Below are positions 1 to 64,000 of a stretch of 64,000 nucleotides of DNA, one piece after another. The first letter of the stretch is position 1, and each line of letters starts with the position of its first letter. The notes beneath the pieces are model-generated. The model had not been told where the DNA came from. It saw only the letters and a list, made by a program, of their open reading frames with translations, and searched no databases. Source of the stretch: an uncultured Desulfosoma sp. (GTDB taxonomy: Bacteria; Desulfobacterota; Syntrophobacteria; Syntrophobacterales; DSM-9756); contig CALGPN010000005.1 in assembly GCA_937960435.1 (NCBI GenBank), positions 62,001-126,000 on the forward strand, given 5' to 3'. The translations under genes were made by a program, and so were the position numbers.

Positions 1-174
1 CTGGCCGAGGCGTTGCATGTGCCGGATGTTGAACTTTTCGCTGGTCTCACCCGGCACCAGGCGCCACGGGCACAAATTGGTGCACAAACCGCATTGCATG
101 CACCAATTGACCGTCTCCGCACCCATGCTCACGATATAGTCGCGCATCTCCAGCGAGACGTATTTCGGCTCCAT
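1..174 (-). CDS. qmoC: QmoC, N-terminal part (cut by window edge)
   Basis: This is the first 58 codons of the membrane subunit of the Qmo complex, which passes electrons from the quinone pool toward APS reductase. The visible part begins MEPKYVSLEMRD and has an HdrC-like iron-sulfur motif: C25, C28, C31 and C35 followed by Pro. The family continues with a second cluster and a NarI-like heme b membrane domain, both beyond the window. A strong GGAGGAG ribosome binding site lies just before the ATG at 174. It follows qmoB after 39 bases, so it is the third gene of qmoABC. Confidence 0.9.
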   Translation of the reverse strand, partial: MEPKYVSLEMRDYIVSMGAETVNWCMQCGLCTNLCPWRLVPGETSEKFNIRHMQRLGQ

Positions 175-213
175 GTTTTTCTCCTCCCGTGCTGATCTCC
201 CACGCACGAACCC

Positions 214-2430
214 TTAGAATCCTTTGTAGGGGTTCGGGCCCACGTTTTCCAAAGTCGCTGCAAAGTCATCCAGGATCTGCGGTAAACGGCCGTAATCGGT
301 GATGGACACCTGCTCGAAGCGGACGCGGTCCGATTCCAGTACCAGCCGATCCAAAGTTTCTTTGATCTTGCTCATGCGAATGTTGGCCAGTTCGCTGCCT
401 TTGACGAAATGGCACTGGTAATCGTCCCCGTGTTTGCACCCCAAAAGCAAAATGCCGTCGATTCCCTTGGAGAGCGCGTCGGCAATCCACACGAGGTTCA
501 TGGACCCTAAGCACCGCACCGGGATGACTCTCACCCAAGGATTGTACTGCGCTCGGCGGATCCCCACCATGTCGAGAGCCGGGTAGGCGTCGTTTTCACA
601 CGCCAAAACGACAATGCGAGGCTTTTCCTCATCCTCTTCGGGAACCTCGATGGTTTTGATCACGTTGCCGATCATGCCCACAGAGTAATTCTTAAACGAG
701 ATGATCCGTTCCGGACACGCCCCCATGCACACACCGCATCGGCGGCACCGGGTGGGGTTGGGCAGCGGGTTGGCTTTTTCGTCTTCGTTGATGGCGCCGA
801 AAGGACATTCCTCCGTGCATCGCTTGCACTGGGTGCAGCGCTGCATGAAAAATTCAGGGTAACTGAGGTCCCCCGCCCTGGGGTGGACCGCCTTGCCTTG
901 GGACGTCATTTCCACGCACTGGATGGCTTTGAGCGCCGCCCCCGTCGCATCGTCCATGGCCCGAGCATAATCCATGGGCGCCCGCACAGTCCCGGCGGGA
1001 TAGATGCCCGTCCTCCGGGATTCATAAGGAAAACAGATGAAATGGGAATCAGGAAATCCGTACTTCAGGGCCGGGACTTCAGGGCCTTGCCGGTATTCCA
1101 GATTGAGAAGGTTCGAGACCAAAATGGTGTCGGCCGGGACCTCCAGCTCCTCTTCTCCTTCCTTGGGCTGTTGGGCCTTGTAGGGCTTTCCGAGCGACGC
1201 CGTGGACACCATGCCCGTAGCGAGCACCACAAGATCTACGGACTCCGAGACGATCGGAGCTCTTGTGAGCACATCTTCCGCCGCCACCGTCAGCGCCCCG
1301 GAGCCGTCGTCTTCAACCGCCGTGACCGATCCCCGCACAAAGACGACCCCGTCCTTCTGCACCTGCTTGTAGAAAAGCTCGTAATTTCCTGTAGCCCGCA
1401 TGTCCTTGTAGAAAATATACACGGGCATGTCGGGGTTTTGCTGTTTGAGAACTTTCGCTTGTTTCAGGGATTCCACACAGCAGGCGGCCGAACAATACGG
1501 CAAATGTTCCGGGTCGCGGGATCCGGCGCACAGCACGAAGGCCACGCTTTTCGCGGGCTGTCCGTTGGACGGTCGCACCACCCGGCCTTCTTTAAGCATG
1601 GCCTCCAGACGGTCCGCCGTGACGACGTCGGCATGGGACCCGTAGCCCAAGTGGGCGAGTTTTTCGGCGTCATAGGGCACCGACCCTGTGGCCAGAACCA
1701 CGGCGCCCACCCTTTCGGACACCGAGCTTCCGTTGGACTGGATGGTCACATCGAACATGCACGGCGCGCCGGCAATCTTTTGAATCTGGGCGCCCGTGTA
1801 CACCTTGATCTTGTCGCTTCCGGTCACGGCCGAAACGAGCGCTTCCACGTCGAAGCTCTGAGGCTCCTCATAGGGCGGCCCCAAGGGCGGCACGGAATGA
1901 ACGTTTTTCACATACCCGCCAAGGGTGTCGCTCTTTTCCACCAGGACGACGTCATAACCGGCCCCAGCCGCTTCTTTTGCCGCCGTCAACCCCGTCAGAC
2001 CCCCGCCGACCACCAGGATCCGCTTGCTCAAATTTTCTCCCTGGAACGGCACCGGGGGCTCCATTTCCTTGGCCTTGGTCAATCCCATGCGCAGGTAGTC
2101 CTCGGCCATCATCTGGGTGTCTTCATCCCCCGCAGGATGGCTCCACACCACCTGCTCCCTCAGGTTGACCCTTTCCAGCACCTTGTCCGCGCCGAAATCA
2201 AAGACATCGGTCATGACCCGCGGCGAACACGCCGCAATGACCATGGTATTGACCCCCTGTTGAAGATCGTCTTCGATGAGCTTTCGCCCTTCTTCGCCGC
2301 ACAAAAAGCCGTGTTGCCGGCACACAGGCACCTTGTGTTCCCCCGTGGCCACCTTCGCCAAAGCCGCCACGTCCAGAGCGTCCCCGATACCGCAGCCCGT
2401 GCAGAGATACACGCCGATTTTCTTCTCCAT
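214..2430 (-). CDS. qmoB: QmoB, HdrA/MvhD-like flavoprotein of the Qmo complex
   Basis: 738 residues, the usual size of QmoB. The N-terminus has a C-x2-C pair at residues 10 and 13. A Rossmann FAD motif (VVGGGLTGLTA) lies near residues 140-150. Two [4Fe-4S] motifs (CTQCKRCTEECP and CRRCGVCMGACP) lie in the last third, and a C-terminal MvhD-like domain with several Cys (LACEND, VRCLGS, LGCKHGDD) ends the protein. In the known family, QmoB sits on the cytoplasmic face with QmoA and QmoC and is proposed to link menaquinol oxidation to APS reduction. It starts 4 bases after the qmoA stop, which suggests translational coupling. Identification is firm from domain order and neighbours. Confidence 0.95.
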   Translation of the reverse strand: MEKKIGVYLCTGCGIGDALDVAALAKVATGEHKVPVCRQHGFLCGEEGRKLIEDDLQQGVNTMVIAACSPRVMTDVFDFGADKVLERVNLREQVVWSHPAGDEDTQMMAEDYLRMGLTKAKEMEPPVPFQGENLSKRILVVGGGLTGLTAAKEAAGAGYDVVLVEKSDTLGGYVKNVHSVPPLGPPYEEPQSFDVEALVSAVTGSDKIKVYTGAQIQKIAGAPCMFDVTIQSNGSSVSERVGAVVLATGSVPYDAEKLAHLGYGSHADVVTADRLEAMLKEGRVVRPSNGQPAKSVAFVLCAGSRDPEHLPYCSAACCVESLKQAKVLKQQNPDMPVYIFYKDMRATGNYELFYKQVQKDGVVFVRGSVTAVEDDGSGALTVAAEDVLTRAPIVSESVDLVVLATGMVSTASLGKPYKAQQPKEGEEELEVPADTILVSNLLNLEYRQGPEVPALKYGFPDSHFICFPYESRRTGIYPAGTVRAPMDYARAMDDATGAALKAIQCVEMTSQGKAVHPRAGDLSYPEFFMQRCTQCKRCTEECPFGAINEDEKANPLPNPTRCRRCGVCMGACPERIISFKNYSVGMIGNVIKTIEVPEEDEEKPRIVVLACENDAYPALDMVGIRRAQYNPWVRVIPVRCLGSMNLVWIADALSKGIDGILLLGCKHGDDYQCHFVKGSELANIRMSKIKETLDRLVLESDRVRFEQVSITDYGRLPQILDDFAATLENVGPNPYKGF

Positions 2431-2434
2431 GGAT

Positions 2435-3703
2435 CTACCTCCTCACCATCGCCTGAATCGCCTTAAGGGCCGCCGCCGTCGCATCTTGGACACTGGAGGC
2501 CACGTCCACCGGGCGTTTCACACACCCCGCCGGAACGATCCCGGCCGAAGGCTGGGCCGGCAGCAAGAAACCATTCTCATCGTAGGTGACCTCTGCGGGG
2601 ACCTTGTCGTCCGCCGTGCTGGGGACCATCCCCGTAGCCAAAACCACCAGATCGAAACCCTCGCGAAGGATGGACCCGGTCTCCTGATCCTCGACCTGCA
2701 CGGTCACCTGGCCTGTTTCGGCGTTTTCCGAAATTTCTCCCGCCTTGCCTTTGACGAACCGCACCCGCGCGTCTTTCTGAACTTTCGCGTAAAAGTCCTC
2801 GTATTTCCCGAGGGCTCGAATGTCGATGTAGAAAATCGTCACCGACGCTTCAGGGTTTTGGTCCAGGACGTAGGTCGCCTGTTTGAGGGAGGCCAAGCAG
2901 CAAATGCCCGAGCAATACGGCAAGTGGTTTTCGTCCCGGGATCCGGCGCATTGCACAAAAGCCACCTTTTGCACCGCAGCGCCGTCCGAAGGCCGGACAA
3001 TGCGCCCTTGCGTTGGACCGTTGAAAGACGCCAGCCGTTCCATGACGACGTTGCTGATGACGTTTTGGAAACGACCTGCGCCGTAGTAAGCGATCTTGGA
3101 AGCGTCATAAGGCTTCCAGCCCGTGGCCCATACCACGGCGCCGACTTTCAGGTCGAAAGTTTTTTCCTGCATGTCCAAATCCACGGCCCCGTAAGGGCAT
3201 GCGGCTCGAATTTTTTCCGCTTCCGCCGTCCCGATCACTTGCGGGGCGAGGACGTAGCGCATGGGAAAAGCGAATTCGTGGGGCAGATACGCCGCCTTCA
3301 CTTTGCTCAAACCGTAATCGAAGGGGTTGGAAATTTCCGTTTCCGCCGCTTCTGCGCACACTCCGCAGCCCGTGCACTTTTCGTTCACATAGCGCGGAGC
3401 CAATTTGACCGTGACGTCGAAGTCGCCGGGCACCCCGGAAATCTTTGTCACTTCCGCCATGGTGAAAAATCGGACCAAGGGGTTGTTCTTGATCCGGCGA
3501 AAATTGATTTCCAAACCGCACGACGGCGGACACAACTTCGGAAAATACTTGTTCATCCGGGCGACCCGGCCGCCCAGGTACGGTTCCTTCTCCACAATGT
3601 AGACCGGCAATCCGGCTTCAGCCGCTTCCAAAGCCGCGCTCAGGCCGCTCATCCCGCCCCCCACCACCAAGATACTGCGATGGCCGTTGGTCACATCCGA
3701 CAT
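2435..3703 (-). CDS. qmoA: QmoA, HdrA-like flavoprotein of the Qmo complex
   Basis: 422 residues from the ATG at 3703, which has a clear GGAGGAG ribosome binding site. The frame is open 30 codons further upstream, but that part looks like untranslated leader. The protein opens with an FAD-binding motif (ILVVGGGMSGLSAALEA) and carries a C-x2-C-x2-C group (CTGCGVC) that lacks the usual nearby fourth Cys-Pro. A second flavin-binding stretch (ATGMVP) lies near the end. It is homologous to HdrA of heterodisulfide reductase. It is the first gene of qmoABC and is separated from aprA by a terminator, so qmo can be controlled apart from sat-aprBA. Confidence 0.95.
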   Translation of the reverse strand: MSDVTNGHRSILVVGGGMSGLSAALEAAEAGLPVYIVEKEPYLGGRVARMNKYFPKLCPPSCGLEINFRRIKNNPLVRFFTMAEVTKISGVPGDFDVTVKLAPRYVNEKCTGCGVCAEAAETEISNPFDYGLSKVKAAYLPHEFAFPMRYVLAPQVIGTAEAEKIRAACPYGAVDLDMQEKTFDLKVGAVVWATGWKPYDASKIAYYGAGRFQNVISNVVMERLASFNGPTQGRIVRPSDGAAVQKVAFVQCAGSRDENHLPYCSGICCLASLKQATYVLDQNPEASVTIFYIDIRALGKYEDFYAKVQKDARVRFVKGKAGEISENAETGQVTVQVEDQETGSILREGFDLVVLATGMVPSTADDKVPAEVTYDENGFLLPAQPSAGIVPAGCVKRPVDVASSVQDATAAALKAIQAMVRR

Positions 3704-3788
3704 GGACTCTCCTCCGCTGCTCAAAGTTCGCGCCGCCCCTTGTCCACCCCGAGGCTCAGTGTCTCGGCCCTCTCCCCGACACGGTCGG

Positions 3789-3820
3789 CACAAGGGTGCG
3801 CCTTGTGAGATTCTTCACCC
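3789..3820. promoter_or_regulatory. Candidate operator upstream of qmoA: dyad plus CRP/FNR-like site
   Basis: Two overlapping symmetric elements lie 86-117 bases before the qmoA start. The first is a perfect inverted repeat, CACAAGG-GTGCG-CCTTGTG (3789-3807). The second, TTGTGA-GATTCT-TCACCC (3803-3820), matches 10 of 12 bases of the TTGTGA-N6-TCACAA pattern known for CRP/FNR-family regulators such as HcpR, which is reported to control sulfate-reduction genes in Desulfovibrio. The assignment to a regulator is inference. Confidence 0.45.
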
Positions 3821-3827
3821 GCACGTC

Positions 3828-3857
3828 CCCATAGCACAGCCTCCCGCTCGAGGCAAG
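3828..3857 (-). promoter_or_regulatory. Weak candidate sigma70 promoter for qmoABC
   Basis: Read on the minus strand there is TTGCCT (3852-3857), an 18-base spacer and TATGGG (3828-3833). The match is only moderate. Its position between the aprA terminator and the candidate operator is what makes it plausible. Transcription would begin next to the TTGTGA-N6-TCACCC site, which would suit repression. Confidence 0.3.
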
Positions 3858-3882
3858 AACCCCGGGGGAGCGCAAGGCCATT

Positions 3883-3922
3883 AAAAAACCCCCTGGAGCC
3901 CTTTTGGGCATCCAGGGGGTTT
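3883..3922 (-). terminator. Intrinsic terminator after aprA
   Basis: Immediately past the aprA stop the minus strand can form a stem with AAACCCCCTGGA and TCCAGGGGGTTT as arms and a loop of about 13 bases, followed by a T run. This is a textbook rho-independent terminator and separates sat-aprBA from qmoABC. Confidence 0.85.
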
Positions 3923-3940
3923 GTCGCTCAGGTTAGATTC

Positions 3941-5854
3941 CTAGACATCCAGGTGAACGATAGGAACCTTCTTCAAGGTCCATTCGCCCGTCGCCGGATT
4001 CCACACGGAGTTGACGAAGCAGTGCCAATTGTTTTCGTCCATATCCGGGAAGTCGGCGCGGAAGTAGTAGCCCGGCCAACGGCTTTCTTCACGGAACAAG
4101 ACGTGGCGCAGGTGGCTTTCGGCGATCCACATGCGTTGCACGTTTTCCCAGCACCTCATGAGTTCATGCAGATCGGAAGCCGCCAACTTTTCCGAGTCTT
4201 CCTTCAGCATGGTGAGAAGCTCGAGCCCGCGTTCCAGCAAGTGCTTGTTCGTGGTGAACTGAGCCGACACGCCGGCGCAGTATTCGTCCATAATCTTCTG
4301 GAGGCGGAACATGAACATCTTCGGCTTGATGAAGTTCGGGTTGATTTCCGGGTCGCTGGACATGGGCGCGAACTCTTCAAACCGGGCCAACGGGGCCAAA
4401 ATCTTGTCGCGCAGCGCGGCCACCTGGGCTTCGTCGACCTTAGGAGCTTCATTGTGGTCCAGTATGTAGGCGATGGCGCCCTTGGCCGCGATACGGCCTT
4501 CGGCGTGGGACCCGGAGGAGAACTTGTGCGAGGAGGCGCCCGCACCGTCACCCGCCGTGAACAGCGCCGGAACCGTGGTCATATGGTTGTAAACACCGAT
4601 GGGTTCCCATTGCTTGCGGTATTCGGCCGGCATCAGGTCTTCGGGGCCGCAGACCCAGGCACCGGAGGCGCCGGAGTGGGACCCGATGAAGTACGGTTCG
4701 GCAGCGGCGATTTCCGAAGGCTTTTCTTCCGGCTGAATGTTCATCCCAGCCCAGAGGATGGCCTGGCTGATGGTCATGTCGAGGAAGTCTTCCCAAGCCT
4801 CGTTTTCCAATTCCTTCATTTTTTTCTTGAAGGCCTTGGGATCGTCTTTGTACTTGGCGGCCAAGTTGGCGATGGCCTCTTCCGTCCTCATGTAGATCGG
4901 ACCCTTGCCGGCCATGACATCTTCCATGCCGAGCCAGTTCCGCAGGTTGGCCGGGATGGGCTTGCCTGTGCCGTACGGAGCCCACTTGGGCAGCTCGTTG
5001 GCGCGGGTGACCATGTATTCTTCACCCAGAGCGTTAGTGGCGCGGGACTTGAAAAGCAAGAACCACGCACCCACGGGGCCGTACCCGTCTTTGAAGCGCA
5101 CCGGGATGAAGCGCACTTCCTGGCAGGTCATTTCCGCACCGGCGCGAATGGTGAAGTAAGCGGTCGAACCGCTGTTCCACGGCGGATACCACGCGCGGCC
5201 GAGACCTTCGCCCACGGAACGCGGACGGAACACGTGCACCGCGCCGCCCATGCAGGCGATGGTTGCCTTGGCCGTAAACACATAGAACTTGTTCTCGCGA
5301 ACGCTGAAACCCACGGCGCCCACGCACTTGCCGTTGTTCAACAGAGGCTCGACGATGAAGACGCGCTCGAACAACTGGCCCTTGTCGCCCATGGTGGCCA
5401 GAGCGTTCTTGGCAGCTTCGGCAACGACCACTTTGTAGGACTCGCCGTTGATCATAATCTGCCAACGACCTTCATGGACATATTCGCCGCTTTCATCTTT
5501 CCAGATGGGAAGACCCCATTTTTCGAAAAGATGCACGCTGCTGTCCACGTGACGGGCGATGTCGTACACCAGGTCTTCACGGGATACACCCATGAGGTCC
5601 TGACGGACGTATTTCACGTAATCTTCGACGGTGTTTTGGCCTTTGCCGTACCCGATGTATTGGTTGATGGCGGAAAGCCCCATGGCCACGGCGCCGGAAC
5701 GATCCATGGCGGCCTTGTCCACCACGGTGACCTTCAAGCCGTGCTTCTTGGCCCAGTAAGACGCTTCGAACGTGGCGCCGCAGGCCGACATACCACCGCC
5801 AAGGATCAAAAGATCGGTGTCAACTCGTACAGTTTCGAAATCGGAAGGCTTCAT
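3941..5854 (-). CDS. aprA: Adenylylsulfate (APS) reductase, alpha subunit
   Basis: 637 residues, the size expected for dissimilatory AprA. It reduces APS to sulfite and AMP at an FAD cofactor in the cytoplasm, with electrons entering through AprB. The N-terminus carries the FAD motif LLILGGGMSACGATFEA at about residues 15-31, and the whole sequence follows the fumarate-reductase/AprA fold. Conserved segments such as MDRSGAVAMGLSAINQY and GDGAGASSHKFSSGSHAEG are present. It follows aprB by 18 bases and ends before a strong terminator. There is no sign of damage. A strong ribosome binding site (AGGAGG) precedes the ATG. Confidence 0.97.
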   Translation of the reverse strand: MKPSDFETVRVDTDLLILGGGMSACGATFEASYWAKKHGLKVTVVDKAAMDRSGAVAMGLSAINQYIGYGKGQNTVEDYVKYVRQDLMGVSREDLVYDIARHVDSSVHLFEKWGLPIWKDESGEYVHEGRWQIMINGESYKVVVAEAAKNALATMGDKGQLFERVFIVEPLLNNGKCVGAVGFSVRENKFYVFTAKATIACMGGAVHVFRPRSVGEGLGRAWYPPWNSGSTAYFTIRAGAEMTCQEVRFIPVRFKDGYGPVGAWFLLFKSRATNALGEEYMVTRANELPKWAPYGTGKPIPANLRNWLGMEDVMAGKGPIYMRTEEAIANLAAKYKDDPKAFKKKMKELENEAWEDFLDMTISQAILWAGMNIQPEEKPSEIAAAEPYFIGSHSGASGAWVCGPEDLMPAEYRKQWEPIGVYNHMTTVPALFTAGDGAGASSHKFSSGSHAEGRIAAKGAIAYILDHNEAPKVDEAQVAALRDKILAPLARFEEFAPMSSDPEINPNFIKPKMFMFRLQKIMDEYCAGVSAQFTTNKHLLERGLELLTMLKEDSEKLAASDLHELMRCWENVQRMWIAESHLRHVLFREESRWPGYYFRADFPDMDENNWHCFVNSVWNPATGEWTLKKVPIVHLDV

Positions 5855-5872
5855 CTGTTCACCTCCTTAGGG

Positions 5873-6319
5873 TTACTTCTTCAGGGTGGGAAGTTGTGCC
5901 GCCAGGGTGGACGCCGGTTCCGTGCAGAGCACAGGGCTCTTGATGTCTTCGGAACCCGTCTGCCACTCATCGGGCCATGGCTTGGCCTGGCCTTCCGGAG
6001 TCGTCCGAATGGGGAACTTGAACCGTTTCACTTGGCCGTTGCGGAACTTCACGGTCCACATGATGTCTTCGGATCCGCGAAGCGGCACAACCGAGGCGCC
6101 CATGGGAACGAAGTCGGCGTAGCCGCGCACATCGACCGCCTGCTGCGGGCAGATCTTCACGCAGTTGTAGCATTCCCAGCACATTTCAGGGGCCCGGTTG
6201 TAAGCCTTCATCTTTTCCTTGTCCAGGACCATCAGGTCGTTGGGGCAGATGTACATACATGCGGTCTTGTCCTGCCCCTTGCAGCCGTCGCATTTCTCAA
6301 GAATGACGTAACTAGGCAT
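5873..6319 (-). CDS. aprB: Adenylylsulfate (APS) reductase, beta subunit
   Basis: 148 residues. Two [4Fe-4S] clusters are predicted from C-x2-C-...-C-x3-CP spacing: the first uses CDGCKGQDKTACMYICP near residues 10-26 and the second CWECYNCVKICP near residues 47-58. The C-terminal half is the beta-sheet and tail region that wraps around AprA in the known structures. It passes electrons from the Qmo side to the FAD of AprA. It starts about 170 bases after sat and is followed closely by aprA, and has an AGGAGGTG ribosome binding site. Confidence 0.96.
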   Translation of the reverse strand: MPSYVILEKCDGCKGQDKTACMYICPNDLMVLDKEKMKAYNRAPEMCWECYNCVKICPQQAVDVRGYADFVPMGASVVPLRGSEDIMWTVKFRNGQVKRFKFPIRTTPEGQAKPWPDEWQTGSEDIKSPVLCTEPASTLAAQLPTLKK

Positions 6320-6485
6320 CTTTTCACCTCCTAAAGGTTGTCACGAAACCACTGACCTCTGCGAGCCCTTCTTGATGAGCCCGCCCCAAAGAAACAGCCG
6401 TTGCACCTCCTTTCTTGGATGCAAACACCCCGTTTCCCCTGTGGGGAGAGCCCTCATAGGACTCCCCCACCGAACTCCGGCAACG

Positions 6486-7721
6486 CTATTTTTTGGCCGG
6501 GGCATCCCCCGTGGCCGCCCCGTGGAGCTTGATTTCCACTTTTTCTTCAAGGCTCGCGTAGTATTCCTTGAGAATCTGCAAAACCTCGGGGCGAGAGAAA
6601 TGCGGATCCAGCTCGCCGCCTTCCGACAAGGTCTTGCGCACCATAGTACCGGAAAGAATCAGCCGGTCGGCCTTGCCGTGAGGACAGGTCCTCATGGACG
6701 CCATGCCGTCACACTTGAAGCACCAAAACGTCCAGTCGATCTTGAGGGGCTTGGTGATTAGGGCGTCTTGAGGAATTTCGTCGAAGATCTTTTGGGCGTC
6801 GAACGGCCCGTAGTAGTCGCCCACACCTGCGTGGTCGCGGCCCACGATGAGGTGGCTGCAGCCGTAGTTTTGACGGAAAACGGCGTGGAGCAGAGCCTCA
6901 CGCGGTCCGCCGTAACGCATCTCCGCCGGATAACCGCCTACCACGATGGTGTCTTTCACAAAATAGTTCTCTACCAGGGCATCGATGGCTTTCTTGCGCA
7001 CATCGGCGGGAATGTCACCGGCTTTGAGCTTGCCCAACAGCTGGTGGATATAGACACCGTCCATGACTTCCACAGCGATTTTGCACAGATACTCATGGCT
7101 GCGGTGCATGGGGTTACGGGTTTGAAAAGCCGCCACCTGGGACCAGCCCTTTTCCTCGAAAATCTTTCGGGCTTCGGCCGGGGTTTGATAAGTGCCCTTG
7201 AAAACTTCCGGATAGAAACTTTCGCTCAGAACCTTCACAGGACCGGCCAGGTTGAATTCCTTTTGGGCCATGACCTTGGCCACACCCGGGTGCCCCGCCG
7301 CATCGGTCGTCCAGAACACGGATTTGCATTCGTGTTCTTTGTCGATGGTGTATTTTTCCGTGACCTTCATGGTGCCCAGGATCTGATCGTTTTCCACATC
7401 CCACAGGGCCACTTCTTCGTTGGGTGCCAAGCTGCCCGCCAGATCCTTGTCTGCGGACAGGGTGATGGGAATGGGCCAGAAGGTGCCGTCGGCCATCTTG
7501 TATTCGTCACACACGCCCTTCCAGTCGTCATAGCCCATGAAACCTTCCAGGGGCGTGAAGGCGCCGATGCCCAGCATCACCAGGTCCGAAGCCTCACGGC
7601 TCGTCATGGGGACCTTTTTCAGGGTCTTGGCCTTTTCCATCTCGGCTTTTCGCGCTTCACCATCCAAGAGCAGCGGTTTGAGCTTTCTTTCTTTCCCATG
7701 AGGGGGAACCAGCTTGGACAT
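6486..7721 (-). CDS. sat: Sulfate adenylyltransferase (ATP sulfurylase)
   Basis: 411 residues from the ATG at 7721, chosen because a GAGGAG ribosome binding site precedes it. The frame runs open 17 codons upstream without such a site. It activates sulfate to APS using ATP, the first step of sulfate reduction. Catalytic motifs of the family are visible: [11 protein letters not shown] (the QxRN and HxxH loop) and [12 protein letters not shown]. The CxxC-like C-terminal region (CFKCDG...CPHGKAD) agrees with the Zn-containing sulfate-reducer enzymes. A near-perfect sigma70 promoter lies about 90 bases upstream, so this is the first gene of the sat-aprBA unit. Confidence 0.96.
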
Positions 7722-7810
7722 GATCCATTCTCCTCGTCTCGTCTCGTTGTTGGCCTTAAGAACCTTCCGCATGAGGCGGCACTTCAGCTTGTGCTTTCCG
7801 TATCAATCGC

Positions 7811-7838
7811 ATTATAAAGGGGCCAGGATCCATGTCAA
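7811..7838 (-). promoter_or_regulatory. Near-consensus sigma70 promoter for sat-aprBA
   Basis: On the minus strand TTGACA (7833-7838) and TATAAT (7811-7816) are both perfect hexamers, separated by 16 bases. Transcription would begin near 7804, giving a leader of about 80 bases before sat. Both hexamers being perfect is rare and fits a very highly expressed central metabolic gene. Confidence 0.85.
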
Positions 7839-7899
7839 GTGAAAAAAGACGCAAAGAGACGCACCACAAAAACCTCTTGGCGCTTTCGGCCGACCCCGG

Positions 7900-8082
7900 C
7901 TAACTCTTGGCTCCTTCCAAAGCGCCCTTGAGTTGGTCCCGCTCTTCTTGAGCCTCCCTCAGAGCCTTTTCGACTTCCATGCGCCGAGGATGGTCCGCAG
8001 GGAGCTCCGCCAACTGTTTTTCCAGCTCTTCGATGCGCTTCATGCACTGGTAGAGTTCTTGCGCAAGGGCTCGAATCGTCAT
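7900..8082 (-). CDS. Small coiled-coil protein of unknown function
   Basis: 60 residues. The sequence is almost entirely charged alpha-helix with heptad-like spacing (MKRIEELEKQLAELP, then EVEKALREAQEERDQLKGALEG), so a short coiled coil is likely. There is no signal peptide or membrane segment. An AGGAGAGG ribosome binding site lies in front of the ATG. It sits between the MltD-like gene and the sat promoter on the same strand. I do not recognise a named family. A frame shifted by one base also stays open here, but has no helix pattern or start signal. Confidence 0.7.
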   Translation of the reverse strand: MTIRALAQELYQCMKRIEELEKQLAELPADHPRRMEVEKALREAQEERDQLKGALEGAKS

Positions 8083-8137
8083 CGCCTCTCCTAGAATTTC
8101 CGGAACCGAGGGGAGAGATCTCCCCCGCCGCCCGTTT

Positions 8138-9211
8138 TCATGTTCTTTTATTCATAAACTTTTCGTAGGCCAAAAGGAAAGCCTCCACGGCCGCCGGAGG
8201 AAGCCTCAGCTGGTAACCTGTCCCCGCAGGAATCTGCCCTCGCCGCAATGCCGGGTTCAGTCTTTTGAGGTCTTCTAAAGGCACGCCCGTCCATGCGGCG
8301 GCTTGGCTCAGCGTCAGGGGGCGCTGGATCCACACGGTCGTAAAAGCCCACACCGGCGAATAGGTCGGTTTTTTCAGGCCGTATTCCTTAAAATTGCGCA
8401 GCACTTCCATGGCTGCCAAAACCTTCGGGACGAACTGCCGAGTCTGTCGGGGCAAAGCCCCTTTCTTCAACAGAGCCCAAAAGTCACCGGTGCGGCAACG
8501 CCCCATGGCCTCCCTGACCGTTCCATCACCAGCGTTATAAGCAGCCAGGGCCAGTTCCCAGGATCCGAATTGTTCAAAAAGATCCATGAGATATACGGCC
8601 GCAGCCCGGGTGGATTTGATCGGGTCGAAGCGTTCATCCACATTACCGTCCACGCGCAGCCCCAAAGTTCGAGCCGTTTGGGGCATGAGCTGCCAAAACC
8701 CTGCGGCTCCGGCCCCCGAACTGGCGTGCCCGTGAAACCGGCTTTCCACAAAGACGACAGCCATGAGGTCGGACGGGGCTCCCACAATGTCCAAAATTTC
8801 CTTCATGACGGGAAGGTAAATCCATGCCCTGTCCAACATCTGCTGAAAGCCGTCAAGGTCCTTGACGGCGTATTGGAGGACGTGCTTGGTGATGCTGGGG
8901 TGGGATGGTAAGGAAATCGTCGGCGCGTGAAGACGACCGTCCGGGGCAGGGGGGGCGCTCGGAGAGGAAGGGGAACTCCCAAACCTCACGGGGACCGAGG
9001 CCATGAGCGATCCGGAAGCCGCGAGGCTCACCCGTTGGTCTACCCCGAGAAGCTGCTCCAGGGGATCGACCGACACGGCGAAAGCCTTGGGCGGTCCCCC
9101 GATCAAGACGGTCGCGAAGGCCAAGAGCAGAAGGTACAGTGAGAAAGAACCGATCGTGCCAGCGCGCTCTTCCTGTGGCCGGATAACCCGATGCCTGAGG
9201 ATAGCCGCCAT
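8138..9211 (-). CDS. Membrane-bound lytic transglycosylase, MltD-like
   Basis: 357 residues from the ATG at 9211. An AAGGAG site sits at proper distance from this ATG, while the in-frame GTG two codons earlier is too close to it. The N-terminus has one hydrophobic stretch (about residues 20-46, SLYLLLLAFATVLIGGPPKAFA), a signal peptide or anchor. A goose-type SLT domain follows, with the catalytic Glu in VFVESRFHGHA, then GAAGFWQLMPQTARTLGL and ALAAYNAGDGTVREA. The last 60 residues look like one LysM-type module. It would cleave peptidoglycan glycan strands in the periplasm. Confidence 0.88.
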   Translation of the reverse strand: MAAILRHRVIRPQEERAGTIGSFSLYLLLLAFATVLIGGPPKAFAVSVDPLEQLLGVDQRVSLAASGSLMASVPVRFGSSPSSPSAPPAPDGRLHAPTISLPSHPSITKHVLQYAVKDLDGFQQMLDRAWIYLPVMKEILDIVGAPSDLMAVVFVESRFHGHASSGAGAAGFWQLMPQTARTLGLRVDGNVDERFDPIKSTRAAAVYLMDLFEQFGSWELALAAYNAGDGTVREAMGRCRTGDFWALLKKGALPRQTRQFVPKVLAAMEVLRNFKEYGLKKPTYSPVWAFTTVWIQRPLTLSQAAAWTGVPLEDLKRLNPALRRGQIPAGTGYQLRLPPAAVEAFLLAYEKFMNKRT

Positions 9212-9564
9212 GCTCACTCCTTGTTAAAGATCCACCATGGGGGCCCAGGAAAGCGGCCCGTGGTTTCCTGCAATCCTTTAGCCGCCGAAGCACGTCTATG
9301 GCAAACCGCTTTACAGGGCGTTTCCCGCCGTTTGCGCCCATATTCACGGATTCGGTCCCCCCCGGCCATCGGAAGGATCCTGTGTGTTTTTCCCACATGA
9401 GGGCGGATTCCCTCGACCGGTCTTTCTGACCGATCCTCCCCTTTGCGGACAAAAACTTTTTTTTGCTCGCCTCTACCATGTGACTTTTTGTATACAGAGT
9501 CGCTTTCTGGCATCGTTTTTGTTATCGGCAAACGCCCCATTCCACGGGCCGAAGGAAGGAATTC
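9212..9564. other. 353-base intergenic region between divergent mltD-like and rimO
   Basis: This is the only gap longer than 300 bases. Both flanking genes are transcribed away from it, so it must hold two promoters, but I cannot pick convincing -35/-10 pairs. Frames open on either strand here have no start signal and no recognisable protein. No tRNA, riboswitch or repeat is evident. Confidence 0.5.
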
Positions 9565-10953
9565 ATGGAGGAAAAGCCAAAAAAAGCCGCCGTCGTGAGC
9601 CTCGGCTGCGCCAAGAACTTGGTGGACAGCGAGGTCCTGGCTTATCAGGTGAGCCTTTTGGGTTACGAGTTGACGGACGATCCGGCGCGGGCCGCCCTCA
9701 TTGTGGTGAACACCTGCGGTTTTTTGGAATCGGCGGTGGAAGAATCCGTGGACCGGATTCTGGAGCTGGCCCGCTACAAAGACCAGGGCGGCTGCGCGCA
9801 CTTGGTAGTGACGGGATGCATGGTGCAGCGATACGGCCGCAAGTTGGTGTCTCTGTTGCCTGAAGTGGATTTCTTTCTCGGAACATCCCATTACGATCGT
9901 TTTGCCGCCCTTTTCGAGGAATTTGCCCGAGAGGGTTCTCCGAAAATTCATCTTACCCGCCCCGGGTATCTCTATCACGGCGCCATCGGGCGGCTCCCGT
10001 CCACGCCAGCGCACTGGGCCTACGTGAAGATTGCCGAAGGGTGCAGCAACCGCTGTTCATTCTGTTTGATTCCTTCCCTGAGGGGACCATACCGGAGCCG
10101 CACGGTGGAGGATGTGGTCTCGGAAATGAGACGCCTTGTGGATGCGGGTGTCGTGGAAGTCAATCTGATCGCCCAGGACACCACGGCCTTCGGGACGGAT
10201 CGCAAGGACACGCACGCCCTGTGCCGGCTGCTGGAAGCCTTGGAAGAAATCGGAGGGCTTCAGTGGGTGCGTCTTCTCTACGCTTACCCCTACGGCGTCA
10301 CCGAGGCCCTTTTGCGGACCATGGCGTCCAGTTCCAAAGCAGTTCCCTATCTGGATATCCCCTTTCAGCACTGCGTTCCCAGAATTCTGGAGGCCATGCA
10401 TCGACGAGGCCGAAACCTTGACCCCCGACGGGTCATCGAACGCATCCGCAGGCACCTGCCGAACGCGGCTTTGAGAACGTCGCTCATGGTGGGCTTTCCG
10501 GGAGAAACGGAAGAGGATTTTCGGGAACTCTGTCGATTTGTGGAAGAGGTCCGATTCGACCACATGGGGGTTTTTGCCTTTTCTCCGGAAAAAGGTTGTC
10601 AGGCCGCACGCTATCCTGAAGCCGTGCCGAACCACGTGAAAAAGGCACGGCGTGCGGCCCTCATGCGCCTCCAACGGGAAGTGTCCCGCAGCAACCTGAA
10701 GCGTTTGGTCGGGCGAAGACTGCCCGTCCTGGTGGAAGGGCCTCATGCCGAAACGGATTTTTTGGCCGTAGGGCGCCTTCCGAGCCAAGCCCCGGAAGTG
10801 GACGGCTGCGCCTTAATCGTTGAAGGCAACGCCGTCGTCGGGAACATCATCCCCGGGGAAATCCTCAAAGCCCACGACTACGACGTAGAAGTCCGCCTCG
10901 TGAACGACGCCCCCCGGGCGACCGAGAAAGAGGCTCCGCCCCTCGGCGGATGA
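9565..10953 (+). CDS. rimO: Ribosomal protein S12 methylthiotransferase RimO
   Basis: 462 residues. It is a radical SAM enzyme that methylthiolates an Asp of ribosomal protein S12. The N-terminal UPF0004 domain has its three cluster Cys at C15 (SLGCAKN), C51 (VNTCGF) and C85 (VTGCMVQ). The radical SAM triad is C160, C164 and C167 (CSNRCSFC), and a TRAM-like RNA-binding domain closes the protein. SLGCAKNLVDSE and the IPSLRGPYRSR segment point to RimO over MiaB. A purine-rich GAAGGAAGGAA ribosome binding site precedes the ATG. Confidence 0.93.
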   Translation: MEEKPKKAAVVSLGCAKNLVDSEVLAYQVSLLGYELTDDPARAALIVVNTCGFLESAVEESVDRILELARYKDQGGCAHLVVTGCMVQRYGRKLVSLLPEVDFFLGTSHYDRFAALFEEFAREGSPKIHLTRPGYLYHGAIGRLPSTPAHWAYVKIAEGCSNRCSFCLIPSLRGPYRSRTVEDVVSEMRRLVDAGVVEVNLIAQDTTAFGTDRKDTHALCRLLEALEEIGGLQWVRLLYAYPYGVTEALLRTMASSSKAVPYLDIPFQHCVPRILEAMHRRGRNLDPRRVIERIRRHLPNAALRTSLMVGFPGETEEDFRELCRFVEEVRFDHMGVFAFSPEKGCQAARYPEAVPNHVKKARRAALMRLQREVSRSNLKRLVGRRLPVLVEGPHAETDFLAVGRLPSQAPEVDGCALIVEGNAVVGNIIPGEILKAHDYDVEVRLVNDAPRATEKEAPPLGG

Positions 10954-10993
10954 TGCCCTTTGGGGCGCGTCGGCACAGATCCATGGAAAGACT

Positions 10994-11022
10994 TTGACAC
11001 TCTTCGCCTTTTTCGCTATGAA
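10994..11022 (+). promoter_or_regulatory. Sigma70-type promoter before the polyprenyl synthase gene
   Basis: TTGACA (10994-10999), a 17-base spacer and TATGAA (11017-11022) lie about 40 bases before the start of the next gene. The -35 hexamer is perfect and the -10 matches at four of six positions. Confidence 0.6.
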
Positions 11023-11064
11023 CCGGGTCGAGTTTTCAATCGAAAGCCCTGATGCCGGGTCATC

Positions 11065-12123
11065 ATGGGATCGTTTTTGAGGAGCAGAGCCAGCGTCGTG
11101 ACCGTGCCCATTGCCCCTTCTCTCAACCCGCCCCCTGTGACCGGCGAGGTTCTCAAAGCTCGAATTTACGCGAGCATTCGCCCCGAGTTGGACCGCATCG
11201 AGAAGGCCATCCGAAGGCATTTAGCCTCCAGTGTCCCCTTGATCGAGGTTGTGGGCCGCTACATTATGGAAAGCGGAGGCAAGCGTCTCCGCCCTCTTTT
11301 GATGGTTCTGTCTTCGAAGCTTTGCGGCTATGATGGGGACAAAGATGCGGAGCTATCTGTCGTTTTTGAATTCCTTCATGCCGCCACGCTCCTGCACGAC
11401 GATGTGGTGGACAACGCAGAAATTCGTCGGACCAAACCTGCCGCCAACATTCTTTGGGGAAACCCCGCGGTGGTCCTTGTGGGAGATTTTTTGTACTCCA
11501 AGGCCATCCTTATGACCGTGCTTCACAACAACATCCGCATGCTGGAAGTTCTTTCGGAAACCACCACACGCATGGCCGAAGGTGAAGTGCTGCAGCTGAT
11601 CCATTCGGACGATCTGGAAACGGATGAGCCGTCCTATATGGAGGTGATTTTAAGAAAAACGGCCGTGCTGATGAGCGCGGCCTGCCGCATCGGCGCCATC
11701 CTCGCCCAAGCCCCACCGGATCAGGAGAATGCCTTGAGTGATTACGGGCTTCACTTGGGGATCGCCTTTCAGCTCATCGACGACGCTCTGGACTATGTGG
11801 GAACCGTGGACGAACTGGGAAAACCCGTAGGGAACGACCTCCAAGAAGGCAAAGCCACGCTCCCTCTCATTTACGCCATGGAGCGGGCCGACGCGCCTCG
11901 TCGTGACCTGATCCGAAAGGTTTTCACTGCGGAACGCCAGAGCATGCAAGACATCGAGACCGTCCAGCGTCTGGTCCGGGAGCTGGGCGGCGTGGATTAC
12001 ACGGTGCAGCGCGCCGCCGAACATGTGGCCTCCGCCAAAAACAGGCTGGACGCTTTTCCCCCGAGCCCCACCAAATCCCTTCTGGAAGACATCGCCGACT
12101 ACGTGCTGTGCCGCCGTTCCTAG
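11065..12123 (+). CDS. ispB: Polyprenyl (octaprenyl-type) diphosphate synthase
   Basis: 352 residues, a trans-isoprenyl chain elongation enzyme that makes the side chain of menaquinone. The order of motifs is typical: GGKRLRP at 71-77, first Asp-rich motif DDVVD at 112-116 with the following RRTKPAAN, and second Asp-rich motif DDALD at 239-243. The chain length cannot be read with confidence from sequence. The start is uncertain: the ATG at 11065 lacks a strong ribosome binding site, and a GTG near 11098 is an alternative that would remove about 11 residues of non-conserved leader. Confidence 0.9.
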   Translation: MGSFLRSRASVVTVPIAPSLNPPPVTGEVLKARIYASIRPELDRIEKAIRRHLASSVPLIEVVGRYIMESGGKRLRPLLMVLSSKLCGYDGDKDAELSVVFEFLHAATLLHDDVVDNAEIRRTKPAANILWGNPAVVLVGDFLYSKAILMTVLHNNIRMLEVLSETTTRMAEGEVLQLIHSDDLETDEPSYMEVILRKTAVLMSAACRIGAILAQAPPDQENALSDYGLHLGIAFQLIDDALDYVGTVDELGKPVGNDLQEGKATLPLIYAMERADAPRRDLIRKVFTAERQSMQDIETVQRLVRELGGVDYTVQRAAEHVASAKNRLDAFPPSPTKSLLEDIADYVLCRRS

Positions 12124-12309
12124 CCGCGTGCTCGGCGGCGGCGCTCCGACGTTTTCATGCCGGAAATCGCATGAGCAGCGACCCGCGGAAAGGGGAGCCC
12201 GCGCTTGCTCTTGATTGCCTGCTCGTGTTAAACGGATCGCGTCTTTCGGCGTAAGTGATTCGTGCGGAAGACAGAGCCGATAGGATGAATTTTCCAGGGG
12301 AAGACGTGG

Positions 12310-13026
12310 GTGAGCCCAGCCGACTTTGCCTTTTCTGATTGTCCTATGTACCCGCTTTTTCTTTCGCTGAAGGATCGAATCTGCCTGGTCGTGGGCGGAG
12401 GTGCCGTGGCTGAGAGGAAGGTGCGAAAACTCGTAGAGCATGGCGCTCAGGTGCGCCTCATCGCCCGGGATCTCACCCCCTGGTTGGCCGACGCCAAGAA
12501 TCGCAACATCATTTCTTATCTCGGACCCGACTATGACGCGCTCCACCTGGACGGCGTGGATTTCGTTTTTGCGGCCACCAGTGATGAGGACCTCAACCGT
12601 CGCCTCGCCGAGGAGGCTCGAAGCCGCCATGTGTGGTGCAACATGGCTTCCGCACCCCATTTGGGCACCTGTGTTGTGCCGGCGTCCTTTCGACGCGGCC
12701 CGCTGACCATTGCGGTGGCCACTGAGGGCTTGAGCCCTGCCGTAGCTCGGCGGGTTCGTCAAAAGCTCGAGGAACAGTTCGGTCCGGAATGGGACCCGTA
12801 TCTTCGCTTCTTGGGGGCGTTGCGTCGGCACATTCAGGAGCGCAGCCGAAACAGCGCCGCCAACCAAGAATTGTTTCGCAAGATAGCGGATCTTCCCTTG
12901 ACGGAATGGATTCGAACGGAAAAGTTTTCCCAGCTGATCGATGCGGTTTCGGAAATTTGCCGGGGCATTGTGTCGCACGATCACGTGGCGTCGCTGTGGG
13001 AGAGGGCATGGAACACCTCCTGCTAG
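12310..13026 (+). CDS. Precorrin-2 dehydrogenase / sirohydrochlorin ferrochelatase (CysG N-terminal type)
   Basis: 238 residues from a GTG preceded by AGGGGAAG. A start at the ATG at 12346 (MYPLFLSLKDR) would match most family members better and is possible. The NAD-binding motif CLVVGGGAVAERKVRKL is near residues 25-41. This matches the stand-alone CysG N-terminal/Met8 family, which oxidises precorrin-2 to sirohydrochlorin and may insert iron to give siroheme. Sulfate reducers need siroheme for sulfite reductase and use it as a precursor of heme. The end overlaps the next gene by 19 bases, so the genes are coupled. Confidence 0.9.
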   Translation: MSPADFAFSDCPMYPLFLSLKDRICLVVGGGAVAERKVRKLVEHGAQVRLIARDLTPWLADAKNRNIISYLGPDYDALHLDGVDFVFAATSDEDLNRRLAEEARSRHVWCNMASAPHLGTCVVPASFRRGPLTIAVATEGLSPAVARRVRQKLEEQFGPEWDPYLRFLGALRRHIQERSRNSAANQELFRKIADLPLTEWIRTEKFSQLIDAVSEICRGIVSHDHVASLWERAWNTSC

Positions 13027-13832
13027 TCCTTGCCGCATGCTGCTATTGTGTCGGCTCCGTGGGCTGTTTCATTTTCCTCCTCCGAAACGCGCAGAATGCC
13101 CATCGGGCCGCCGTAGCCGTCCTTTTGGCCGGGTGGCTGGCTCATGGAGCAGCTGTCGCTCTTCGCTCTTTTGCGGCAGGGCATTTGGCGGTCACCACCA
13201 TCCCGGAAGCCCTCTCCTTTTTCGCGTGGGTTCTGATCGGAACCTACCTGATCATTCAAAACCGTTTAAGGTTGCGCATTCTGGGGACCTTTGTGGCCCC
13301 TTTGGCCGCAGCGTTTCTGTTCGCCTCGGCCGTGCGGCCCTCCCACATGATCCCCGCTTCTCCGCTCCTGAAGAGCGTGTGGGTGTGGATTCACATCAGC
13401 ACGCTTTTTGCCGCCAACGCCTTGTTTGCTGTGGCCTTCGCCGCCGCTTGGCTCTACCTGTACCAGGAACGGAACATCAAGAAAAAGAAACGCGGGGCCT
13501 TTTCCGACCGCTTGCCCGCTTTGGAGCGTTTGGACAGGGTCAATCATGTCTGCCTTCTTACGGGATTCCCTTTGATGACCGTGGGCCTTTTGGCCGGTTT
13601 TCTCTATGCCAGCGCCGTATGGAAGTCCCCGTGGACTTGGGATCCCAAGGAGATTTTCGCTTCCATCACCTGGCTCATCTACGCCGTCCTGCTCCATGAA
13701 CGCCTCGCTGTGGGATGGCGTGGTCGCAAGGCGGCCTGGTTGGCTATCTTTGGGTTTTCCGCCATCTTGGTCACTTTTTTGGGGGTCAACCTGTTTTTCA
13801 AAGGCCACCATTCACTGTTTTCCTCACAATGA
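13008..13832 (+). CDS. CcsA/HemX-family membrane protein (cytochrome c assembly type)
   Basis: 274 residues from the ATG at 13008. It has about eight hydrophobic segments and the family WTWDPKE motif at 209-215 (the tryptophan-rich heme-handling loop), with candidate heme-ligand His at 46, 129 and 230. The CcsA/ResC family handles heme for cytochrome c maturation. The shorter proteins next to hemA are often called HemX and are proposed to tune glutamyl-tRNA reductase. Its place directly before hemA favours the HemX reading, but sequence alone does not settle it. Confidence 0.85.
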   Translation: MEHLLLVLAACCYCVGSVGCFIFLLRNAQNAHRAAVAVLLAGWLAHGAAVALRSFAAGHLAVTTIPEALSFFAWVLIGTYLIIQNRLRLRILGTFVAPLAAAFLFASAVRPSHMIPASPLLKSVWVWIHISTLFAANALFAVAFAAAWLYLYQERNIKKKKRGAFSDRLPALERLDRVNHVCLLTGFPLMTVGLLAGFLYASAVWKSPWTWDPKEIFASITWLIYAVLLHERLAVGWRGRKAAWLAIFGFSAILVTFLGVNLFFKGHHSLFSSQ

Positions 13833-13842
13833 GGATATGACC

Positions 13843-15147
13843 ATGGACATTTATCTGGTCGGAATGAACCACAAGACAGCCCCTGTCGAAATTCGGGAAC
13901 GCATCGCCCAGGTCTGTCGCATGACCGCCAGCCCTTTGGAACATCGCCCCCATTGCCGGGCTGTGGAGGAAATGTTGTTTTTGTCCACATGTAACCGGGT
14001 GGAGTTTCTTTTTACGACACGCAACGGGTCCGAGGGGGTCGAGGAAATCACGGGCATCATGACGGGGCTGGTGGGCCTTCCTCGAGAGATGGTGCTCAAA
14101 CATCTTTACGTGTACAAGAATCTGGAAGCCGTGCGGCACCTTTTTCGCGTGGCCTCCAGTTTGGATTCCATGGTCGTCGGCGAACCGCAGATTCTCGGAC
14201 AGATCAAGGAGGCCTATCGAGAAGCCACGCACTACCGAACGGTGGGAGTGGTTTTGAACCGGCTTCTTCACAAGACATTTTCCGTAGCCAAACGGGTGCG
14301 CACGGAAACCAACATCGGTTGCCATGCAGTGTCGGTCAGTTACGCGGCGGTGGAGCTGGCGAAAAAAATCTTCGGCGACCTCAAAGGCAAACGGGTGATG
14401 CTGCTGGGTGCCGGGGAAATGGCCGAACTGGCGGCGGCCCATTTTCGAGCGCAAGGGGTTCGGGAAATGGTGGTGGTCAATCGCACCCTGGAACGCGCCG
14501 TAGAGCTGGCCCGCCGTTTCCACGCTCAAACGATCCCTTTCACCCATTTCCAGGACGCGCTTGTCGATGTGGATATCGTCCTGTGCTCGACGGCGGCCGC
14601 CCAGCCCATTCTGCATGCCGACGAGCTCAAACCTCGCATGCGCCGGCGCAAGAACCGCCCCTTGTTCTTTATCGACATCGCCATGCCCCGCAACGTGGAC
14701 CCCAAGGTTCACGATCTGGACAATGTGTATCTTTACGATATCGATGACCTCAAGGGCGTTGTGGATGTCAATCTTGCCGAAAGGCGGTACGAGGCCGAAA
14801 AGGCCCAGCACATCATCGACACCGAAACAATGCAGTTTCAGCAATGGCTCCAAACTCTGGACGTGGTGCCGACCATCATCGCTTTGCGCCGCAAAGCGGA
14901 AGAGATTCGACAGACGGAACTGCGCAAAACCCTTTCCCAACTGCCCGGATTGGGCGATAAAGAAAAGGAAGCCATCGGGGTGCTGACGGAGTCCATCATT
15001 AAAAAACTTCTGCACGACCCCATCATTTTTTTGAAGAAAAAGTCGGTGCGGGACTCCAAGAACCTTTACGTGAGCCTCACGCAGCAGCTGTTCAATCTCG
15101 ACCGGGAGGACGCCCCGGCAAGCTCGCTTGACTGCACCGACGGGTGA
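13843..15147 (+). CDS. hemA: Glutamyl-tRNA reductase
   Basis: 434 residues from the ATG at 13843, which has GAGG eight bases upstream. An ATG two codons earlier is too close to it. It reduces glutamyl-tRNA to glutamate-1-semialdehyde, the first committed step of tetrapyrrole synthesis by the C5 route. Visible are GMNHKTAPVEIRE at residues 7-19, the catalytic Cys C50 in LSTCNRVEF, the NADPH-binding VMLLGAGEMAELA, and a C-terminal helical dimerisation region. Its partner hemL lies at 29683-30999. Confidence 0.96.
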   Translation: MDIYLVGMNHKTAPVEIRERIAQVCRMTASPLEHRPHCRAVEEMLFLSTCNRVEFLFTTRNGSEGVEEITGIMTGLVGLPREMVLKHLYVYKNLEAVRHLFRVASSLDSMVVGEPQILGQIKEAYREATHYRTVGVVLNRLLHKTFSVAKRVRTETNIGCHAVSVSYAAVELAKKIFGDLKGKRVMLLGAGEMAELAAAHFRAQGVREMVVVNRTLERAVELARRFHAQTIPFTHFQDALVDVDIVLCSTAAAQPILHADELKPRMRRRKNRPLFFIDIAMPRNVDPKVHDLDNVYLYDIDDLKGVVDVNLAERRYEAEKAQHIIDTETMQFQQWLQTLDVVPTIIALRRKAEEIRQTELRKTLSQLPGLGDKEKEAIGVLTESIIKKLLHDPIIFLKKKSVRDSKNLYVSLTQQLFNLDREDAPASSLDCTDG

Positions 15148-15196
15148 TGTTAACGATCGGAGCGGCGGACCATCCGGAAAACACAAGGGGGGCGCC

Positions 15197-15598
15197 ATGG
15201 CGGAAATTCTTGAATTCGGCAAAAGGACTGACGGTTTTAAAGCCGAAAAAGATGCCGAGAATCGCCGTCGCAAGGTGGAAGCCCTGCGAAGCCTTTTCCA
15301 GTGCAGTCGATGCGCTTTCAAATGCGCCAAATGTGGCACCCAATTGGATCAGGCCGATCGTTCCGGGCAGCGCTACGTCAGCCCTTACCCTCTGTGCCGT
15401 CATTGCCATGAGGAATACCAGGAATACCGAACGCGCGTGGATCACCCGGATCGCCCGGCCGCCCAGTATTGGCACAACGCCTTATGGATGCAGGTGTGGG
15501 AAACCTGGCTGGAGCATCAGAGGCGGCTGGACGAATACCGCCGATCCAAAGAATTTCTTCAACTGGTCCAGGAAGTGGAACAGCTTCTGGGAACGTAA
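15197..15598 (+). CDS. Conserved small zinc-ribbon protein, function unknown
   Basis: 133 residues from the ATG at 15197 with a GGGGGGCGCC site just ahead. Three C-x2-C pairs (C36/C39, C43/C46 and C67/C70) could bind one or two zinc ions. The N- and C-terminal parts are charged helices, ending in QLVQEVEQLLGT. No signal peptide is seen. It sits 50 bases after hemA and 21 bases before tatA, probably in the same transcript. I do not recognise a named function. The Cys pairs suggest a metal- or nucleic-acid-binding adaptor, which is inference only. Confidence 0.8.
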   Translation: MAEILEFGKRTDGFKAEKDAENRRRKVEALRSLFQCSRCAFKCAKCGTQLDQADRSGQRYVSPYPLCRHCHEEYQEYRTRVDHPDRPAAQYWHNALWMQVWETWLEHQRRLDEYRRSKEFLQLVQEVEQLLGT

Positions 15599-15619
15599 CG
15601 CCGAGGAAGGAGCCCTCAC

Positions 15620-15832
15620 ATGATTGGTGGCATCGGCATGCCCGAATTGCTGGTGATTTTGGTCATCGTGCTCATCATTTTCGGAGCCGGGAAGCTCCCC
15701 GAGATCGGCGCCGGTCTGGGCAGGGGCATTCGAAACTTCAAGAAGGCCACTCAGGAGGAACCGGAACTGCCTGAGAAGAAAACGGAAAAGGTCGAAGCCC
15801 CTGCAGGGGGAACGGAAAAGCCCGCGAGCTGA
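15620..15832 (+). CDS. tatA: Twin-arginine translocase subunit TatA
   Basis: 70 residues. There is one N-terminal membrane helix (residues 6-22, [17 protein letters not shown]), a hinge, then the amphipathic helix [19 protein letters not shown] and a polar tail. It has the FG-x-KLPE hallmark of TatA/TatE. TatA oligomers form the passage for folded proteins that carry twin-arginine signals. No tatB or tatC is close by, so other Tat genes must be elsewhere. An AAGGAG ribosome binding site is present. Confidence 0.93.
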
Positions 15833-15847
15833 GAGCCCGTCGATCCT

Positions 15848-15886
15848 GCGGGAAGAGGCCGCCACGGGCCTTCGGCCTTTTCCCGC
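15848..15886. terminator. Hairpin between convergent tatA and ssb
   Basis: GCGGGAAGAGGCC (15848-15860) can pair with GGCCTTTTCCCGC (15874-15886) in a 13-bp stem with one G-U pair and a 13-base loop. It lies between two genes that converge and probably ends transcription. The T tail is weak. Confidence 0.5.
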
Positions 15887-15958
15887 TTCCGACCTCGACG
15901 AAGACCACGTTAGACTTGGACGATTGGGTTCGCGCTTTTGGGAGCGCACCGGGGACTC

Positions 15959-16429
15959 TTAGAACGGAATGTCGTCCCCTTGCGGTTCGGGCATTTCCGG
16001 CAAGGCCTCGGGGAAAGGTTCTTCGTCTTTGGACCCCGTAGGTGTTCCTCGGCGCACAGGCACCTGGCCCGTTGTCGCTTGGACCGGGGCGTCCCGGCCG
16101 CTGTCGAGAAAGCCGACATCCGAGGCAACGATTTCGGTCGTCGAGCGGCGCACGCCTTGGGCGTCTTCCCATTGGTTGGTTCTCAGACGCCCTTCCACGT
16201 AAACCAGTCGCCCTTTGGAGAGGTAGTTGGCGCAGTTTTCGGCGATCTTCCCGAAAACCACGATCCGGTGCCACTCGGTGCGATCTTCCCAATTGCCTTC
16301 TCCCGCCGGCACCCTTTCGTTGGTCGCCAGGTTGAAGCGCACCACCGGCAATCCGCTCTGGGTATAGCGCACATCGGGATCGGCGCCCAATCGGCCGATG
16401 AGAATGACCTTGTTCAATGTCCGCGCCAT
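15959..16429 (-). CDS. ssb: Single-stranded DNA-binding protein
   Basis: 156 residues from the ATG at 16429 (MARTLNKVILIGRLG). The frame is open a further 77 codons upstream, but only this start matches the family. An OB fold occupies residues 1-110 (GRLGADPDVRYTQSG, WHRIVVFGKIAENCANYL, VYVEGRLRTNQW). It is followed by a disordered Pro/Glu-rich linker and the acidic tip GDDIPF that recruits partner proteins. It coats single-stranded DNA in replication and repair. It is transcribed divergently from plsC. Confidence 0.95.
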   Translation of the reverse strand: MARTLNKVILIGRLGADPDVRYTQSGLPVVRFNLATNERVPAGEGNWEDRTEWHRIVVFGKIAENCANYLSKGRLVYVEGRLRTNQWEDAQGVRRSTTEIVASDVGFLDSGRDAPVQATTGQVPVRRGTPTGSKDEEPFPEALPEMPEPQGDDIPF

Positions 16430-16573
16430 GACCGTCCCTCGCCTTTCTATGGCCGCTGGGGCCGTGATCTTGGAAAACAGCGTCCTGCCTTTTCGAAACG
16501 CCCGCCCTTTCGTTCTCGTATAGCACAAGGGCTTTTCACCCAACAAGCCCGCCGTGAGGTGCCGTGAACAAAG

Positions 16574-16602
16574 TTGACTCCAAAGGGCAAAGCCTTTACA
16601 CT
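16574..16602 (+). promoter_or_regulatory. Sigma70-type promoter for the plsC-rnj-ftsK run
   Basis: TTGACT (16574-16579), a 17-base spacer and TACACT (16597-16602) lie about 57 bases before plsC on the plus strand. Both hexamers miss the consensus only slightly. Confidence 0.65.
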
Positions 16603-16658
16603 CTCGCGTGCCTAAGATTTTAAGTCGTTTTTCCTTATAGTTAAATCGAGGGGCCAGC

Positions 16659-17426
16659 ATGAGCTGGATACGTACGATGATGTTTTACAGCATGCTGCTC
16701 GTGTCGACGGTCATCTTGGGGATTACGGCCATCACCATCGTGCTGATCACCCGGCGCAGCGACTGGGCCCATCTGTGCGGCCGCCTGTGGGGTAACCTCA
16801 ACCTCTGGGCTGCGGGAGTCACCGTGGACGTCGTCGGCCGCGAAAACCTGGACCCCGCACGGCCCGTGGTCTATGCCGCCAATCATCAGAGCTGGTTCGA
16901 CATTTTCGCCATTTTGGGAAAACTGCCCGTGCAATTTCGATGGCTGGCCAAGGAGGAACTTTTTCGCATCCCCATTATGGGATACGCCATGCGACTCATC
17001 GGATACGTCCCTATCGACCGCTCGGATCGCAAGAAAGCGTTTCAGAGTTTGGAAGAGGCTTCTCAGCGGGTTCGCGAAGGCACGTCCATCGTCATCTTTC
17101 CCGAAGGGACTCGAAGCCGAGACGGGATCATCCAACCGTTTAAGAAAGGCGGCATCATTTTGGCCATCAAGTCAGGTCAGCCCATCGTCCCCATCAGTTT
17201 GAGCGGCTCTTACAAGATTCTCCCCAAAAGGGCCCGTCTGGTGCGACCGGGGCGCATCCGCATGACCATCGGCAAACCCGTTGAGACGGCATCCCTGACC
17301 CTGGAAGACCGAGATCGCGTGATTTCCATGGTCCGGGACGCCATACGGCTCCACCTCACCGAAAGGGAAGGGGGCCTCCTGAGCGACGATCCACCCAGCG
17401 CGCAGGTCCGCCCCGCCGTTCTATGA
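16659..17426 (+). CDS. plsC: 1-acyl-sn-glycerol-3-phosphate acyltransferase
   Basis: 255 residues. One or two membrane segments occupy residues 7-30. The acyltransferase motif NHQSWFD (catalytic H76 and D81) and the FPEGTRS motif near 147-153 are intact. It adds the second acyl chain of phosphatidic acid at the inner membrane. A GAGGGG ribosome binding site precedes the ATG, and the stop overlaps the rnj start by 4 bases. Confidence 0.93.
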   Translation: MSWIRTMMFYSMLLVSTVILGITAITIVLITRRSDWAHLCGRLWGNLNLWAAGVTVDVVGRENLDPARPVVYAANHQSWFDIFAILGKLPVQFRWLAKEELFRIPIMGYAMRLIGYVPIDRSDRKKAFQSLEEASQRVREGTSIVIFPEGTRSRDGIIQPFKKGGIILAIKSGQPIVPISLSGSYKILPKRARLVRPGRIRMTIGKPVETASLTLEDRDRVISMVRDAIRLHLTEREGGLLSDDPPSAQVRPAVL

Positions 17427-19105
17427 CCATGAAACCCTCCGATGTGCTGCCCCCCCTGCGCCTCATTCCCCTCGGGGGATGCGGCGAGATCGGCCTCAAC
17501 ATGCTGGTCATCGAATACGGCGACACCATCGTCATTGTCGACGCCGGTTTGATGTTTCCCGAAGAGGAGATGTTGGGGATCGACATTGTGATTCCCGACT
17601 TTTCTTATCTTCGCGAACACAAGGAGAAGGTACGGGCCCTTGTGGTCACCCACGGCCACGAAGACCACATCGGCGCTATTCCGTTTTTCATACGAGAATT
17701 TCCGGTTCCCATCTACGGCACGGCTCTGTCGCTTGCCCTTGTGGAGGAAAAACTTCGGGAGCACAGGCTCCTGGAACGGACCGTCCTGCATCGGATCCAG
17801 GCTCGAGACCGCCTATCCGTCGGTCCCTTGACCATCGAATTTATCCAAGTCTGCCACAGCATTCCGGACGGTGTGGGATTGGCCGTGGAAACGCCCCAGG
17901 GCATCGTCGTCCATTCAGGCGATTTCAAAATCGATCATACCCCCCTGGACGGCAAAAGGTTCGATACCGCCCGGTTTGCCGCCTACGGAGAACGGGGCGT
18001 CTTGGCCTTGCTTTCCGATTCCACCAATGTGGAGAAGGAAGGCTACACCTTGTCCGAAAAGGATATTGGGCACACGTTCCGGGAAATCTTCCGGGAATGT
18101 TCGGGCCGCATCATTGTGGCCGTCTTTGCCAGCAACATTCATCGGATTCAACAAGTTTTGGATTTGGCCGAGGAATTCGGCCGAAAGGTTTTCTTCAGCG
18201 GCAAATCCATGGTGACCAACGTTCGGATCGCCAGACAACTGGGCTACCTGGACTTCAACCCGGATAACGAAACCACCTTGGCGGAGCTTCAGCATCTTCC
18301 CGACGACAAGGTCCTCATGCTCACCACCGGAAGCCAAGGCGAACCCATGAGCGCCCTCACTCGGATGGCCTTCAACGTGCACAAGAAACTGTCCATCAGG
18401 CCCGGGGATACCGTCGTCTTTTCCTCCAAGTTCATCCCGGGGAACGAACGCGCTATCCACAACATTATCAATAATTTATATCGCCAAGGTGCCCAGGTCA
18501 TCCACGATCAGGTCAAGGAAATTCATGTGTCGGGCCATGCATACCGGGAAGAGCTCAAGACCATGATCAATCTGGTCCGTCCTCTCTATTTTATCCCAAT
18601 CCACGGGGAATACCGACATCTTGTGCAGCACAAGCAGCTGGCCCAGAGGCTCGGCATTCCGGGTGAACACTGCCTGGTTGTGGAAAACGGCGACGTGGTC
18701 TCTTTTGACGAGGGCGCCGCTACCGTGCAGAAACGCATCGAAACCGGCCGGGTCTTTGTGGACGGTAAAGGGGTCGGCGATGTGTGTGACCTGGTCCTTC
18801 GGGACCGGCGACATCTGTCCGAAGACGGCATGGTGCTCGTTTCTTTGGTAGTGAACAAACAGACGCGGGAGCTTCTCAGCGGCCCGGACCTGGTGAGCCG
18901 AGGGTTCATTCTCGAAGAAACGAAGCCGGAAATTCTCGACAGTGCGCGATGCCTGATCTTGGACGTCCTCGAACGGTTCCAGGCCGAGGGGGAGATGATG
19001 GACTGCGGTGACTTTCAGTTGGAAATTCGAAGGGAGCTGAAAAGGTTCTTTCAAAAGGTCTTGGAGAGGCGACCGTTCATTCACCCCATGGTGGTGGAAG
19101 TCTAA
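17423..19105 (+). CDS. rnj: Ribonuclease J
   Basis: 560 residues. It is a metallo-beta-lactamase/beta-CASP nuclease that degrades and matures RNA from the 5' end and internally. The zinc-binding motif THGHEDHIG begins at residue 76. Downstream signatures SDSTNVEKEG, GSQGEPMSALTRMA and HVSGHAYREEL are present, as is the C-terminal domain. It overlaps plsC by ATGA and is followed closely by ftsK. This window also holds rng, so the organism carries both RNase J and RNase G. Confidence 0.94.
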   Translation: MTMKPSDVLPPLRLIPLGGCGEIGLNMLVIEYGDTIVIVDAGLMFPEEEMLGIDIVIPDFSYLREHKEKVRALVVTHGHEDHIGAIPFFIREFPVPIYGTALSLALVEEKLREHRLLERTVLHRIQARDRLSVGPLTIEFIQVCHSIPDGVGLAVETPQGIVVHSGDFKIDHTPLDGKRFDTARFAAYGERGVLALLSDSTNVEKEGYTLSEKDIGHTFREIFRECSGRIIVAVFASNIHRIQQVLDLAEEFGRKVFFSGKSMVTNVRIARQLGYLDFNPDNETTLAELQHLPDDKVLMLTTGSQGEPMSALTRMAFNVHKKLSIRPGDTVVFSSKFIPGNERAIHNIINNLYRQGAQVIHDQVKEIHVSGHAYREELKTMINLVRPLYFIPIHGEYRHLVQHKQLAQRLGIPGEHCLVVENGDVVSFDEGAATVQKRIETGRVFVDGKGVGDVCDLVLRDRRHLSEDGMVLVSLVVNKQTRELLSGPDLVSRGFILEETKPEILDSARCLILDVLERFQAEGEMMDCGDFQLEIRRELKRFFQKVLERRPFIHPMVVEV

Positions 19106-19120
19106 AAAAGGGGATGCTCC

Positions 19121-21355
19121 GTGGAGCGCAAAAAACACGAAGCGTGGGCTCTGGCAGTTTTAACCGTGACGATTCTCACGGCGGCGAGTCTCCTTTCCTA
19201 CCACAGCACCGACCCCACCTTCTTCGGTTCCTCGAGCGCCGGCCGCAGGATGGCGAACTGGATCGGCACGCTGGGCGCGCACCTTTCCTGGCTTCTTTTT
19301 TTCTTGCTCGGCCTGGGCGCTTACGCCCTTCCGGCGTTCGGTCTTTGGTGGAGCTGGTCGCTTCTTCGGGGCCGTGCCGTTTTTCCCTATGGGCGGATGC
19401 AGATTCTAGGGCTCGTCCTTATGCTGTGGACGGGTGTGACCTTGGCGGCTTTTCATGGGCCGAAGGCGTTCGTGCTTGGGCAGGAAATCCTTCTGGGCGG
19501 TCAATTGGGCACCTTGTCGGCGCGTTTTCTCGCCGCCCGCCTGAACCTGATGGGCGCCCACGTGCTTTTGGGAGGTCTCTTTCTCATCGGGCTTGTTCTT
19601 GCCACCCCTTTTTCCCTGAAAACCTTAGGGCGGCTTCTTTTCACCATCCCCGTCGCCCTGTTCTCTCTTTTTTTAAGGAAACCCAGGCCCCCTGCAGCCG
19701 TTGTTGAGCGGAAGGAAGCGGCTGAGGACGGCACCCTAGCGAGGCCCTCAGCGCCGGCAACCCGTCGCCCCAAGAGCTCTTCAAGCATCAAGCGGAAGAG
19801 CGTGGGGACGGCCCCTGCGCCCCCCCGTGTCCCGGTGGAAGAACCGCCCGCGCCTCAAGAAAAGGAACCGACCCCGGGGCGCCCGGGCGAGGCATTTCCT
19901 CTGCCGCCCGTGGATCTTCTCGATTTTTACGACGCCGAAGAGGCCTCACCGGACCCGTCGGTGCTCCAGCAGAAAGCCCGAACTTTGGAAGAAAAGCTTG
20001 GGGACTTCGGGGTCCAAGGCCGCGTGGTGGGTATCAACCCCGGCCCGGTCATCACCATGTACGAATACAGCCCGGCTCCCGGCATCAAGATCAGCCGTAT
20101 CGTCGGCCTGGCCGACGATCTCTCCATGGCGCTCAAGGCCACCAGCGTGCGTGTCGTCGCCCCCATCCCCGGCAAGGCAGCCATCGGCATCGAAATCCCC
20201 AACGAAAAAAGAGCCATGGTGTCCCTTCGCTCCATCATCGAATCCAAACTTTTCACGACGTCCGCCTCTGCTCTGACCATCGCCCTCGGCAAGGACATCA
20301 CCGGCAATCCCGTGGTCACGCAGCTCACCCGCATGCCGCACCTGCTCATCGCCGGGGCCACGGGGACCGGGAAATCCGTGTGCATTAACGGCATTCTGCT
20401 CAGCCTCCTGTATCGCAACACGCCCGAGACCCTGCGGTTCCTTTTGATCGATCCCAAGCGGATCGAACTAAGCACCTATGAAAACATCCCCCATCTGCTC
20501 CATCCCGTGGTCACGGAACCTAAGATGGCCACCCGCGCCTTGCGCTGGGCCGTGCAGGAAATGGAGCTGCGCTACAAACTCTTGGCCGACAAGAACGTGC
20601 GGAACATCGAGACCTACAACCGGGTGCTGGGGAAGGAGGAATCCCGTAAAGGCCCCGAGGCCCCCCTCAAGGACACCTCCAACGGCACCGTTTTGGAACA
20701 TCACCCTCTGCCGTACATCGTTCTCGTCATTGACGAATTGGCCGACCTCATGATGGTCGCTTCCCGGGAAGTGGAAGAATACATCACGCGCCTGGCCCAG
20801 ATGGCCCGGGCGGCCGGCATCCATCTCATCCTGGCCACCCAAAGGCCTTCCGTGGATGTGTTGACCGGGATCATCAAGGCCAACATTCCCACACGCATCT
20901 CCTTCCAGGTGTCCTCCAAGGTGGACTCTCGGACCGTGCTGGACACCAACGGCGCGGAAACCCTCTTGGGCGCCGGCGACATGCTCTTTCTCCCACCGGG
21001 CACCGGCAAACTGCAGCGTATCCAGGGCGCCTTCGTCTCCGACGCCGAGGTGCAGCGCGTCACCGACTTTTGGAGAGAACGGCCCCCGGATTCGGACCCC
21101 ATGGCGCGACGGGTCTCCTTTGCGGAAAAGGAATCGGGTTCGGAAATCGCCGAAGACGAAATGGACGAAAAATACGAGGAGGCGGTCCGACTTGTGGTGG
21201 AAAGCCGCCAGGCTTCCATCTCCATGATCCAGCGGAGACTGCGGATCGGTTACAACCGGGCCGCTCGCCTGATTGAAATCATGGAGCAACAAGGAATCGT
21301 CAGCCCATCGGACGGGAGCAAACCCCGCGAGGTTTTGGTCCCTAAGGAGCCTTGA
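19121..21355 (+). CDS. ftsK: DNA translocase FtsK/SpoIIIE
   Basis: 744 residues from a GTG with AGGGGA ahead. Four membrane helices fall within residues 1-180. A Pro-rich, low-complexity linker (about 185-265) follows. The motor has its Walker A GATGTGKS near residue 410, Walker B VLVIDELADLMM and the LATQRPSVDVLTG segment. A C-terminal winged-helix gamma domain (SISMIQRRLRIGYNRAARLIE) reads polar DNA sequences. It pumps chromosomal DNA through the division septum and helps dimer resolution. Confidence 0.95.
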   Translation: MERKKHEAWALAVLTVTILTAASLLSYHSTDPTFFGSSSAGRRMANWIGTLGAHLSWLLFFLLGLGAYALPAFGLWWSWSLLRGRAVFPYGRMQILGLVLMLWTGVTLAAFHGPKAFVLGQEILLGGQLGTLSARFLAARLNLMGAHVLLGGLFLIGLVLATPFSLKTLGRLLFTIPVALFSLFLRKPRPPAAVVERKEAAEDGTLARPSAPATRRPKSSSSIKRKSVGTAPAPPRVPVEEPPAPQEKEPTPGRPGEAFPLPPVDLLDFYDAEEASPDPSVLQQKARTLEEKLGDFGVQGRVVGINPGPVITMYEYSPAPGIKISRIVGLADDLSMALKATSVRVVAPIPGKAAIGIEIPNEKRAMVSLRSIIESKLFTTSASALTIALGKDITGNPVVTQLTRMPHLLIAGATGTGKSVCINGILLSLLYRNTPETLRFLLIDPKRIELSTYENIPHLLHPVVTEPKMATRALRWAVQEMELRYKLLADKNVRNIETYNRVLGKEESRKGPEAPLKDTSNGTVLEHHPLPYIVLVIDELADLMMVASREVEEYITRLAQMARAAGIHLILATQRPSVDVLTGIIKANIPTRISFQVSSKVDSRTVLDTNGAETLLGAGDMLFLPPGTGKLQRIQGAFVSDAEVQRVTDFWRERPPDSDPMARRVSFAEKESGSEIAEDEMDEKYEEAVRLVVESRQASISMIQRRLRIGYNRAARLIEIMEQQGIVSPSDGSKPREVLVPKEP

Positions 21356-21360
21356 AAGAC

Positions 21361-22134
21361 ATGTGGAAGTCACGACCGAGTTCGAGCCCTATGTGGCGAT
21401 GTGTTCTCCTTTTGGCTTTTCGGCTGTGGGTGGCGACCCTCATCGTTTGCGGAGCAGGGGCGAAGGCGTCCTCGCAAGGCGTCACCCCAGACGTCGGCGT
21501 CCAAAACATTCTGAGCAAAATGGAAGACCATTATCGAAGCGTATCGGCCTACACCGCCGATTTCTCTCAGTGGACCACTTCCGTCGCCACCTCGGGGGCC
21601 GTCACGGAAGCCCATGGGGTTTTCTATTTTCAAAAACCCCGGCGCATGCGTTGGGAATACGAACTGCCGGAACGCCAGATTTTCATCGCCTTGAAGGACA
21701 CGGCTTGGCTTTACGTTCCCGAAGACCGCCAGATCAGCCTGTTCGACATGAAGGAACTGATGCAGTCTCCGATTATGCGCACGTTTTTTGAGGGGGTTGT
21801 CCCGTTGCGAGAGAGCTTCCATGCCACCTTCGATGCTGCCGCCGCGACGGAACAATCCGCCGTGCTTCGCCTCACCCCCAAGCAGGAAGACCCCAACGTG
21901 CGTGCCCTGCGCGTCTGGGTCGACACCAAAGACTACAAGATCACGGAAATCGAAGCCCAGGACGCCTTGGGCAACATCAACCGCATCCAGTTCCAAAACC
22001 AAAAGGAAATCCCTGCCCTGCCCAAGGAGCTTTTCGCGTTCGACCCGGATGAATCCGCCGTGGTCCTGGATCCCTCCGGCCGGAAATTGAATGCGGAAGA
22101 GATCGGCGCCATCAAACGCCGACTGAAAGACTAA
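21361..22134 (+). CDS. lolA: Outer-membrane lipoprotein carrier LolA
   Basis: 257 residues from the ATG at 21361. A TTG three codons earlier overlaps the ftsK stop and is a less likely start. A signal peptide (about residues 1-38) leads into the LolA beta-barrel fold, recognised from YTADFSQWTTS, GVFYFQKPRRMRWEYELPE and the VPEDRQISLFD segment. It ferries lipoproteins across the periplasm to the outer membrane. The position directly after ftsK is common in this group. Confidence 0.88.
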   Translation: MWKSRPSSSPMWRCVLLLAFRLWVATLIVCGAGAKASSQGVTPDVGVQNILSKMEDHYRSVSAYTADFSQWTTSVATSGAVTEAHGVFYFQKPRRMRWEYELPERQIFIALKDTAWLYVPEDRQISLFDMKELMQSPIMRTFFEGVVPLRESFHATFDAAAATEQSAVLRLTPKQEDPNVRALRVWVDTKDYKITEIEAQDALGNINRIQFQNQKEIPALPKELFAFDPDESAVVLDPSGRKLNAEEIGAIKRRLKD

Positions 22135-22146
22135 ACGGAGAAACGC

Positions 22147-23058
22147 ATGTCGTCGACAAATCGACTCATCGCAGACATCGCCAAGCTTCGCAAAGAAAAA
22201 AAGGCCGTCATCTTGGCCCATAATTACCAGCCCGGAATCATCCAAGACATTGCCGATCTCACGGGGGATTCCTTGGAGCTGAGCCGCAGGGCCCGAGATA
22301 CGGACGCCCATGTGATCGTTTTTTGCGGCGTGCACTTCATGGCGGAAACCGCGGCTATCCTCAACCCCGACAAAGTCGTCGTTTTGCCCAGCCCTACCGC
22401 CGGGTGCGCCATGGCCGACATGATCACCGCACAGGATATGCGGCGGATTCGTGAAGAGCACCCCGGCATGCCCATCGTGACCTACGTGAATTCCACGGCT
22501 GAAGTGAAGGCCGAAAGCACGGTCTGCTGCACCTCGGCCAACGTCAACCGCGTGGTGGCTTCTTTCAAGGAAGAAAAGGCCGTCTATCTTGTCCCCGACC
22601 AGAACCTCGCACTCTACGCCGCACGCCACACGGACAAGAAGGTCTACTATTGGAACGGCTATTGCCCCGTTCATCACCGTTTGACGGCGGAAGCGGTACG
22701 CCGAGCCCGGGAAAGCCACCCGGACGCGGTCTTTGTCGCCCATCCCGAGTGTCGACCCGAGGTGTTGGATTTGGCCGACGTCATCACGAGCACCTCCGGG
22801 ATGCTTCGTTTTGCAAAAGAAAGCACCCATCGGGCTTTCCTCATCGGGACGGAGACAGGCATTCTTCACCCGCTGCGCCGGGACAACCCGGACAAGGCTT
22901 TCTACCCGGTGTCACCTCAGATGGTGTGCTCGGACATGAAAAAAATCACTTTGGCCGATATCGTGCGAAGTCTGGAAACCTTAACCCCCAGGGTGCAGGT
23001 GCCCGAGGCAATTCGACTCAAAGCGCTCCAGGCCGTCGAGCGCATGCTTCAAATCTGA
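22147..23058 (+). CDS. nadA: Quinolinate synthase
   Basis: 303 residues. It is a [4Fe-4S] enzyme condensing iminoaspartate with dihydroxyacetone phosphate to quinolinate for NAD synthesis. Conserved features are ILAHNYQ near the start, CGVHFMAETAAIL, SPTAGCAMADM, the YVNSTAEVKAES substrate loop and ECRPEVLDLAD, with TETGILH near the end. Candidate cluster Cys are in CGVHF, TVCCTS and HPECRP. It is oxygen sensitive in the known family. No nadB or nadC is in the window. Confidence 0.95.
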   Translation: MSSTNRLIADIAKLRKEKKAVILAHNYQPGIIQDIADLTGDSLELSRRARDTDAHVIVFCGVHFMAETAAILNPDKVVVLPSPTAGCAMADMITAQDMRRIREEHPGMPIVTYVNSTAEVKAESTVCCTSANVNRVVASFKEEKAVYLVPDQNLALYAARHTDKKVYYWNGYCPVHHRLTAEAVRRARESHPDAVFVAHPECRPEVLDLADVITSTSGMLRFAKESTHRAFLIGTETGILHPLRRDNPDKAFYPVSPQMVCSDMKKITLADIVRSLETLTPRVQVPEAIRLKALQAVERMLQI

Positions 23059-23067
23059 GGAGCTCTC

Positions 23068-24111
23068 GTGGGTGGGAACATTTCAGGGCGCAAGCCGGTT
23101 TTGGCCGTCACGATGGGGGACCCGGCCGGGGTCGGGCCTGAGGTGACCGTCAAGGCGTTGCAGGAGCCTTGGGTCCGCCGGGCGTGCCATCCCCTCCTTA
23201 TCGGCGACGTCACGGCCCTTCGTCGGGCCATGGACCTCCTCAACCTGCCCCTTCCCCTCAAAGTTTTTGCCGAAGAGGAAGACATCCCGGGCTCCCTTTC
23301 CGAGGAAACCATCGGGTTGTTGTGCCCCCAGCCCTTGACTACCGACGATATCGCCTACGGCCGGCCGTCTGCGGCGGCCAGTCGGGAAACCATCATGTTC
23401 ATTCGCAGGGCCGTGCGTATGACTCTGGACGGTCTCGCCGATGCCGTGGTGACCGGTCCCATTCACAAGGACGCCCTTCAGGCGCAGGGATTCCCCTTTC
23501 CGGGGCATACGGAATTCCTGCAGGATCTCACGGGCGCCGCGCACGTGGTCATGATGCTTGCCGGCCCGAAACTTCGTGTGGCCCTGGTCACCATCCACTG
23601 CGCCCTTCGTCAAGTGCCCGATGGCATCACGACGGAGCGCCTTCACCAGACGCTGGATGTGCTGACCGATTCCCTGATCAGGGACTTCGGCATCGCCCGG
23701 CCGAGGATCGCCGTGGCGGGCCTTAACCCTCACGCCGGGGAAGCGGGGCGCTTCGGCCGTGAAGAACTGGATGTGATCGCCCCGGCCATTGACGGTTTCC
23801 GCCGGGGGCATCCCCCCTGTGAAGTCTCCGGCCCCCATCCGCCCGATACGGTTTTTTTCCGGGCCTTCGAAGGGGCCTTCGATGCGGTGCTCGCCATGTA
23901 CCACGACCAGGGTTTGATTCCTTTAAAGCTCGTCCACTTCCACGAAGCCGCAAACGTCACGTTGGGCCTGCCCATCGTGCGCACTTCCGTAGATCACGGC
24001 ACGGGATACGATATCGCCGGCACGGGCAAGGCCCACCCGGGCAGCCTCTTGTACGCCATGAAAACGGCTCTGACCATGGTCCGCCACAGGAACTCCGTGG
24101 GAACGCATTGA
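23068..24111 (+). CDS. pdxA: 4-hydroxythreonine-4-phosphate dehydrogenase
   Basis: 347 residues. It oxidises 4-phosphohydroxy-threonine in the DXP-dependent pyridoxal phosphate pathway. Family segments are TMGDPAGVGPEV at the start, TGPIHKDALQAQG, the metal-binding His residues in GHTEFLQ, NPHAGEAG and YHDQGLIPLK, and VDHGTGYDIAGTG near the end. It lies 9 bases after nadA and is clearly in one transcript with it. Confidence 0.94.
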   Translation: MGGNISGRKPVLAVTMGDPAGVGPEVTVKALQEPWVRRACHPLLIGDVTALRRAMDLLNLPLPLKVFAEEEDIPGSLSEETIGLLCPQPLTTDDIAYGRPSAAASRETIMFIRRAVRMTLDGLADAVVTGPIHKDALQAQGFPFPGHTEFLQDLTGAAHVVMMLAGPKLRVALVTIHCALRQVPDGITTERLHQTLDVLTDSLIRDFGIARPRIAVAGLNPHAGEAGRFGREELDVIAPAIDGFRRGHPPCEVSGPHPPDTVFFRAFEGAFDAVLAMYHDQGLIPLKLVHFHEAANVTLGLPIVRTSVDHGTGYDIAGTGKAHPGSLLYAMKTALTMVRHRNSVGTH

Positions 24112-24160
24112 TGTCGAGGCTTCGGGAAACCTTGGCTCGGCGCCGAAAAGACTGCAGAAA

Positions 24161-26746
24161 ATGTTTCAACATCCCATGGGCTCCATCGTCATGAACCGCC
24201 AAGGGGAGTGGGTGCGCATCCGCGGCGCCCGACAAAACAACCTCCAGAATCTCCACGTGGATATCCCCAAAAACGCTGTGGTGGTGGTCACAGGCGTCAG
24301 CGGGTCGGGTAAGTCCACACTGGTTTTCGATGTTCTGCACGCCGAAGCCCAGAGGCGTTATTTTCATTCGTTTTTGCCCACTTCCGACATGGCCCTCCTG
24401 CCGACTTTCCGGCGGGAAAAACCCGACGTGGAGGCCATCGACGGCCTGAGCCCTTCCATTGCCGTGGAACAGAGTCGATTTCCCTCCAACCCTCGATCCA
24501 CGGTCGGCACCTTCACCGATCTTTACGATTTTTTAAGGCTGCTTTTCACTCGAATGGGAACCCCCATGTGTCCTTCATGCCGGATCCCCATTCGATCCCA
24601 TACCATTCGCCAAATGACCGATTGTCTCCTGAAACGCCCGGAAGGCAGCCGGGTCATGATCACGGCGCCCTTGGAGCCCGTTTCTGAAAAGAACCTGGCG
24701 CGCACCTTATCGTCCATAAAGCGGGACGGCTTTATGAGGATCCTTTGGGAGGGCGAGGTCTATGGGCTGGATCCCTTGCCGGTGCTTCCTCGACGGCCTC
24801 GGTACGCCTTGGAACTGGTTGTGGACCGGCTCAATCTGAAGCCCGACGCTGCCGGCCGTCTTGCAAGCTCTCTGGAACTTGCCGTGCGATACGGCAACGG
24901 AACCGTGCGGGTCGTTCTGGAAGCGGCGGAAAGCCTTACCTTTTCCCAGACCGCCAAATGTCCCCGGTGTGGGCACGCCGCCGTCCCACCGTCCATGGCG
25001 CTCTTTTCCTTTTTCCATCCGAAAGGCATGTGCCCACGGTGTGAGGGGACCGGATTCGAGCCGACCGGGCCGAAAAAGAAATCCTTGGCCGACGAAGAGG
25101 GTCCGGATCTGCCGCACGGGGTGCCTTGTACGGCTTGTGGAGGCATGCGCCTCAACCGTGACGCCTTATCCGTCGTCGTCGGGGGATGTTCCATCGGAAC
25201 CGTCCACGCCATGAACGTGCCTGAGGTGGACGCTTGGCTGCACGGACTCAATCCCGCTCCCCATGAAAGGGAACTCGCCGAAAAGATCGGCGCAGAAATT
25301 AGGCAAAGGCTGGGAGCCCTCAGGCGCTTGGGCCTGGACTACCTCACTTTGGACCGCACCATGGCGTCTCTTTCTTCGGGAGAAACGCAGCGGATCCGAC
25401 TCGCCCAGCAACTCTCCGCGCCTTTTTCCGGCATCATCTATACGATCGACGAGCCCAGCGTGGGATTGCATCCTCAGGATATGGAAGGCCTCATGGCGAT
25501 CCTGAGCGAGCTTCGGAATCAGGGCAACACGGTCATCATCGTCGAACACGACGTAACGACCGTGCGACGCGCCGACTACGTCGTCGAACTGGGCCCCGGG
25601 GCGGGCCCGGCCGGGGGCCGACTGGTTTTCGCCGGAGCGCCTGAAGGGCTCGTTCTCTGCCCGGATTCCCTTACGGCGCCTTATCTAAAAAGGAGCGCCC
25701 TTGCGGCGTCCGCACCGTCTGCCAAGACACTCAGTCGTTTTCTCGTTCTGCAAGGCGCCAGGGGGCACAACTTGCAAAACCTCACCGTGCGCTTTCCCTT
25801 GGAAGCGCTCACATGTGTCACGGGCGTCTCCGGATCCGGCAAGAGTTCGCTCGTCGTACAAACCCTCTATCCCGCTTTGCTGCGCACGGTGCACCAAATC
25901 GATGCCGCGGCTTTACCTTTCGATACCCTGTTAGGCTGGGAAAGTCTCTGCCGCATCCACGTCATGGACCCGTCGCCCGTAGGCCGCCTTTCTCGATCCG
26001 TCCCGGCCACTTACTGCGGCGTGTTCGACCCCTTGCGCACCCTTTTTGCCGGGCTTCCCGAAGCGAAAGCGCGGGGATACTCGCCCGACCGGTTTTCCTT
26101 TAATGTTTCCGGGGGCCGATGCGAGTTCTGCCGAGGCGAGGGGCGTTTGCGCGTGGAAATGTATTTTCTTCCCGATGTGTATGTCACGTGCCCCCATTGC
26201 GGAGGTTTACGCTACGAGGAGCACACCCTGTCGGTTCGCTTTAAGGGGCTGTCCATTGCGGACGTGCTGCAATTGACTGTATCCGAGGCCATGGACCTTT
26301 TTCGGCATCTGCCTTCCATCCGCCGGAAACTCCAGGTCATGGAAGAAGTGGGGCTGGGCTATCTGCGGCTCGGCCAGCCGGGACACACACTCTCCGGAGG
26401 CGAAGTGCAGCGGCTGAAGCTGGCTCGGGAGCTGGCCCGATCCGCTCGCCGGCCCGCCTTATACATTTTCGACGAACCCACCACAGGGCTTCATCCCCAC
26501 GACGTGGAAAAGCTGGTGGGGCTGCTGCGACGACTCGTTTCCACAGGCCACACGGTCATTGTCATTGAGCACGATCCCCATTTCATCCGATGCGCGGACT
26601 ATGTCGTAGATTTGGGTCCCGGGGCCGGACCCGATGGAGGCCGAATCGTCGCCGAAGGCCCGCTATGCGATGTGCTCGCCCGTTTTGACACGGCGACGAC
26701 CCGAGCCCTTCGACGGACGTTTTCCGAAAGCGACCCCGGCTTCTGA
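24161..26746 (+). CDS. UvrA-family protein lacking the insertion domain (paralogue of excinuclease subunit A)
   Basis: 861 residues against about 940 for UvrA. Two ABC modules are present: Walker [10 protein letters not shown] near residue 45 and GVSGSGKSS in the second half, with signatures [15 protein letters not shown] and [15 protein letters not shown]. The UvrB-binding segment ([19 protein letters not shown] region) and the zinc modules CPRC/CEG and CEFC/CPHC are kept. Most of the roughly 100-residue insertion domain of UvrA, which should lie near residues 300-320, is missing. The start could also be the ATG at 24191. It may be a UvrA variant in repair or drug-bound DNA handling, and whether it is the only UvrA is unknown. 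Confidence 0.8.
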
Positions 26747-26819
26747 TCGGCCCTAGAGGGGGAGACATGTGGGAAGAGACGGTCGGCGAGAAAAGACTTT
26801 GAGGGCGTGCGATGCGCGT

Positions 26820-27452
26820 TCACACGCCGGTGGACAGGTGATAGGCGATGCAATCCAGCTTGATGGTAAAGTCCACGTTTTCCACGTGGCAGCAGTCCGG
26901 TACCTGGATTTGCACCGGGGCGAAGTTGAGGATTCCGTTGATGCCTGCAAGAATGAGCTGGTTGGCCACGCTTTGAGCGGCGCCGGCCGGCGTGGCGATG
27001 ACGCCGATGTGCACATCCCGCTCCCGTACCACTTCTTCCAGTTCATCCACGTGGTTGACGATGAGCCCGTTGGGAAGTTTTTTGCCCACTTTTTGAGGGT
27101 CCACATCGAAGGCCGCCGTGAAGATGTAGCCGTGTTTGACGAAATTGCCGTGGCGGATCATGGATGAGCCGATGTTGCCCAAGCCCACCATGGCCAGATT
27201 CCACGTGCGGTTGAGGCCGAGGATTTCCTTGATCTGGTTGACCAAATCCGCCACATGGTAACCGACGCCGCGAACGCCGAATTCCCCGAAGTAGGCCAGG
27301 TCTTTTCGGATCTGCGCTGGGTTCACCCCGCATTGCTTAGCCAGCCGCTCGGAAGAGATGACATCCACATCCTCCTCAAGAAGCTCTTGCAAGGTTCGGA
27401 CGTAGATCGAAAGGCGGTTGATGGTCGCCATGGGGATTTTGGCAAATTTCAT
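26820..27452 (-). CDS. rex: Redox-sensing transcriptional repressor Rex
   Basis: 210 residues from the ATG at 27452, which follows a GAGGGGCAGAGG ribosome binding site. The frame stays open 45 codons upstream without family similarity. An N-terminal winged helix covers about residues 1-80 (INRLSIYVRTLQELL, AKQCGVNPAQIRKDLAYFGEFG). A Rossmann NAD(H) domain (MVGLGNIGSSM) follows, with a C-terminal helix for dimer swapping. Rex senses the NADH/NAD+ ratio and represses energy genes; in sulfate reducers it is reported to affect sat. No clear TTGTGA/TCACAA Rex site is seen at sat here. Confidence 0.93.
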   Translation of the reverse strand: MKFAKIPMATINRLSIYVRTLQELLEEDVDVISSERLAKQCGVNPAQIRKDLAYFGEFGVRGVGYHVADLVNQIKEILGLNRTWNLAMVGLGNIGSSMIRHGNFVKHGYIFTAAFDVDPQKVGKKLPNGLIVNHVDELEEVVRERDVHIGVIATPAGAAQSVANQLILAGINGILNFAPVQIQVPDCCHVENVDFTIKLDCIAYHLSTGV

Positions 27453-27607
27453 CCTCTGCCCCTCATATAGCCGTTTCTGCTGCGCCGAAACGCGGCGTGA
27501 GCGCCCCGGGTCGTCTTTGTGCATGGGGCCGTGCGGCCGACGCGTGTTGTGCCGCTCTTCACATGGCCCCGGTGAAATAAAGGCCAAACCCGCCCTCTGA
27601 AGGGCCA

Positions 27608-27635
27608 GGGGATCGAGGCCGCGGCCTCGATCCCC
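27608..27635. terminator. 28-bp perfect palindrome between atpE and rex
   Basis: GGGGATCGAGGCC is followed at once by GC and its exact reverse complement, giving a 28-base perfect palindrome. In RNA it would be a very stable hairpin 40 bases past the atpE stop. It lacks a T run, so it may act as an RNA-stabilising or pausing element or a protein site instead of a classical terminator. Confidence 0.55.
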
Positions 27636-27675
27636 ATTGAGATTCGGCCTTCGCTGAAGTCGTCCGCCTCGCCGA

Positions 27676-28047
27676 TTAGTGCGCCAAGCCCACGAAGCCC
27701 TGGATCAGCTTGGAAACCGGGTTGGCGTAGATGAGGATCAGGGCGATGACCAGAGCGTAAATACACAGCGACTCGATCATGGCCAAACCGATCATCATGG
27801 TCACCGTGATCTTACCGGAAGCTTCCGGGTTGCGGGCCACGCCTTCCACAGAGCTCTTGATGGCCATCCCCTGGCCCAAGCCCGTTCCGAAGGCGGCGAT
27901 GGCAATCCCGAAGCCGGCGGCCACGGCCGAATACATGAAGAACCGAAGACCTTCGACCTTTTCGGCCGATCCCGCGTCCGCAGCCATAGCCCAAGTGGTC
28001 AGCCCGAGAACCAACAGCGCCGTGAAAAACCCAACTTTCCTAGACAT
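27676..28047 (-). CDS. atpE: ATP synthase F0 subunit c, with N-terminal signal-like extension
   Basis: 123 residues. A signal-like segment (about 1-23) precedes the two-helix hairpin, as in other Desulfobacterota c subunits. The ion-binding carboxylate is E92. Q59 (33 residues before it, in GLGQGMA), S93 and Y97 match the Gln/Glu-Ser/Tyr ligand set of the Na+-binding c ring of Ilyobacter tartaricus (Gln32, Glu65, Ser66, Tyr70), although that enzyme's Thr67 is Leu here. The polar loop ARNPEA is normal. It is the last gene of atpZ-atpI-atpB-atpE. F1 and b subunit genes are not in the window. Confidence 0.95.
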
Positions 28048-28119
28048 CGATACAACCTCCTTGGATTGAGAATTAAGTTAATGCGGCCTTTCCTCCAACC
28101 GTAACCGCCTCAGGGAACC

Positions 28120-28842
28120 CTAGTGCGCTTCTTCGATGGCGCCCGCGAAATACATGGAAGAAAGCAGGCAGAAAATGAAGGCCTGCACGAAGCCGGTAAA
28201 GAGCCCCAGGAACATGATGGGCAGCGGCGCCAGATACAAGCCGGCGAGGAAAAAGAGAATGGCCAGAACCAGCTCCTCACCGAAGATGTTTCCGAAAAGA
28301 CGGATGGACAGGCTGAGCACGCGGGCCGTGTGGCCGATAAGTTCAATGGGGAAGATTAAAGGGGTCAACCACCAGATGGGACCCATAAAGTGCTTGATGT
28401 ACTTGACCCCGTGGAAACGCACCCCGATCACATGGGTAAAGCTCACCACGATCAGTGCACAGGCGGCCGTGGTGTTGATGTTGGCCGTAGGGGCGAAGAA
28501 ACCCGGGATCATGCCCATGTAGTTGCTGAGCAGGATGAAAAACCCCAAGGTGGCGATGAGGGGAAAGGCGAAGCGTCCCTCTTCTCCGGTGATGCCCACC
28601 ATAAAGTCTTCGATCCCCGTGATGACCATTTCGAAGAAATTCTGGCCCCCCGACGGAACCAGCTCCAGCCGGCTCACCGCCAGCTTGGCCAAAATGAGCA
28701 GGACGGCGGCCACCACCCATGTGTAGACCACATGGGGCAGGAGCAGCTTTTGCAGGAAGGTGTGGGCTTCATCGGCACTGTGGACGATGGGAAGTCCCAG
28801 CTTTTCCAACAGAATGCTGAGAAACAAGACCGGATGTTCCAT
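28120..28842 (-). CDS. atpB: ATP synthase F0 subunit a
   Basis: 240 residues with five or six membrane helices. The essential stator Arg is R181 in the LSIRLFGNIFGEE motif. The upstream GHTARVLSLS and the C-terminal LGLFTGFVQAFIFCLLSSMYF are typical. It forms the two half-channels against the c ring. It follows atpI after 3 bases and precedes atpE by 72 bases. Confidence 0.96.
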   Translation of the reverse strand: MEHPVLFLSILLEKLGLPIVHSADEAHTFLQKLLLPHVVYTWVVAAVLLILAKLAVSRLELVPSGGQNFFEMVITGIEDFMVGITGEEGRFAFPLIATLGFFILLSNYMGMIPGFFAPTANINTTAACALIVVSFTHVIGVRFHGVKYIKHFMGPIWWLTPLIFPIELIGHTARVLSLSIRLFGNIFGEELVLAILFFLAGLYLAPLPIMFLGLFTGFVQAFIFCLLSSMYFAGAIEEAH

Positions 28843-28845
28843 AGC

Positions 28846-29244
28846 TTACCTCTCTCCCCTCATGACCATTTTCACGGCTTCCTGTATGGCCACCAGCACA
28901 ATGCTGACCATCACCACCGACAATCCCGCCAAGAAAGCCGGCGGATCCACCCACCCGTAATAGAGCACCGTAAAGACCAAAAACATGGTGCCCAAGAAAC
29001 GTAGGTAGTATTTGACGAAGAGCACCCCTTTGGAGGGAGTGCGGCCGGGCTCCTGAAACGCCCGCCGCAATTGCCATTTCATGACCTGGAAGCTGACCGT
29101 GACCGTCGCCCCTCCTAGGAGCACCCCCAGGGCATCCCGTATGGAAAAGAACAAGGCGGCCCCCAGCACGCCGAAAAAGAGAAGGATCACATTCACAAGC
29201 TGGATGCGCCGAACCACCCTTTCATCGCTCAGCAGTGTGCCCAA
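28846..29244 (-). CDS. atpI: ATP synthase protein I (AtpI-like)
   Basis: 132 residues, mostly four membrane helices (about 17-33, 37-52, 78-98 and 104-124) with a basic loop MKWQLRRAFQEPGRTPSKG. It matches the ATP synthase subunit I family, a c-ring assembly helper, by size, topology and position directly before atpB. Sequence identity in this family is low, so the assignment rests largely on context. The start is 7 bases past the atpZ stop. Confidence 0.82.
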   Translation of the reverse strand: MGTLLSDERVVRRIQLVNVILLFFGVLGAALFFSIRDALGVLLGGATVTVSFQVMKWQLRRAFQEPGRTPSKGVLFVKYYLRFLGTMFLVFTVLYYGWVDPPAFLAGLSVVMVSIVLVAIQEAVKMVMRGER

Positions 29245-29251
29245 GAGTCCC

Positions 29252-29485
29252 TTACGGCGTGCGCTGATCCTCGCGCTGTTGCTTTCGCATGAACCGCATA
29301 TAGTTGCGAAAGCCCGCGATGATGCCCATGACCAAAAACACCAATGTCAGCCACGGGAAGGTCCCCAAGGTGGAATCCAGCCAGTAGCCGATCGCAACGC
29401 CGATGAAAATGGCGAACGCCACCGAAAACCCTAGGGTGCTCGCCAAACCGACCTGTTTCAGGTATTTTTTCGTCTCTTCTTTCAT
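29252..29485 (-). CDS. atpZ: AtpZ/AtpI-type small membrane protein
   Basis: 77 residues from ATG 29485. A GTG at 29509 with AGGGAG before it is an alternative and would add eight residues. It has two membrane helices, VAFAIFIGVAIGYWLDSTLG and WLTLVFLVMGIIAGFRNYMRF. The YWLD and GxxAGFxN elements are typical of the small F0F1-ATPase-associated family (AtpZ/AtpQ), proposed to help Mg2+ uptake or complex assembly. First gene of the F0 cluster. A partly symmetric TGTGATAATTTACACG lies over its start. Confidence 0.8.
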   Translation of the reverse strand: MKEETKKYLKQVGLASTLGFSVAFAIFIGVAIGYWLDSTLGTFPWLTLVFLVMGIIAGFRNYMRFMRKQQREDQRTP

Positions 29486-29682
29486 CGGCCACTTCGTGTA
29501 AATTATCACAGACTCCCTAGCATAGGGCCCCCACCCAAGTCAACGCAATTTTTTCCCCCTCGGCCGGATCCCGCGGCAGCCCGACTCCTGAGTTTTTTCC
29601 TAAACCCACCGTATGGTCCCGCTGGCACCCTTGAAAGCTCGTGCCTCTGAGCGTGAAGGTTGCCCCATCGATGCGATGCCTC

Positions 29683-30999
29683 TTAAACTTTCATCTTCTT
29701 TGCGCACTTTTCCTTCACAACCCGGAAGGATTCCAGCGCAGCTTCGGCGGTCCGGTCCAAATCCTCCTGCGTGTGGGCCGTGCTCACAAAGAAGCTTTCG
29801 AACTGAGAAGGGGCAAGGTAGACGCCGCAAGAGCGCATGTGCCTGAAAAACTGCGCGTAGGCCGCCGTGTCCGCCTGCAGGGCCGCGGCAAAATCCTTGA
29901 CCTCACTGTCGGTAAAGAAAGCCGTGCCCATGGATCCGATGCGGTTGACGGTCACCGGCACTCCGGCAATCCGGGAGGCTTCCCGCAGTCCGGCTTCCAA
30001 AGCGGCCCCTTTTTCCTCCAGCGAGGCGTAGATCCCCGGCGTGCTCAACACCTTAAGGGTCGCCAAGCCGGCCGCCATGGCCAACGGGTTTCCGGAAAGG
30101 GTCCCGGCCTGGTAGACGTCCCCTACGGGGGCCACTTTCTCCATGATGTCCCGCCGACCGCCGTAGGCCCCCACAGGGAGGCCGCCCCCGATGATTTTTC
30201 CCAGACACGTGAGGTCCGGACGGACGCCGAACCGTTCCTGGGCGCCTCCGGGAGCCAGCCGGAAACCAGTGATGACTTCGTCGAAGATGAGCACGCTGCC
30301 GTAGGTGTCACACAGGCGCCGAAGGGCGGGAAGGAAATCCGGTTTCGGGAGCACAGTCCCCATATTGCCCGCAACGGGTTCCACAATGACGGCGGCAACC
30401 GCGTCCCCGTGGGCTTTCATGACCGCCTCCACCGCCTCCACATCGTTATAGGGCACGGACACCGTGTGGGCCACCACTTCGGGCGGGACCCCGGGGCTTC
30501 CCGGAATGCCCAAAGTCGCCAGGCCGGATCCCCCCTTGACCAGAAGGCAATCGCTGTGGCCGTGGTAACAGCCGTCGAATTTAACGATTTTCGGCCGGCC
30601 CGTGTAACCCCGAGCCAGCCGAATGGCGCTCATGGTCGCTTCCGTTCCCGAATTGACCATGCGGACCATGTCCATGGACGGCACCATGGACACCACCTTT
30701 TCCGCCAACGCCACTTCCAGCCGGCAGGGGATGCCGTAAGACATCCCCTGGGTTGCCGCGAAACGCACGGCCTCGACCACCTCGGGGTGGGCGTGGCCGA
30801 GAATCATGGGACCCCATGAGCCCACATAGTCGATGTAGATGTGGCCGTCTTCGTCTTCCAATCGACACCCTGCGGCCCTTTTGACAAAAAAAGGCGAGGC
30901 GCCCACTGAGCGGCAGGAGCGCACCGGACTGTTCACACCCCCGGGAATGAGCGCCTGAGCCCTCTCGTAGAGCGCTTCCGAGATCGCGTCTTGTGCCAT
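29683..30999 (-). CDS. hemL: Glutamate-1-semialdehyde 2,1-aminomutase
   Basis: 438 residues. It is a PLP enzyme that converts glutamate-1-semialdehyde to 5-aminolevulinate, the step after HemA. Signature regions are [10 protein letters not shown] near residue 20, [26 protein letters not shown], the substrate-binding [11 protein letters not shown] and the PLP lysine segment [16 protein letters not shown]. It lies 88 bases after the ClC gene's start region and upstream of the ATP synthase genes, well away from hemA. Confidence 0.96.
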
Positions 31000-31087
31000 A
31001 AAACCCTCTCCTCTCCATGGTCTTTCGCACTCTGGAAACGGGGACGCTTCATCGCCCCGGCATACGGAGCCGCCTTCGGCATCCTTT

Positions 31088-32863
31088 TCAATCTTCCCGC
31101 AGTTTCTGAATCTCTTTGTGATAGGCGTGCATCAGCTCTTCCAGCCGCAGGATCCCCACCACCCCAATGTCCTTTTCCTCCACGGGGATTTGACCGTAGC
31201 CTGAGGACAAAAATTTCATCAAGGCTTCATAAAGGCTCTCATCCGGCGAACAACTCACGGGAGGCGAAGCCAGTTCGCCCACGACCAGAAGTTCCGCCAC
31301 GGATTCCTCAAAGAGCACCGTCCGAACATCCGGCAGCGACAGGATTCCTTTGAGATGAAAACGGTCGTCCACCACGGGAAAGAACGATTCCCGGGTATGG
31401 ACCATGAACCGCTTGAGGTCTCGAAAGCTCATGTCTTCCGGAAGGATGGTCACAGGAAGGCTCGGGTCGTAGACATCCCGAACTTTCACTTCTTCCAGGA
31501 CATTCATCACCATGTCGGTCCGGTGCGCCGGGGAATGGAACTTGTTCAAAACCTGCTTTTCATACAGGGACCACCCCTGTGAGCACAAAACGGCGATAAC
31601 CGAAGCAAACATCAGGGGGACCACAAGGCCGTAGCCTCCCGTCATTTCGCACACCATGAGCAAGGCGCCGATGGGGGCTTTGGCCGCCCCGGCGAAAAAC
31701 GCCCCCATCCCCACCAGCGCAAAAGCCCCGGGGTTCCCCACCCATTGCGGGAAAAGCCCGTGGGAAATCTGACCGACGGCGCCTCCCAACATGGCCCCGA
31801 TAAAGAGAGACGGTCCGAACACCCCGCCGCTGCCCCCTGAGGAAATGGTAAAAGAGGTTGCGAGGATTTTGAGCACGGCAAGACCGAGCATTAAAGCTGC
31901 GGGCAGCTGCCCGAACAGGGCTTGCTGAATGGTTCCATAGCCGCCGCTCATGATTTCCGGTCGCCAGTAGGCGATCAGGCCGACCAGAAGGCCCCCGATC
32001 GTGGGCACGAAGGCCCTTTTCAACGGGAGACGGCGAAAGACATAGTCGCGCATGCCGTAAAAGGTCTTCACATAGGCGAACCCGAAGGGCACACACACAA
32101 GCCCCAAGACGGCGTAGAACAAAAGTTCCACGGGACCGGCGAAGTGGATGGCCGGAATGTCGAAGATGGGGCGTTGACCGAAAATGCTGATAAAGATGGC
32201 ATTAGCAATGACGGACGACATAATGCACAGGACGATGCCTTCGGTTTCGAAATCTTCCCGGTAAAGCACCTCGATGGCCGTCAGAGCACCGCCCAGAGGG
32301 GCCCGGAAAATGGCGCCCAAGCCGGCGGCGCATCCGGCAAGGAGCATCAAGCGCCGTTCCCGCACATTCATGCGAAGCAGGCGCGCCACCCACGACCCAA
32401 AACCGGCTCCGATTTGGGCAATGGGCCCTTCGCGGCCCGCACTGCCTCCCGTGGACAAGGTGATGATGGAGGTCAGGCCCTTCACGTAGGGCACACGCGT
32501 GCGGATGATGCCGTTTTTGTTGTGGAAGGCGTCGATCAGGGCGTCCGTGCCGTGACCTTCCGCTTCCGGTGCGTATCGGTAGACCAAGAGGCCGGAAAGG
32601 AGTCCCCCGAAAGCGGGCAGGAAAACAAGCATCCAGCGGCGGAAAACAGGCGAGCGATCCAGGGTGACCAGGTGTTCTCCGCCGGGTTTCATCAAGGGGT
32701 AGCCGGCGAGGGCCTCAAGGAAGAAGTAGGTTCCCCACTCCAAAAGGGCGAAAAACACACAGGCGCCCAGGCCGCTCACGACCCCCACGATCCCGCTGTA
32801 AAGAACCCATCGCAGAGTCCTGTTGCGTTCTAAGGCGCCGCGAATCCCACCGAGCCGCGTCAC
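31088..32863 (-). CDS. ClC-family chloride channel/antiporter with C-terminal CBS pair
   Basis: 591 residues. The ClC core (about 18-440) has the gating glutamate E145 in GSAGREGP and the [12 protein letters not shown] filter element. A CBS pair occupies roughly 460-591 and probably binds nucleotides. At the position of the internal proton glutamate of E. coli ClC-ec1 (E203) there is valine (V199 in TAIEVLYRE), as in ClC channels. The selectivity-filter GSGIP is GHGTD here, as seen in many CBS-containing bacterial homologues. Coupled H+ exchange is therefore doubtful. Likely role: chloride or other halide movement and acid resistance. Confidence 0.9.
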
Positions 32864-32961
32864 GGAATCTTCATGCTCCCCAGAGGTTCGGCCGCTCCGT
32901 CAGCCTTCGTCTTGCGGCGCCTTCCAGAACCGGGCCGCTTTGCCGGCACGGGGCCCGTCGG

Positions 32962-34518
32962 TCAGTTATCCTCGAGCGTGATTTCGTACTGCTCCAGATG
33001 AAAGCTGCGTTCACCCTGCACACGGAAACACGCGTGGAGGGACTCTTCCAGTCTCTCCAGGAAAGTCCTTTCCTCATCCAGGAGTCTGGCCGCCACGTGC
33101 GGATGGACTTGAATCAAGACGTTGCGTCCGAAAAGGTCCCGCTGTTCCCTTTGAATCTCGCGAAGAATTTCGTAGCACAGGGTCTGGGTGGATTTGAGCT
33201 GCCCATGACCTTCGCAATAGAAGCACGGTTCACAAAGGGTTCTGCCGATGCTCTCCCGGGTCCGTTTCCGGGTCATCTCGATGAGGCCCAATTCGGACAT
33301 GCGCAAAATGTTCGTCTTGCTCTTGTCCTTGCGCACCGCCTCCTTGAGGGCGTTAAAGACCTTTTCCCGGTTGACTTCTTTTTCCATGTCGATGAAATCG
33401 ATAATGATGATGCCGCCGATGTTGCGCAGGCGCAGCTGGCAGGCGATTTCTTTGACCGCTTCCAAGTTGGTCTTGAGAATGGTCTCTTCCAGGTTGCGCT
33501 TGCCTACGTATCGGCCGGTATTCACATCGATGGCCGTCAAGGCTTCCGTCGTTTCGATGACGATATAGCCGCCGGATTTGAGCCACACTTTCTTGCTCAG
33601 CGCCCTCTGGACCTCCATCTCTATGCCGTAGGCGTCGAAGATGGGTTCGCTGCCTTCGTAGAGTTCCACGCCGTTTTTCAGAGATGGCAGGAAGGTTTCC
33701 GTAAACTGCAAGACCTTTCGGTATTCCTGGGGATTATCGATGATGAGACGGTCCACTTCCTTCGTGAACAGATCCCGGACGGCCCGCAGTGTGATGTCCA
33801 AATCCCGGTAGACCAGGGACGGCACCGGAGCGGTTTCTGCGCGGCGTTGAATGTTTTGCCAGAGCTTCAAGAGGAATTCCATTTCCGCCTGAATCTTTTC
33901 CGCATCCTCCCCTTCAGCAGCCGTGCGCACAATGAAGCCGCAATGTGCCGGTTTGATCTCGAGGACCAAATCCCTGAGGCGTTTGCGTTCCTTTTCGTCT
34001 TCGATGCGCCGCGACACCCCCACGTGGTCCATGAGAGGCATCAGCACCAAGTTGCGGCCCGGCAAAGTCACGTGAGTGGTGATTCTTGCCCCTTTGTTCC
34101 CAAGGGGCTCTTTGGCCACCTGAACCAGGATTTCCTGCCCTTCACGAAGCCGGTCTTCAATGGGCACTTCGAAGAATTCTTTGTCTTCCAAAGAGGATTC
34201 TGGGGCGGCGGAATCGTCGAATGAAACTGCGGCTTGATTTTCCTCCCGGCCGGGGCTGGGATCTTGAAAAATCTGATCCATCTCCATTAACGGATGGTGG
34301 ACATCGCTCACATAGAGGAAGGCCGCCTTTTCCAACCCGATGTCCACAAAGGCCGCCTGCATGCCGGGCAGCACGCGGACGACCCGCCCTTTGTAGATGT
34401 TGCCGGCAATGCCTTCGTCGGAAGCTCTTTCAATGTAGAGTTCCGCCACTTGGCCGTTTTCGACGAGGGCCACCCGGGTTTCGTAAAACTCGGCGTTGAT
34501 GATCAATTCCGCAGCCAT
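32962..34518 (-). CDS. rng: Ribonuclease G / RNase E-type
   Basis: 518 residues. The S1 RNA-binding domain occupies about 35-120 (GNIYKGRVVRVLPGMQAAFVDIG). The catalytic centre has the DNTGRY-like AIDVNTGRYVG and IDFIDM motifs that hold Mg2+, and the zinc-link pair is CEPCFYCEGHG. There is no long C-terminal scaffold, so this is RNase G length, not RNase E. It starts 3 bases after the radical SAM gene, in the conserved pair with TIGR03960 proteins. Confidence 0.95.
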   Translation of the reverse strand: MAAELIINAEFYETRVALVENGQVAELYIERASDEGIAGNIYKGRVVRVLPGMQAAFVDIGLEKAAFLYVSDVHHPLMEMDQIFQDPSPGREENQAAVSFDDSAAPESSLEDKEFFEVPIEDRLREGQEILVQVAKEPLGNKGARITTHVTLPGRNLVLMPLMDHVGVSRRIEDEKERKRLRDLVLEIKPAHCGFIVRTAAEGEDAEKIQAEMEFLLKLWQNIQRRAETAPVPSLVYRDLDITLRAVRDLFTKEVDRLIIDNPQEYRKVLQFTETFLPSLKNGVELYEGSEPIFDAYGIEMEVQRALSKKVWLKSGGYIVIETTEALTAIDVNTGRYVGKRNLEETILKTNLEAVKEIACQLRLRNIGGIIIIDFIDMEKEVNREKVFNALKEAVRKDKSKTNILRMSELGLIEMTRKRTRESIGRTLCEPCFYCEGHGQLKSTQTLCYEILREIQREQRDLFGRNVLIQVHPHVAARLLDEERTFLERLEESLHACFRVQGERSFHLEQYEITLEDN

Positions 34519-34521
34519 GGT

Positions 34522-37137
34522 CTATCCCTCGAAAGGCGCCACGGAAACCTTGCACACACGGCACGCTCCCAAGGCTTCCGCCGCCTCGGGAAGCAAAAGC
34601 TCCAAGAAGCTCTGGGGTCGAAAGCGAGCCGAAGGGCTTTCCACAAGGTCCATGGCCACGCATGTTTCATCGATGCGGCGCACGGAAACGAGAACCTCGG
34701 CACACCGCGCTTCAATGCACCCTCTTTTGGTCTTCTTGGTGACAAGGCGATCCGCGCACGTCACATAGCGAGTCATCATAGCTGTCACCATTTCTTCGGT
34801 CAAACCCGAAACATGGTAAGTCACTCGAAGCACGGCCGTTTTGGGCCCATCGGCCGTCGCGCGCTTCACCTCAAGAAGGCGAAGTCCCGCGGGCAATTGC
34901 CTGTTGAGCCGTTCCTGGACCTCCCGGGTCTCGAGGGGTTCTTCCAACTGGATTTCGGCTTCCTCCGCTTCGCTTTCCATCCCAACGGGCAAAGCTTCCC
35001 GGAAGGAAATTTTGGGATGCGGGTGGAAACCACGGCTGAAGGCCACCGGAAGGCCCGTCCTTCGGACGGCCCTTTCCATCATGCGGCTGACTTCCAGCTG
35101 GCCGTAAAAACGGGCTTGGTCCTTTTTGGCAAAACGGAGCCTGTAGGCATAAAGAGGCTCTTCGGCGCCTCGGGGCGACTCGGCCTCCGAAGGCGAGACC
35201 GCTTCGCCTGGGGGCTCGTCGTAAAGGCGTGGCGCAATGGCGGCGCCGTCACAAGCGCCGCAGCCCGAGCACGGCTCCCAGCGGCAATCCCCTGTCCCCC
35301 GGTATTCCAGGGCCTTTTGCCATTCCTCCCAAAGGTAGCCCTTGCGCACGCCCGCGCTCAGGTGATCCCAAGGCAGCGGGTCGGTTTCATCGTAGCGGCG
35401 CTGCGCTTGCGTATCGGCGCAAAGGCCCGATTCAGCGAAGGCCTCGTCCCATATGCGGCGCTGAAAGTGTTCCTCCCATGCGTCGAACCGGGCCCCTTTG
35501 CGCCAGGCCGAGACGATGACCTCCGCAAGGCGCCGGTCGCCGCGCGCCAAGGCCGCTTCCAGGACGCTCAGATCCGGACTGTGCCACTTCAACCGAATCC
35601 CAGGGCGTTTCAATCGTTCCTTGAGAAAATCCAGTCGACGAACCACTTCCTCCTTGGGGATCTGACCGGTCCACTGGAAAGGGGTCATGGGCTTGGGGAC
35701 AAACGTGGAGACGGCCACGTTGACCCCGGCTCGGTAGGGTTTCCCAAGTCGCCAGACCTTCATGGACAAAGCGACAATCTCTTCCAGGTCTTCCAGGGTT
35801 TCCGTGGGCAGGCCCATCATGAAATAGAGCTTGATCCCCTTCCACCCCAGGGCGTAAGCGTCCCGCACCGTCTGAAAGAGGTCTTCGTCTTCGATATTTT
35901 TGTTGATCAACCGCCGAAGCCTGATGCTGCCCGCCTCCGGGGCCACGGTAAAGCCGGTCTTGCGCACGCGGCGGATACATTCCATGAGGTCTTGGGAAAG
36001 CGTCCCCACACGCATGGACGGGAAAGAGACCGCCACGCGCCGGGAGGCCATCTCCCGCATCACCGCGCCCAGGAGCCATCCCAATCGGCAGTAATCCCCG
36101 GTGCTTAAGGAAAGAAGGGAAACCTCTTCAAAGCCGGTCTCTGAAACGGCTCGGCAGGCCTTTTCCACCAGCGTTTCCGGACACCGCTCCCGAACAGGCC
36201 GATAAACGAAACCCGCTTGACAGAACCGACATCCGCGGGTGCACCCCCGAGCGATCTCCAAGCCCAAACGGTCGTGCACGATTTCCACGAGGGGCACCAA
36301 GGGGCGGTCGGGAAGGGGGCTTTCCCGATCCAAGTCCGAAAGGACCCTTTTTGTCACCCCCGGATAGTCAGGGTAAAGGGGGTCCACCCCTTCGAACCGG
36401 CCGTGACCATCATAGCGGGGTTGGAAAAAGGACGGCACATACACCCCGGGGATCTTTCGCACACCCTCCAAGAATTCGCGCCGAGAACCGTCGCTCGAGC
36501 GCCAATCCCGGTAAGCCGCCGTCAGATCCGCCAGGACCTGTTCCCCTTCGCCCAAAACGATGAGGTCGAAAAAGGGGGCCAGAGGTTCCGGGTTATAGGC
36601 ACAAGGGCCTCCCGCCACCACGAAGGGGTCGGTGGACCCCCGGTCGCGGCTCTCAAGCGGGATTCCGGCAAGATCCAGCATGGTCAGAACATTCGTGTAG
36701 CTCAACTCATACTGCAGACTGAACCCCACGAAGGCGAAGTCCTTGAGCGGACGACGGCTTTCCAAAGCAAAAAGGGGATACCGGCTTTCTCTCAAACGGC
36801 GCTCGAAGTCGGGCCATGGAGCGTAGACCCGATCCGCTACGACGCCTTCCATGTCATTGAGTCGATGATACAGAAGGTGGATGCCTAGATGGCTCATCCC
36901 CACTTCGTACACATCGGGAAAAGCCAAAACGTAGCGCACATCGGCGTCGGGGAAATTCTTCCGGCGAGCGTTGATTTCTCCCCCGAGATACCGCCCGGGC
37001 CGCTCGATGCCCCTGAGCAACGCCTCCATCACAGGCTCCGATAGGGGCTCTCCTGGGATCCCATCCCCGCGGAATGTGATCGGTTCCGCCGGTCGGATGC
37101 CGGCGCCCACGGCGCCAGCGTCGTTACAGGCGCTCAT
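34522..37137 (-). CDS. TIGR03960-type B12-binding-like radical SAM protein fused to DUF2344
   Basis: 871 residues from ATG 37137, with GAGGTG upstream; a TTG 4 codons earlier overlaps the preceding stop. The order is: an N-terminal cobalamin-binding-like region (FPDVYEVGMSHLG), a radical SAM core with GCTRGCRFCQAG (C-x3-C-x2-C), a linker with several Cys (EPCSGCGACDG), and a C-terminal DUF2344 domain (YRLRFAKKDQARFYGQLE). The family is widespread and nearly always next to rng, yet its reaction is not established. Location suggests an RNA- or ribosome-related modification, which is inference. Confidence 0.9.
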   Translation of the reverse strand: MSACNDAGAVGAGIRPAEPITFRGDGIPGEPLSEPVMEALLRGIERPGRYLGGEINARRKNFPDADVRYVLAFPDVYEVGMSHLGIHLLYHRLNDMEGVVADRVYAPWPDFERRLRESRYPLFALESRRPLKDFAFVGFSLQYELSYTNVLTMLDLAGIPLESRDRGSTDPFVVAGGPCAYNPEPLAPFFDLIVLGEGEQVLADLTAAYRDWRSSDGSRREFLEGVRKIPGVYVPSFFQPRYDGHGRFEGVDPLYPDYPGVTKRVLSDLDRESPLPDRPLVPLVEIVHDRLGLEIARGCTRGCRFCQAGFVYRPVRERCPETLVEKACRAVSETGFEEVSLLSLSTGDYCRLGWLLGAVMREMASRRVAVSFPSMRVGTLSQDLMECIRRVRKTGFTVAPEAGSIRLRRLINKNIEDEDLFQTVRDAYALGWKGIKLYFMMGLPTETLEDLEEIVALSMKVWRLGKPYRAGVNVAVSTFVPKPMTPFQWTGQIPKEEVVRRLDFLKERLKRPGIRLKWHSPDLSVLEAALARGDRRLAEVIVSAWRKGARFDAWEEHFQRRIWDEAFAESGLCADTQAQRRYDETDPLPWDHLSAGVRKGYLWEEWQKALEYRGTGDCRWEPCSGCGACDGAAIAPRLYDEPPGEAVSPSEAESPRGAEEPLYAYRLRFAKKDQARFYGQLEVSRMMERAVRRTGLPVAFSRGFHPHPKISFREALPVGMESEAEEAEIQLEEPLETREVQERLNRQLPAGLRLLEVKRATADGPKTAVLRVTYHVSGLTEEMVTAMMTRYVTCADRLVTKKTKRGCIEARCAEVLVSVRRIDETCVAMDLVESPSARFRPQSFLELLLPEAAEALGACRVCKVSVAPFEG

Positions 37138-37145
37138 CGGGCACC

Positions 37146-38324
37146 TCAAGACGACGCGCGAGCGGCATAGAGGGGCGACATGGAGCGAAGGAGCGAGACC
37201 ACCGCCTCCAGGATTTCCACGGCATGGTTCACTTCGTCTTCAGTGTTTTCTTCATCCAGGGTAAAGAGCAGCGTCCCGAAGGCGCCGTCGCCCAAAAGCC
37301 CCATGGCTTCCAAGACATGGGAAGCCTTGGCGGTAATGGACATGCACGCCGAAGCCCCGGCGACGCAAATGCCCCGAAGATCCATGTGCAACAGCAGGGC
37401 TTCCCCCTCCACATACCGAATGGAGACATTGACAAGTCCCGGAAGGTGTTTGTCCGGATGGCCGTTGAAGCGCACGTCATCGATAGTTTCGGCGATGCGC
37501 CGCCGGAGCATCTTTTCCAGCCGGCCGCATCGCTCCATCTTGGCGGGAAGTCGCCTGAGGATGCGTTCCGCGGCGGCGCCCAAACCCACAATGCCCGGGA
37601 CGTTTTCCGTCCCCGTTCGGCGGCCGTCTTCTTGCCCTCCGCCGTGGAAAAGCGGCCACAGAGAAACCCCTTTTCGGCAATAGAGCGCCCCGGCACCTTT
37701 GGGGCCGTTGAATTGGTTCGCCGCCAGACTGAGAAGATCCACGCCCAGCTCTTTCACATCGACGGGAATGCGCCCCACCGAAGCGATGGCATCCGTATGG
37801 AAAAGCGCTCCCCGCCGGTGCACGACGGCCGCGATTTCCGCCAAAGGCTGGATCGTTCCCACTTCATTGTTGGCATGCATCACGGACACCAGCACCGTAT
37901 CCGGCCGCATGGCTTTTTCCACATCCTTGGGATCCACCATGCCGTGCTCGTCCACAGGGACCAAGGTCACGGAAAATCCGAACCTTTCCAGAGCCTTCGC
38001 TGCATAAAGGACGGAATAGTGCTCCACGGCCGAAACCACCAGATGCCGGCCATCGTGCATTCGATGGAACGCGCCGCCTTTGACGGCCAAATTGTTGGCT
38101 TCGGTGCCTCCGGACGTGAAAATGATTTCTTCGGGTTCCGCCCCGATGAGGGCGGCCGTCTGGGCACGCGCTTTGAAAATGGCGTCCTGAGGCACCTCAC
38201 CCAAGTGATGAATGCTGGCGGGATTGCCGTAGTGCTCTAAGAAGAAAGGTTTCATCGCCTCAAAGACTTCGGGAGCCAACGGGGTTCCCGCGATGTGATC
38301 CATGTAAATTCTTCGGCCCTCCAT
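37146..38324 (-). CDS. NifS/IscS-like class V aminotransferase fold protein without the PLP lysine
   Basis: 392 residues, full length for a cysteine desulfurase. Kept are H102 (VEHYSV), TSGGTEANN, N152 (HANNEVG), D178 and the sulfur-accepting C327 (ASACMSI). Changed are the Schiff-base lysine (Q204 in AANQFNGPKG, where IscS has SGHK at 203-206), with A201 for Ser, N203 for His, and A181 for Gln183. The changed codons read cleanly in the DNA, with no frameshift. GAGGGGGTG precedes the ATG. It probably cannot hold PLP in the normal way. It is coupled to the radical SAM gene (8-base gap). It could use sulfide directly, or serve as a scaffold or binding protein. Confidence 0.85.
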   Translation of the reverse strand: MEGRRIYMDHIAGTPLAPEVFEAMKPFFLEHYGNPASIHHLGEVPQDAIFKARAQTAALIGAEPEEIIFTSGGTEANNLAVKGGAFHRMHDGRHLVVSAVEHYSVLYAAKALERFGFSVTLVPVDEHGMVDPKDVEKAMRPDTVLVSVMHANNEVGTIQPLAEIAAVVHRRGALFHTDAIASVGRIPVDVKELGVDLLSLAANQFNGPKGAGALYCRKGVSLWPLFHGGGQEDGRRTGTENVPGIVGLGAAAERILRRLPAKMERCGRLEKMLRRRIAETIDDVRFNGHPDKHLPGLVNVSIRYVEGEALLLHMDLRGICVAGASACMSITAKASHVLEAMGLLGDGAFGTLLFTLDEENTEDEVNHAVEILEAVVSLLRSMSPLYAARASS

Positions 38325-38607
38325 GCCACACCCCCTCGTTCCGACATCGGGTAAACGCTCAAACTTTTTTCCGCAAAAGCATGTATCTATACGTTTCCTG
38401 CAGGGGCAGCGTCAACCCCTTAACCTGGGAAGGCCGGGGCGACGCCGCGGCGACTTTCTCCTTGCAAAAGCCTGTGGGGCGTGCTAGAGGGGGCGTGAAA
38501 TCTTTATCATGCCAAGGGCTGCCGGGCAGGCAGTGCCGTCAGGGGTTATACCACAGGGACAAACGGCTGGTCGGGAGTTCATCGGAGAAGCAAAAGGAGG
38601 CAAAGCG

Positions 38608-38916
38608 ATGAAGGTTTTCCTAGGCGGTCTTGCCGCAGCTTTTTTCGGCATCATTGGTATTTTCATTTGGTTCAAGCCTTTTCTCAACCTGCTGGCGGGC
38701 GCCATTCCCTTGATGCTGCTGCTCGGCGGCGCCATGGCGGCCTATTTGGGCTATGACGAGGTCAAGGACCAATTGCCGTTCGGCAAGAAGAAAGAGGAAG
38801 AGACCCCTGCGGCGGCCCCGACGGATGATCTTTCCAAGTACAAAGAAGAAGCGGAAAAGTACAAGCAGGAAGTGGAAAAGCTGAAAGCCGAGCTGGAAAA
38901 GGCTAAAACGGCGTAA
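38608..38916 (+). CDS. Small inner-membrane protein with cytoplasmic coiled coil
   Basis: 102 residues from ATG 38608, which has an ideal AAAGGAGG site. The frame is open further upstream, but without such a site. Two membrane helices lie at about residues 3-24 and 28-50. A Lys/Glu-rich helix with heptad pattern (KYKEEAEKYKQEVEKLKAELEK) makes up the C-terminal third. No enzyme motif is visible. It is preceded by a possible TTGCAA-N17-TAGAGG promoter and followed by a strong terminator, so it is a monocistronic unit. I do not recognise a named family. Confidence 0.8.
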   Translation: MKVFLGGLAAAFFGIIGIFIWFKPFLNLLAGAIPLMLLLGGAMAAYLGYDEVKDQLPFGKKKEEETPAAAPTDDLSKYKEEAEKYKQEVEKLKAELEKAKTA

Positions 38917-38944
38917 CGGCCGAAAGGTCGACTGCACCGCTTGA

Positions 38945-38980
38945 AAAACGCCTCCCGGGTGCCGGGAGGCGTTTTCGTTT
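38945..38980. terminator. Bidirectional intrinsic terminator
   Basis: AAAACGCCTCCCGG (38945-38958) pairs perfectly with CCGGGAGGCGTTTT (38962-38975) around a 3-base loop. The A run on one side and T run on the other let it work on both strands. It ends the small membrane gene and also the oppositely directed persulfide reductase gene. Confidence 0.85.
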
Positions 38981-39009
38981 TGCCCAAAGACAGGCCGGTT
39001 CCCCCCTTT

Positions 39010-40707
39010 TTAGGCCGGCGCAGAAGGCCCGTCCTGCACGGCTCTGCGCCACATCTCATAGGAACGGTAGCCGCCGCTGAGATTCTTGGCCTGAAACCCA
39101 TGTTGGCGCAGGGCCCGAGCGGCCACATAGGACCGCTGGCCGACGTAACAGTAGGCCCAGATTTCCCGGTCTTTGGGCAGTTCGCCCATGCGTTGTCGCA
39201 GAACTCCCAAGGGGATATGGACCGCGCCCGGAATGTGCCCGCGCCGGAATTCAAACGGTTCACGCACATCCAGCACCACGACGTTTTCGGGAGGCCGGTC
39301 CATGTTTTCAGCGTGAACGATGTCCACATCGCCTCGAACCACGTTGGCGGCAATCATCCCGGCCAAATTCACCGGATCTTTGGCCGACCCGAACTGAGGG
39401 GCATAGCACAGCTCGGCCTCTTCCAAATCGAACACGGTGCCGCCCTTCTGGAGCGCCATGGCGATGACATCCGTGCGGCGGACCGCACCTTTTTTGCCGA
39501 CGGCCTGGAGCCCGAGGATTCTTCCGTCTTTCTTCGAAAAGATGAGCTTCATGGTGATGGTTTCCGCGCCGGGATAGTAGCTCGCATGATGCCCGGGGTG
39601 GAGGTAAATTTTCTCGCAGCCGTACGGCTCGTCCCACAACCCGAGGCTTTTCAAAATTTTTTCGCTGGGCCCCGTCATGGCGAGCGCGTAGTCGAAAAGC
39701 CCCACGACGGCCGTCCCTTGGACACCGCGAAAGCGCGCATCCCGCCCGCAGATGACATCGGCCGCGATGCGTCCCTGCCGATTGGCCGGCCCCGCCAGAG
39801 CCAACAGGGTCTGACGCCCCGTAACCACATGCACCACTTCCACGGCGTCTCCCACGGCATAGATGGCCGGGTCGCTGGTCTGCATCCGGTCGTTGACGCG
39901 GATGCCCCCCAGAGGCCCCAAGTGGAGCCCGGCCTCCCGGGCCAACTGCACTTCGGGCCGAACACCGACGGCCACAATAACCAAAGAAGCTGAGATCCCC
40001 TCTCCGGAACGAAGCCGGACCGTCATCCCCCCCGATGCGGCTTCCTCGATCCGTTCCACGTGCGCCCCCAAACGCACATCCACCCCTTTTTGAACAAGGA
40101 CTTCGTGTAAGGGCAAAACCATTTCAGGATCGCACGCGGGCATGAGCTGATGCTGCATCTCCACCACGGTCACCCGCAGTCCCCGGCGGACCAAATTTTC
40201 CGCCATTTCAAGGCCGATATAGCCACCGCCGATAATCACGGCACTTCCTGCGTCTCTTTCCTCAATCAGGTTCCGGATGGCCCGACTGTCCGGGATGGTT
40301 CGCAGGAAGAAGACCCCCGGAAGATCCACGCCTTCGATGGGCGGTCGCACCGGAGAAGACCCCGGGGACAGCACCAAAGCGTCATAGGTTTCTTCATACT
40401 CCCGGCCGGTTTGATGGTCCCGAACCGAGATCCGACGGCCGTCCCGATCGATTCCCACCACCTCCGAATGAAGGCGCACCTCGATGTTGAACCGCTGTCG
40501 AAACATCTCCGGTGTGGCCACGAGAAGGTGCTCTTCCCGTCGGATCACATCGCCGACGTAATAGGGCAAACCGCAATTGGCAAAGGAGACGAAAGGCCCC
40601 TTTTCGAAAATGATGATTTCGGCGTTCTCGTCCAATCGGCGGGCCCGTGCCGCACAGGACGCTCCTCCGGCGACTCCCCCGACGACACAGATGCGCTTTT
40701 TTTTCAT
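39010..40707 (-). CDS. CoA-disulfide / persulfide reductase with C-terminal rhodanese domain
   Basis: 565 residues. The flavoprotein part has an FAD motif (CVVGGVAGGASCAARARR), the redox Cys C45 in SFANCGLPYYVG, a second NAD(P)-binding motif (VIIGGGYIGLEMAENL) and the AVGDAVEV motif. A rhodanese domain occupies the last 110 residues with its active Cys C520 (YCYVGQRSY). This arrangement is that of CoADR-Rhd and of the NADH-dependent persulfide reductase of Shewanella (Npsr). It would reduce CoA-persulfide, CoA-disulfide or sulfane sulfur in the cytoplasm, fitting a sulfide-rich cell. It is transcribed divergently from tamA. Confidence 0.9.
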   Translation of the reverse strand: MKKKRICVVGGVAGGASCAARARRLDENAEIIIFEKGPFVSFANCGLPYYVGDVIRREEHLLVATPEMFRQRFNIEVRLHSEVVGIDRDGRRISVRDHQTGREYEETYDALVLSPGSSPVRPPIEGVDLPGVFFLRTIPDSRAIRNLIEERDAGSAVIIGGGYIGLEMAENLVRRGLRVTVVEMQHQLMPACDPEMVLPLHEVLVQKGVDVRLGAHVERIEEAASGGMTVRLRSGEGISASLVIVAVGVRPEVQLAREAGLHLGPLGGIRVNDRMQTSDPAIYAVGDAVEVVHVVTGRQTLLALAGPANRQGRIAADVICGRDARFRGVQGTAVVGLFDYALAMTGPSEKILKSLGLWDEPYGCEKIYLHPGHHASYYPGAETITMKLIFSKKDGRILGLQAVGKKGAVRRTDVIAMALQKGGTVFDLEEAELCYAPQFGSAKDPVNLAGMIAANVVRGDVDIVHAENMDRPPENVVVLDVREPFEFRRGHIPGAVHIPLGVLRQRMGELPKDREIWAYCYVGQRSYVAARALRQHGFQAKNLSGGYRSYEMWRRAVQDGPSAPA

Positions 40708-40747
40708 AGACCGCCATCCTCCATGGTTACGAACTCAACGGTTCGCC

Positions 40748-40776
40748 TTGGCATTTCCCCCCAACAAAACTACAAT
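40748..40776 (+). promoter_or_regulatory. Sigma70-type promoter for tamA-pagL-tamB
   Basis: TTGGCA (40748-40753), a 17-base spacer and TACAAT (40771-40776) each differ from consensus at one position. It lies 55 bases before tamA and is one of the best promoters in the window. Confidence 0.7.
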
Positions 40777-40831
40777 GCCCTCCTAGAGTGGGCAAAATAA
40801 AAGATGTCCCTCGAGCGATGCGGCGCGGGAA

Positions 40832-42646
40832 ATGACACCCTGGAAGCCACCCCTGACACGACGGTCTCTGCACATCCTTTGGTTCGCCTGTGCTTTTGTT
40901 CCCCTGCTGCTTGTCCACTTCCCCCAGGTCGGTTTTGCACAATCCCTTCGCTACGTCGTGCGGTTCAATGACACCGCCGACCCCCAATGGATCGCGGAAC
41001 TCAAAGCCCTTTCCGACACAGTGGCCCTAGCCGACAACGGAGCGGTCTCCTTGGCGCAGCTCAAACGCCGTGCCGAAAAGGATCAAGAACTTTTCCGCAC
41101 CTATTTGAGATCACGAGGCCATTACGCCGGCACGGTGACCTATGGGATCGAGGACGAGGCGGATCCCATGGCGGTGTTCTTCGAGGTTGAACCCGGTCCG
41201 GTTTATCTTCTGGAAGAGACCGAGCTACAGGCGCCCGGCCTGGAACCTTCGGTTTTTGAGGCGATCGCCCAAGCCGTGCAGAACCTGCTGCCCGAAGGGT
41301 CTTCGGCATACGCCCATCGCATTGTGGAAGCCGACAAGGAAATCTTGGAACTTCTCGGACAGAACGGGTACCCCTTGGCGCGCATTGAGCAAAGGAAGGT
41401 GATCGTCAACCACGACACCCGGAGGGTGCGAACCGAGTACACGGTGGCGTCGGGTCCGAAGTGCTTCTTCGGTCCCCTAAAATTCCAAGGGCTTGACAGC
41501 GTCCGAGAAGAATCGATCCGTCCACGCATCCCGTGGAAGGAAGGGGACCTTTTCGATTCCCGGTTGATGCACAAAGCTCAGAGCAACCTGATCCAGACGG
41601 ATCTCTTTTCCGTGGTGCGTCTGGATCATGGGCCGTCCGCGGACCCTCAGGGACGCCTTCCCGTCGACGTGACGGTGGTGGAACGAAAGCCCCGGACTTT
41701 CAAGGGTGGCTTTTTCTACGCCACGGACGTGGGCCCTGAACTCAATGTCTCGTGGGAAAACAGAAACATTTCCGCAGGGCGCGCCCGGGTGGGTGCGGAT
41801 TCGTGGCTCTCCTCGGAAAAAAAGATTCTGGAAGGGCTCTATCTCCGGCGGGATTTCCTTCGCACAGACCAGTTTCTCCAAGCGGACGGCAAAATCGCCG
41901 AAGAGGATCGTGACGCTTATTGGTCCCGCAACATCGGTGCCGTGTTGTCCGTGAGTCGGCAGTTCAATCCCATCATCAGAGCCGGCGCGGGAGCCGGTTT
42001 TCGCCTTTCCGTCGTGGAACAGCAATCGGATCGGGAAACGTTCGGTCTCTTCTTTCTTCCCGCCGTGCTCCACGCCGACACTACGGACAACCCTCTGGAT
42101 CCGACGAAAGGCTTTCGCGCTCAGGTGCAAACCGCCCCACATTGGGACGTCACCGATCCGTCCCTTTTTTTCTGGAAGACCTCGACGACCGTGAGCACTT
42201 ATTATGACTGGGCCGGAGACGGCCGGTTCATTCTCGCCGGGATCCTTTCCGGGGGATCCATCTCAGGGGCGGCCCGCGGGAATCTGCCGGCTGATCTTCG
42301 TTTCTACGTCGGCGGCGGGGGCAGCGTCCGCGGCTATGGCTATCAAAGTCTGGGCCCCCGAAAGAATGGCGATCCCATAGGCGGGCGGTCGTTCCTTTCC
42401 TGGAACGGCGAGTTGCGTTGGCGGTTTCGGGAACGCTACGGCGTCGTCGGATTCCTGGACGGCGGCACCGCCTACGAGAGCACGGTCCCCGATTTCACGC
42501 AAAGTTTTCACTGGGGCACAGGGTTGGGGTTTCGCTACTATTCCCCCTTGGGGCCCTTCCGCATCGATGTGGCTTTCCCCCTGAACCGCCGGGCGGGCAT
42601 TGACGACGCCTTCCAGATCTATGTAAGTTTGGGGCAGGCTTTTTAA
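40832..42646 (+). CDS. tamA: TamA, Omp85-family outer membrane protein
   Basis: 604 residues from the ATG at 40832 (weak GCGGGAA ribosome binding site). A signal peptide ends near residue 37 (VGFAQS). Three POTRA-like repeats fill about 38-265, and an Omp85 beta-barrel follows with the conserved strand GGGGSVRGYGYQSLGP and a C-terminal aromatic end (QAF). TamA in the outer membrane works with the periplasm-spanning TamB to move lipids and insert some outer membrane proteins. The genes lie in the order tamA, pagL-like, tamB. Confidence 0.92.
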   Translation: MTPWKPPLTRRSLHILWFACAFVPLLLVHFPQVGFAQSLRYVVRFNDTADPQWIAELKALSDTVALADNGAVSLAQLKRRAEKDQELFRTYLRSRGHYAGTVTYGIEDEADPMAVFFEVEPGPVYLLEETELQAPGLEPSVFEAIAQAVQNLLPEGSSAYAHRIVEADKEILELLGQNGYPLARIEQRKVIVNHDTRRVRTEYTVASGPKCFFGPLKFQGLDSVREESIRPRIPWKEGDLFDSRLMHKAQSNLIQTDLFSVVRLDHGPSADPQGRLPVDVTVVERKPRTFKGGFFYATDVGPELNVSWENRNISAGRARVGADSWLSSEKKILEGLYLRRDFLRTDQFLQADGKIAEEDRDAYWSRNIGAVLSVSRQFNPIIRAGAGAGFRLSVVEQQSDRETFGLFFLPAVLHADTTDNPLDPTKGFRAQVQTAPHWDVTDPSLFFWKTSTTVSTYYDWAGDGRFILAGILSGGSISGAARGNLPADLRFYVGGGGSVRGYGYQSLGPRKNGDPIGGRSFLSWNGELRWRFRERYGVVGFLDGGTAYESTVPDFTQSFHWGTGLGFRYYSPLGPFRIDVAFPLNRRAGIDDAFQIYVSLGQAF

Positions 42647-42669
42647 ACCTCTTAGGGCTGGAGGAGAGA

Positions 42670-43209
42670 ATGCGCAAGCAGACGACGCTTTTTTTCTTGG
42701 CCTTCGTCCTGAGTCTCTGGGTCCCGGCCGGATGGGCTGCGGAAAAATTGGAATTCGGCGTCGGCCTGCGCACCGGGTTTTCGGCTACAAAAAAGCAAGA
42801 GACTTTTCACATCCATGAATTGATCGCCTACCATACGCTTCCCTGGGATTGGCAGTGGAACGGCGGATGGGTCTTAGACACTTTCTGGGAAATTCATTTC
42901 GGGATTTTGAGCGCGGCGGGGGAGGACCGCGTCCTGCTGTCCACCGGCCCCATGGTGACGCTGCAAACCCCGTGGAAACGGCTCTCGTTCATGGCCGCCG
43001 TGCGGCCCGCGTTTTTGGAAGATCACCTTTTCGGCAAGGAAAACCTCGGTGGTGAAATCCAGTTCACGGAAGAAGTCGGGCTGAATATGGCCCTGAGCCG
43101 ATACATCTCCATAGGATATCGATTCCAGCACCTCTCCAATGCCAATCTTTACCAGAACAACCCAGGCCTCGACTTCCACGTTTTGGAAGTCCGGTGTCTC
43201 CTTCCATAG
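42670..43209 (+). CDS. PagL-family lipid A 3-O-deacylase-like outer membrane protein
   Basis: 179 residues with a signal peptide (cut near residue 23, WVPAGWAAE) and a small beta-barrel pattern. The active-site stretch QHLSNANLYQNNPGLDFH carries H154 and S156. At the position of the catalytic Glu of Pseudomonas PagL (14 residues after the His) there is D168. The HxSNA core supports the PagL/acyloxyacyl hydrolase family. Deacylation of lipid A would remodel the outer membrane, but the Asp at the Glu position leaves activity to be shown. It lies between tamA and tamB, which is unusual. Confidence 0.82.
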   Translation: MRKQTTLFFLAFVLSLWVPAGWAAEKLEFGVGLRTGFSATKKQETFHIHELIAYHTLPWDWQWNGGWVLDTFWEIHFGILSAAGEDRVLLSTGPMVTLQTPWKRLSFMAAVRPAFLEDHLFGKENLGGEIQFTEEVGLNMALSRYISIGYRFQHLSNANLYQNNPGLDFHVLEVRCLLP

Positions 43210-43234
43210 TCCCGGGCCGATGCGAGCCTAGCAA

Positions 43235-46200
43235 ATGATGAAGCGAGCTCTTCGCGGCGTGGCGATTTTCGGCGGCTTGGTCGTCTTGCTAGCAGCCGCG
43301 ATCTTCGGGGCCTCCCAAAGTCCGGCAGCCAAGCGATTTCTCGCACGGGAATTGTCCAAGAGGCTTTCCGGCCCCGGTCAGACTGTTGTCATCGAAGCCG
43401 TGAGCGGGTGGATCCCCTTCGAGTTGGGCGTCGGGGAGCTGCAGATTCTCGATTCCCATGGGCCATGGCTCATCGTGCACGACGTCTTCCTCCAGTGGCG
43501 CCCCATGGCGCTATTTCGCGGAAGAATACGAGGGGAGCTCTTGACGGTCCGTCAGGCCCATTTCACCCGCACACCGACCTTGGATGAAGCTAGGGAAACG
43601 CCACAAGACCGTCGCGACTGGTCCCTCCCCAATCTCCCCATGCCGATCATTTTGGACCGATTTCTCCTGCACCAGGTAATTGTGGAGGCTCCGGTTTCGG
43701 GCATGCCTTTGCGGTTCGCCGCCGAGGGCTCCATCGCTTTCCGCGACGCCGATCGGAGTCAGGAAGCCTTCCTGAAAATGGTGGCGAACCATGACAACCG
43801 CGAGACGCTTCTCAATGTTCAGGTAACTCTGGACCCCACAGCATCGCGCCTTCAGGCGCACGTCACCTTCTCCGAACAAGAAAACGGATGGCTGGCTTCT
43901 CGTTTTGGCTTAAGGAATCTCGGAACGCTTTACGGGAAAATCCATGCCCGCCTGGACAATTCCCGAGACCCGAACGGCACCGTGTGGATTGACGAGCTGG
44001 AGTTCACGTCTCGGGATGTGGCCCTAACGGCTCAAGGGGGTTTTCACCCCTCGACCCGTTCTTTCAAGACGATCTCTTACCATCTTTCCGTCGAGGACCT
44101 TGCCGTCTTCAAGGCTTTGACGGATTTTCCGTTGCGTGGGAAGGGAACTGTGGAAGGCACCGTGAAGGGGTCCGTGGACCACCTTCAGGGGAGCTTCACC
44201 CTGCGTGCGGACAGTGCGGAAGGTCCATTCGGGACCCTTTCGGGCACGGAAACGCGGGTGGAGTGGTCTCTGAAACCGAGACCAACTTCCCCATATCCTG
44301 AGGCGTCCTTCCGTCTTCAGGGAAAAACTTCTTTTCATCCGCCCTTTGGGGATTCCGTCCCGGTCTTGGAAGACATCTCTCTGGAAGCTTCCGCCGCGCT
44401 TTTTTCAGACGGGGCCCTGGAGCTGGAAACGCTTCGGATTTCCTCTCGCGATCTCGGGGAGGCGGCCATGAATGGGCACGCCCAGCTTCGAAAGCGCACG
44501 GCGGAATCTCAAATATCCGTTAATCTATCCGATCTTTCCCGCTTATCCTTTTTGACGCCGCAACCCCTCAAAGGGGATCTGCGGGCCGAGGCCGTTCTCG
44601 GCGGATCCTGGGACAACATGACGGTCCAGACAACCCTTGAAGGCAATGCTTTCGGCTACGGCCAAGCCCAGTGGACGGATTGGCACGTGACCTTGCACCT
44701 TTTCGGGTTGCCTGAAAACCCCTCGGGGCAGTTGACGTCCCGGGCCGCCTACGGCGGCGCACCCTGCCGGCTCTTTTTGGATTTCGCCAAAGCCGGCTCG
44801 CAGCTGCATGTGCCGAAGCTCTCTTTCGGATGCCAAGACGCCTCGATGGAGGGAACCCTCCGGGCCGACCTGGATTCCGCGCTTTTCGCCGGATTCCTTC
44901 GAGTGTCGGTGCCCAGGCTGGAGATCCTCGCCCCGGTCCTCAATCAGGACATCCGAGGGGCTTTGGAAGGCTCTCTGGATCTCTCGGATGAGGGCGGCCG
45001 TCAAGAGCTTCAAGGGAACCTGACGGCGCGATCCTTGATCTGGGGAGGCTTGGGAGTCAATAGAGTCGGTCTGTCCGCACAAATTGAAACTTTGTCCCCT
45101 TCCCCCCGCGGCATGGTGCTTCTTGAGATGCACAACGCCCAAATTCCGCCGTGGACCGTGACCAAAGCCCAGGCCGTCATGGAGGGTGGGGGGGACGGGT
45201 TGACGTTTTCATCGCAAATCGAGGGCACTTCGACACATCCTTTTTCTTTGAATACGGCTGGCACAGCCCGTTTGCACGCCGACGCCAAAGAGCTGAACAT
45301 CACGGCCTTTTCCGGCACCCTCGGCCCCGTGGTAGTGGCCTTGGAAGACCCTGCACACGTCTCGATCCCCGCCCGGGGACTGGAAACTTCCCCCATCCGC
45401 CTGCGAATCGGAGACGGCCGGCTTGCGGGCCGTGTTCAATGGATCGGTGAAACCCCTAAGGCTTCCGTGGAACTTCAAGGAATCCCTTTAAATCTTGTCC
45501 AGCACTTCGGCGGCCCTTCCCTGGAAGGACGCCTCAACGCCAAAGGGACGTTGCAGCGTGTTCGAGGGTCCCCACAGGCGGAATTTGCCCTGAAGGTCGA
45601 CGCCCTACGCAGCCCCGCATGGCCCTCCGGCGAAACCCTGTCCCTGAAAAGCTCGGCTCGGGCCGATGCGATAACCCTGCGGGCGGACGCGGAGGTGGAC
45701 GGCTTGGGCCCCGAGCCGACCCGCGCGGGGATCTCTGTTCCCATACGATTCCATACCGAGCCGTTTGAATTGGCCGTGCTTCGAGACAAGCCCGTGTCGG
45801 GAAGGACATCCTTTGCCGTGTCTTTGGAACGCGTCGGAACACTTCTTGACTTGGACGTCCACAGGATCCACGGCCTGTTGAGGGGACAGCTCGATTTGGG
45901 CGGCACGCTCGAGCGCCCGGCCGTCAATGGCGACGCGCGCTTGGAAAAAGGGCGCTATGCGCATGAAGATCTCGGGATCCTGTTGCAAGACGTGACGGCG
46001 GTTATGGAGGGACAGGGCGCGACCTTGCGGCTTCGGGAGTTGAAAGCATCGGACGGAAAGAAAGGGAACATCCACGGTATGGGGCAAATCCGGCTGGATC
46101 CTCAAGCCGGGTTTCCTTATGAGGCCGCCCTCACCTTTGACGACGTCTCCCCTTTGCACCGGGACGACATTTCGGGAAACCTCAACGGGACGCTTTTCCT

Positions 46201-47095
46201 CAACGGCGGTGCTCAACAAACGTCCATCAAGGGATCTCTGAGAGTGCGTCCATTGCGCCTTCGCCTTCCCGAACGCCTGCCGCCGAACGTCGTGAAACTG
46301 GACGTGGAAGAAATCGGTGAAGGGGTAGCGCCGACCGCCCACAAAAGCTCTCCGTCGGGCTCTCCCGTCCCGCATCGCGTCTTTTTGGACATCACCGTAG
46401 ACTTTCCGGGCATGACCACTGTGTCGGGCTGGGGCTTGGAATCCGAATGGCAAGGTGCGCTGAAGATTTCCGGAGAAGCCCCGAAACCTGTGGTGACGGG
46501 GGGGGTGCACATCGTTCGAGGGCACTTGCTTTTTCTCACCAAGCGCTTTCTTCTTACCCAAGGCGACATCATCTTCTACGGCGATGTTCCACCGGACCCT
46601 GTGCTCAACGTCCTCGGGGAAATAGCACTTCGGGACATGACGGCTCAAGTGCACCTTTCCGGCCGCACCTCCAAACCCGAGCTGACCTTGGATTCCCTGC
46701 CTGAGCGACCTCAAGACGAGATCTTGGCTCAAATCCTTTTCGGTCGAAGCACCACGACGCTCAGCCCCTTCCAAGCCCTTCGTTTGGCCTCGGTCCTTCA
46801 ATCGCTCGCTTCCAGGTCGAGCCAAGGGTCGGCGTTCGATGTTTTGGGAAAAACCCGTGACCTTCTGGGCTTGGAACGGTTGGAACTGCTCGGGCTCGGC
46901 GCCGGGGAAGGCCTTCAGGTGGGCCTCGGCAAATACCTTGGGGAAAACGTTCGGGTGGACGTCAATCAACGCCTGGAAGAAGGCGATGTCTCCCTGAGGA
47001 TCGAAGTGGAAGTCACCCCCAACATCACTTTGGAAACGCAAGTCGGCACCCAATCGCGCACGGGTGCCGGCGTCTTCTGGAAATACGACTACTGA
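43235..47095 (+). CDS. tamB: TamB, translocation and assembly module subunit (AsmA-like)
   Basis: 1286 residues. There is an N-terminal membrane anchor (about 7-26), then a long beta-rich region of repeated amphipathic strands typical of bridge-like lipid transfer proteins. The last 350 residues form the DUF490/TamB domain, with recognisable segments TGGVHIVRGHLLFLTKRF, LPERPQDEILAQILFGR, GLGKYLGENVRVDVNQRL and the C-terminal YDY. It sits in the inner membrane, spans the periplasm and meets TamA. Its length matches family members. Confidence 0.93.
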   Translation: MMKRALRGVAIFGGLVVLLAAAIFGASQSPAAKRFLARELSKRLSGPGQTVVIEAVSGWIPFELGVGELQILDSHGPWLIVHDVFLQWRPMALFRGRIRGELLTVRQAHFTRTPTLDEARETPQDRRDWSLPNLPMPIILDRFLLHQVIVEAPVSGMPLRFAAEGSIAFRDADRSQEAFLKMVANHDNRETLLNVQVTLDPTASRLQAHVTFSEQENGWLASRFGLRNLGTLYGKIHARLDNSRDPNGTVWIDELEFTSRDVALTAQGGFHPSTRSFKTISYHLSVEDLAVFKALTDFPLRGKGTVEGTVKGSVDHLQGSFTLRADSAEGPFGTLSGTETRVEWSLKPRPTSPYPEASFRLQGKTSFHPPFGDSVPVLEDISLEASAALFSDGALELETLRISSRDLGEAAMNGHAQLRKRTAESQISVNLSDLSRLSFLTPQPLKGDLRAEAVLGGSWDNMTVQTTLEGNAFGYGQAQWTDWHVTLHLFGLPENPSGQLTSRAAYGGAPCRLFLDFAKAGSQLHVPKLSFGCQDASMEGTLRADLDSALFAGFLRVSVPRLEILAPVLNQDIRGALEGSLDLSDEGGRQELQGNLTARSLIWGGLGVNRVGLSAQIETLSPSPRGMVLLEMHNAQIPPWTVTKAQAVMEGGGDGLTFSSQIEGTSTHPFSLNTAGTARLHADAKELNITAFSGTLGPVVVALEDPAHVSIPARGLETSPIRLRIGDGRLAGRVQWIGETPKASVELQGIPLNLVQHFGGPSLEGRLNAKGTLQRVRGSPQAEFALKVDALRSPAWPSGETLSLKSSARADAITLRADAEVDGLGPEPTRAGISVPIRFHTEPFELAVLRDKPVSGRTSFAVSLERVGTLLDLDVHRIHGLLRGQLDLGGTLERPAVNGDARLEKGRYAHEDLGILLQDVTAVMEGQGATLRLRELKASDGKKGNIHGMGQIRLDPQAGFPYEAALTFDDVSPLHRDDISGNLNGTLFLNGGAQQTSIKGSLRVRPLRLRLPERLPPNVVKLDVEEIGEGVAPTAHKSSPSGSPVPHRVFLDITVDFPGMTTVSGWGLESEWQGALKISGEAPKPVVTGGVHIVRGHLLFLTKRFLLTQGDIIFYGDVPPDPVLNVLGEIALRDMTAQVHLSGRTSKPELTLDSLPERPQDEILAQILFGRSTTTLSPFQALRLASVLQSLASRSSQGSAFDVLGKTRDLLGLERLELLGLGAGEGLQVGLGKYLGENVRVDVNQRLEEGDVSLRIEVEVTPNITLETQVGTQSRTGAGVFWKYDY

Positions 47096-47102
47096 AAGGC
47101 AT

Positions 47103-47282
47103 TCAACTCCCGCTCGGTTTTTTTTCGCCCCAGGGTTTGCCGCAATGGGGACATTTTCGATCGTCCGGCCATCCTTTGGGAAGCACGGCCCCACAGGCAC
47201 GGCAGGTTTTCTTCCCTTGGGGCTGTGCCTTCTTTTTCCCCGGCCGCAATAACAGCATAAGGCTGGCGAGCAATCCGCTCAT
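47103..47282 (-). CDS. 59-residue zinc-ribbon microprotein
   Basis: ATG at 47282, stop at 47103. The product starts MSGLLASLMLLLRPGKKKAQ and carries two C-x2-C knuckles (CRACG at 27-30 and CPHCG at 44-47) that would bind one zinc ion, a rubredoxin-like/zinc-ribbon arrangement. The N-terminal 13 residues are hydrophobic. It begins 2 bases past the stop of the CPA2 antiporter gene (AAAGGG ribosome binding site) and is probably co-transcribed with it. The tail is rich in Lys. No family name is known to me. Confidence 0.7.
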   Translation of the reverse strand: MSGLLASLMLLLRPGKKKAQPQGKKTCRACGAVLPKGWPDDRKCPHCGKPWGEKKPSGS

Positions 47283-47284
47283 CG

Positions 47285-49291
47285 TTACCCTTTCGCCGCG
47301 CCGCTGGAAGACGTCAGAAGGCGCTGGAAGCTTTTAAGGTCTTGAGTTCGCCCTAGGAGAATGATGACGTCACCGGGCCGCAGAGTGATGTCCGGCCCCG
47401 GGTTGGGGCTCCACAAGCCGTTGCGCCGGACGGCCAAGACGGTCACCCCCCAGGTTTTCCGAAGGCCTAGTTCCCCGATGGTTTTCCCCCCCAGGAACGA
47501 ACCCGGCGTGACCCGATGGGAACGCACTTCCATATCGGGAAGATCGCTCAAGATGTCGCACCACTGGATCGCCGGCAGATGGCCTCCTTCCACAGATTGA
47601 TACCCATCGATGCGCACCCGAGCGATGAGTTCCTCGATCTCTTCCCGAGGCACCAGGTACTTGGTCAGGACCCTCCCGAAAATTTCGATGGATGTTTCCA
47701 GCTCCTCGGGAATCACTTCATTGGCGCCCAGCGCCATGAGCTTTTTCACCTCGGACAAAAACCGGGTGCGCACAATGAGATACACGGCCGGAGCGCTGGC
47801 CCTCACGGCAGCCGTGATCCTTCGGACTGTAGCCGGATCGGCGAGGGAGACACAGACAACCTTGGCGTCCCTTACGGCCACATGATCCAGAACGGTCTCT
47901 TCCGAAGCATCGCCGAAGATGATGGGCTCCCCCTTTTTCTTCTCCTCCCTGACCGTTGACGGATTCATTTCCACAACGGCGTAAGGAATGCCGGCGGATT
48001 TGGCTGCTCGAGCCAAATTGCGCCCTACAGGACCGTAGCCCACGATGATGACGTGGTTAGCCAAAGGCGGTACGCTCTGATGTTCTTTTCCAAACGACGG
48101 GGAGGAAAACCCGAGGAGGATTTTTTGCGGCAACGGCCACCGGGAAACTCTTTCGGCTGCGCGAGGCGCCGCCGCCATGAGAAAAGGGGTCATCATCATG
48201 GTCAACGTGGATACGGCGAGAAAAAGAGGCACATGATCCCCGACCAGAATCTTGTGGCTGATGCACACGGCACATAAGACAAAGGAAAATTCCCCCACTT
48301 GGGCGAGGGCCAACCCCGTGTGCACCGCCATGCGCATTGGGTAGCCCAGGACAAGGACGACAATGAGGCACACGATGGATTTTAGTGCCACGGCGAGCAG
48401 ACCGAGCGACACGACGGCCGCGAAGTGATGGAGAACGAAAGAGAGGTCCAGGCTCATGCCCACGGAGACGAAAAACAAGCTGGTAAAGAGGTCTTTGAAG
48501 GGAAGCATTTGCGCCAAGGTTTGGTGGCTGTATTCGGATTCGGACAGAACCAACCCGGCCAGAAAAGCCCCTAAAGACAAAGACAACCCGGCAAATGACG
48601 TGATCCAGGCCACCCCGAAACAAAAAACCACCGCCGTCAAAAGAAAGACTTCCCGACCCCGCGTCGCCGCCACGATGTGCAGCACTCGGGGAAGCACGTA
48701 ACGCTGGGTCAAGAAGACGAAAAGAAAAATCCCCGAGGATTTGAGGGCAAGAATCCCGAGGGTGTGGAAAACGTTTTCTCCTGAACCGCCTAAAAGGGGG
48801 ATGAGAAGCATCATCGGGACGACGGCCACATCCTGAAACAGCAAGATGCCGAGGCACATCTGCCCGTGAGCGCTTTCCAGCTCCATGCGGTCCTGAAGGG
48901 TCTTCAAGACAATGGCCGTGCTGCTCAGCGCTACCAGAAAGCCCATGGGCAAGGCTAAAGACGCCTCACGAAAACCGAAGGCGACCAAGGCCCACACGGC
49001 GGCCGTGGTCAGCACAACCTGCAAGCCACCGCCCAAGACGACGATGCGCTTGATCCGGATCAGTTCCGAAAGGGAAAACTCCAAACCGATGGAAAAAAGC
49101 AGAAGAACCACGCCGAGCTCCGCAAGAAAGGTCACGTCCTCGGACGTCTTCACAAGGCCCAAACCGTAAGGTCCCGCGAGGCACCCGGTGATGAGGAACC
49201 CGACGATGGGAGGGATTTTCATTCGATGGCATGCCAGAATGACCCCGACGGCCAAGGTGAAAACGATGAGGAGGTCGGTCAGCGTGTGCAT
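47285..49291 (-). CDS. CPA2-family monovalent cation/proton antiporter with TrkA-N and TrkA-C domains
   Basis: 668 residues from the ATG at 49291 (AGGAAG upstream). The N-terminal 380 residues are a KefB-type antiporter with about 12 membrane helices (GVILACHRMKIPPIVGFLITG, LVALSSTAIVLKTLQD). A Rossmann TrkA-N domain (VIIVGYGPVGRNLARAAKSAG) and a TrkA-C domain (GGKTIGELGLRKTWGVTVLAVRR) complete it. Nucleotide binding would gate K+ or Na+ efflux against H+. The related Kef systems respond to glutathione or electrophiles, but no KefF-type partner is present. Confidence 0.9.
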   Translation of the reverse strand: MHTLTDLLIVFTLAVGVILACHRMKIPPIVGFLITGCLAGPYGLGLVKTSEDVTFLAELGVVLLLFSIGLEFSLSELIRIKRIVVLGGGLQVVLTTAAVWALVAFGFREASLALPMGFLVALSSTAIVLKTLQDRMELESAHGQMCLGILLFQDVAVVPMMLLIPLLGGSGENVFHTLGILALKSSGIFLFVFLTQRYVLPRVLHIVAATRGREVFLLTAVVFCFGVAWITSFAGLSLSLGAFLAGLVLSESEYSHQTLAQMLPFKDLFTSLFFVSVGMSLDLSFVLHHFAAVVSLGLLAVALKSIVCLIVVLVLGYPMRMAVHTGLALAQVGEFSFVLCAVCISHKILVGDHVPLFLAVSTLTMMMTPFLMAAAPRAAERVSRWPLPQKILLGFSSPSFGKEHQSVPPLANHVIIVGYGPVGRNLARAAKSAGIPYAVVEMNPSTVREEKKKGEPIIFGDASEETVLDHVAVRDAKVVCVSLADPATVRRITAAVRASAPAVYLIVRTRFLSEVKKLMALGANEVIPEELETSIEIFGRVLTKYLVPREEIEELIARVRIDGYQSVEGGHLPAIQWCDILSDLPDMEVRSHRVTPGSFLGGKTIGELGLRKTWGVTVLAVRRNGLWSPNPGPDITLRPGDVIILLGRTQDLKSFQRLLTSSSGAAKG

Positions 49292-49346
49292 GTTCTTCCT
49301 GAGTTTTTCGGGCCGATGAGTGGAAATCCAGAACGGTTTCGAGGGT

Positions 49347-49375
49347 ATAACATCAAGAGAGGCGCGGCGAGTCAA
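49347..49375 (-). promoter_or_regulatory. Candidate promoter for the CPA2 antiporter gene
   Basis: Minus-strand TTGACT (49370-49375), a 17-base spacer and TGTTAT (49347-49352). This is a fair sigma70 match about 56 bases ahead of the start at 49291. The 195-base gap to the divergent korA gene holds nothing else that I can call. Confidence 0.5.
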
Positions 49376-49486
49376 CAAAAAACGGCTCAGGCCTTTTCAC
49401 GAGCCCCGACGATGGGGTAAAGAGATCGACATCGTTGCGGGATCATCCAGGAAGAATTCACCGCTTTCGGAAAGGACGTTCCGCCT

Positions 49487-51160
49487 ATGGAATGCACCAT
49501 GGTCATCGCAGGCAGTGCCGGGGAAGGCATTCAGACCATCGGGGATGTCTTGGCCGACACCCTCTCCAGCCAAGGATACGCCGTTTTTACCTGGCAGGAA
49601 TACGAGTCGCGCATTCGCGGCGGCCAAAATTCCTACACCATTCGGGTGAGCGAATCCCCCATGAACGCCCCGACCGTAGAGGCCGACATTTTCCTTTATC
49701 TCAATCGGGAGGCTTTGGAAAAATACTCCCAGAGGCTTAAAGCGGGGGCGATCCTTTTGGGCGAGAGTGCGGCATCGGAGTCATCCATCGTCGTACCCTT
49801 CAAAGACTTGGCCCGTTCCGTCTCAGGCCGGACGATCTATGCCAACACCATCGCCATGGGGGCCTTGGCCGCCGTGGTCGGCGTGGAACAGGCCGCCTTG
49901 GAAAAGGTCCTGACCAAGGAATTCGCCGCCAAAGGGGATGAAGTGGTCCGCGCCAACCACAAAGCCGCCGCCCTCGGATTCGACCATGCCCTGCAAGCCT
50001 GCCGGGACCGCTGTCCCTGGACCTTTCCCAAAAAAGAGAAAGCTTATTACCTCATTTCGGGAAACGAAGCCCTGGCTCTCGGGGCCTTTCACGCGGGATG
50101 CCGATTCATCGCCGCCTATCCCATGACGCCGTCTACGGGCATCATCACTTATCTGGCCAAGCATTGGGAGAAGGCGGGCGTTTTTTGCGAACAGGCCGAA
50201 GACGAGATCGCCGCCGTCAACATGGCCTTGGGAGCGTCGTTTGCGGGAGCCCGCGCCATGACGGCCACATCCGGTGGGGGCTTTGCCCTCATGGTAGAAG
50301 GCATCAGCTTGTCCGGCATGACCGAAGTCCCTCTCGTCATCGTTCTGGCCCAGAGGCCCGGACCCGCCACAGGGCTTCCCACGCGGACTGCGCAAGGGGA
50401 CCTGCTTTTTGCGGTCCATGCCGGGCACGGGGAATTCCCCAAAGCGATCTTGGCCCCATCCGACGCCGAGGATGCCGTCCACACCATGTGCCGGGCCTTT
50501 CACCTGGCGGATCAGTTTCAGATCCCCGTCATCGTGCTGAGCGACCAGTTGCTCGCCGACTCCCGATTCAGCATCGAAAATTTCCATCTGGAAAAGGCTG
50601 TGCGCCGTTCTTTCCTTGCGGACCCCAAAGACTTTACAGATTACAAGCGATACGCCTTCACCGAAACGGGGGTGTCCCCGCGGCTCTCCCCCGGCCAAGG
50701 ACCTCACCTGGTTACGGCCGACAGCGACGAGCATGACGAATGGGGGCACATCACGGAGGATCTGGTCGTCACGGCGCCGTCCATGCATGCCAAACGACTT
50801 AAGAAGATTTCTTTCCTCCAAAAGGCGATGCAGCCGCCCTTGGCGTACCGCACGGAAGATGCCGAGGACGTTTTCTGCACCTGGGGATCCACCAAAGGAG
50901 CGGCTCTGGAGGCGGTAGAGGCGCTGCGGCGCACCGGCGCCCGCGTCGGGCTCCTCCACTGGTCGGAGCTCTGGCCACCGCCGGTAGCGGCCCTTCCCGA
51001 AAGGGTCCGGCTCTGGGCGGTGGAAAACAACGCCACGGCCCAATGGGCCTCTCTGATGGCGCTAGGCTACGGTCGGACCGTGGACAAAAAGGTCCTGCGA
51101 CACGACGGGTTGCCTCTCACAGCACATGACATTTGGAGGGCTTACCATGACCTCGCCTGA
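49487..51160 (+). CDS. korA: 2-oxoacid:acceptor oxidoreductase, alpha subunit (gamma-alpha fusion)
   Basis: 557 residues. The N-terminal gamma-like domain (about 1-175; GSAGEGIQTIGDVLADTL, IRGGQNSYTIRVS) is fused to the pyrimidine-binding alpha domain (residues 185-557; ISGNEALALGAFHAGCRF, YPMTPSTGIITYLAK, EDEIAAVNMALGASFAGARAMTATSGGG). This is the KorA layout of 2-oxoglutarate (or related) ferredoxin oxidoreductases. It overlaps korB by 14 bases. No separate ferredoxin-like delta subunit is present. Substrate is not proven: 2-oxoglutarate and other 2-oxoacids both fit. Confidence 0.9.
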   Translation: MECTMVIAGSAGEGIQTIGDVLADTLSSQGYAVFTWQEYESRIRGGQNSYTIRVSESPMNAPTVEADIFLYLNREALEKYSQRLKAGAILLGESAASESSIVVPFKDLARSVSGRTIYANTIAMGALAAVVGVEQAALEKVLTKEFAAKGDEVVRANHKAAALGFDHALQACRDRCPWTFPKKEKAYYLISGNEALALGAFHAGCRFIAAYPMTPSTGIITYLAKHWEKAGVFCEQAEDEIAAVNMALGASFAGARAMTATSGGGFALMVEGISLSGMTEVPLVIVLAQRPGPATGLPTRTAQGDLLFAVHAGHGEFPKAILAPSDAEDAVHTMCRAFHLADQFQIPVIVLSDQLLADSRFSIENFHLEKAVRRSFLADPKDFTDYKRYAFTETGVSPRLSPGQGPHLVTADSDEHDEWGHITEDLVVTAPSMHAKRLKKISFLQKAMQPPLAYRTEDAEDVFCTWGSTKGAALEAVEALRRTGARVGLLHWSELWPPPVAALPERVRLWAVENNATAQWASLMALGYGRTVDKKVLRHDGLPLTAHDIWRAYHDLA

Positions 51161-52022
51161 TCTCTTCAACAATCATGTGGCCATCCAATGGTGTCCGGGC
51201 TGCCCCAACTTCGGCATCCTCACGGCCGTCAAAAAGGCTTTGGCCGGCCTCGGCTTGAAACCCCACGACGTCTGCCTTGTTTCCGGTATCGGCCAAGCGG
51301 CCAAGCTCCCGCACTACCTCCAGTGCCATTTCTTTAACGGCCTGCACGGCCGCGCCATCCCCGCCGCCCTCGGGATCCACGCCGCCAATCCGCAGCTCAC
51401 CACGCTGGTGACCACCGGGGAAGGAGATTGTTACGGGGAAGGCGGCAACCATCTGCTCCATGCGTTCCGACGAAATCCTCACATCACCGTGATTGTTCAC
51501 AACAATGAAATCTACGCCCTGACCAAAGGACAAGGCTCCCCGACGACACCTGCGGGAGAAATCCGGAGCCTCCACGTCCAAGGCGTCGAAGCTTCGCCGC
51601 TCAACATGCTTGCCGTGGCCGTGGCCCATCGGTGCCCGTTCGTGGCCCGAGGCTTCGCCCTCGATCCCGATGCTTTGACCACGCTCATCATGGAAGCCGT
51701 TCAATGGCCGGGTTTGGCTTTGGTGGAAGTCATCCAGCCATGCATCACCTGGGGGCGCCATCCTTTGGACTGGTACCGCGAAAGGGTGCGTCCGATCCCA
51801 CAAACCCATGACCCCACCGACCAAGAAGCCGCCCTTTCCCTGCTCCTCAAAGAAGAAAACCGCTTCATGGTCGGCTGCTTTTACAAGAACGACACCCGAA
51901 CCCTTTTCGGCGCCCGATTTCGGCAACGCTTCGGCGACGCTACTTTGGCTCTTTCGGCATTTCCAAGCCCGGAACGCACCTTGGAGCTTCTTCAAGAATT
52001 TCGACCGGCCCCATGCACATAA
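51147..52022 (+). CDS. korB: 2-oxoacid:acceptor oxidoreductase, beta subunit
   Basis: 291 residues from the ATG at 51147 (GGAGG seven bases ahead; the frame opens 7 codons earlier). The first [4Fe-4S] ligands are in IQWCPGCPNFG, with a later Cys in VEVIQPCITWG. The thiamine diphosphate motif GEGDCYGEGGNHLLHAFRRN runs on to NNEIYALTKGQGSPTTP, which is standard for KorB. It oxidatively decarboxylates a 2-oxoacid to the acyl-CoA and reduces ferredoxin. It overlaps korA and ends at a gap that holds a lipoprotein gene. Confidence 0.93.
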   Translation: MTSPDLFNNHVAIQWCPGCPNFGILTAVKKALAGLGLKPHDVCLVSGIGQAAKLPHYLQCHFFNGLHGRAIPAALGIHAANPQLTTLVTTGEGDCYGEGGNHLLHAFRRNPHITVIVHNNEIYALTKGQGSPTTPAGEIRSLHVQGVEASPLNMLAVAVAHRCPFVARGFALDPDALTTLIMEAVQWPGLALVEVIQPCITWGRHPLDWYRERVRPIPQTHDPTDQEAALSLLLKEENRFMVGCFYKNDTRTLFGARFRQRFGDATLALSAFPSPERTLELLQEFRPAPCT

Positions 52023-52106
52023 CCTCTTCCGATCCCGGCCGAGATCATGTATAAAAATTCACGTGAGCGGTCTTCATCGTAAACTTCAAAAAACAAAGGA
52101 GTGGGT

Positions 52107-52511
52107 ATGCGACGATTTCTTTGTCTCTTTGTGGCGTTGGGTCTGATTGTCTCCTTCGGCTGCGCCAAGAAAGAACCTCAAGACGCCGCCAAGGCCTATG
52201 TGGACCAACAGATCGCCAAACACAAAGGTTTTCAGCTGGATACCTCCAAATTGAAGTATCAGGTCGTGGAACAGACGGCGGATGCCGCCAAGGTGTCTGT
52301 GACGGGAACCATCGAAGTAAAATCGGTGATTCCGTTGGTCAAGAAGGGCAATGAATGGGTGCTCGCTGAAAAAGCCGAGCCGGCGAAGGAAAAGGCGAGC
52401 GTGCCGCCGCCGGCCATGAAAGCCGCCCAGGCACCGGCCGAAGCGAAGCCTGCCCCCGCGGCGCACAAAGTCGAGGCAAAACCTGAGGCGAAGCCGGCAA
52501 AAGCCCACTAA
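52107..52511 (+). CDS. Small predicted lipoprotein with Ala/Pro/Lys-rich tail
   Basis: 134 residues from ATG 52107 (AAGGAG six bases before). A signal peptide ends at Cys near residue 19 (GLIVSFGC). The -3 residue is Ser, so the lipobox is imperfect. The core (25-80) is a short alpha/beta region. The last 50 residues repeat A, P, K and E (APAEAKPAPAAHKVEAKPEAK), a flexible, probably cell-wall-spanning linker. A TATAAA box near 52050 could be its -10. No known family is recognised. It lies after korB but has its own promoter-like element. Confidence 0.75.
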   Translation: MRRFLCLFVALGLIVSFGCAKKEPQDAAKAYVDQQIAKHKGFQLDTSKLKYQVVEQTADAAKVSVTGTIEVKSVIPLVKKGNEWVLAEKAEPAKEKASVPPPAMKAAQAPAEAKPAPAAHKVEAKPEAKPAKAH

Positions 52512-52615
52512 AATCTTGAGGCGCGTCCCTTGGGGTCTTCCCGGCTCAACCCCGCAAGGTGCCCTTGATTACTGCAAGCCTTTAGCCTTTCAGGGGATGC
52601 TCAGAGCCTGAACGG

Positions 52616-52650
52616 GGCAGGGGCGCACCGATGTCTGCGCCCCTGCCTTT
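52616..52650. terminator. Bidirectional terminator between the lipoprotein and DUF2062 genes
   Basis: GGCAGGGGCGCA (52616-52627) and TGCGCCCCTGCC (52636-52647) form a perfect 12-bp stem with an 8-base loop, followed by TTT. It stands between convergent genes. Confidence 0.65.
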
Positions 52651-52671
52651 AAGAGTTTCCGGGCCCGCCTT

Positions 52672-53208
52672 CTAAGAGCTTCGTGCCGCCTTCCGTCGGG
52701 CCCGTTCTTCCCGAAGCCTTTGGCGGGTGCGTTCCAGCTTGGCCTTCACTTGGCCGCGGTAACGCCCCACAGCCCACAATGCCGCCCAGTATCCCGCAAA
52801 AGCCACAGGAACCCCCAAAACGATCCCCCCTAAGGTCATCGACGCCAACACGTGCGGTGTTTTTTGCAATGCCCCGGAAACGAGGCCTGAGGCTTCGAGC
52901 GCTTGAGCCGTCCCGCCGGGCCACCCTAGGTTCAGAAGTTTGGAGCCCACCCAATAGTTCATGGCGTAAATCGCCGGGGCCGTCACAGGATTGGTGATCC
53001 ACACCCCCGCAGCGGCGCTCCATTTGTTCCACCCAAGCAGGGCGGCACAAAAAGCGGCGATGACCATTTGAAAACCCATGGTCGGGGACATGCCGATAAA
53101 GAGTCCGAGGGCGAAGCCGAGGGCGATTTCCCGAGGGTTACCCCGCAGGCGAATGAAGCGCTCGTAAAAGCTTCGCACTTTTTGCATGGATGTGAGCCTT
53201 TTTAACAT
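52672..53208 (-). CDS. DUF2062 family membrane protein
   Basis: 178 residues from the ATG at 53208 (a GGGGG site is in front; the GTG four codons earlier is less likely). It has the DUF2062 features: GNPREIALGFALGLFIGMSPTMG, the WITNPVTAPAIYAMNYWVGSKLL segment, three membrane helices, and a charged Arg/Lys-rich C-terminus (KLERTRQRLREERARRKAA). The family's role is not known. It lies 21 bases after the MscS gene on the same strand. Confidence 0.88.
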   Translation of the reverse strand: MLKRLTSMQKVRSFYERFIRLRGNPREIALGFALGLFIGMSPTMGFQMVIAAFCAALLGWNKWSAAAGVWITNPVTAPAIYAMNYWVGSKLLNLGWPGGTAQALEASGLVSGALQKTPHVLASMTLGGIVLGVPVAFAGYWAALWAVGRYRGQVKAKLERTRQRLREERARRKAARSS

Positions 53209-53229
53209 GAAAGCCCCCACGGGGCCTTT

Positions 53230-55818
53230 TTAGGTCCCGCCGTCACTTTCCCAATCCCCGTCCGCACGAACAGGATCTCGGGCCTCCTTCGCTTTCGGCG
53301 CTTCGGCGGCCAGGGTGCGCACATGCACGTCCAGCTGAGGAAAGGCGATCTCGATGCCTCTTTCCTGAAACATTCGGTTGATTTCAAACCGAATATCGGT
53401 CTCCACCTGCAGGCACACGGGAACCGTAGTCCAAAAACGCAGCCGAAAAAGCAAGGCGCTGTCTCCGAAATCCACAAACAGCACGCTGGGCTCCGGCTGC
53501 TTCAGAACCAGAGGATGCGCTTCGGCAATTTCCAAAAGGGTTCGCCGCACCAGCTCCACATCGGAACCGTACGCGACGCCGACATTGATGTTTCGACGGA
53601 TCCTCAGATCCTTGAAGCTCCAGTTGAGAACCCGCCCGCTAATGAATTCCGAATTGGGGACGATCAGCGAGGCATTGTCCAACGTCTGCACAACAGTGGA
53701 TCGGACGTTGATTTTACGCACTTCGCCCCATATGCCGTCGATTTCGATGGAATCCCCCACCTGAATAGGCCTTTCGAAAAGCAAGATCAAGCCGCTGATG
53801 AAGTTGTTGAAGATGTTTTGGAGCCCGAAGCCCAAACCCACACCGAGAGCGCCGAAGGCCACCGTGAGGGACGTGCCGCTGAAACCCAGGGTATTGAGCG
53901 CGGCGAGAATGCCGATAAACCACAGGACATAGCCGACGATGGACACCACCGATTCCTGCAGGCCCCTTTCCAACCCGCTGTGACGCAAAAGGTGGTTTTT
54001 GACCAGACGCTTCAGCCACTTCGCCCCCACGAGAGTGACGGCCAAAATCACGGCGGCGTAGATGAGGCCCAAAAGGCGAAAATTGAGGCCGAAGAAAGGC
54101 AAAGGCGTATTGAGGACGTGGAAGAAGGCGATGATAAGCGTCTGTTTGGCGCCCCATGCCAACAAAAGAGAGAGAATGCCGGCAAAAAACCAAATCACCC
54201 ACAACGTTTTCACCGTAAGCCAGCGAAAAGAGCTCCGCGCCTCTTCTTCGATGTCCGAAGCGAATGCGGCGGCCGTGCTCATCGACACGTCCCATTCCCT
54301 GAGGCTCATGAAAAAGAGAAACAACCAAAGCGCCACCACCAGGCTTCTGGCCCAGCCGATGTACCAGAACGTCGCCAACAGCCCGTATCCGGCCAGCTCC
54401 AAAAGAAGACCCGCCAAAGCGATCCCGTATCCCAGGACCATGAAAACGTTCGAGATCCACGCTTTGCCGACCATCCATGAAGGCAGTCCCTCAGAAACCC
54501 TGCGTTTCACTTCTCTCCAAAAAGCCACGCTCCAGCCCAGGAAGGCGATTTCCAGACTCAACCGGTAAAGCAGCAGTAAAGCGCTGGGCCGCCCGAAGCT
54601 TTCCTGCACCACCACATAGGCAAGGAGCAGCCAGCGGCCGGCGGAAACCAAAAGGCGGATGCGGCGCGCCACGAAAGCAAACCTTTCGGGTCGAAGAATT
54701 TCTTTGACGGCGCGCAGGAAATGGATGACCCAGGAGGTCAGCAGCCACACCATGAGAATCTGGCAGAGGCCCCTCAAGAAAACAGAGGTCTCATAAAGCC
54801 CACGGGCCAAAGTATAGCCGAAGACGAAAAGGGTCGCCCCCGCCAATGGGAAGGAATGGACGAGTAGGCTTAAGGTTAAGAAGCACCATGGCTTTTCCGA
54901 ACGAGGGTAACGACTCAGGAGCAGCTCGCTCACGTGCCGAAACCGAAAGAACAGCCACTCCAGAATGACGAAAACAAGCATGGACGTCACCAAAAGCACC
55001 CCGCCGGCTTTCCAGAGTGCCTTGGCAAGTTCCACCCAAAAGCCCGGTTGGAGCCCCTGGGTGATGAGCATGGCCGCATGATCCAAGTCTTGTCGAAATT
55101 CCGCTAAGCCCAAAGCCGCCAGAGGGTTTCGGCTTCGCCGAAACAGTTCCTCCCGTTTGAGTTCCGCCATGCGCTTGGTGAGACGATCCAGCAGGGCGGT
55201 CCCCTCATCGCGGACCGTGCTCCAGTCTTCAATAAGCTTTTGGTAGATCTCCTGAAAGTCCCCGAGAACTTTCTCTTTCTGCTTAAAGAGTTCTCCGGCC
55301 TCCTTGAGCTGGCCTGCCAATGTGCGGATGATGGGCAGGTCGTCCCGGCGTGTCTTCAAGGTCTCCATTCGGTTTTGGTTGGCGGCCCGTTGCTCCGCCA
55401 GAGCACTCCCCTTTGCGGTGATCTCCAGTTGCTTGTCCTGAAACTCCTTCACGCGAGCCGCTGCGCCATCAACCGTCTGCTTGAGGGATCCTAAGGCCTT
55501 GTCCAGATCTTCCAAAGTGATGGAGGAGAGCGAAATCAGGTTGCTGACGGCGGAAAGGTGAAGGCGGGCCGCGTTGAGTTCCGCCGCCCAGGTGGTCTTC
55601 AAACGTTTGAGCTCTTCAAGGCTTTTCCCGAGCTGCTCCAGATCCTGCTTTTCCGCCTGAATGGCCTTTTCCAGCGAGGAAGACAGCTCGGCATACTGAT
55701 CCTGACCGTCGGTTCCCAAAACATCGGAAGGTTGCTGCGCCGCCGCCAGGCACGGCGCGATGAGGAACCACATCCATACGATCCAGAGGACACGCGGTGT
55801 TCGCGTCTTGAAAAACAT
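53230..55818 (-). CDS. Large MscS-family mechanosensitive channel with periplasmic coiled coil
   Basis: 862 residues from the ATG at 55818 (signal peptide WMWFLIAPCLAAAQQ). The frame opens 42 codons earlier without similarity. After the signal peptide a coiled-coil region of about 220 residues (SSLEKAIQAEKQDLEQLGKSLEELKR) probably lies in the periplasm. About ten membrane helices follow, then the MscS pore and beta domain (GFGLQNIFNNFISGLILLFERP, GDSIEIDGIWGEV, VVQTLDNASLIVPNSEF). The layout is like E. coli MscK/YbdG relatives. It would release solutes on osmotic downshift. Confidence 0.92.
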   Translation of the reverse strand: MFFKTRTPRVLWIVWMWFLIAPCLAAAQQPSDVLGTDGQDQYAELSSSLEKAIQAEKQDLEQLGKSLEELKRLKTTWAAELNAARLHLSAVSNLISLSSITLEDLDKALGSLKQTVDGAAARVKEFQDKQLEITAKGSALAEQRAANQNRMETLKTRRDDLPIIRTLAGQLKEAGELFKQKEKVLGDFQEIYQKLIEDWSTVRDEGTALLDRLTKRMAELKREELFRRSRNPLAALGLAEFRQDLDHAAMLITQGLQPGFWVELAKALWKAGGVLLVTSMLVFVILEWLFFRFRHVSELLLSRYPRSEKPWCFLTLSLLVHSFPLAGATLFVFGYTLARGLYETSVFLRGLCQILMVWLLTSWVIHFLRAVKEILRPERFAFVARRIRLLVSAGRWLLLAYVVVQESFGRPSALLLLYRLSLEIAFLGWSVAFWREVKRRVSEGLPSWMVGKAWISNVFMVLGYGIALAGLLLELAGYGLLATFWYIGWARSLVVALWLFLFFMSLREWDVSMSTAAAFASDIEEEARSSFRWLTVKTLWVIWFFAGILSLLLAWGAKQTLIIAFFHVLNTPLPFFGLNFRLLGLIYAAVILAVTLVGAKWLKRLVKNHLLRHSGLERGLQESVVSIVGYVLWFIGILAALNTLGFSGTSLTVAFGALGVGLGFGLQNIFNNFISGLILLFERPIQVGDSIEIDGIWGEVRKINVRSTVVQTLDNASLIVPNSEFISGRVLNWSFKDLRIRRNINVGVAYGSDVELVRRTLLEIAEAHPLVLKQPEPSVLFVDFGDSALLFRLRFWTTVPVCLQVETDIRFEINRMFQERGIEIAFPQLDVHVRTLAAEAPKAKEARDPVRADGDWESDGGT

Positions 55819-55975
55819 TTCCGCCCCCTCACGGCACGCAGAAATCAAGTTGATCTTCTTTAGCCCCGCGGCGCCCCTTTTCCCGAAAAAGCCATCCGCC
55901 CCATCCAGCCCCTGGCGGAATTTGCCATCGCTTTCCGGCTTCACCCCTTGAAAGGCATCCCCGCCGATGAGAACC

Positions 55976-56701
55976 TCACCCGATTTGGGCCCTCTTTCTC
56001 ACCCTGAGGTTCAACATTTCCACAAAAACGCTGAAGCCCATGGCGAAATAGATGTAGCCGCGGTCGATGTGTTTGCCGAATCCTTCGGCCACCAACATGA
56101 CCCCGATGAGCAGAAGAAAGCTCAGAGCCAGCATTTTCAATGTGGGATGTTTGTCGATAAAGGCGCTCACCGCACCGGCAAAAAGCATCATGGCCCCCAC
56201 CGCCAGGACAATGGCCGTGATCATGACGGTCAAGTGTCGAGCCATCCCCACCGCCGTGATGATGGAATCCAGGGAAAACACGAGGTCCAACAGAAGAATC
56301 TGAAAGACCGCCGAACGGAACTCGGCCCGGGCCGTGACGGATTTTCCCTGAGGTTTCGGCGGCCCCTCAAGCTTGTTGTGGATCTCGTGGGTCGCTTTGC
56401 CCATGAGAAAAAGCCCCCCGACAAGAAGGATGAGGTCGCGCCCTGAGATGGGCTGGGATAAGATGTGAACAATGGGGGTGGTGAGTCGCATCATGAGGGA
56501 GAGGGTCAAAAGCAAACCGATCCGGAGAAACATGGCGCCCAAAAGCCCCAATTTACGGGCGGCTTCTTGACGCTCCCGGGGCAGTCTCCCGGTGACGATG
56601 GCGATGAAGACGATATTGTCGATCCCCAGGACAAGCTCCATGGCCGTAAGCGTCACCAAAGCCGCAGCATTTTCCACGGTAAAGAGATTTTCCAGAAGCA
56701 T
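55976..56701 (-). CDS. TerC-family integral membrane protein
   Basis: 241 residues, with about seven membrane helices. The metal-binding signature is AMELVLGIDNIVFIAIVTGRLP near residues 20-41, with a matching LLDLVFSLDSIITAVGMARH in the second half. The TerC/Alx family is linked to tellurite resistance and manganese export. The E-x3-GIDN motif is the hallmark. It stands 10 bases past the YitT gene. Confidence 0.9.
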   Translation of the reverse strand: MLLENLFTVENAAALVTLTAMELVLGIDNIVFIAIVTGRLPRERQEAARKLGLLGAMFLRIGLLLTLSLMMRLTTPIVHILSQPISGRDLILLVGGLFLMGKATHEIHNKLEGPPKPQGKSVTARAEFRSAVFQILLLDLVFSLDSIITAVGMARHLTVMITAIVLAVGAMMLFAGAVSAFIDKHPTLKMLALSFLLLIGVMLVAEGFGKHIDRGYIYFAMGFSVFVEMLNLRVRKRAQIG

Positions 56702-56711
56702 CGTCGCCCTC

Positions 56712-57599
56712 TCAGTAGACTTTCAAGGTGCCGTGGCGCTTGCCGAGCACCTCTAGGGTGTCGTTGATAATGACGAAGGCCTGGGGATCGATGCGGAAAA
56801 TCGCCTCCTTGAGCTTGGGCAGTTCCGTGAGGGTCGTCACGGTGAGGATCACGTCCCGTTCTTCTCCCGAGTAGCCGCCCACCCCCTTAAGAAACGTGAC
56901 CCCGCGGTGAATGCCGTGAAGGATGAAATCGGCGGCCTCTTGGGCCTTGGACGAGACGATCAAGACCATCTTGCGACGGTTGAACCCCACCATGACGGCA
57001 TCGACCACCCGGCCGCTGGCGTACACATAGACAATGGAGAACAAAGCTTTCTCGAGGCCGAAGAAATACCCGCCGATCCCCAGCACGACGGCGTTGGCCG
57101 CCATATAGGTCACGCCGACGCGAATCCCCCAGCGTGTGTTGAGATACACGGCCAAAATGTCGAGTCCACCGGCGGATCCAAGGGACCGGAGCATGATCCC
57201 GCCGCCCACGCCGCACCACACACCGGCAAGCACCGCCGCAAGAAAAGGATCGCTCACGACGACCGCAGGGACCTTGAGCCAGGAGGCGGCCAAGGAAAAA
57301 AACACCATTCCGAAAAGGGTATATCCCATAAACCGTCGGCTCACGGAAAACCATCCCAAGAGCATGAGCGGAATGTTGCTGACCAGGTAGAAATGCCCCA
57401 CATCCACGGAAGGATAAAGATAATGCAAGATGACGGCCACCCCGACCACTCCGCCGCTCAGAAGCTTTTGCGGAATGAGCACGGCGTTCATGCCCAGCAC
57501 GTAGATGAGACTTCCCGCGACGATCAAACCCAGGTTGACGCCCAGGGATTTCCAATCCCGTGCCCCCCAATGACGCCATCGGTTTTTTCGCGAACCCAT
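56712..57599 (-). CDS. YitT-family membrane protein with DUF2179 domain
   Basis: 295 residues from the ATG at 57599 (the frame opens 13 codons earlier). Five or six membrane helices (GVNLGLIVAGSLIYVLGMNAVLIPQKLLSGG through AVVLGIGGYFFGLEKALFSIVYVYA) precede a C-terminal soluble DUF2179 domain (GVGGYSGEERDVILTVTTLTELPKLKEAI, IDPQAFVIINDTLEVLGK). YitT proteins are of unknown transport role. Its start is close to the ATP-grasp/GNAT gene end. Confidence 0.9.
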   Translation of the reverse strand: MGSRKNRWRHWGARDWKSLGVNLGLIVAGSLIYVLGMNAVLIPQKLLSGGVVGVAVILHYLYPSVDVGHFYLVSNIPLMLLGWFSVSRRFMGYTLFGMVFFSLAASWLKVPAVVVSDPFLAAVLAGVWCGVGGGIMLRSLGSAGGLDILAVYLNTRWGIRVGVTYMAANAVVLGIGGYFFGLEKALFSIVYVYASGRVVDAVMVGFNRRKMVLIVSSKAQEAADFILHGIHRGVTFLKGVGGYSGEERDVILTVTTLTELPKLKEAIFRIDPQAFVIINDTLEVLGKRHGTLKVY

Positions 57600-57694
57600 C
57601 TTCGCCCACTCCCTTTGCCCGCAGACGCCTCTTGCCACGTCGCTTCCGCGTCGTGCCCCGAGGAAACGGGATTCGTCTTTCCGCCCGCTGAGGG

Positions 57695-59251
57695 CTATGA
57701 TGCCGAGGCCAAGGTTTTACAGTAGATCACTTTGTCATCGTCAGGGCCGTAAAAGTCGGGAAGGGAGGCGACCCAGGCATAGCCGGCATGAAGATAAAAT
57801 TGTCGTGTCGGTTCGTACACGCTTCGAGAAGACGTTTCCACGTAAACTCTTTGGCCTCCGGCATGTCGAACGGCTCTTTCCGCCTCCTCGAGAAGAGCTT
57901 TCCCGATGCCGCGCCGTTGCTGTGCTGGGTCTACCACGATCCAATACAGATCGAATCGACCGGCCGTTCCCAGAATGGGACCGTAGCACGTGTAGCCCAC
58001 AACCCGGCCGTCTTGTTCCGCAAAAATGAAAAAATACCCGGAGGCGGCTCCCAGCGTCAGGCTCTGTTGGGCCAGATCCCGGGCGACGGCGATTTCTTCG
58101 GTGTTGAAAAACCCCGTCTGCGCCGTGAGGCGCTGAACAGCGTCCACATCGGAGGGGCGAATGTGGGTCCGCAACGTGAGCGGGCCGGCCTCCGGCGAAG
58201 TGCCGAAGCTCTTCCCGGGCCCGAGGCTTGGGCCTTGGGCCTTCCCATGAGGGGTGCGGGCCGAGCGGGATTCCAGGGCGTCGTGGAGAATCCGATGCAC
58301 CACCGCCTGCGCGTTCAAACCCGCGTGGCGGGCCGCGGCCATGAACCCCGCATCGGGTGAAAGGCACGGGTTGGCGTTGATTTCGAGGACCCAAGGCTCC
58401 CCGGCTCGGTCCACCCGAAAATCGACCCGCGCGTACCCGCGCAGGCCGAAAAAATCCCAACATCGCCGAGCGAGCGCCGAGAGCCGCTCCACGAGAGGTC
58501 TGTCCTCTTCGGAAACCGAAAAAGAGCGCACCGTGTGTGTTTCGGCAAAGGACCCCTGAGCCCATTTGGCCTCATAGTCCACGATGCGGTGCCGATCCAG
58601 CCCGAAATCCACGAAGTCCATCTCCGCCGCAGGCAACACCTCGACGCCGCCCGGCCGGGCGAGCAAAGCCAGATTGAATTCACGGCCGTCGATGAAACGT
58701 TCGACGAAAAAGCCGTCGGGGCCGAAACGGTTCCGAGCCCGAGAAACGGCCCGCTCCCACACCTCGGGACGCGTCATCTCCACCACCGCCTCCTGGTCGA
58801 TCCCCACCGAGGCGTCTTCCCAGACGGGCTTGACGATCACCGCCGATTCCCGAGCCCACGGCGGAGGCGGCCGACTCGGATCAAACCATTCGGGCGTGGG
58901 CACGCCCCAGGCCGTGAGGCACTTTTTCGCCAGCACCTTTTGGGATGTGCAAAACACGGCTTCCGTGGGGCATCCCGTGTAGGGAATCCCTTCCCCGTCC
59001 AAAAGAGCGGGCGCCACATGGATCAGGCGCCCGGTTCCTTCCACGGTTTCCACCAGATTGACGACGACGTCCGGCCTCAGGTGACGAAGCGTTCGACGCA
59101 CGGCCCCGAGATCCGATTGGAAGGGGACAAGCACCACATCCCAGCCGAGCCGATGGAGCACTTCCCGAAAAAAGTGCGCCTGGACCAGCACATCCTTTTC
59201 GTCAGGCGGTGCATCGGGGGCCACGGCGGAATGGAGCACCACGGCACGCAT
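57695..59251 (-). CDS. ATP-grasp ligase fused to GNAT acetyltransferase
   Basis: 518 residues from the ATG at 59251, which has GAGGAG. Residues 1-335 are a D-Ala-D-Ala-ligase-like ATP-grasp domain (VIVKPVWEDASVGIDQEAVV and EINANPCLSPDAGF). Residues 358-518 are a GNAT domain with the acetyl-CoA motif VVDPAQQRRGIGKALLEEA. Such a fusion resembles the logic of N-acetylglutaminylglutamine synthetase, which joins amino acids by ATP and acetylates the product. It lies downstream of a second ATP-grasp gene and KamA. Substrates unknown. It may make an N-acetylated peptide of a beta-amino acid. Confidence 0.85.
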   Translation of the reverse strand: MRAVVLHSAVAPDAPPDEKDVLVQAHFFREVLHRLGWDVVLVPFQSDLGAVRRTLRHLRPDVVVNLVETVEGTGRLIHVAPALLDGEGIPYTGCPTEAVFCTSQKVLAKKCLTAWGVPTPEWFDPSRPPPPWARESAVIVKPVWEDASVGIDQEAVVEMTRPEVWERAVSRARNRFGPDGFFVERFIDGREFNLALLARPGGVEVLPAAEMDFVDFGLDRHRIVDYEAKWAQGSFAETHTVRSFSVSEEDRPLVERLSALARRCWDFFGLRGYARVDFRVDRAGEPWVLEINANPCLSPDAGFMAAARHAGLNAQAVVHRILHDALESRSARTPHGKAQGPSLGPGKSFGTSPEAGPLTLRTHIRPSDVDAVQRLTAQTGFFNTEEIAVARDLAQQSLTLGAASGYFFIFAEQDGRVVGYTCYGPILGTAGRFDLYWIVVDPAQQRRGIGKALLEEAERAVRHAGGQRVYVETSSRSVYEPTRQFYLHAGYAWVASLPDFYGPDDDKVIYCKTLASAS

Positions 59252-59306
59252 CACCACTCCTCGCCCTTCAAGCCCTCGCCAGGCCGTCTCCCCCCCGAGG
59301 GCGAGA

Positions 59307-59321
59307 AGCCCCCTGGGGGCT
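59307..59321. repeat. GC-rich dyad in the gap between the two ATP-grasp genes
   Basis: The 223-base gap (59252-59474) carries AGCCCCC-T-GGGGGCT, a perfect palindrome with a one-base centre, among several C/G-rich runs such as CCTCGAGGG. Frames open here but have no start signal or family resemblance. It may be a dispersed intergenic repeat, but only one copy is in view. Confidence 0.4.
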
Positions 59322-59474
59322 GGTCGCCTCGGCCCTCGAGGGTGGGCAAACCAACAAAACCGATTCCCTGCGTCCGCCCGTAAAGGGACACAGGGCTCGG
59401 GCGAATCCGCCTCGAGGGGCGAAGGAGAATCCGCACATTCCGTCCCCCCAAGGGGGAAAGGGGAAAATTCGCTT

Positions 59475-60476
59475 TCATCGGTGGGTCTTCGCGATTTTCT
59501 TCGGTGCCAACCTTCCCAAGGCTTCGTCCAGAATCGTGCCGATGAGTTCTTCGTAGGAGATGCCGACCAGGGTGCACAAGATGGGCAGGTCGGAATGGTG
59601 GGGGTGGAGTCCGGCCAAGGGGTTGGCTTCAAGAAAATGGGGGCGACCCCGGGCGTCCGAGCGCACATCGATGCGTCCCGCGTCGCGGCAGCCCAAAATC
59701 TTCCACGCTTCCACGGCGATGCGGGCGGCTTCCCGAGCCTCGTCGTCGTCCACGAGCCGATAAATGACCCGCTCCTCGCACCATTCCTTGTTGGCGTAAG
59801 AATAGACATCGGCATCGGCATTGTCCCGAAGGACCACTTCCATGACTCCCACAGCTCGCGCCGATCGGCCCGTCCCCAAAATCCCTACGGTGAATTCGCG
59901 CCCCGGCAGGAAGGTTTCCACCAAGACGGGTTGCTGAAACGCAGCCAAAAGCGCGGCGCACACGGCGGCCAATTCCTCCATGGAGCGCACCTTGGAGGCC
60001 GCCGTAATGCCTTTGCCCGTTCCTTCCCGGGATGGCTTGGCAAAGAGAGGCCAAGGCAGGTCCACAGTGTCCAAGTCTTCCATATCACCAACAAGAGCGA
60101 AGGCCGGCGTGGGCAGCCCGGCATCGCGCACCACGCGTTTGGCCACCGATTTGTCCATGGTGACGCATAATCCCACGGGATCGGAAAACGTGTAAGGAAT
60201 CCCGTAGGCGTCCAAAAGGGCCGGAACCTGGGCCTCACGGCCCGAGCCCCGAAGCCCTTCGGCAATGTTGAACACCAGGTCCCACCGGTCCCCCGAAACC
60301 AATCGCTCGAGAAGATCCGGCAACCGACCGATGCGATCGGTTTCATGCCCCAGGGACCGGATGGCCGCATCCAAGGCGTCCACCGTGTCCGGTCGGTCGA
60401 ATTCGGCCGTTTCTTCTTCCGAGTACCCTTCGGCCAGGTAGACCTCCCGAAGGTCATAAGTCAGCCCGATCCTCAT
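59475..60476 (-). CDS. D-alanine--D-alanine-ligase-like ATP-grasp enzyme
   Basis: 333 residues from ATG 60476 (a GGGAGGA site). It has the ATP-grasp fold: NIAEGLRGSGREAQVPALLD, the central KPSREGTGKGIT loop, VETFLPGREFTVGIL, and the metal-binding HFLEANPLAGLHPHHSDLP. It would join two amino acids or small amines at the cost of ATP. It starts 16 bases after the KamA stop and is clearly in one operon with it. It is not a usual Ddl, because these cluster with mur genes and lack this pairing. Confidence 0.88.
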   Translation of the reverse strand: MRIGLTYDLREVYLAEGYSEEETAEFDRPDTVDALDAAIRSLGHETDRIGRLPDLLERLVSGDRWDLVFNIAEGLRGSGREAQVPALLDAYGIPYTFSDPVGLCVTMDKSVAKRVVRDAGLPTPAFALVGDMEDLDTVDLPWPLFAKPSREGTGKGITAASKVRSMEELAAVCAALLAAFQQPVLVETFLPGREFTVGILGTGRSARAVGVMEVVLRDNADADVYSYANKEWCEERVIYRLVDDDEAREAARIAVEAWKILGCRDAGRIDVRSDARGRPHFLEANPLAGLHPHHSDLPILCTLVGISYEELIGTILDEALGRLAPKKIAKTHR

Positions 60477-60491
60477 GGGCCCCGTCCTCCC

Positions 60492-61829
60492 CTAAAGCCC
60501 TCCCCGAACCATCCGGCAGGGCCCCGCGGCCGTCTCGAAAGCCTTCGGGTATCGGAAGAGGCGGTGTTCATAGTTTCGAAGGACCAGATCGTCCCCGTCC
60601 ACCCCTTGCACGTAATCCGGAAGCAGCGGGATTTTGCCGCCGCCTCCCGGGGCGTCCACGACGTAAGACGGGACCGCATAGCCGGAGGTGTGGCCGCGCA
60701 GGCCGTCCATAATTTCCAAGCCGCGGCGGATGGTCGTGCGAAAATGGGCCGATCCGGAAATGGGGTCGCATTGGTAGAGATAATACGGGCGCACACGGAG
60801 CCGCATAAGGCCCTGGAAGAGATCCTTCAAGGTGGCAATGTCGTCGTTGATGCCTTTCAGGAGCACCGTCTGGCTCCCCAAAGGGATGCCCGCATCGGCC
60901 AGCCGCGCGCACGCTTCGGCCGTCTCGGGGGTGAGTTCTTCGGGATGGGTGAAGTGCAGGCTCATCCACAGCGGGTGGTAACGGCGCAAAAGCCTCACCA
61001 AATCCCGAGTGATCCGCTGCGGCAAAACCGCCGGCACTTTGGTGCCGATCCGGATCACTTCCACATGGCGGATGGCCCGGAGCCGTTCCAGAAGCCAGCC
61101 CAAGGCTTCGTCGGCGAGCGTCAGGGGGTCGCCGCCGGAGATGAGCACATCGCGGATGGCGGCTGTAGCTTCGATGTAGCCCAGAGCCTTTTCCCACTGG
61201 CGACGGCTCGGATGCCCTCCCGCCCCGTGCCGCCCGACGACACGCGACCGGGTGCAGTACCGACAATAAGTGGAGCAAAAGCCTGTCACCAGCAAAAGCA
61301 CTCGGTCCGGGTAGCGATGGACCAAGCCCGGCACCGGGGAGTCCTTGTCCTCGCCGAGGGGATCGTCCGATTCGCCGGGGTTTTGGGTCCACTCTTCCGG
61401 CAGCGGCACCACGGAGCGGCGCAAGGCCTGGGCGGGATCGTTTGCGTCCAGAAGACTGGCATAATAAGGTGTGATCGCCACGGGGAAATGGGCCGAGCCG
61501 TTCAGCAACGCCGCTCGTTCCGCATCGCTGAGGCACAAAATGCGGCTCAGGCCGTTGAACGACCGAAATCGATGCTGGACCTGCCAGTGCCAGTCGTTCC
61601 AAAGCGATGCGCCGACATGAGGAAAATACTTTTTCTTGAAGTTTTTGGCTTGGTTGCCCACGGGAAAGGGGGCGGATCTTCGGGCAAGACGGCGAGAGAT
61701 TCGCCCCGGAGGCGGCGGGAGATTTTCAGGCTCTGCGCCCGGAGGTTCGCTTGGAGGCTCCTCCGCCTCCGACGACTCTTCACAAAAAGAAGATGTCTCC
61801 TGTGGCCAATGTCGATCGTTGTACTCCAT
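60492..61829 (-). CDS. kamA: KamA-family lysine 2,3-aminomutase-like radical SAM enzyme
   Basis: 445 residues from ATG 61829 (AGAGGGTG upstream). The radical SAM Cys are C185, C189 and C192 (CSTYCRYC). PLP lysine is K399 (DAPGGGGK). The two Asp that bind the lysine side-chain amine in Clostridium LAM (D293 and D330) are D355 and D392, so lysine is a plausible substrate. The EpmB type lacks this C-terminal region. The N-terminus has an acidic, Pro-rich extension of about 40 residues. It would make beta-lysine. It heads the ATP-grasp/GNAT cluster and lies after polA. Confidence 0.88.
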   Translation of the reverse strand: MEYNDRHWPQETSSFCEESSEAEEPPSEPPGAEPENLPPPPGRISRRLARRSAPFPVGNQAKNFKKKYFPHVGASLWNDWHWQVQHRFRSFNGLSRILCLSDAERAALLNGSAHFPVAITPYYASLLDANDPAQALRRSVVPLPEEWTQNPGESDDPLGEDKDSPVPGLVHRYPDRVLLLVTGFCSTYCRYCTRSRVVGRHGAGGHPSRRQWEKALGYIEATAAIRDVLISGGDPLTLADEALGWLLERLRAIRHVEVIRIGTKVPAVLPQRITRDLVRLLRRYHPLWMSLHFTHPEELTPETAEACARLADAGIPLGSQTVLLKGINDDIATLKDLFQGLMRLRVRPYYLYQCDPISGSAHFRTTIRRGLEIMDGLRGHTSGYAVPSYVVDAPGGGGKIPLLPDYVQGVDGDDLVLRNYEHRLFRYPKAFETAAGPCRMVRGGL

Positions 61830-61980
61830 GTGCGCACCCTCTTTTCTTTTTCTCCATGGTCTTTTCCCATGCGGCCGACGAGACCGCCTCAACGCACGCA
61901 CCATTTATCCGAAAAGTCGTGGAAGAAAAACTTTTTTTTCACGCCCGTCGGGCTCTAGATTCGCAAAAGAAGCGGATGGG

Positions 61981-64000
61981 TTACCCGTGGGCTTCCGCCC
62001 AGTTTTTTCCCCATCCCATGTCCACCACCAAAGGGACTTTGAGACAGAGCACCTGCTCCATCCGTGCCTTCACCAGTTCGCGCACTTGGTCCAATTCCTT
62101 TTCCGGCACCTCGAAAACCAGCTCGTCGTGCACCTGGAGCAGCATGGCGGTGGCCAAGCCGAAGGATCGAATGTCGCGGTCGATATCGATCATGGCCTTC
62201 TTGATGATGTCCGCCGCCGTCCCCTGAACGGTCGTGTTAACCGCGAGCCGTTCCCCCTGCTGGCGGACCGTGCGGTTTCGGCTTTGAAGTTCGGGAATGA
62301 AGCGGCGCCTGCCGAGAAGGGTTTCCGCAAACCCTCTTTTTGCCGCTTCCTCAACTACCTGCTCGATCCAGTGCTTGACCCCTTGATACTTGTCGAAATA
62401 ACGCTCGATGGCCGCCTTGGCGCTGGTCTGGTTGATCTTGAGCTGTTTGGCGAGACCATAGGGCCCCATGCCGTAAATGATCCCGAAATTGATGGTCTTC
62501 GCATGGCGGCGCATTTCTGCCGTGACCTCCTGCGGCGCCACGCCGAACATTTCGGCCGCCGTGCGCCGGTGGATGTCGTCCCCCGCTTGAAAGGCGGCCA
62601 AAAGCCGCTCATCCCCGCTGTAATGGGCCAAAATGCGCAGCTCGATCTGGGAATAATCGGCGGCCAGAAGGACCTTCCCTTCGTCGGCAATAAAGGCTTC
62701 GCGGATGCGACGGCCTTCTTCGCCGCGTACCGGAATGTTTTGCAGGTTCGGTTCGGAGCTGCTGAGCCGTCCCGTGGCGGTCACGGTCTGATTATAGCTG
62801 GTGTGGATGCGCCCCGTCTGCGGATGGACCAAAAGGGGGAGTGTGTCCACGTAGGTGTTTTTCAACTTGGCCAGGCTGCGATAGGCCACAATGTGCTCGG
62901 CGATGGGGTGATGGGCCGCCAGCTCCTCCAGGACGCTCATGTCCGTCGACGGCCCCGTTTTGGTCTTCTTGATCACCGGAAGTTGCAACTTGCCGAAAAG
63001 GACGTCCCGAAGCTGCACGGGCGACTGAATGTTGAAGGGCATGCCGGCGATTTCATGGATGACCCGCTCTTCTCTGATGAGGCCCTCTTCGAAAACTCTG
63101 GACAACTCCTTGAGCTTGGCCGTATCGACGCGTACCCCTCTCAGCTCCATGCGCCCCAGGACCTCGATGAGGGGACGTTCCAGAGTGTCCATGAGGGCCG
63201 AAAGGCCGGCCTCGTCAAGCTTTCTTCGGAGAATGGGGACCAGCCGAAAGGTGGTTTCCGCATCGCTGCACGCATAGGCGGCGGCTTCCCCGATGGGTAC
63301 TCGGGAAAAAGGCACTTCCTTGGCGCCGGACCCGGCCACGTCTCGATACGCCGCTTTGGCTTCCCCCAGATGTTCGGCCACAATGCGTTCGAGCCGATGA
63401 GAGGGGTTGCCCGGATCCAGAAGGTAGCTGGCCACCATGGTGTCGAAATGGATGCCGCCGAGTTCCACGCCATGCCGTTTGAGGACGACCCATTCGTATT
63501 TAATATTTTGGCCGACCTTCTTGGGCGTTTGCCCCTCGAGGACCGGCTTGAGCCACTCCAAGACCCTGGACAAAGGCACCTGGGGCTCCCGGTCGTCCCC
63601 CTCGTGCCCCACAGGAATGTAGACGGCTTCGTGGTCCTGCCAACTCAGCGCCACCCCGACGATTTCGGCGCGCATGGCGTCCTGGGACGTGGTCTCCAAA
63701 TCGATGGAAAGAACAGGTGCCTGTCGAATCTCTTCCAGGATCTCCCGAAAAGCGTGCTCGTCTCGCACGATCCGGTCGCGTCGTTTCGGCGCACGAGCCT
63801 CGGGAGCCGGCTCGGCTGCTGCGACTTCCTGAGGAAGATCGGCCAAAAACCGGCGCAATCCCAACCGTTCGTAGAACTCGCCGAGAGCCGCCGTATCCGG
63901 GGGGCGCCTCCGGCACTGGAGCACGTCCACGGGCACGGGAGCATCGTCCCTGAGGCTCACGAGTTGCTTGGAAAGGACGGCGGCATCTTTACCCGTTTCG
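61981..64000 (-). CDS. polA: DNA polymerase I, 5' part missing at window edge
   Basis: The reading frame runs from the right window edge to the stop at 61981, about 673 codons. A 3'-5' exonuclease domain (about 330 to 530 in full-length numbering) has the DLETT Asp-x-Glu motif, so proofreading may be active. The polymerase domain has DYSQIELRILAHYSGD (motif A), RRHAKTINFGIIYGMGPYGLA (motif B) and VHDELVFEVP (motif C). The 5'-nuclease domain would be outside the window. The upstream residues (TGKDAAVLSKQLVSL) join smoothly, so the gene continues. Confidence 0.95.
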   Translation of the reverse strand, partial: ETGKDAAVLSKQLVSLRDDAPVPVDVLQCRRRPPDTAALGEFYERLGLRRFLADLPQEVAAAEPAPEARAPKRRDRIVRDEHAFREILEEIRQAPVLSIDLETTSQDAMRAEIVGVALSWQDHEAVYIPVGHEGDDREPQVPLSRVLEWLKPVLEGQTPKKVGQNIKYEWVVLKRHGVELGGIHFDTMVASYLLDPGNPSHRLERIVAEHLGEAKAAYRDVAGSGAKEVPFSRVPIGEAAAYACSDAETTFRLVPILRRKLDEAGLSALMDTLERPLIEVLGRMELRGVRVDTAKLKELSRVFEEGLIREERVIHEIAGMPFNIQSPVQLRDVLFGKLQLPVIKKTKTGPSTDMSVLEELAAHHPIAEHIVAYRSLAKLKNTYVDTLPLLVHPQTGRIHTSYNQTVTATGRLSSSEPNLQNIPVRGEEGRRIREAFIADEGKVLLAADYSQIELRILAHYSGDERLLAAFQAGDDIHRRTAAEMFGVAPQEVTAEMRRHAKTINFGIIYGMGPYGLAKQLKINQTSAKAAIERYFDKYQGVKHWIEQVVEEAAKRGFAETLLGRRRFIPELQSRNRTVRQQGERLAVNTTVQGTAADIIKKAMIDIDRDIRSFGLATAMLLQVHDELVFEVPEKELDQVRELVKARMEQVLCLKVPLVVDMGWGKNWAEAHG

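Follow-up and report, generated by a model that had tools for sequence, protein, structure and literature searches.

Gene and protein

What can a protein with the fold of a cysteine desulfurase still do when the lysine that forms the Schiff base with PLP is missing? The question is raised by a minus-strand gene of the window, by which we mean the whole 64,000-nucleotide stretch of DNA from an uncultured Desulfosoma sp. that was analyzed here (Table 1). A first-pass annotation, made from the sequence alone, had placed this gene in a sulfate-reducer context, and dsrA is indeed present in the window's genome. The reading frame is intact, with 392 open codons between an ATG at 38324 and a stop codon at 37146-37148. 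Its product matches the Pfam family Aminotran_5 (aminotransferase class V, 2.1e-73), and the AlphaFold2 (AF2) model presents a confident IscS fold (pLDDT 93), for which the closest PDB structures are NFS1, Archaeoglobus fulgidus IscS and E. coli IscS (TM about 0.9-0.96). The class V aminotransferase fold is thus supported by Pfam, by the model and by the PDB matches. The protein nevertheless lies under the curated cut-off of each desulfurase model in the NCBIfam table, the best being TIGR03402 with 454 against 530.75 bits.

Orthologues were found in 11 other genomes of the same class (64-87% identical). None has a lysine at position 206, which is Gln in nine and Ile in two, and dN/dS of the window gene against its two nearest orthologues is 0.07 and 0.09. 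These orthologues and the low dN/dS rule out sequencing error, including one at 37700-37720, as well as frame damage and decay. Together with the intact frame, they bear out the earlier suggestion that the changes reflect selection for another role.

Table 1 Coordinates of the gene, its neighbours and the residues discussed in the text.
Feature	Position	Strand	Basis
CDS, lysine-less IscS/NifS-fold protein, 392 aa	37146..38324	-	ORF, Pfam, NCBIfam, AF2 model
TIGR03960/TIGR03936 radical SAM fusion, downstream neighbour	34522..37137	-	ORF, Pfam, NCBIfam
RNase E/G family protein, neighbour	32962..34518	-	ORF, Pfam
AANQ codons, residues 201-204, replacing S-G/A-H-K (E. coli SGHK 203-206)	37713..37724	-	Alignment
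Ala181 replacing Gln183 (hydrogen-bonded to the phenolate oxygen of PLP)	37782..37784	-	Alignment; Gln183 role: PMC9978102
Leu353 replacing Arg354 (substrate cysteine carboxylate)	37266..37268	-	Alignment; Arg354 role: PMC9978102
His102, matching His104, kept; PLP ring stacking	38019..38021	-	H in every sequence, whether bacterial, archaeal or lysine-bearing
Asp178 = Asp180, kept; pyridine nitrogen	37791..37793	-	D in every sequence
Cys327 = Cys328, kept; sulfur-carrying cysteine of mobile loop	37344..37346	-	C in every sequence
LRSMSPL, C-terminal segment docking IscU in E. coli IscS, kept	37170..37190	-	Alignment; interface: PMC2854127

Active-site residues lost and kept

Residues are numbered by E. 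coli K-12 IscS, to which the window protein was aligned. The four substitutions named in the first-pass annotation were correct (Lys206 to Gln204, His205 to Asn203, Ser203 to Ala201 and Gln183 to Ala181), but its list was incomplete, as Arg354 to Leu353, Thr12 to Gly13 and Ala106 to Ser104 had been missed. The Schiff-base lysine is therefore absent, with Gln204 at its site. The residues described there as retained, Cys327, His102 and Asp178, do align with Cys328, His104 and Asp180, and Asn155 is retained as well. The Cys327 loop (328-332) is flexible in the AF2 model. As for another lysine taking over the Schiff-base position, none was found among the 95 bacterial lysine-less sequences described below: Lys82 alone is near-universal, yet it also occurs in 59% of the lysine-bearing relatives. 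The window protein thus has the fold, the mobile-loop cysteine and the IscU-docking tail in common with E. coli IscS, human NFS1 and NifS, whereas the lysine, His205, Gln183 and the substrate arginine that these proteins own are all four missing from it.

E. coli IscS loses its desulfurase activity when K206 or Q183 is mutated, and its Arg354 binds the carboxylate of the substrate, although R354K is still active (PMC9978102). Unlike that active variant, the lysine-less proteins carry Leu, Val or Ile at position 354. Because these three residues, functional in E. coli IscS, are lost, the machinery to bind and cleave cysteine is gone as judged from the alignment, while Cys328, His104 and Asp180 are invariant.

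Extent and origin of the lysine-less clade

When genome contigs were scanned with a profile built from the aligned orthologues, most matches were lysine-bearing relatives, but lysine-less proteins of Omnitrophota, Chloroflexota and other groups also came up. The phylum-wide, other-genome and archaeal searches, with the fetched regions, yielded 273 distinct IscS-like proteins, of which 168 bear the lysine and 105 do not (95 bacterial and 10 archaeal). The bacterial lysine-less group thus comprises at least 95 sequences. At position 206 the bacterial sequences have one of eight residues (Q, P, S, T, A, I, R, N) and the archaeal ones always have D; in one archaeal genome, the second lysine-less copy matches PDB 4eb5 almost letter for letter.

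Among the 168 lysine-bearing proteins, 86 columns are conserved at 90% or more. When a column was counted as lost if its conservation was down to 30% or less, the bacterial clade had lost exactly six of them (T12, A106, Q183, H205, K206 and R354), and the archaeal clade 12, including all six of the bacterial losses. With the lysine excluded, an overlap as complete as this (5 of 5) would arise by chance with a probability of about 1.4e-5, assuming separate origins and independent columns. A FastTree of the IscS-like proteins needs two changes to explain the loss of the lysine. In a more careful tree, from which the active-site columns had been removed, the archaeal set stands beside a lysine-bearing Methanoperedens protein (100/97), the bacterial set stands apart, and one lysine-bearing row, L044, falls inside the bacterial set. 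Holding all lysine-less rows together is 41 log-likelihood units worse (p-AU 0.082). Separate origins of the bacterial and archaeal lineages are thus favoured by the trees, though not proven. L044 (8001-9143), which branches in or close to the lysine-less clade, still has the lysine, with Cys in place of Gln183 and Gln in place of Arg354, and is perhaps an intermediate toward the lysine-less state.

The likeness to A. fulgidus IscS that had been drawn in the first-pass annotation holds. That protein (PDB 4eb5, 4eb7 and 4hvk; D199K mutant 4r5f) has also lost the lysine and Thr12, has Ala for Gln183, Asn for His205 and Leu for Arg354, and keeps the cysteine, His104, Asp180 and LRSMSPLY. It is reported to have no desulfurase activity because the lysine is Asp (PMC7585200), and it forms a complex with IscU, in which a [2Fe-2S] cluster is held by three IscU cysteines and IscS Cys321 (PMC9769115). 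The two proteins differ in having Asp or Gln at the lysine site, in lineage, as noted above, and in gene context, as A. fulgidus iscU lies directly downstream of iscS while that of the window genome lies elsewhere. Methanosarcina acetivorans IscS1, likened here by description, is likewise reported without the catalytic lysine (PMC7585200); it too is archaeal and was expressed only as inclusion bodies. Lysine-less IscS was thus already known in archaea, and what appears to be new is a bacterial clade with the same set of losses. The open literature searched, including that on IscS of sulfate reducers, held no report of such a clade, which should be considered weak evidence, as most subscription papers lie outside its scope; a search for pseudoenzyme literature found nothing in the open literature either.

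Probable partnership with IscU

Outside the window's clade, 70 of the 82 bacterial lysine-less genes that could be tested are followed by a same-strand iscU no more than 600 bp downstream, as are all 10 archaeal ones, compared with 94/162 lysine-bearing genes. In the window's clade, none of 11 genes has iscU in this position. All 12 genomes with a window-type gene instead carry a stand-alone iscU, 53-74 bp from mnmA. In the IscU tree these 12 IscUs group together as a single clade, nested within those that are paired with lysine-less IscS, although the tree is built on few columns and its deeper forks are modestly supported. In the window genome itself (L016, contig C17, with iscU at 15732-16091), genes for a NIL-domain ferredoxin, IscU and MnmA stand in a row, with MnmA carrying NPCVLCN.

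In E. coli, the LRxxSPL tail contributes to the interface between IscS and IscU (PMC2854127). It is kept in 12/12 members of the window clade, in 82/83 other bacterial lysine-less proteins and in 10/10 archaeal ones. The window genome also encodes two lysine-bearing relatives, L002 (AGHK) and L003 (SGHK). The former is 45% identical to the window protein, lies on another branch and is SCLY-like by its GAACHS loop, and the tail is found in 0/11 members of its SCLY-like group. As the tail is kept throughout the window clade and missing from that group, the lysine-less protein is, on its sequence features, the window genome's best candidate for docking IscU. It should be noted that in the window's clade, in which the gene is not adjacent to iscU, the grounds for the putative pairing are phylogeny, co-occurrence and the docking tail.

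Gene neighbourhood

The radical SAM gene that follows starts with an ATG at 37137 after a gap of 8 bp, and a GAGGTG overlaps the stop of the IscS-like gene. The context of the gene in the window's clade comprises TIGR03960, rng and hemL. The next same-strand gene upstream (39010-40707, minus strand) encodes a CoA-disulfide reductase-like/rhodanese fusion with a CxxGxR motif (CYVGQRS), a neighbour conserved only in the window's genus (3 genomes). A small divergent gene (38509-38916, plus strand) encodes 135 aa with hydrophobic stretches followed by a charged, coiled-coil-like tail. Its product has no Pfam match, and its relatives (cluster c4) adjoin the IscS-like gene in several orthologous regions.

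Sulfide as a putative sulfur source

In the phylum sample, a strong dsrA match was present in 61 of 70 genomes with a lysine-less IscS and in none of 24 genomes with a lysine-bearing best match, the latter having been drawn from matches to the lysine-less profile, i.e. by similarity. Many dsrA genomes are without a strong match to the lysine-less family. The link between dsrA and lysine-less IscS is an association only, and it is confounded by descent, as there is essentially one bacterial origin.

Sulfide is known to feed Fe-S assembly in other systems. In an E. coli iscS mutant it does so on IscU with no IscS present, and since sulfide and IscU suffice there, an IscS partner is not an absolute requirement under those conditions (PMC13015791). 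In the SMS system (SmsCB) of methanogens, sulfide feeds assembly on SmsCB without a cysteine desulfurase (PMC12192291), as is proposed here; unlike the window system, SmsCB is a SufBC-type scaffold unrelated to IscU and has no IscS-like protein.

Proposed role and alternative explanations

We consider the window protein to be, probably, an IscS-fold protein that has no desulfurase function and acts as an assembly partner, helping IscU to build clusters from sulfide. Desulfurase inactivity, IscU binding and sulfide as the source are the parts that we infer; the residue changes, the phylogeny and the gene linkage are observed. With the A. fulgidus IscS-IscU complex taken as a model, the dimer would dock IscU through the retained C-terminal tail, and Cys327 on the mobile loop would serve as a transient ligand, or as a persulfide carrier, for the nascent cluster. 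The sulfur would be drawn from sulfide in the cytoplasm, of which a sulfate reducer has plenty, and PLP might be bound non-covalently as a structural relic.

With His104 and Asp180 retained, PLP may still be bound and some chemistry may persist. The first-pass annotation had envisaged a loss of PLP binding, which is left doubtful by the invariance of these two residues, the PLP contained in the A. fulgidus IscS crystal structure (PMC9769115) and E. coli K206A, which retains some PLP and forms intermediates slowly (PMC9978102). The protein could then bind PLP without a Schiff base and catalyze PLP chemistry that is slow or modified (weak desulfurase activity, or a reaction with another substrate) with His104 as the base, and both the behaviour of K206A and the retention, complete or for the most part, of His104, Asp180, Thr76 and Thr243 would fit. 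Such a reaction is, nonetheless, rather improbable, as every member, or nearly every one, has lost Gln183 and Arg354 along with the lysine, about a quarter of the bacterial proteins beyond the window clade and half of the archaeal proteins have another residue in place of Asn155, and residue 206 varies freely, with no single replacement. It is also unlikely that Cys327 receives a persulfide from a dedicated donor, either rhodanese or polysulfide, and passes S0 to IscU, which would make the protein a sulfur relay and not only a ligand. The invariant Cys328 loop and the rhodanese fusion encoded next door could be read in this way, but that neighbour is limited to the window's genus and the other members showed no sulfurtransferase gene as a recurrent neighbour.

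In IscS, the active site takes Thr243 from the other subunit, and most genomes here have a lysine-bearing paralogue, so that the window protein could be imagined as the inactive subunit of a heterodimer. This is very unlikely when one considers that the only two strong matches in the archaeal genome G561 are both lysine-less, that the A. fulgidus complex is (IscS-IscU)2 and that L002 of the window genome is so distant. Hardly to be expected at all is that the protein works for the adjacent TIGR03960 radical SAM protein and RNase G, with which the first-pass annotation had linked it. Apart from the short gap, the order is conserved in most f1 and f2 orthologues, but f4 orthologues lie elsewhere in a different context, so that the adjacency is kept in only part of the window's own clade, and the recurrent neighbour in the wider clade is iscU.

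The assembly-partner role can be extended to a broader reading, which we hold as possible while stopping short of calling it probable. It would comprise a widespread bacterial Fe-S system of separate origin from the archaeal one, in which an IscS without cysteine chemistry is the obligatory partner of IscU, the clusters of sulfate reducers are fed directly by sulfide, and lysine-bearing paralogues perform other sulfur transfer (with fdhD and mnmA as neighbours). A. fulgidus IscS, which so far looked like an archaeal oddity, now shares a common set of losses with a bacterial clade of at least 95 members. Should the proposed function be correct, IscU-based Fe-S clusters are made without cysteine in a large group of anaerobes, and the annotation 'cysteine desulfurase' is wrong there. 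The old question of whether the IscS cysteine is a sulfur donor or a cluster ligand would then be testable in natural proteins incapable of the desulfurase step.

Lysine-bearing paralogues

Several lysine-bearing IscS proteins (L256, L262, L264, L266, L269 and L273) have mnmA nearby, and in at least three of the genomes concerned (G128, G111 and G174) the lysine-less IscS adjoins iscU, hinting at a division of labour between the two kinds of IscS. In the window genome, L003 (contig C58) is a lysine-bearing class V desulfurase directly adjoining fdhD, which suggests a dedicated sulfur donor for formate dehydrogenase. The same genome encodes a second NifU_N-domain protein (L017, contig C49; 154 aa, weak match), with counterparts in most related genomes.
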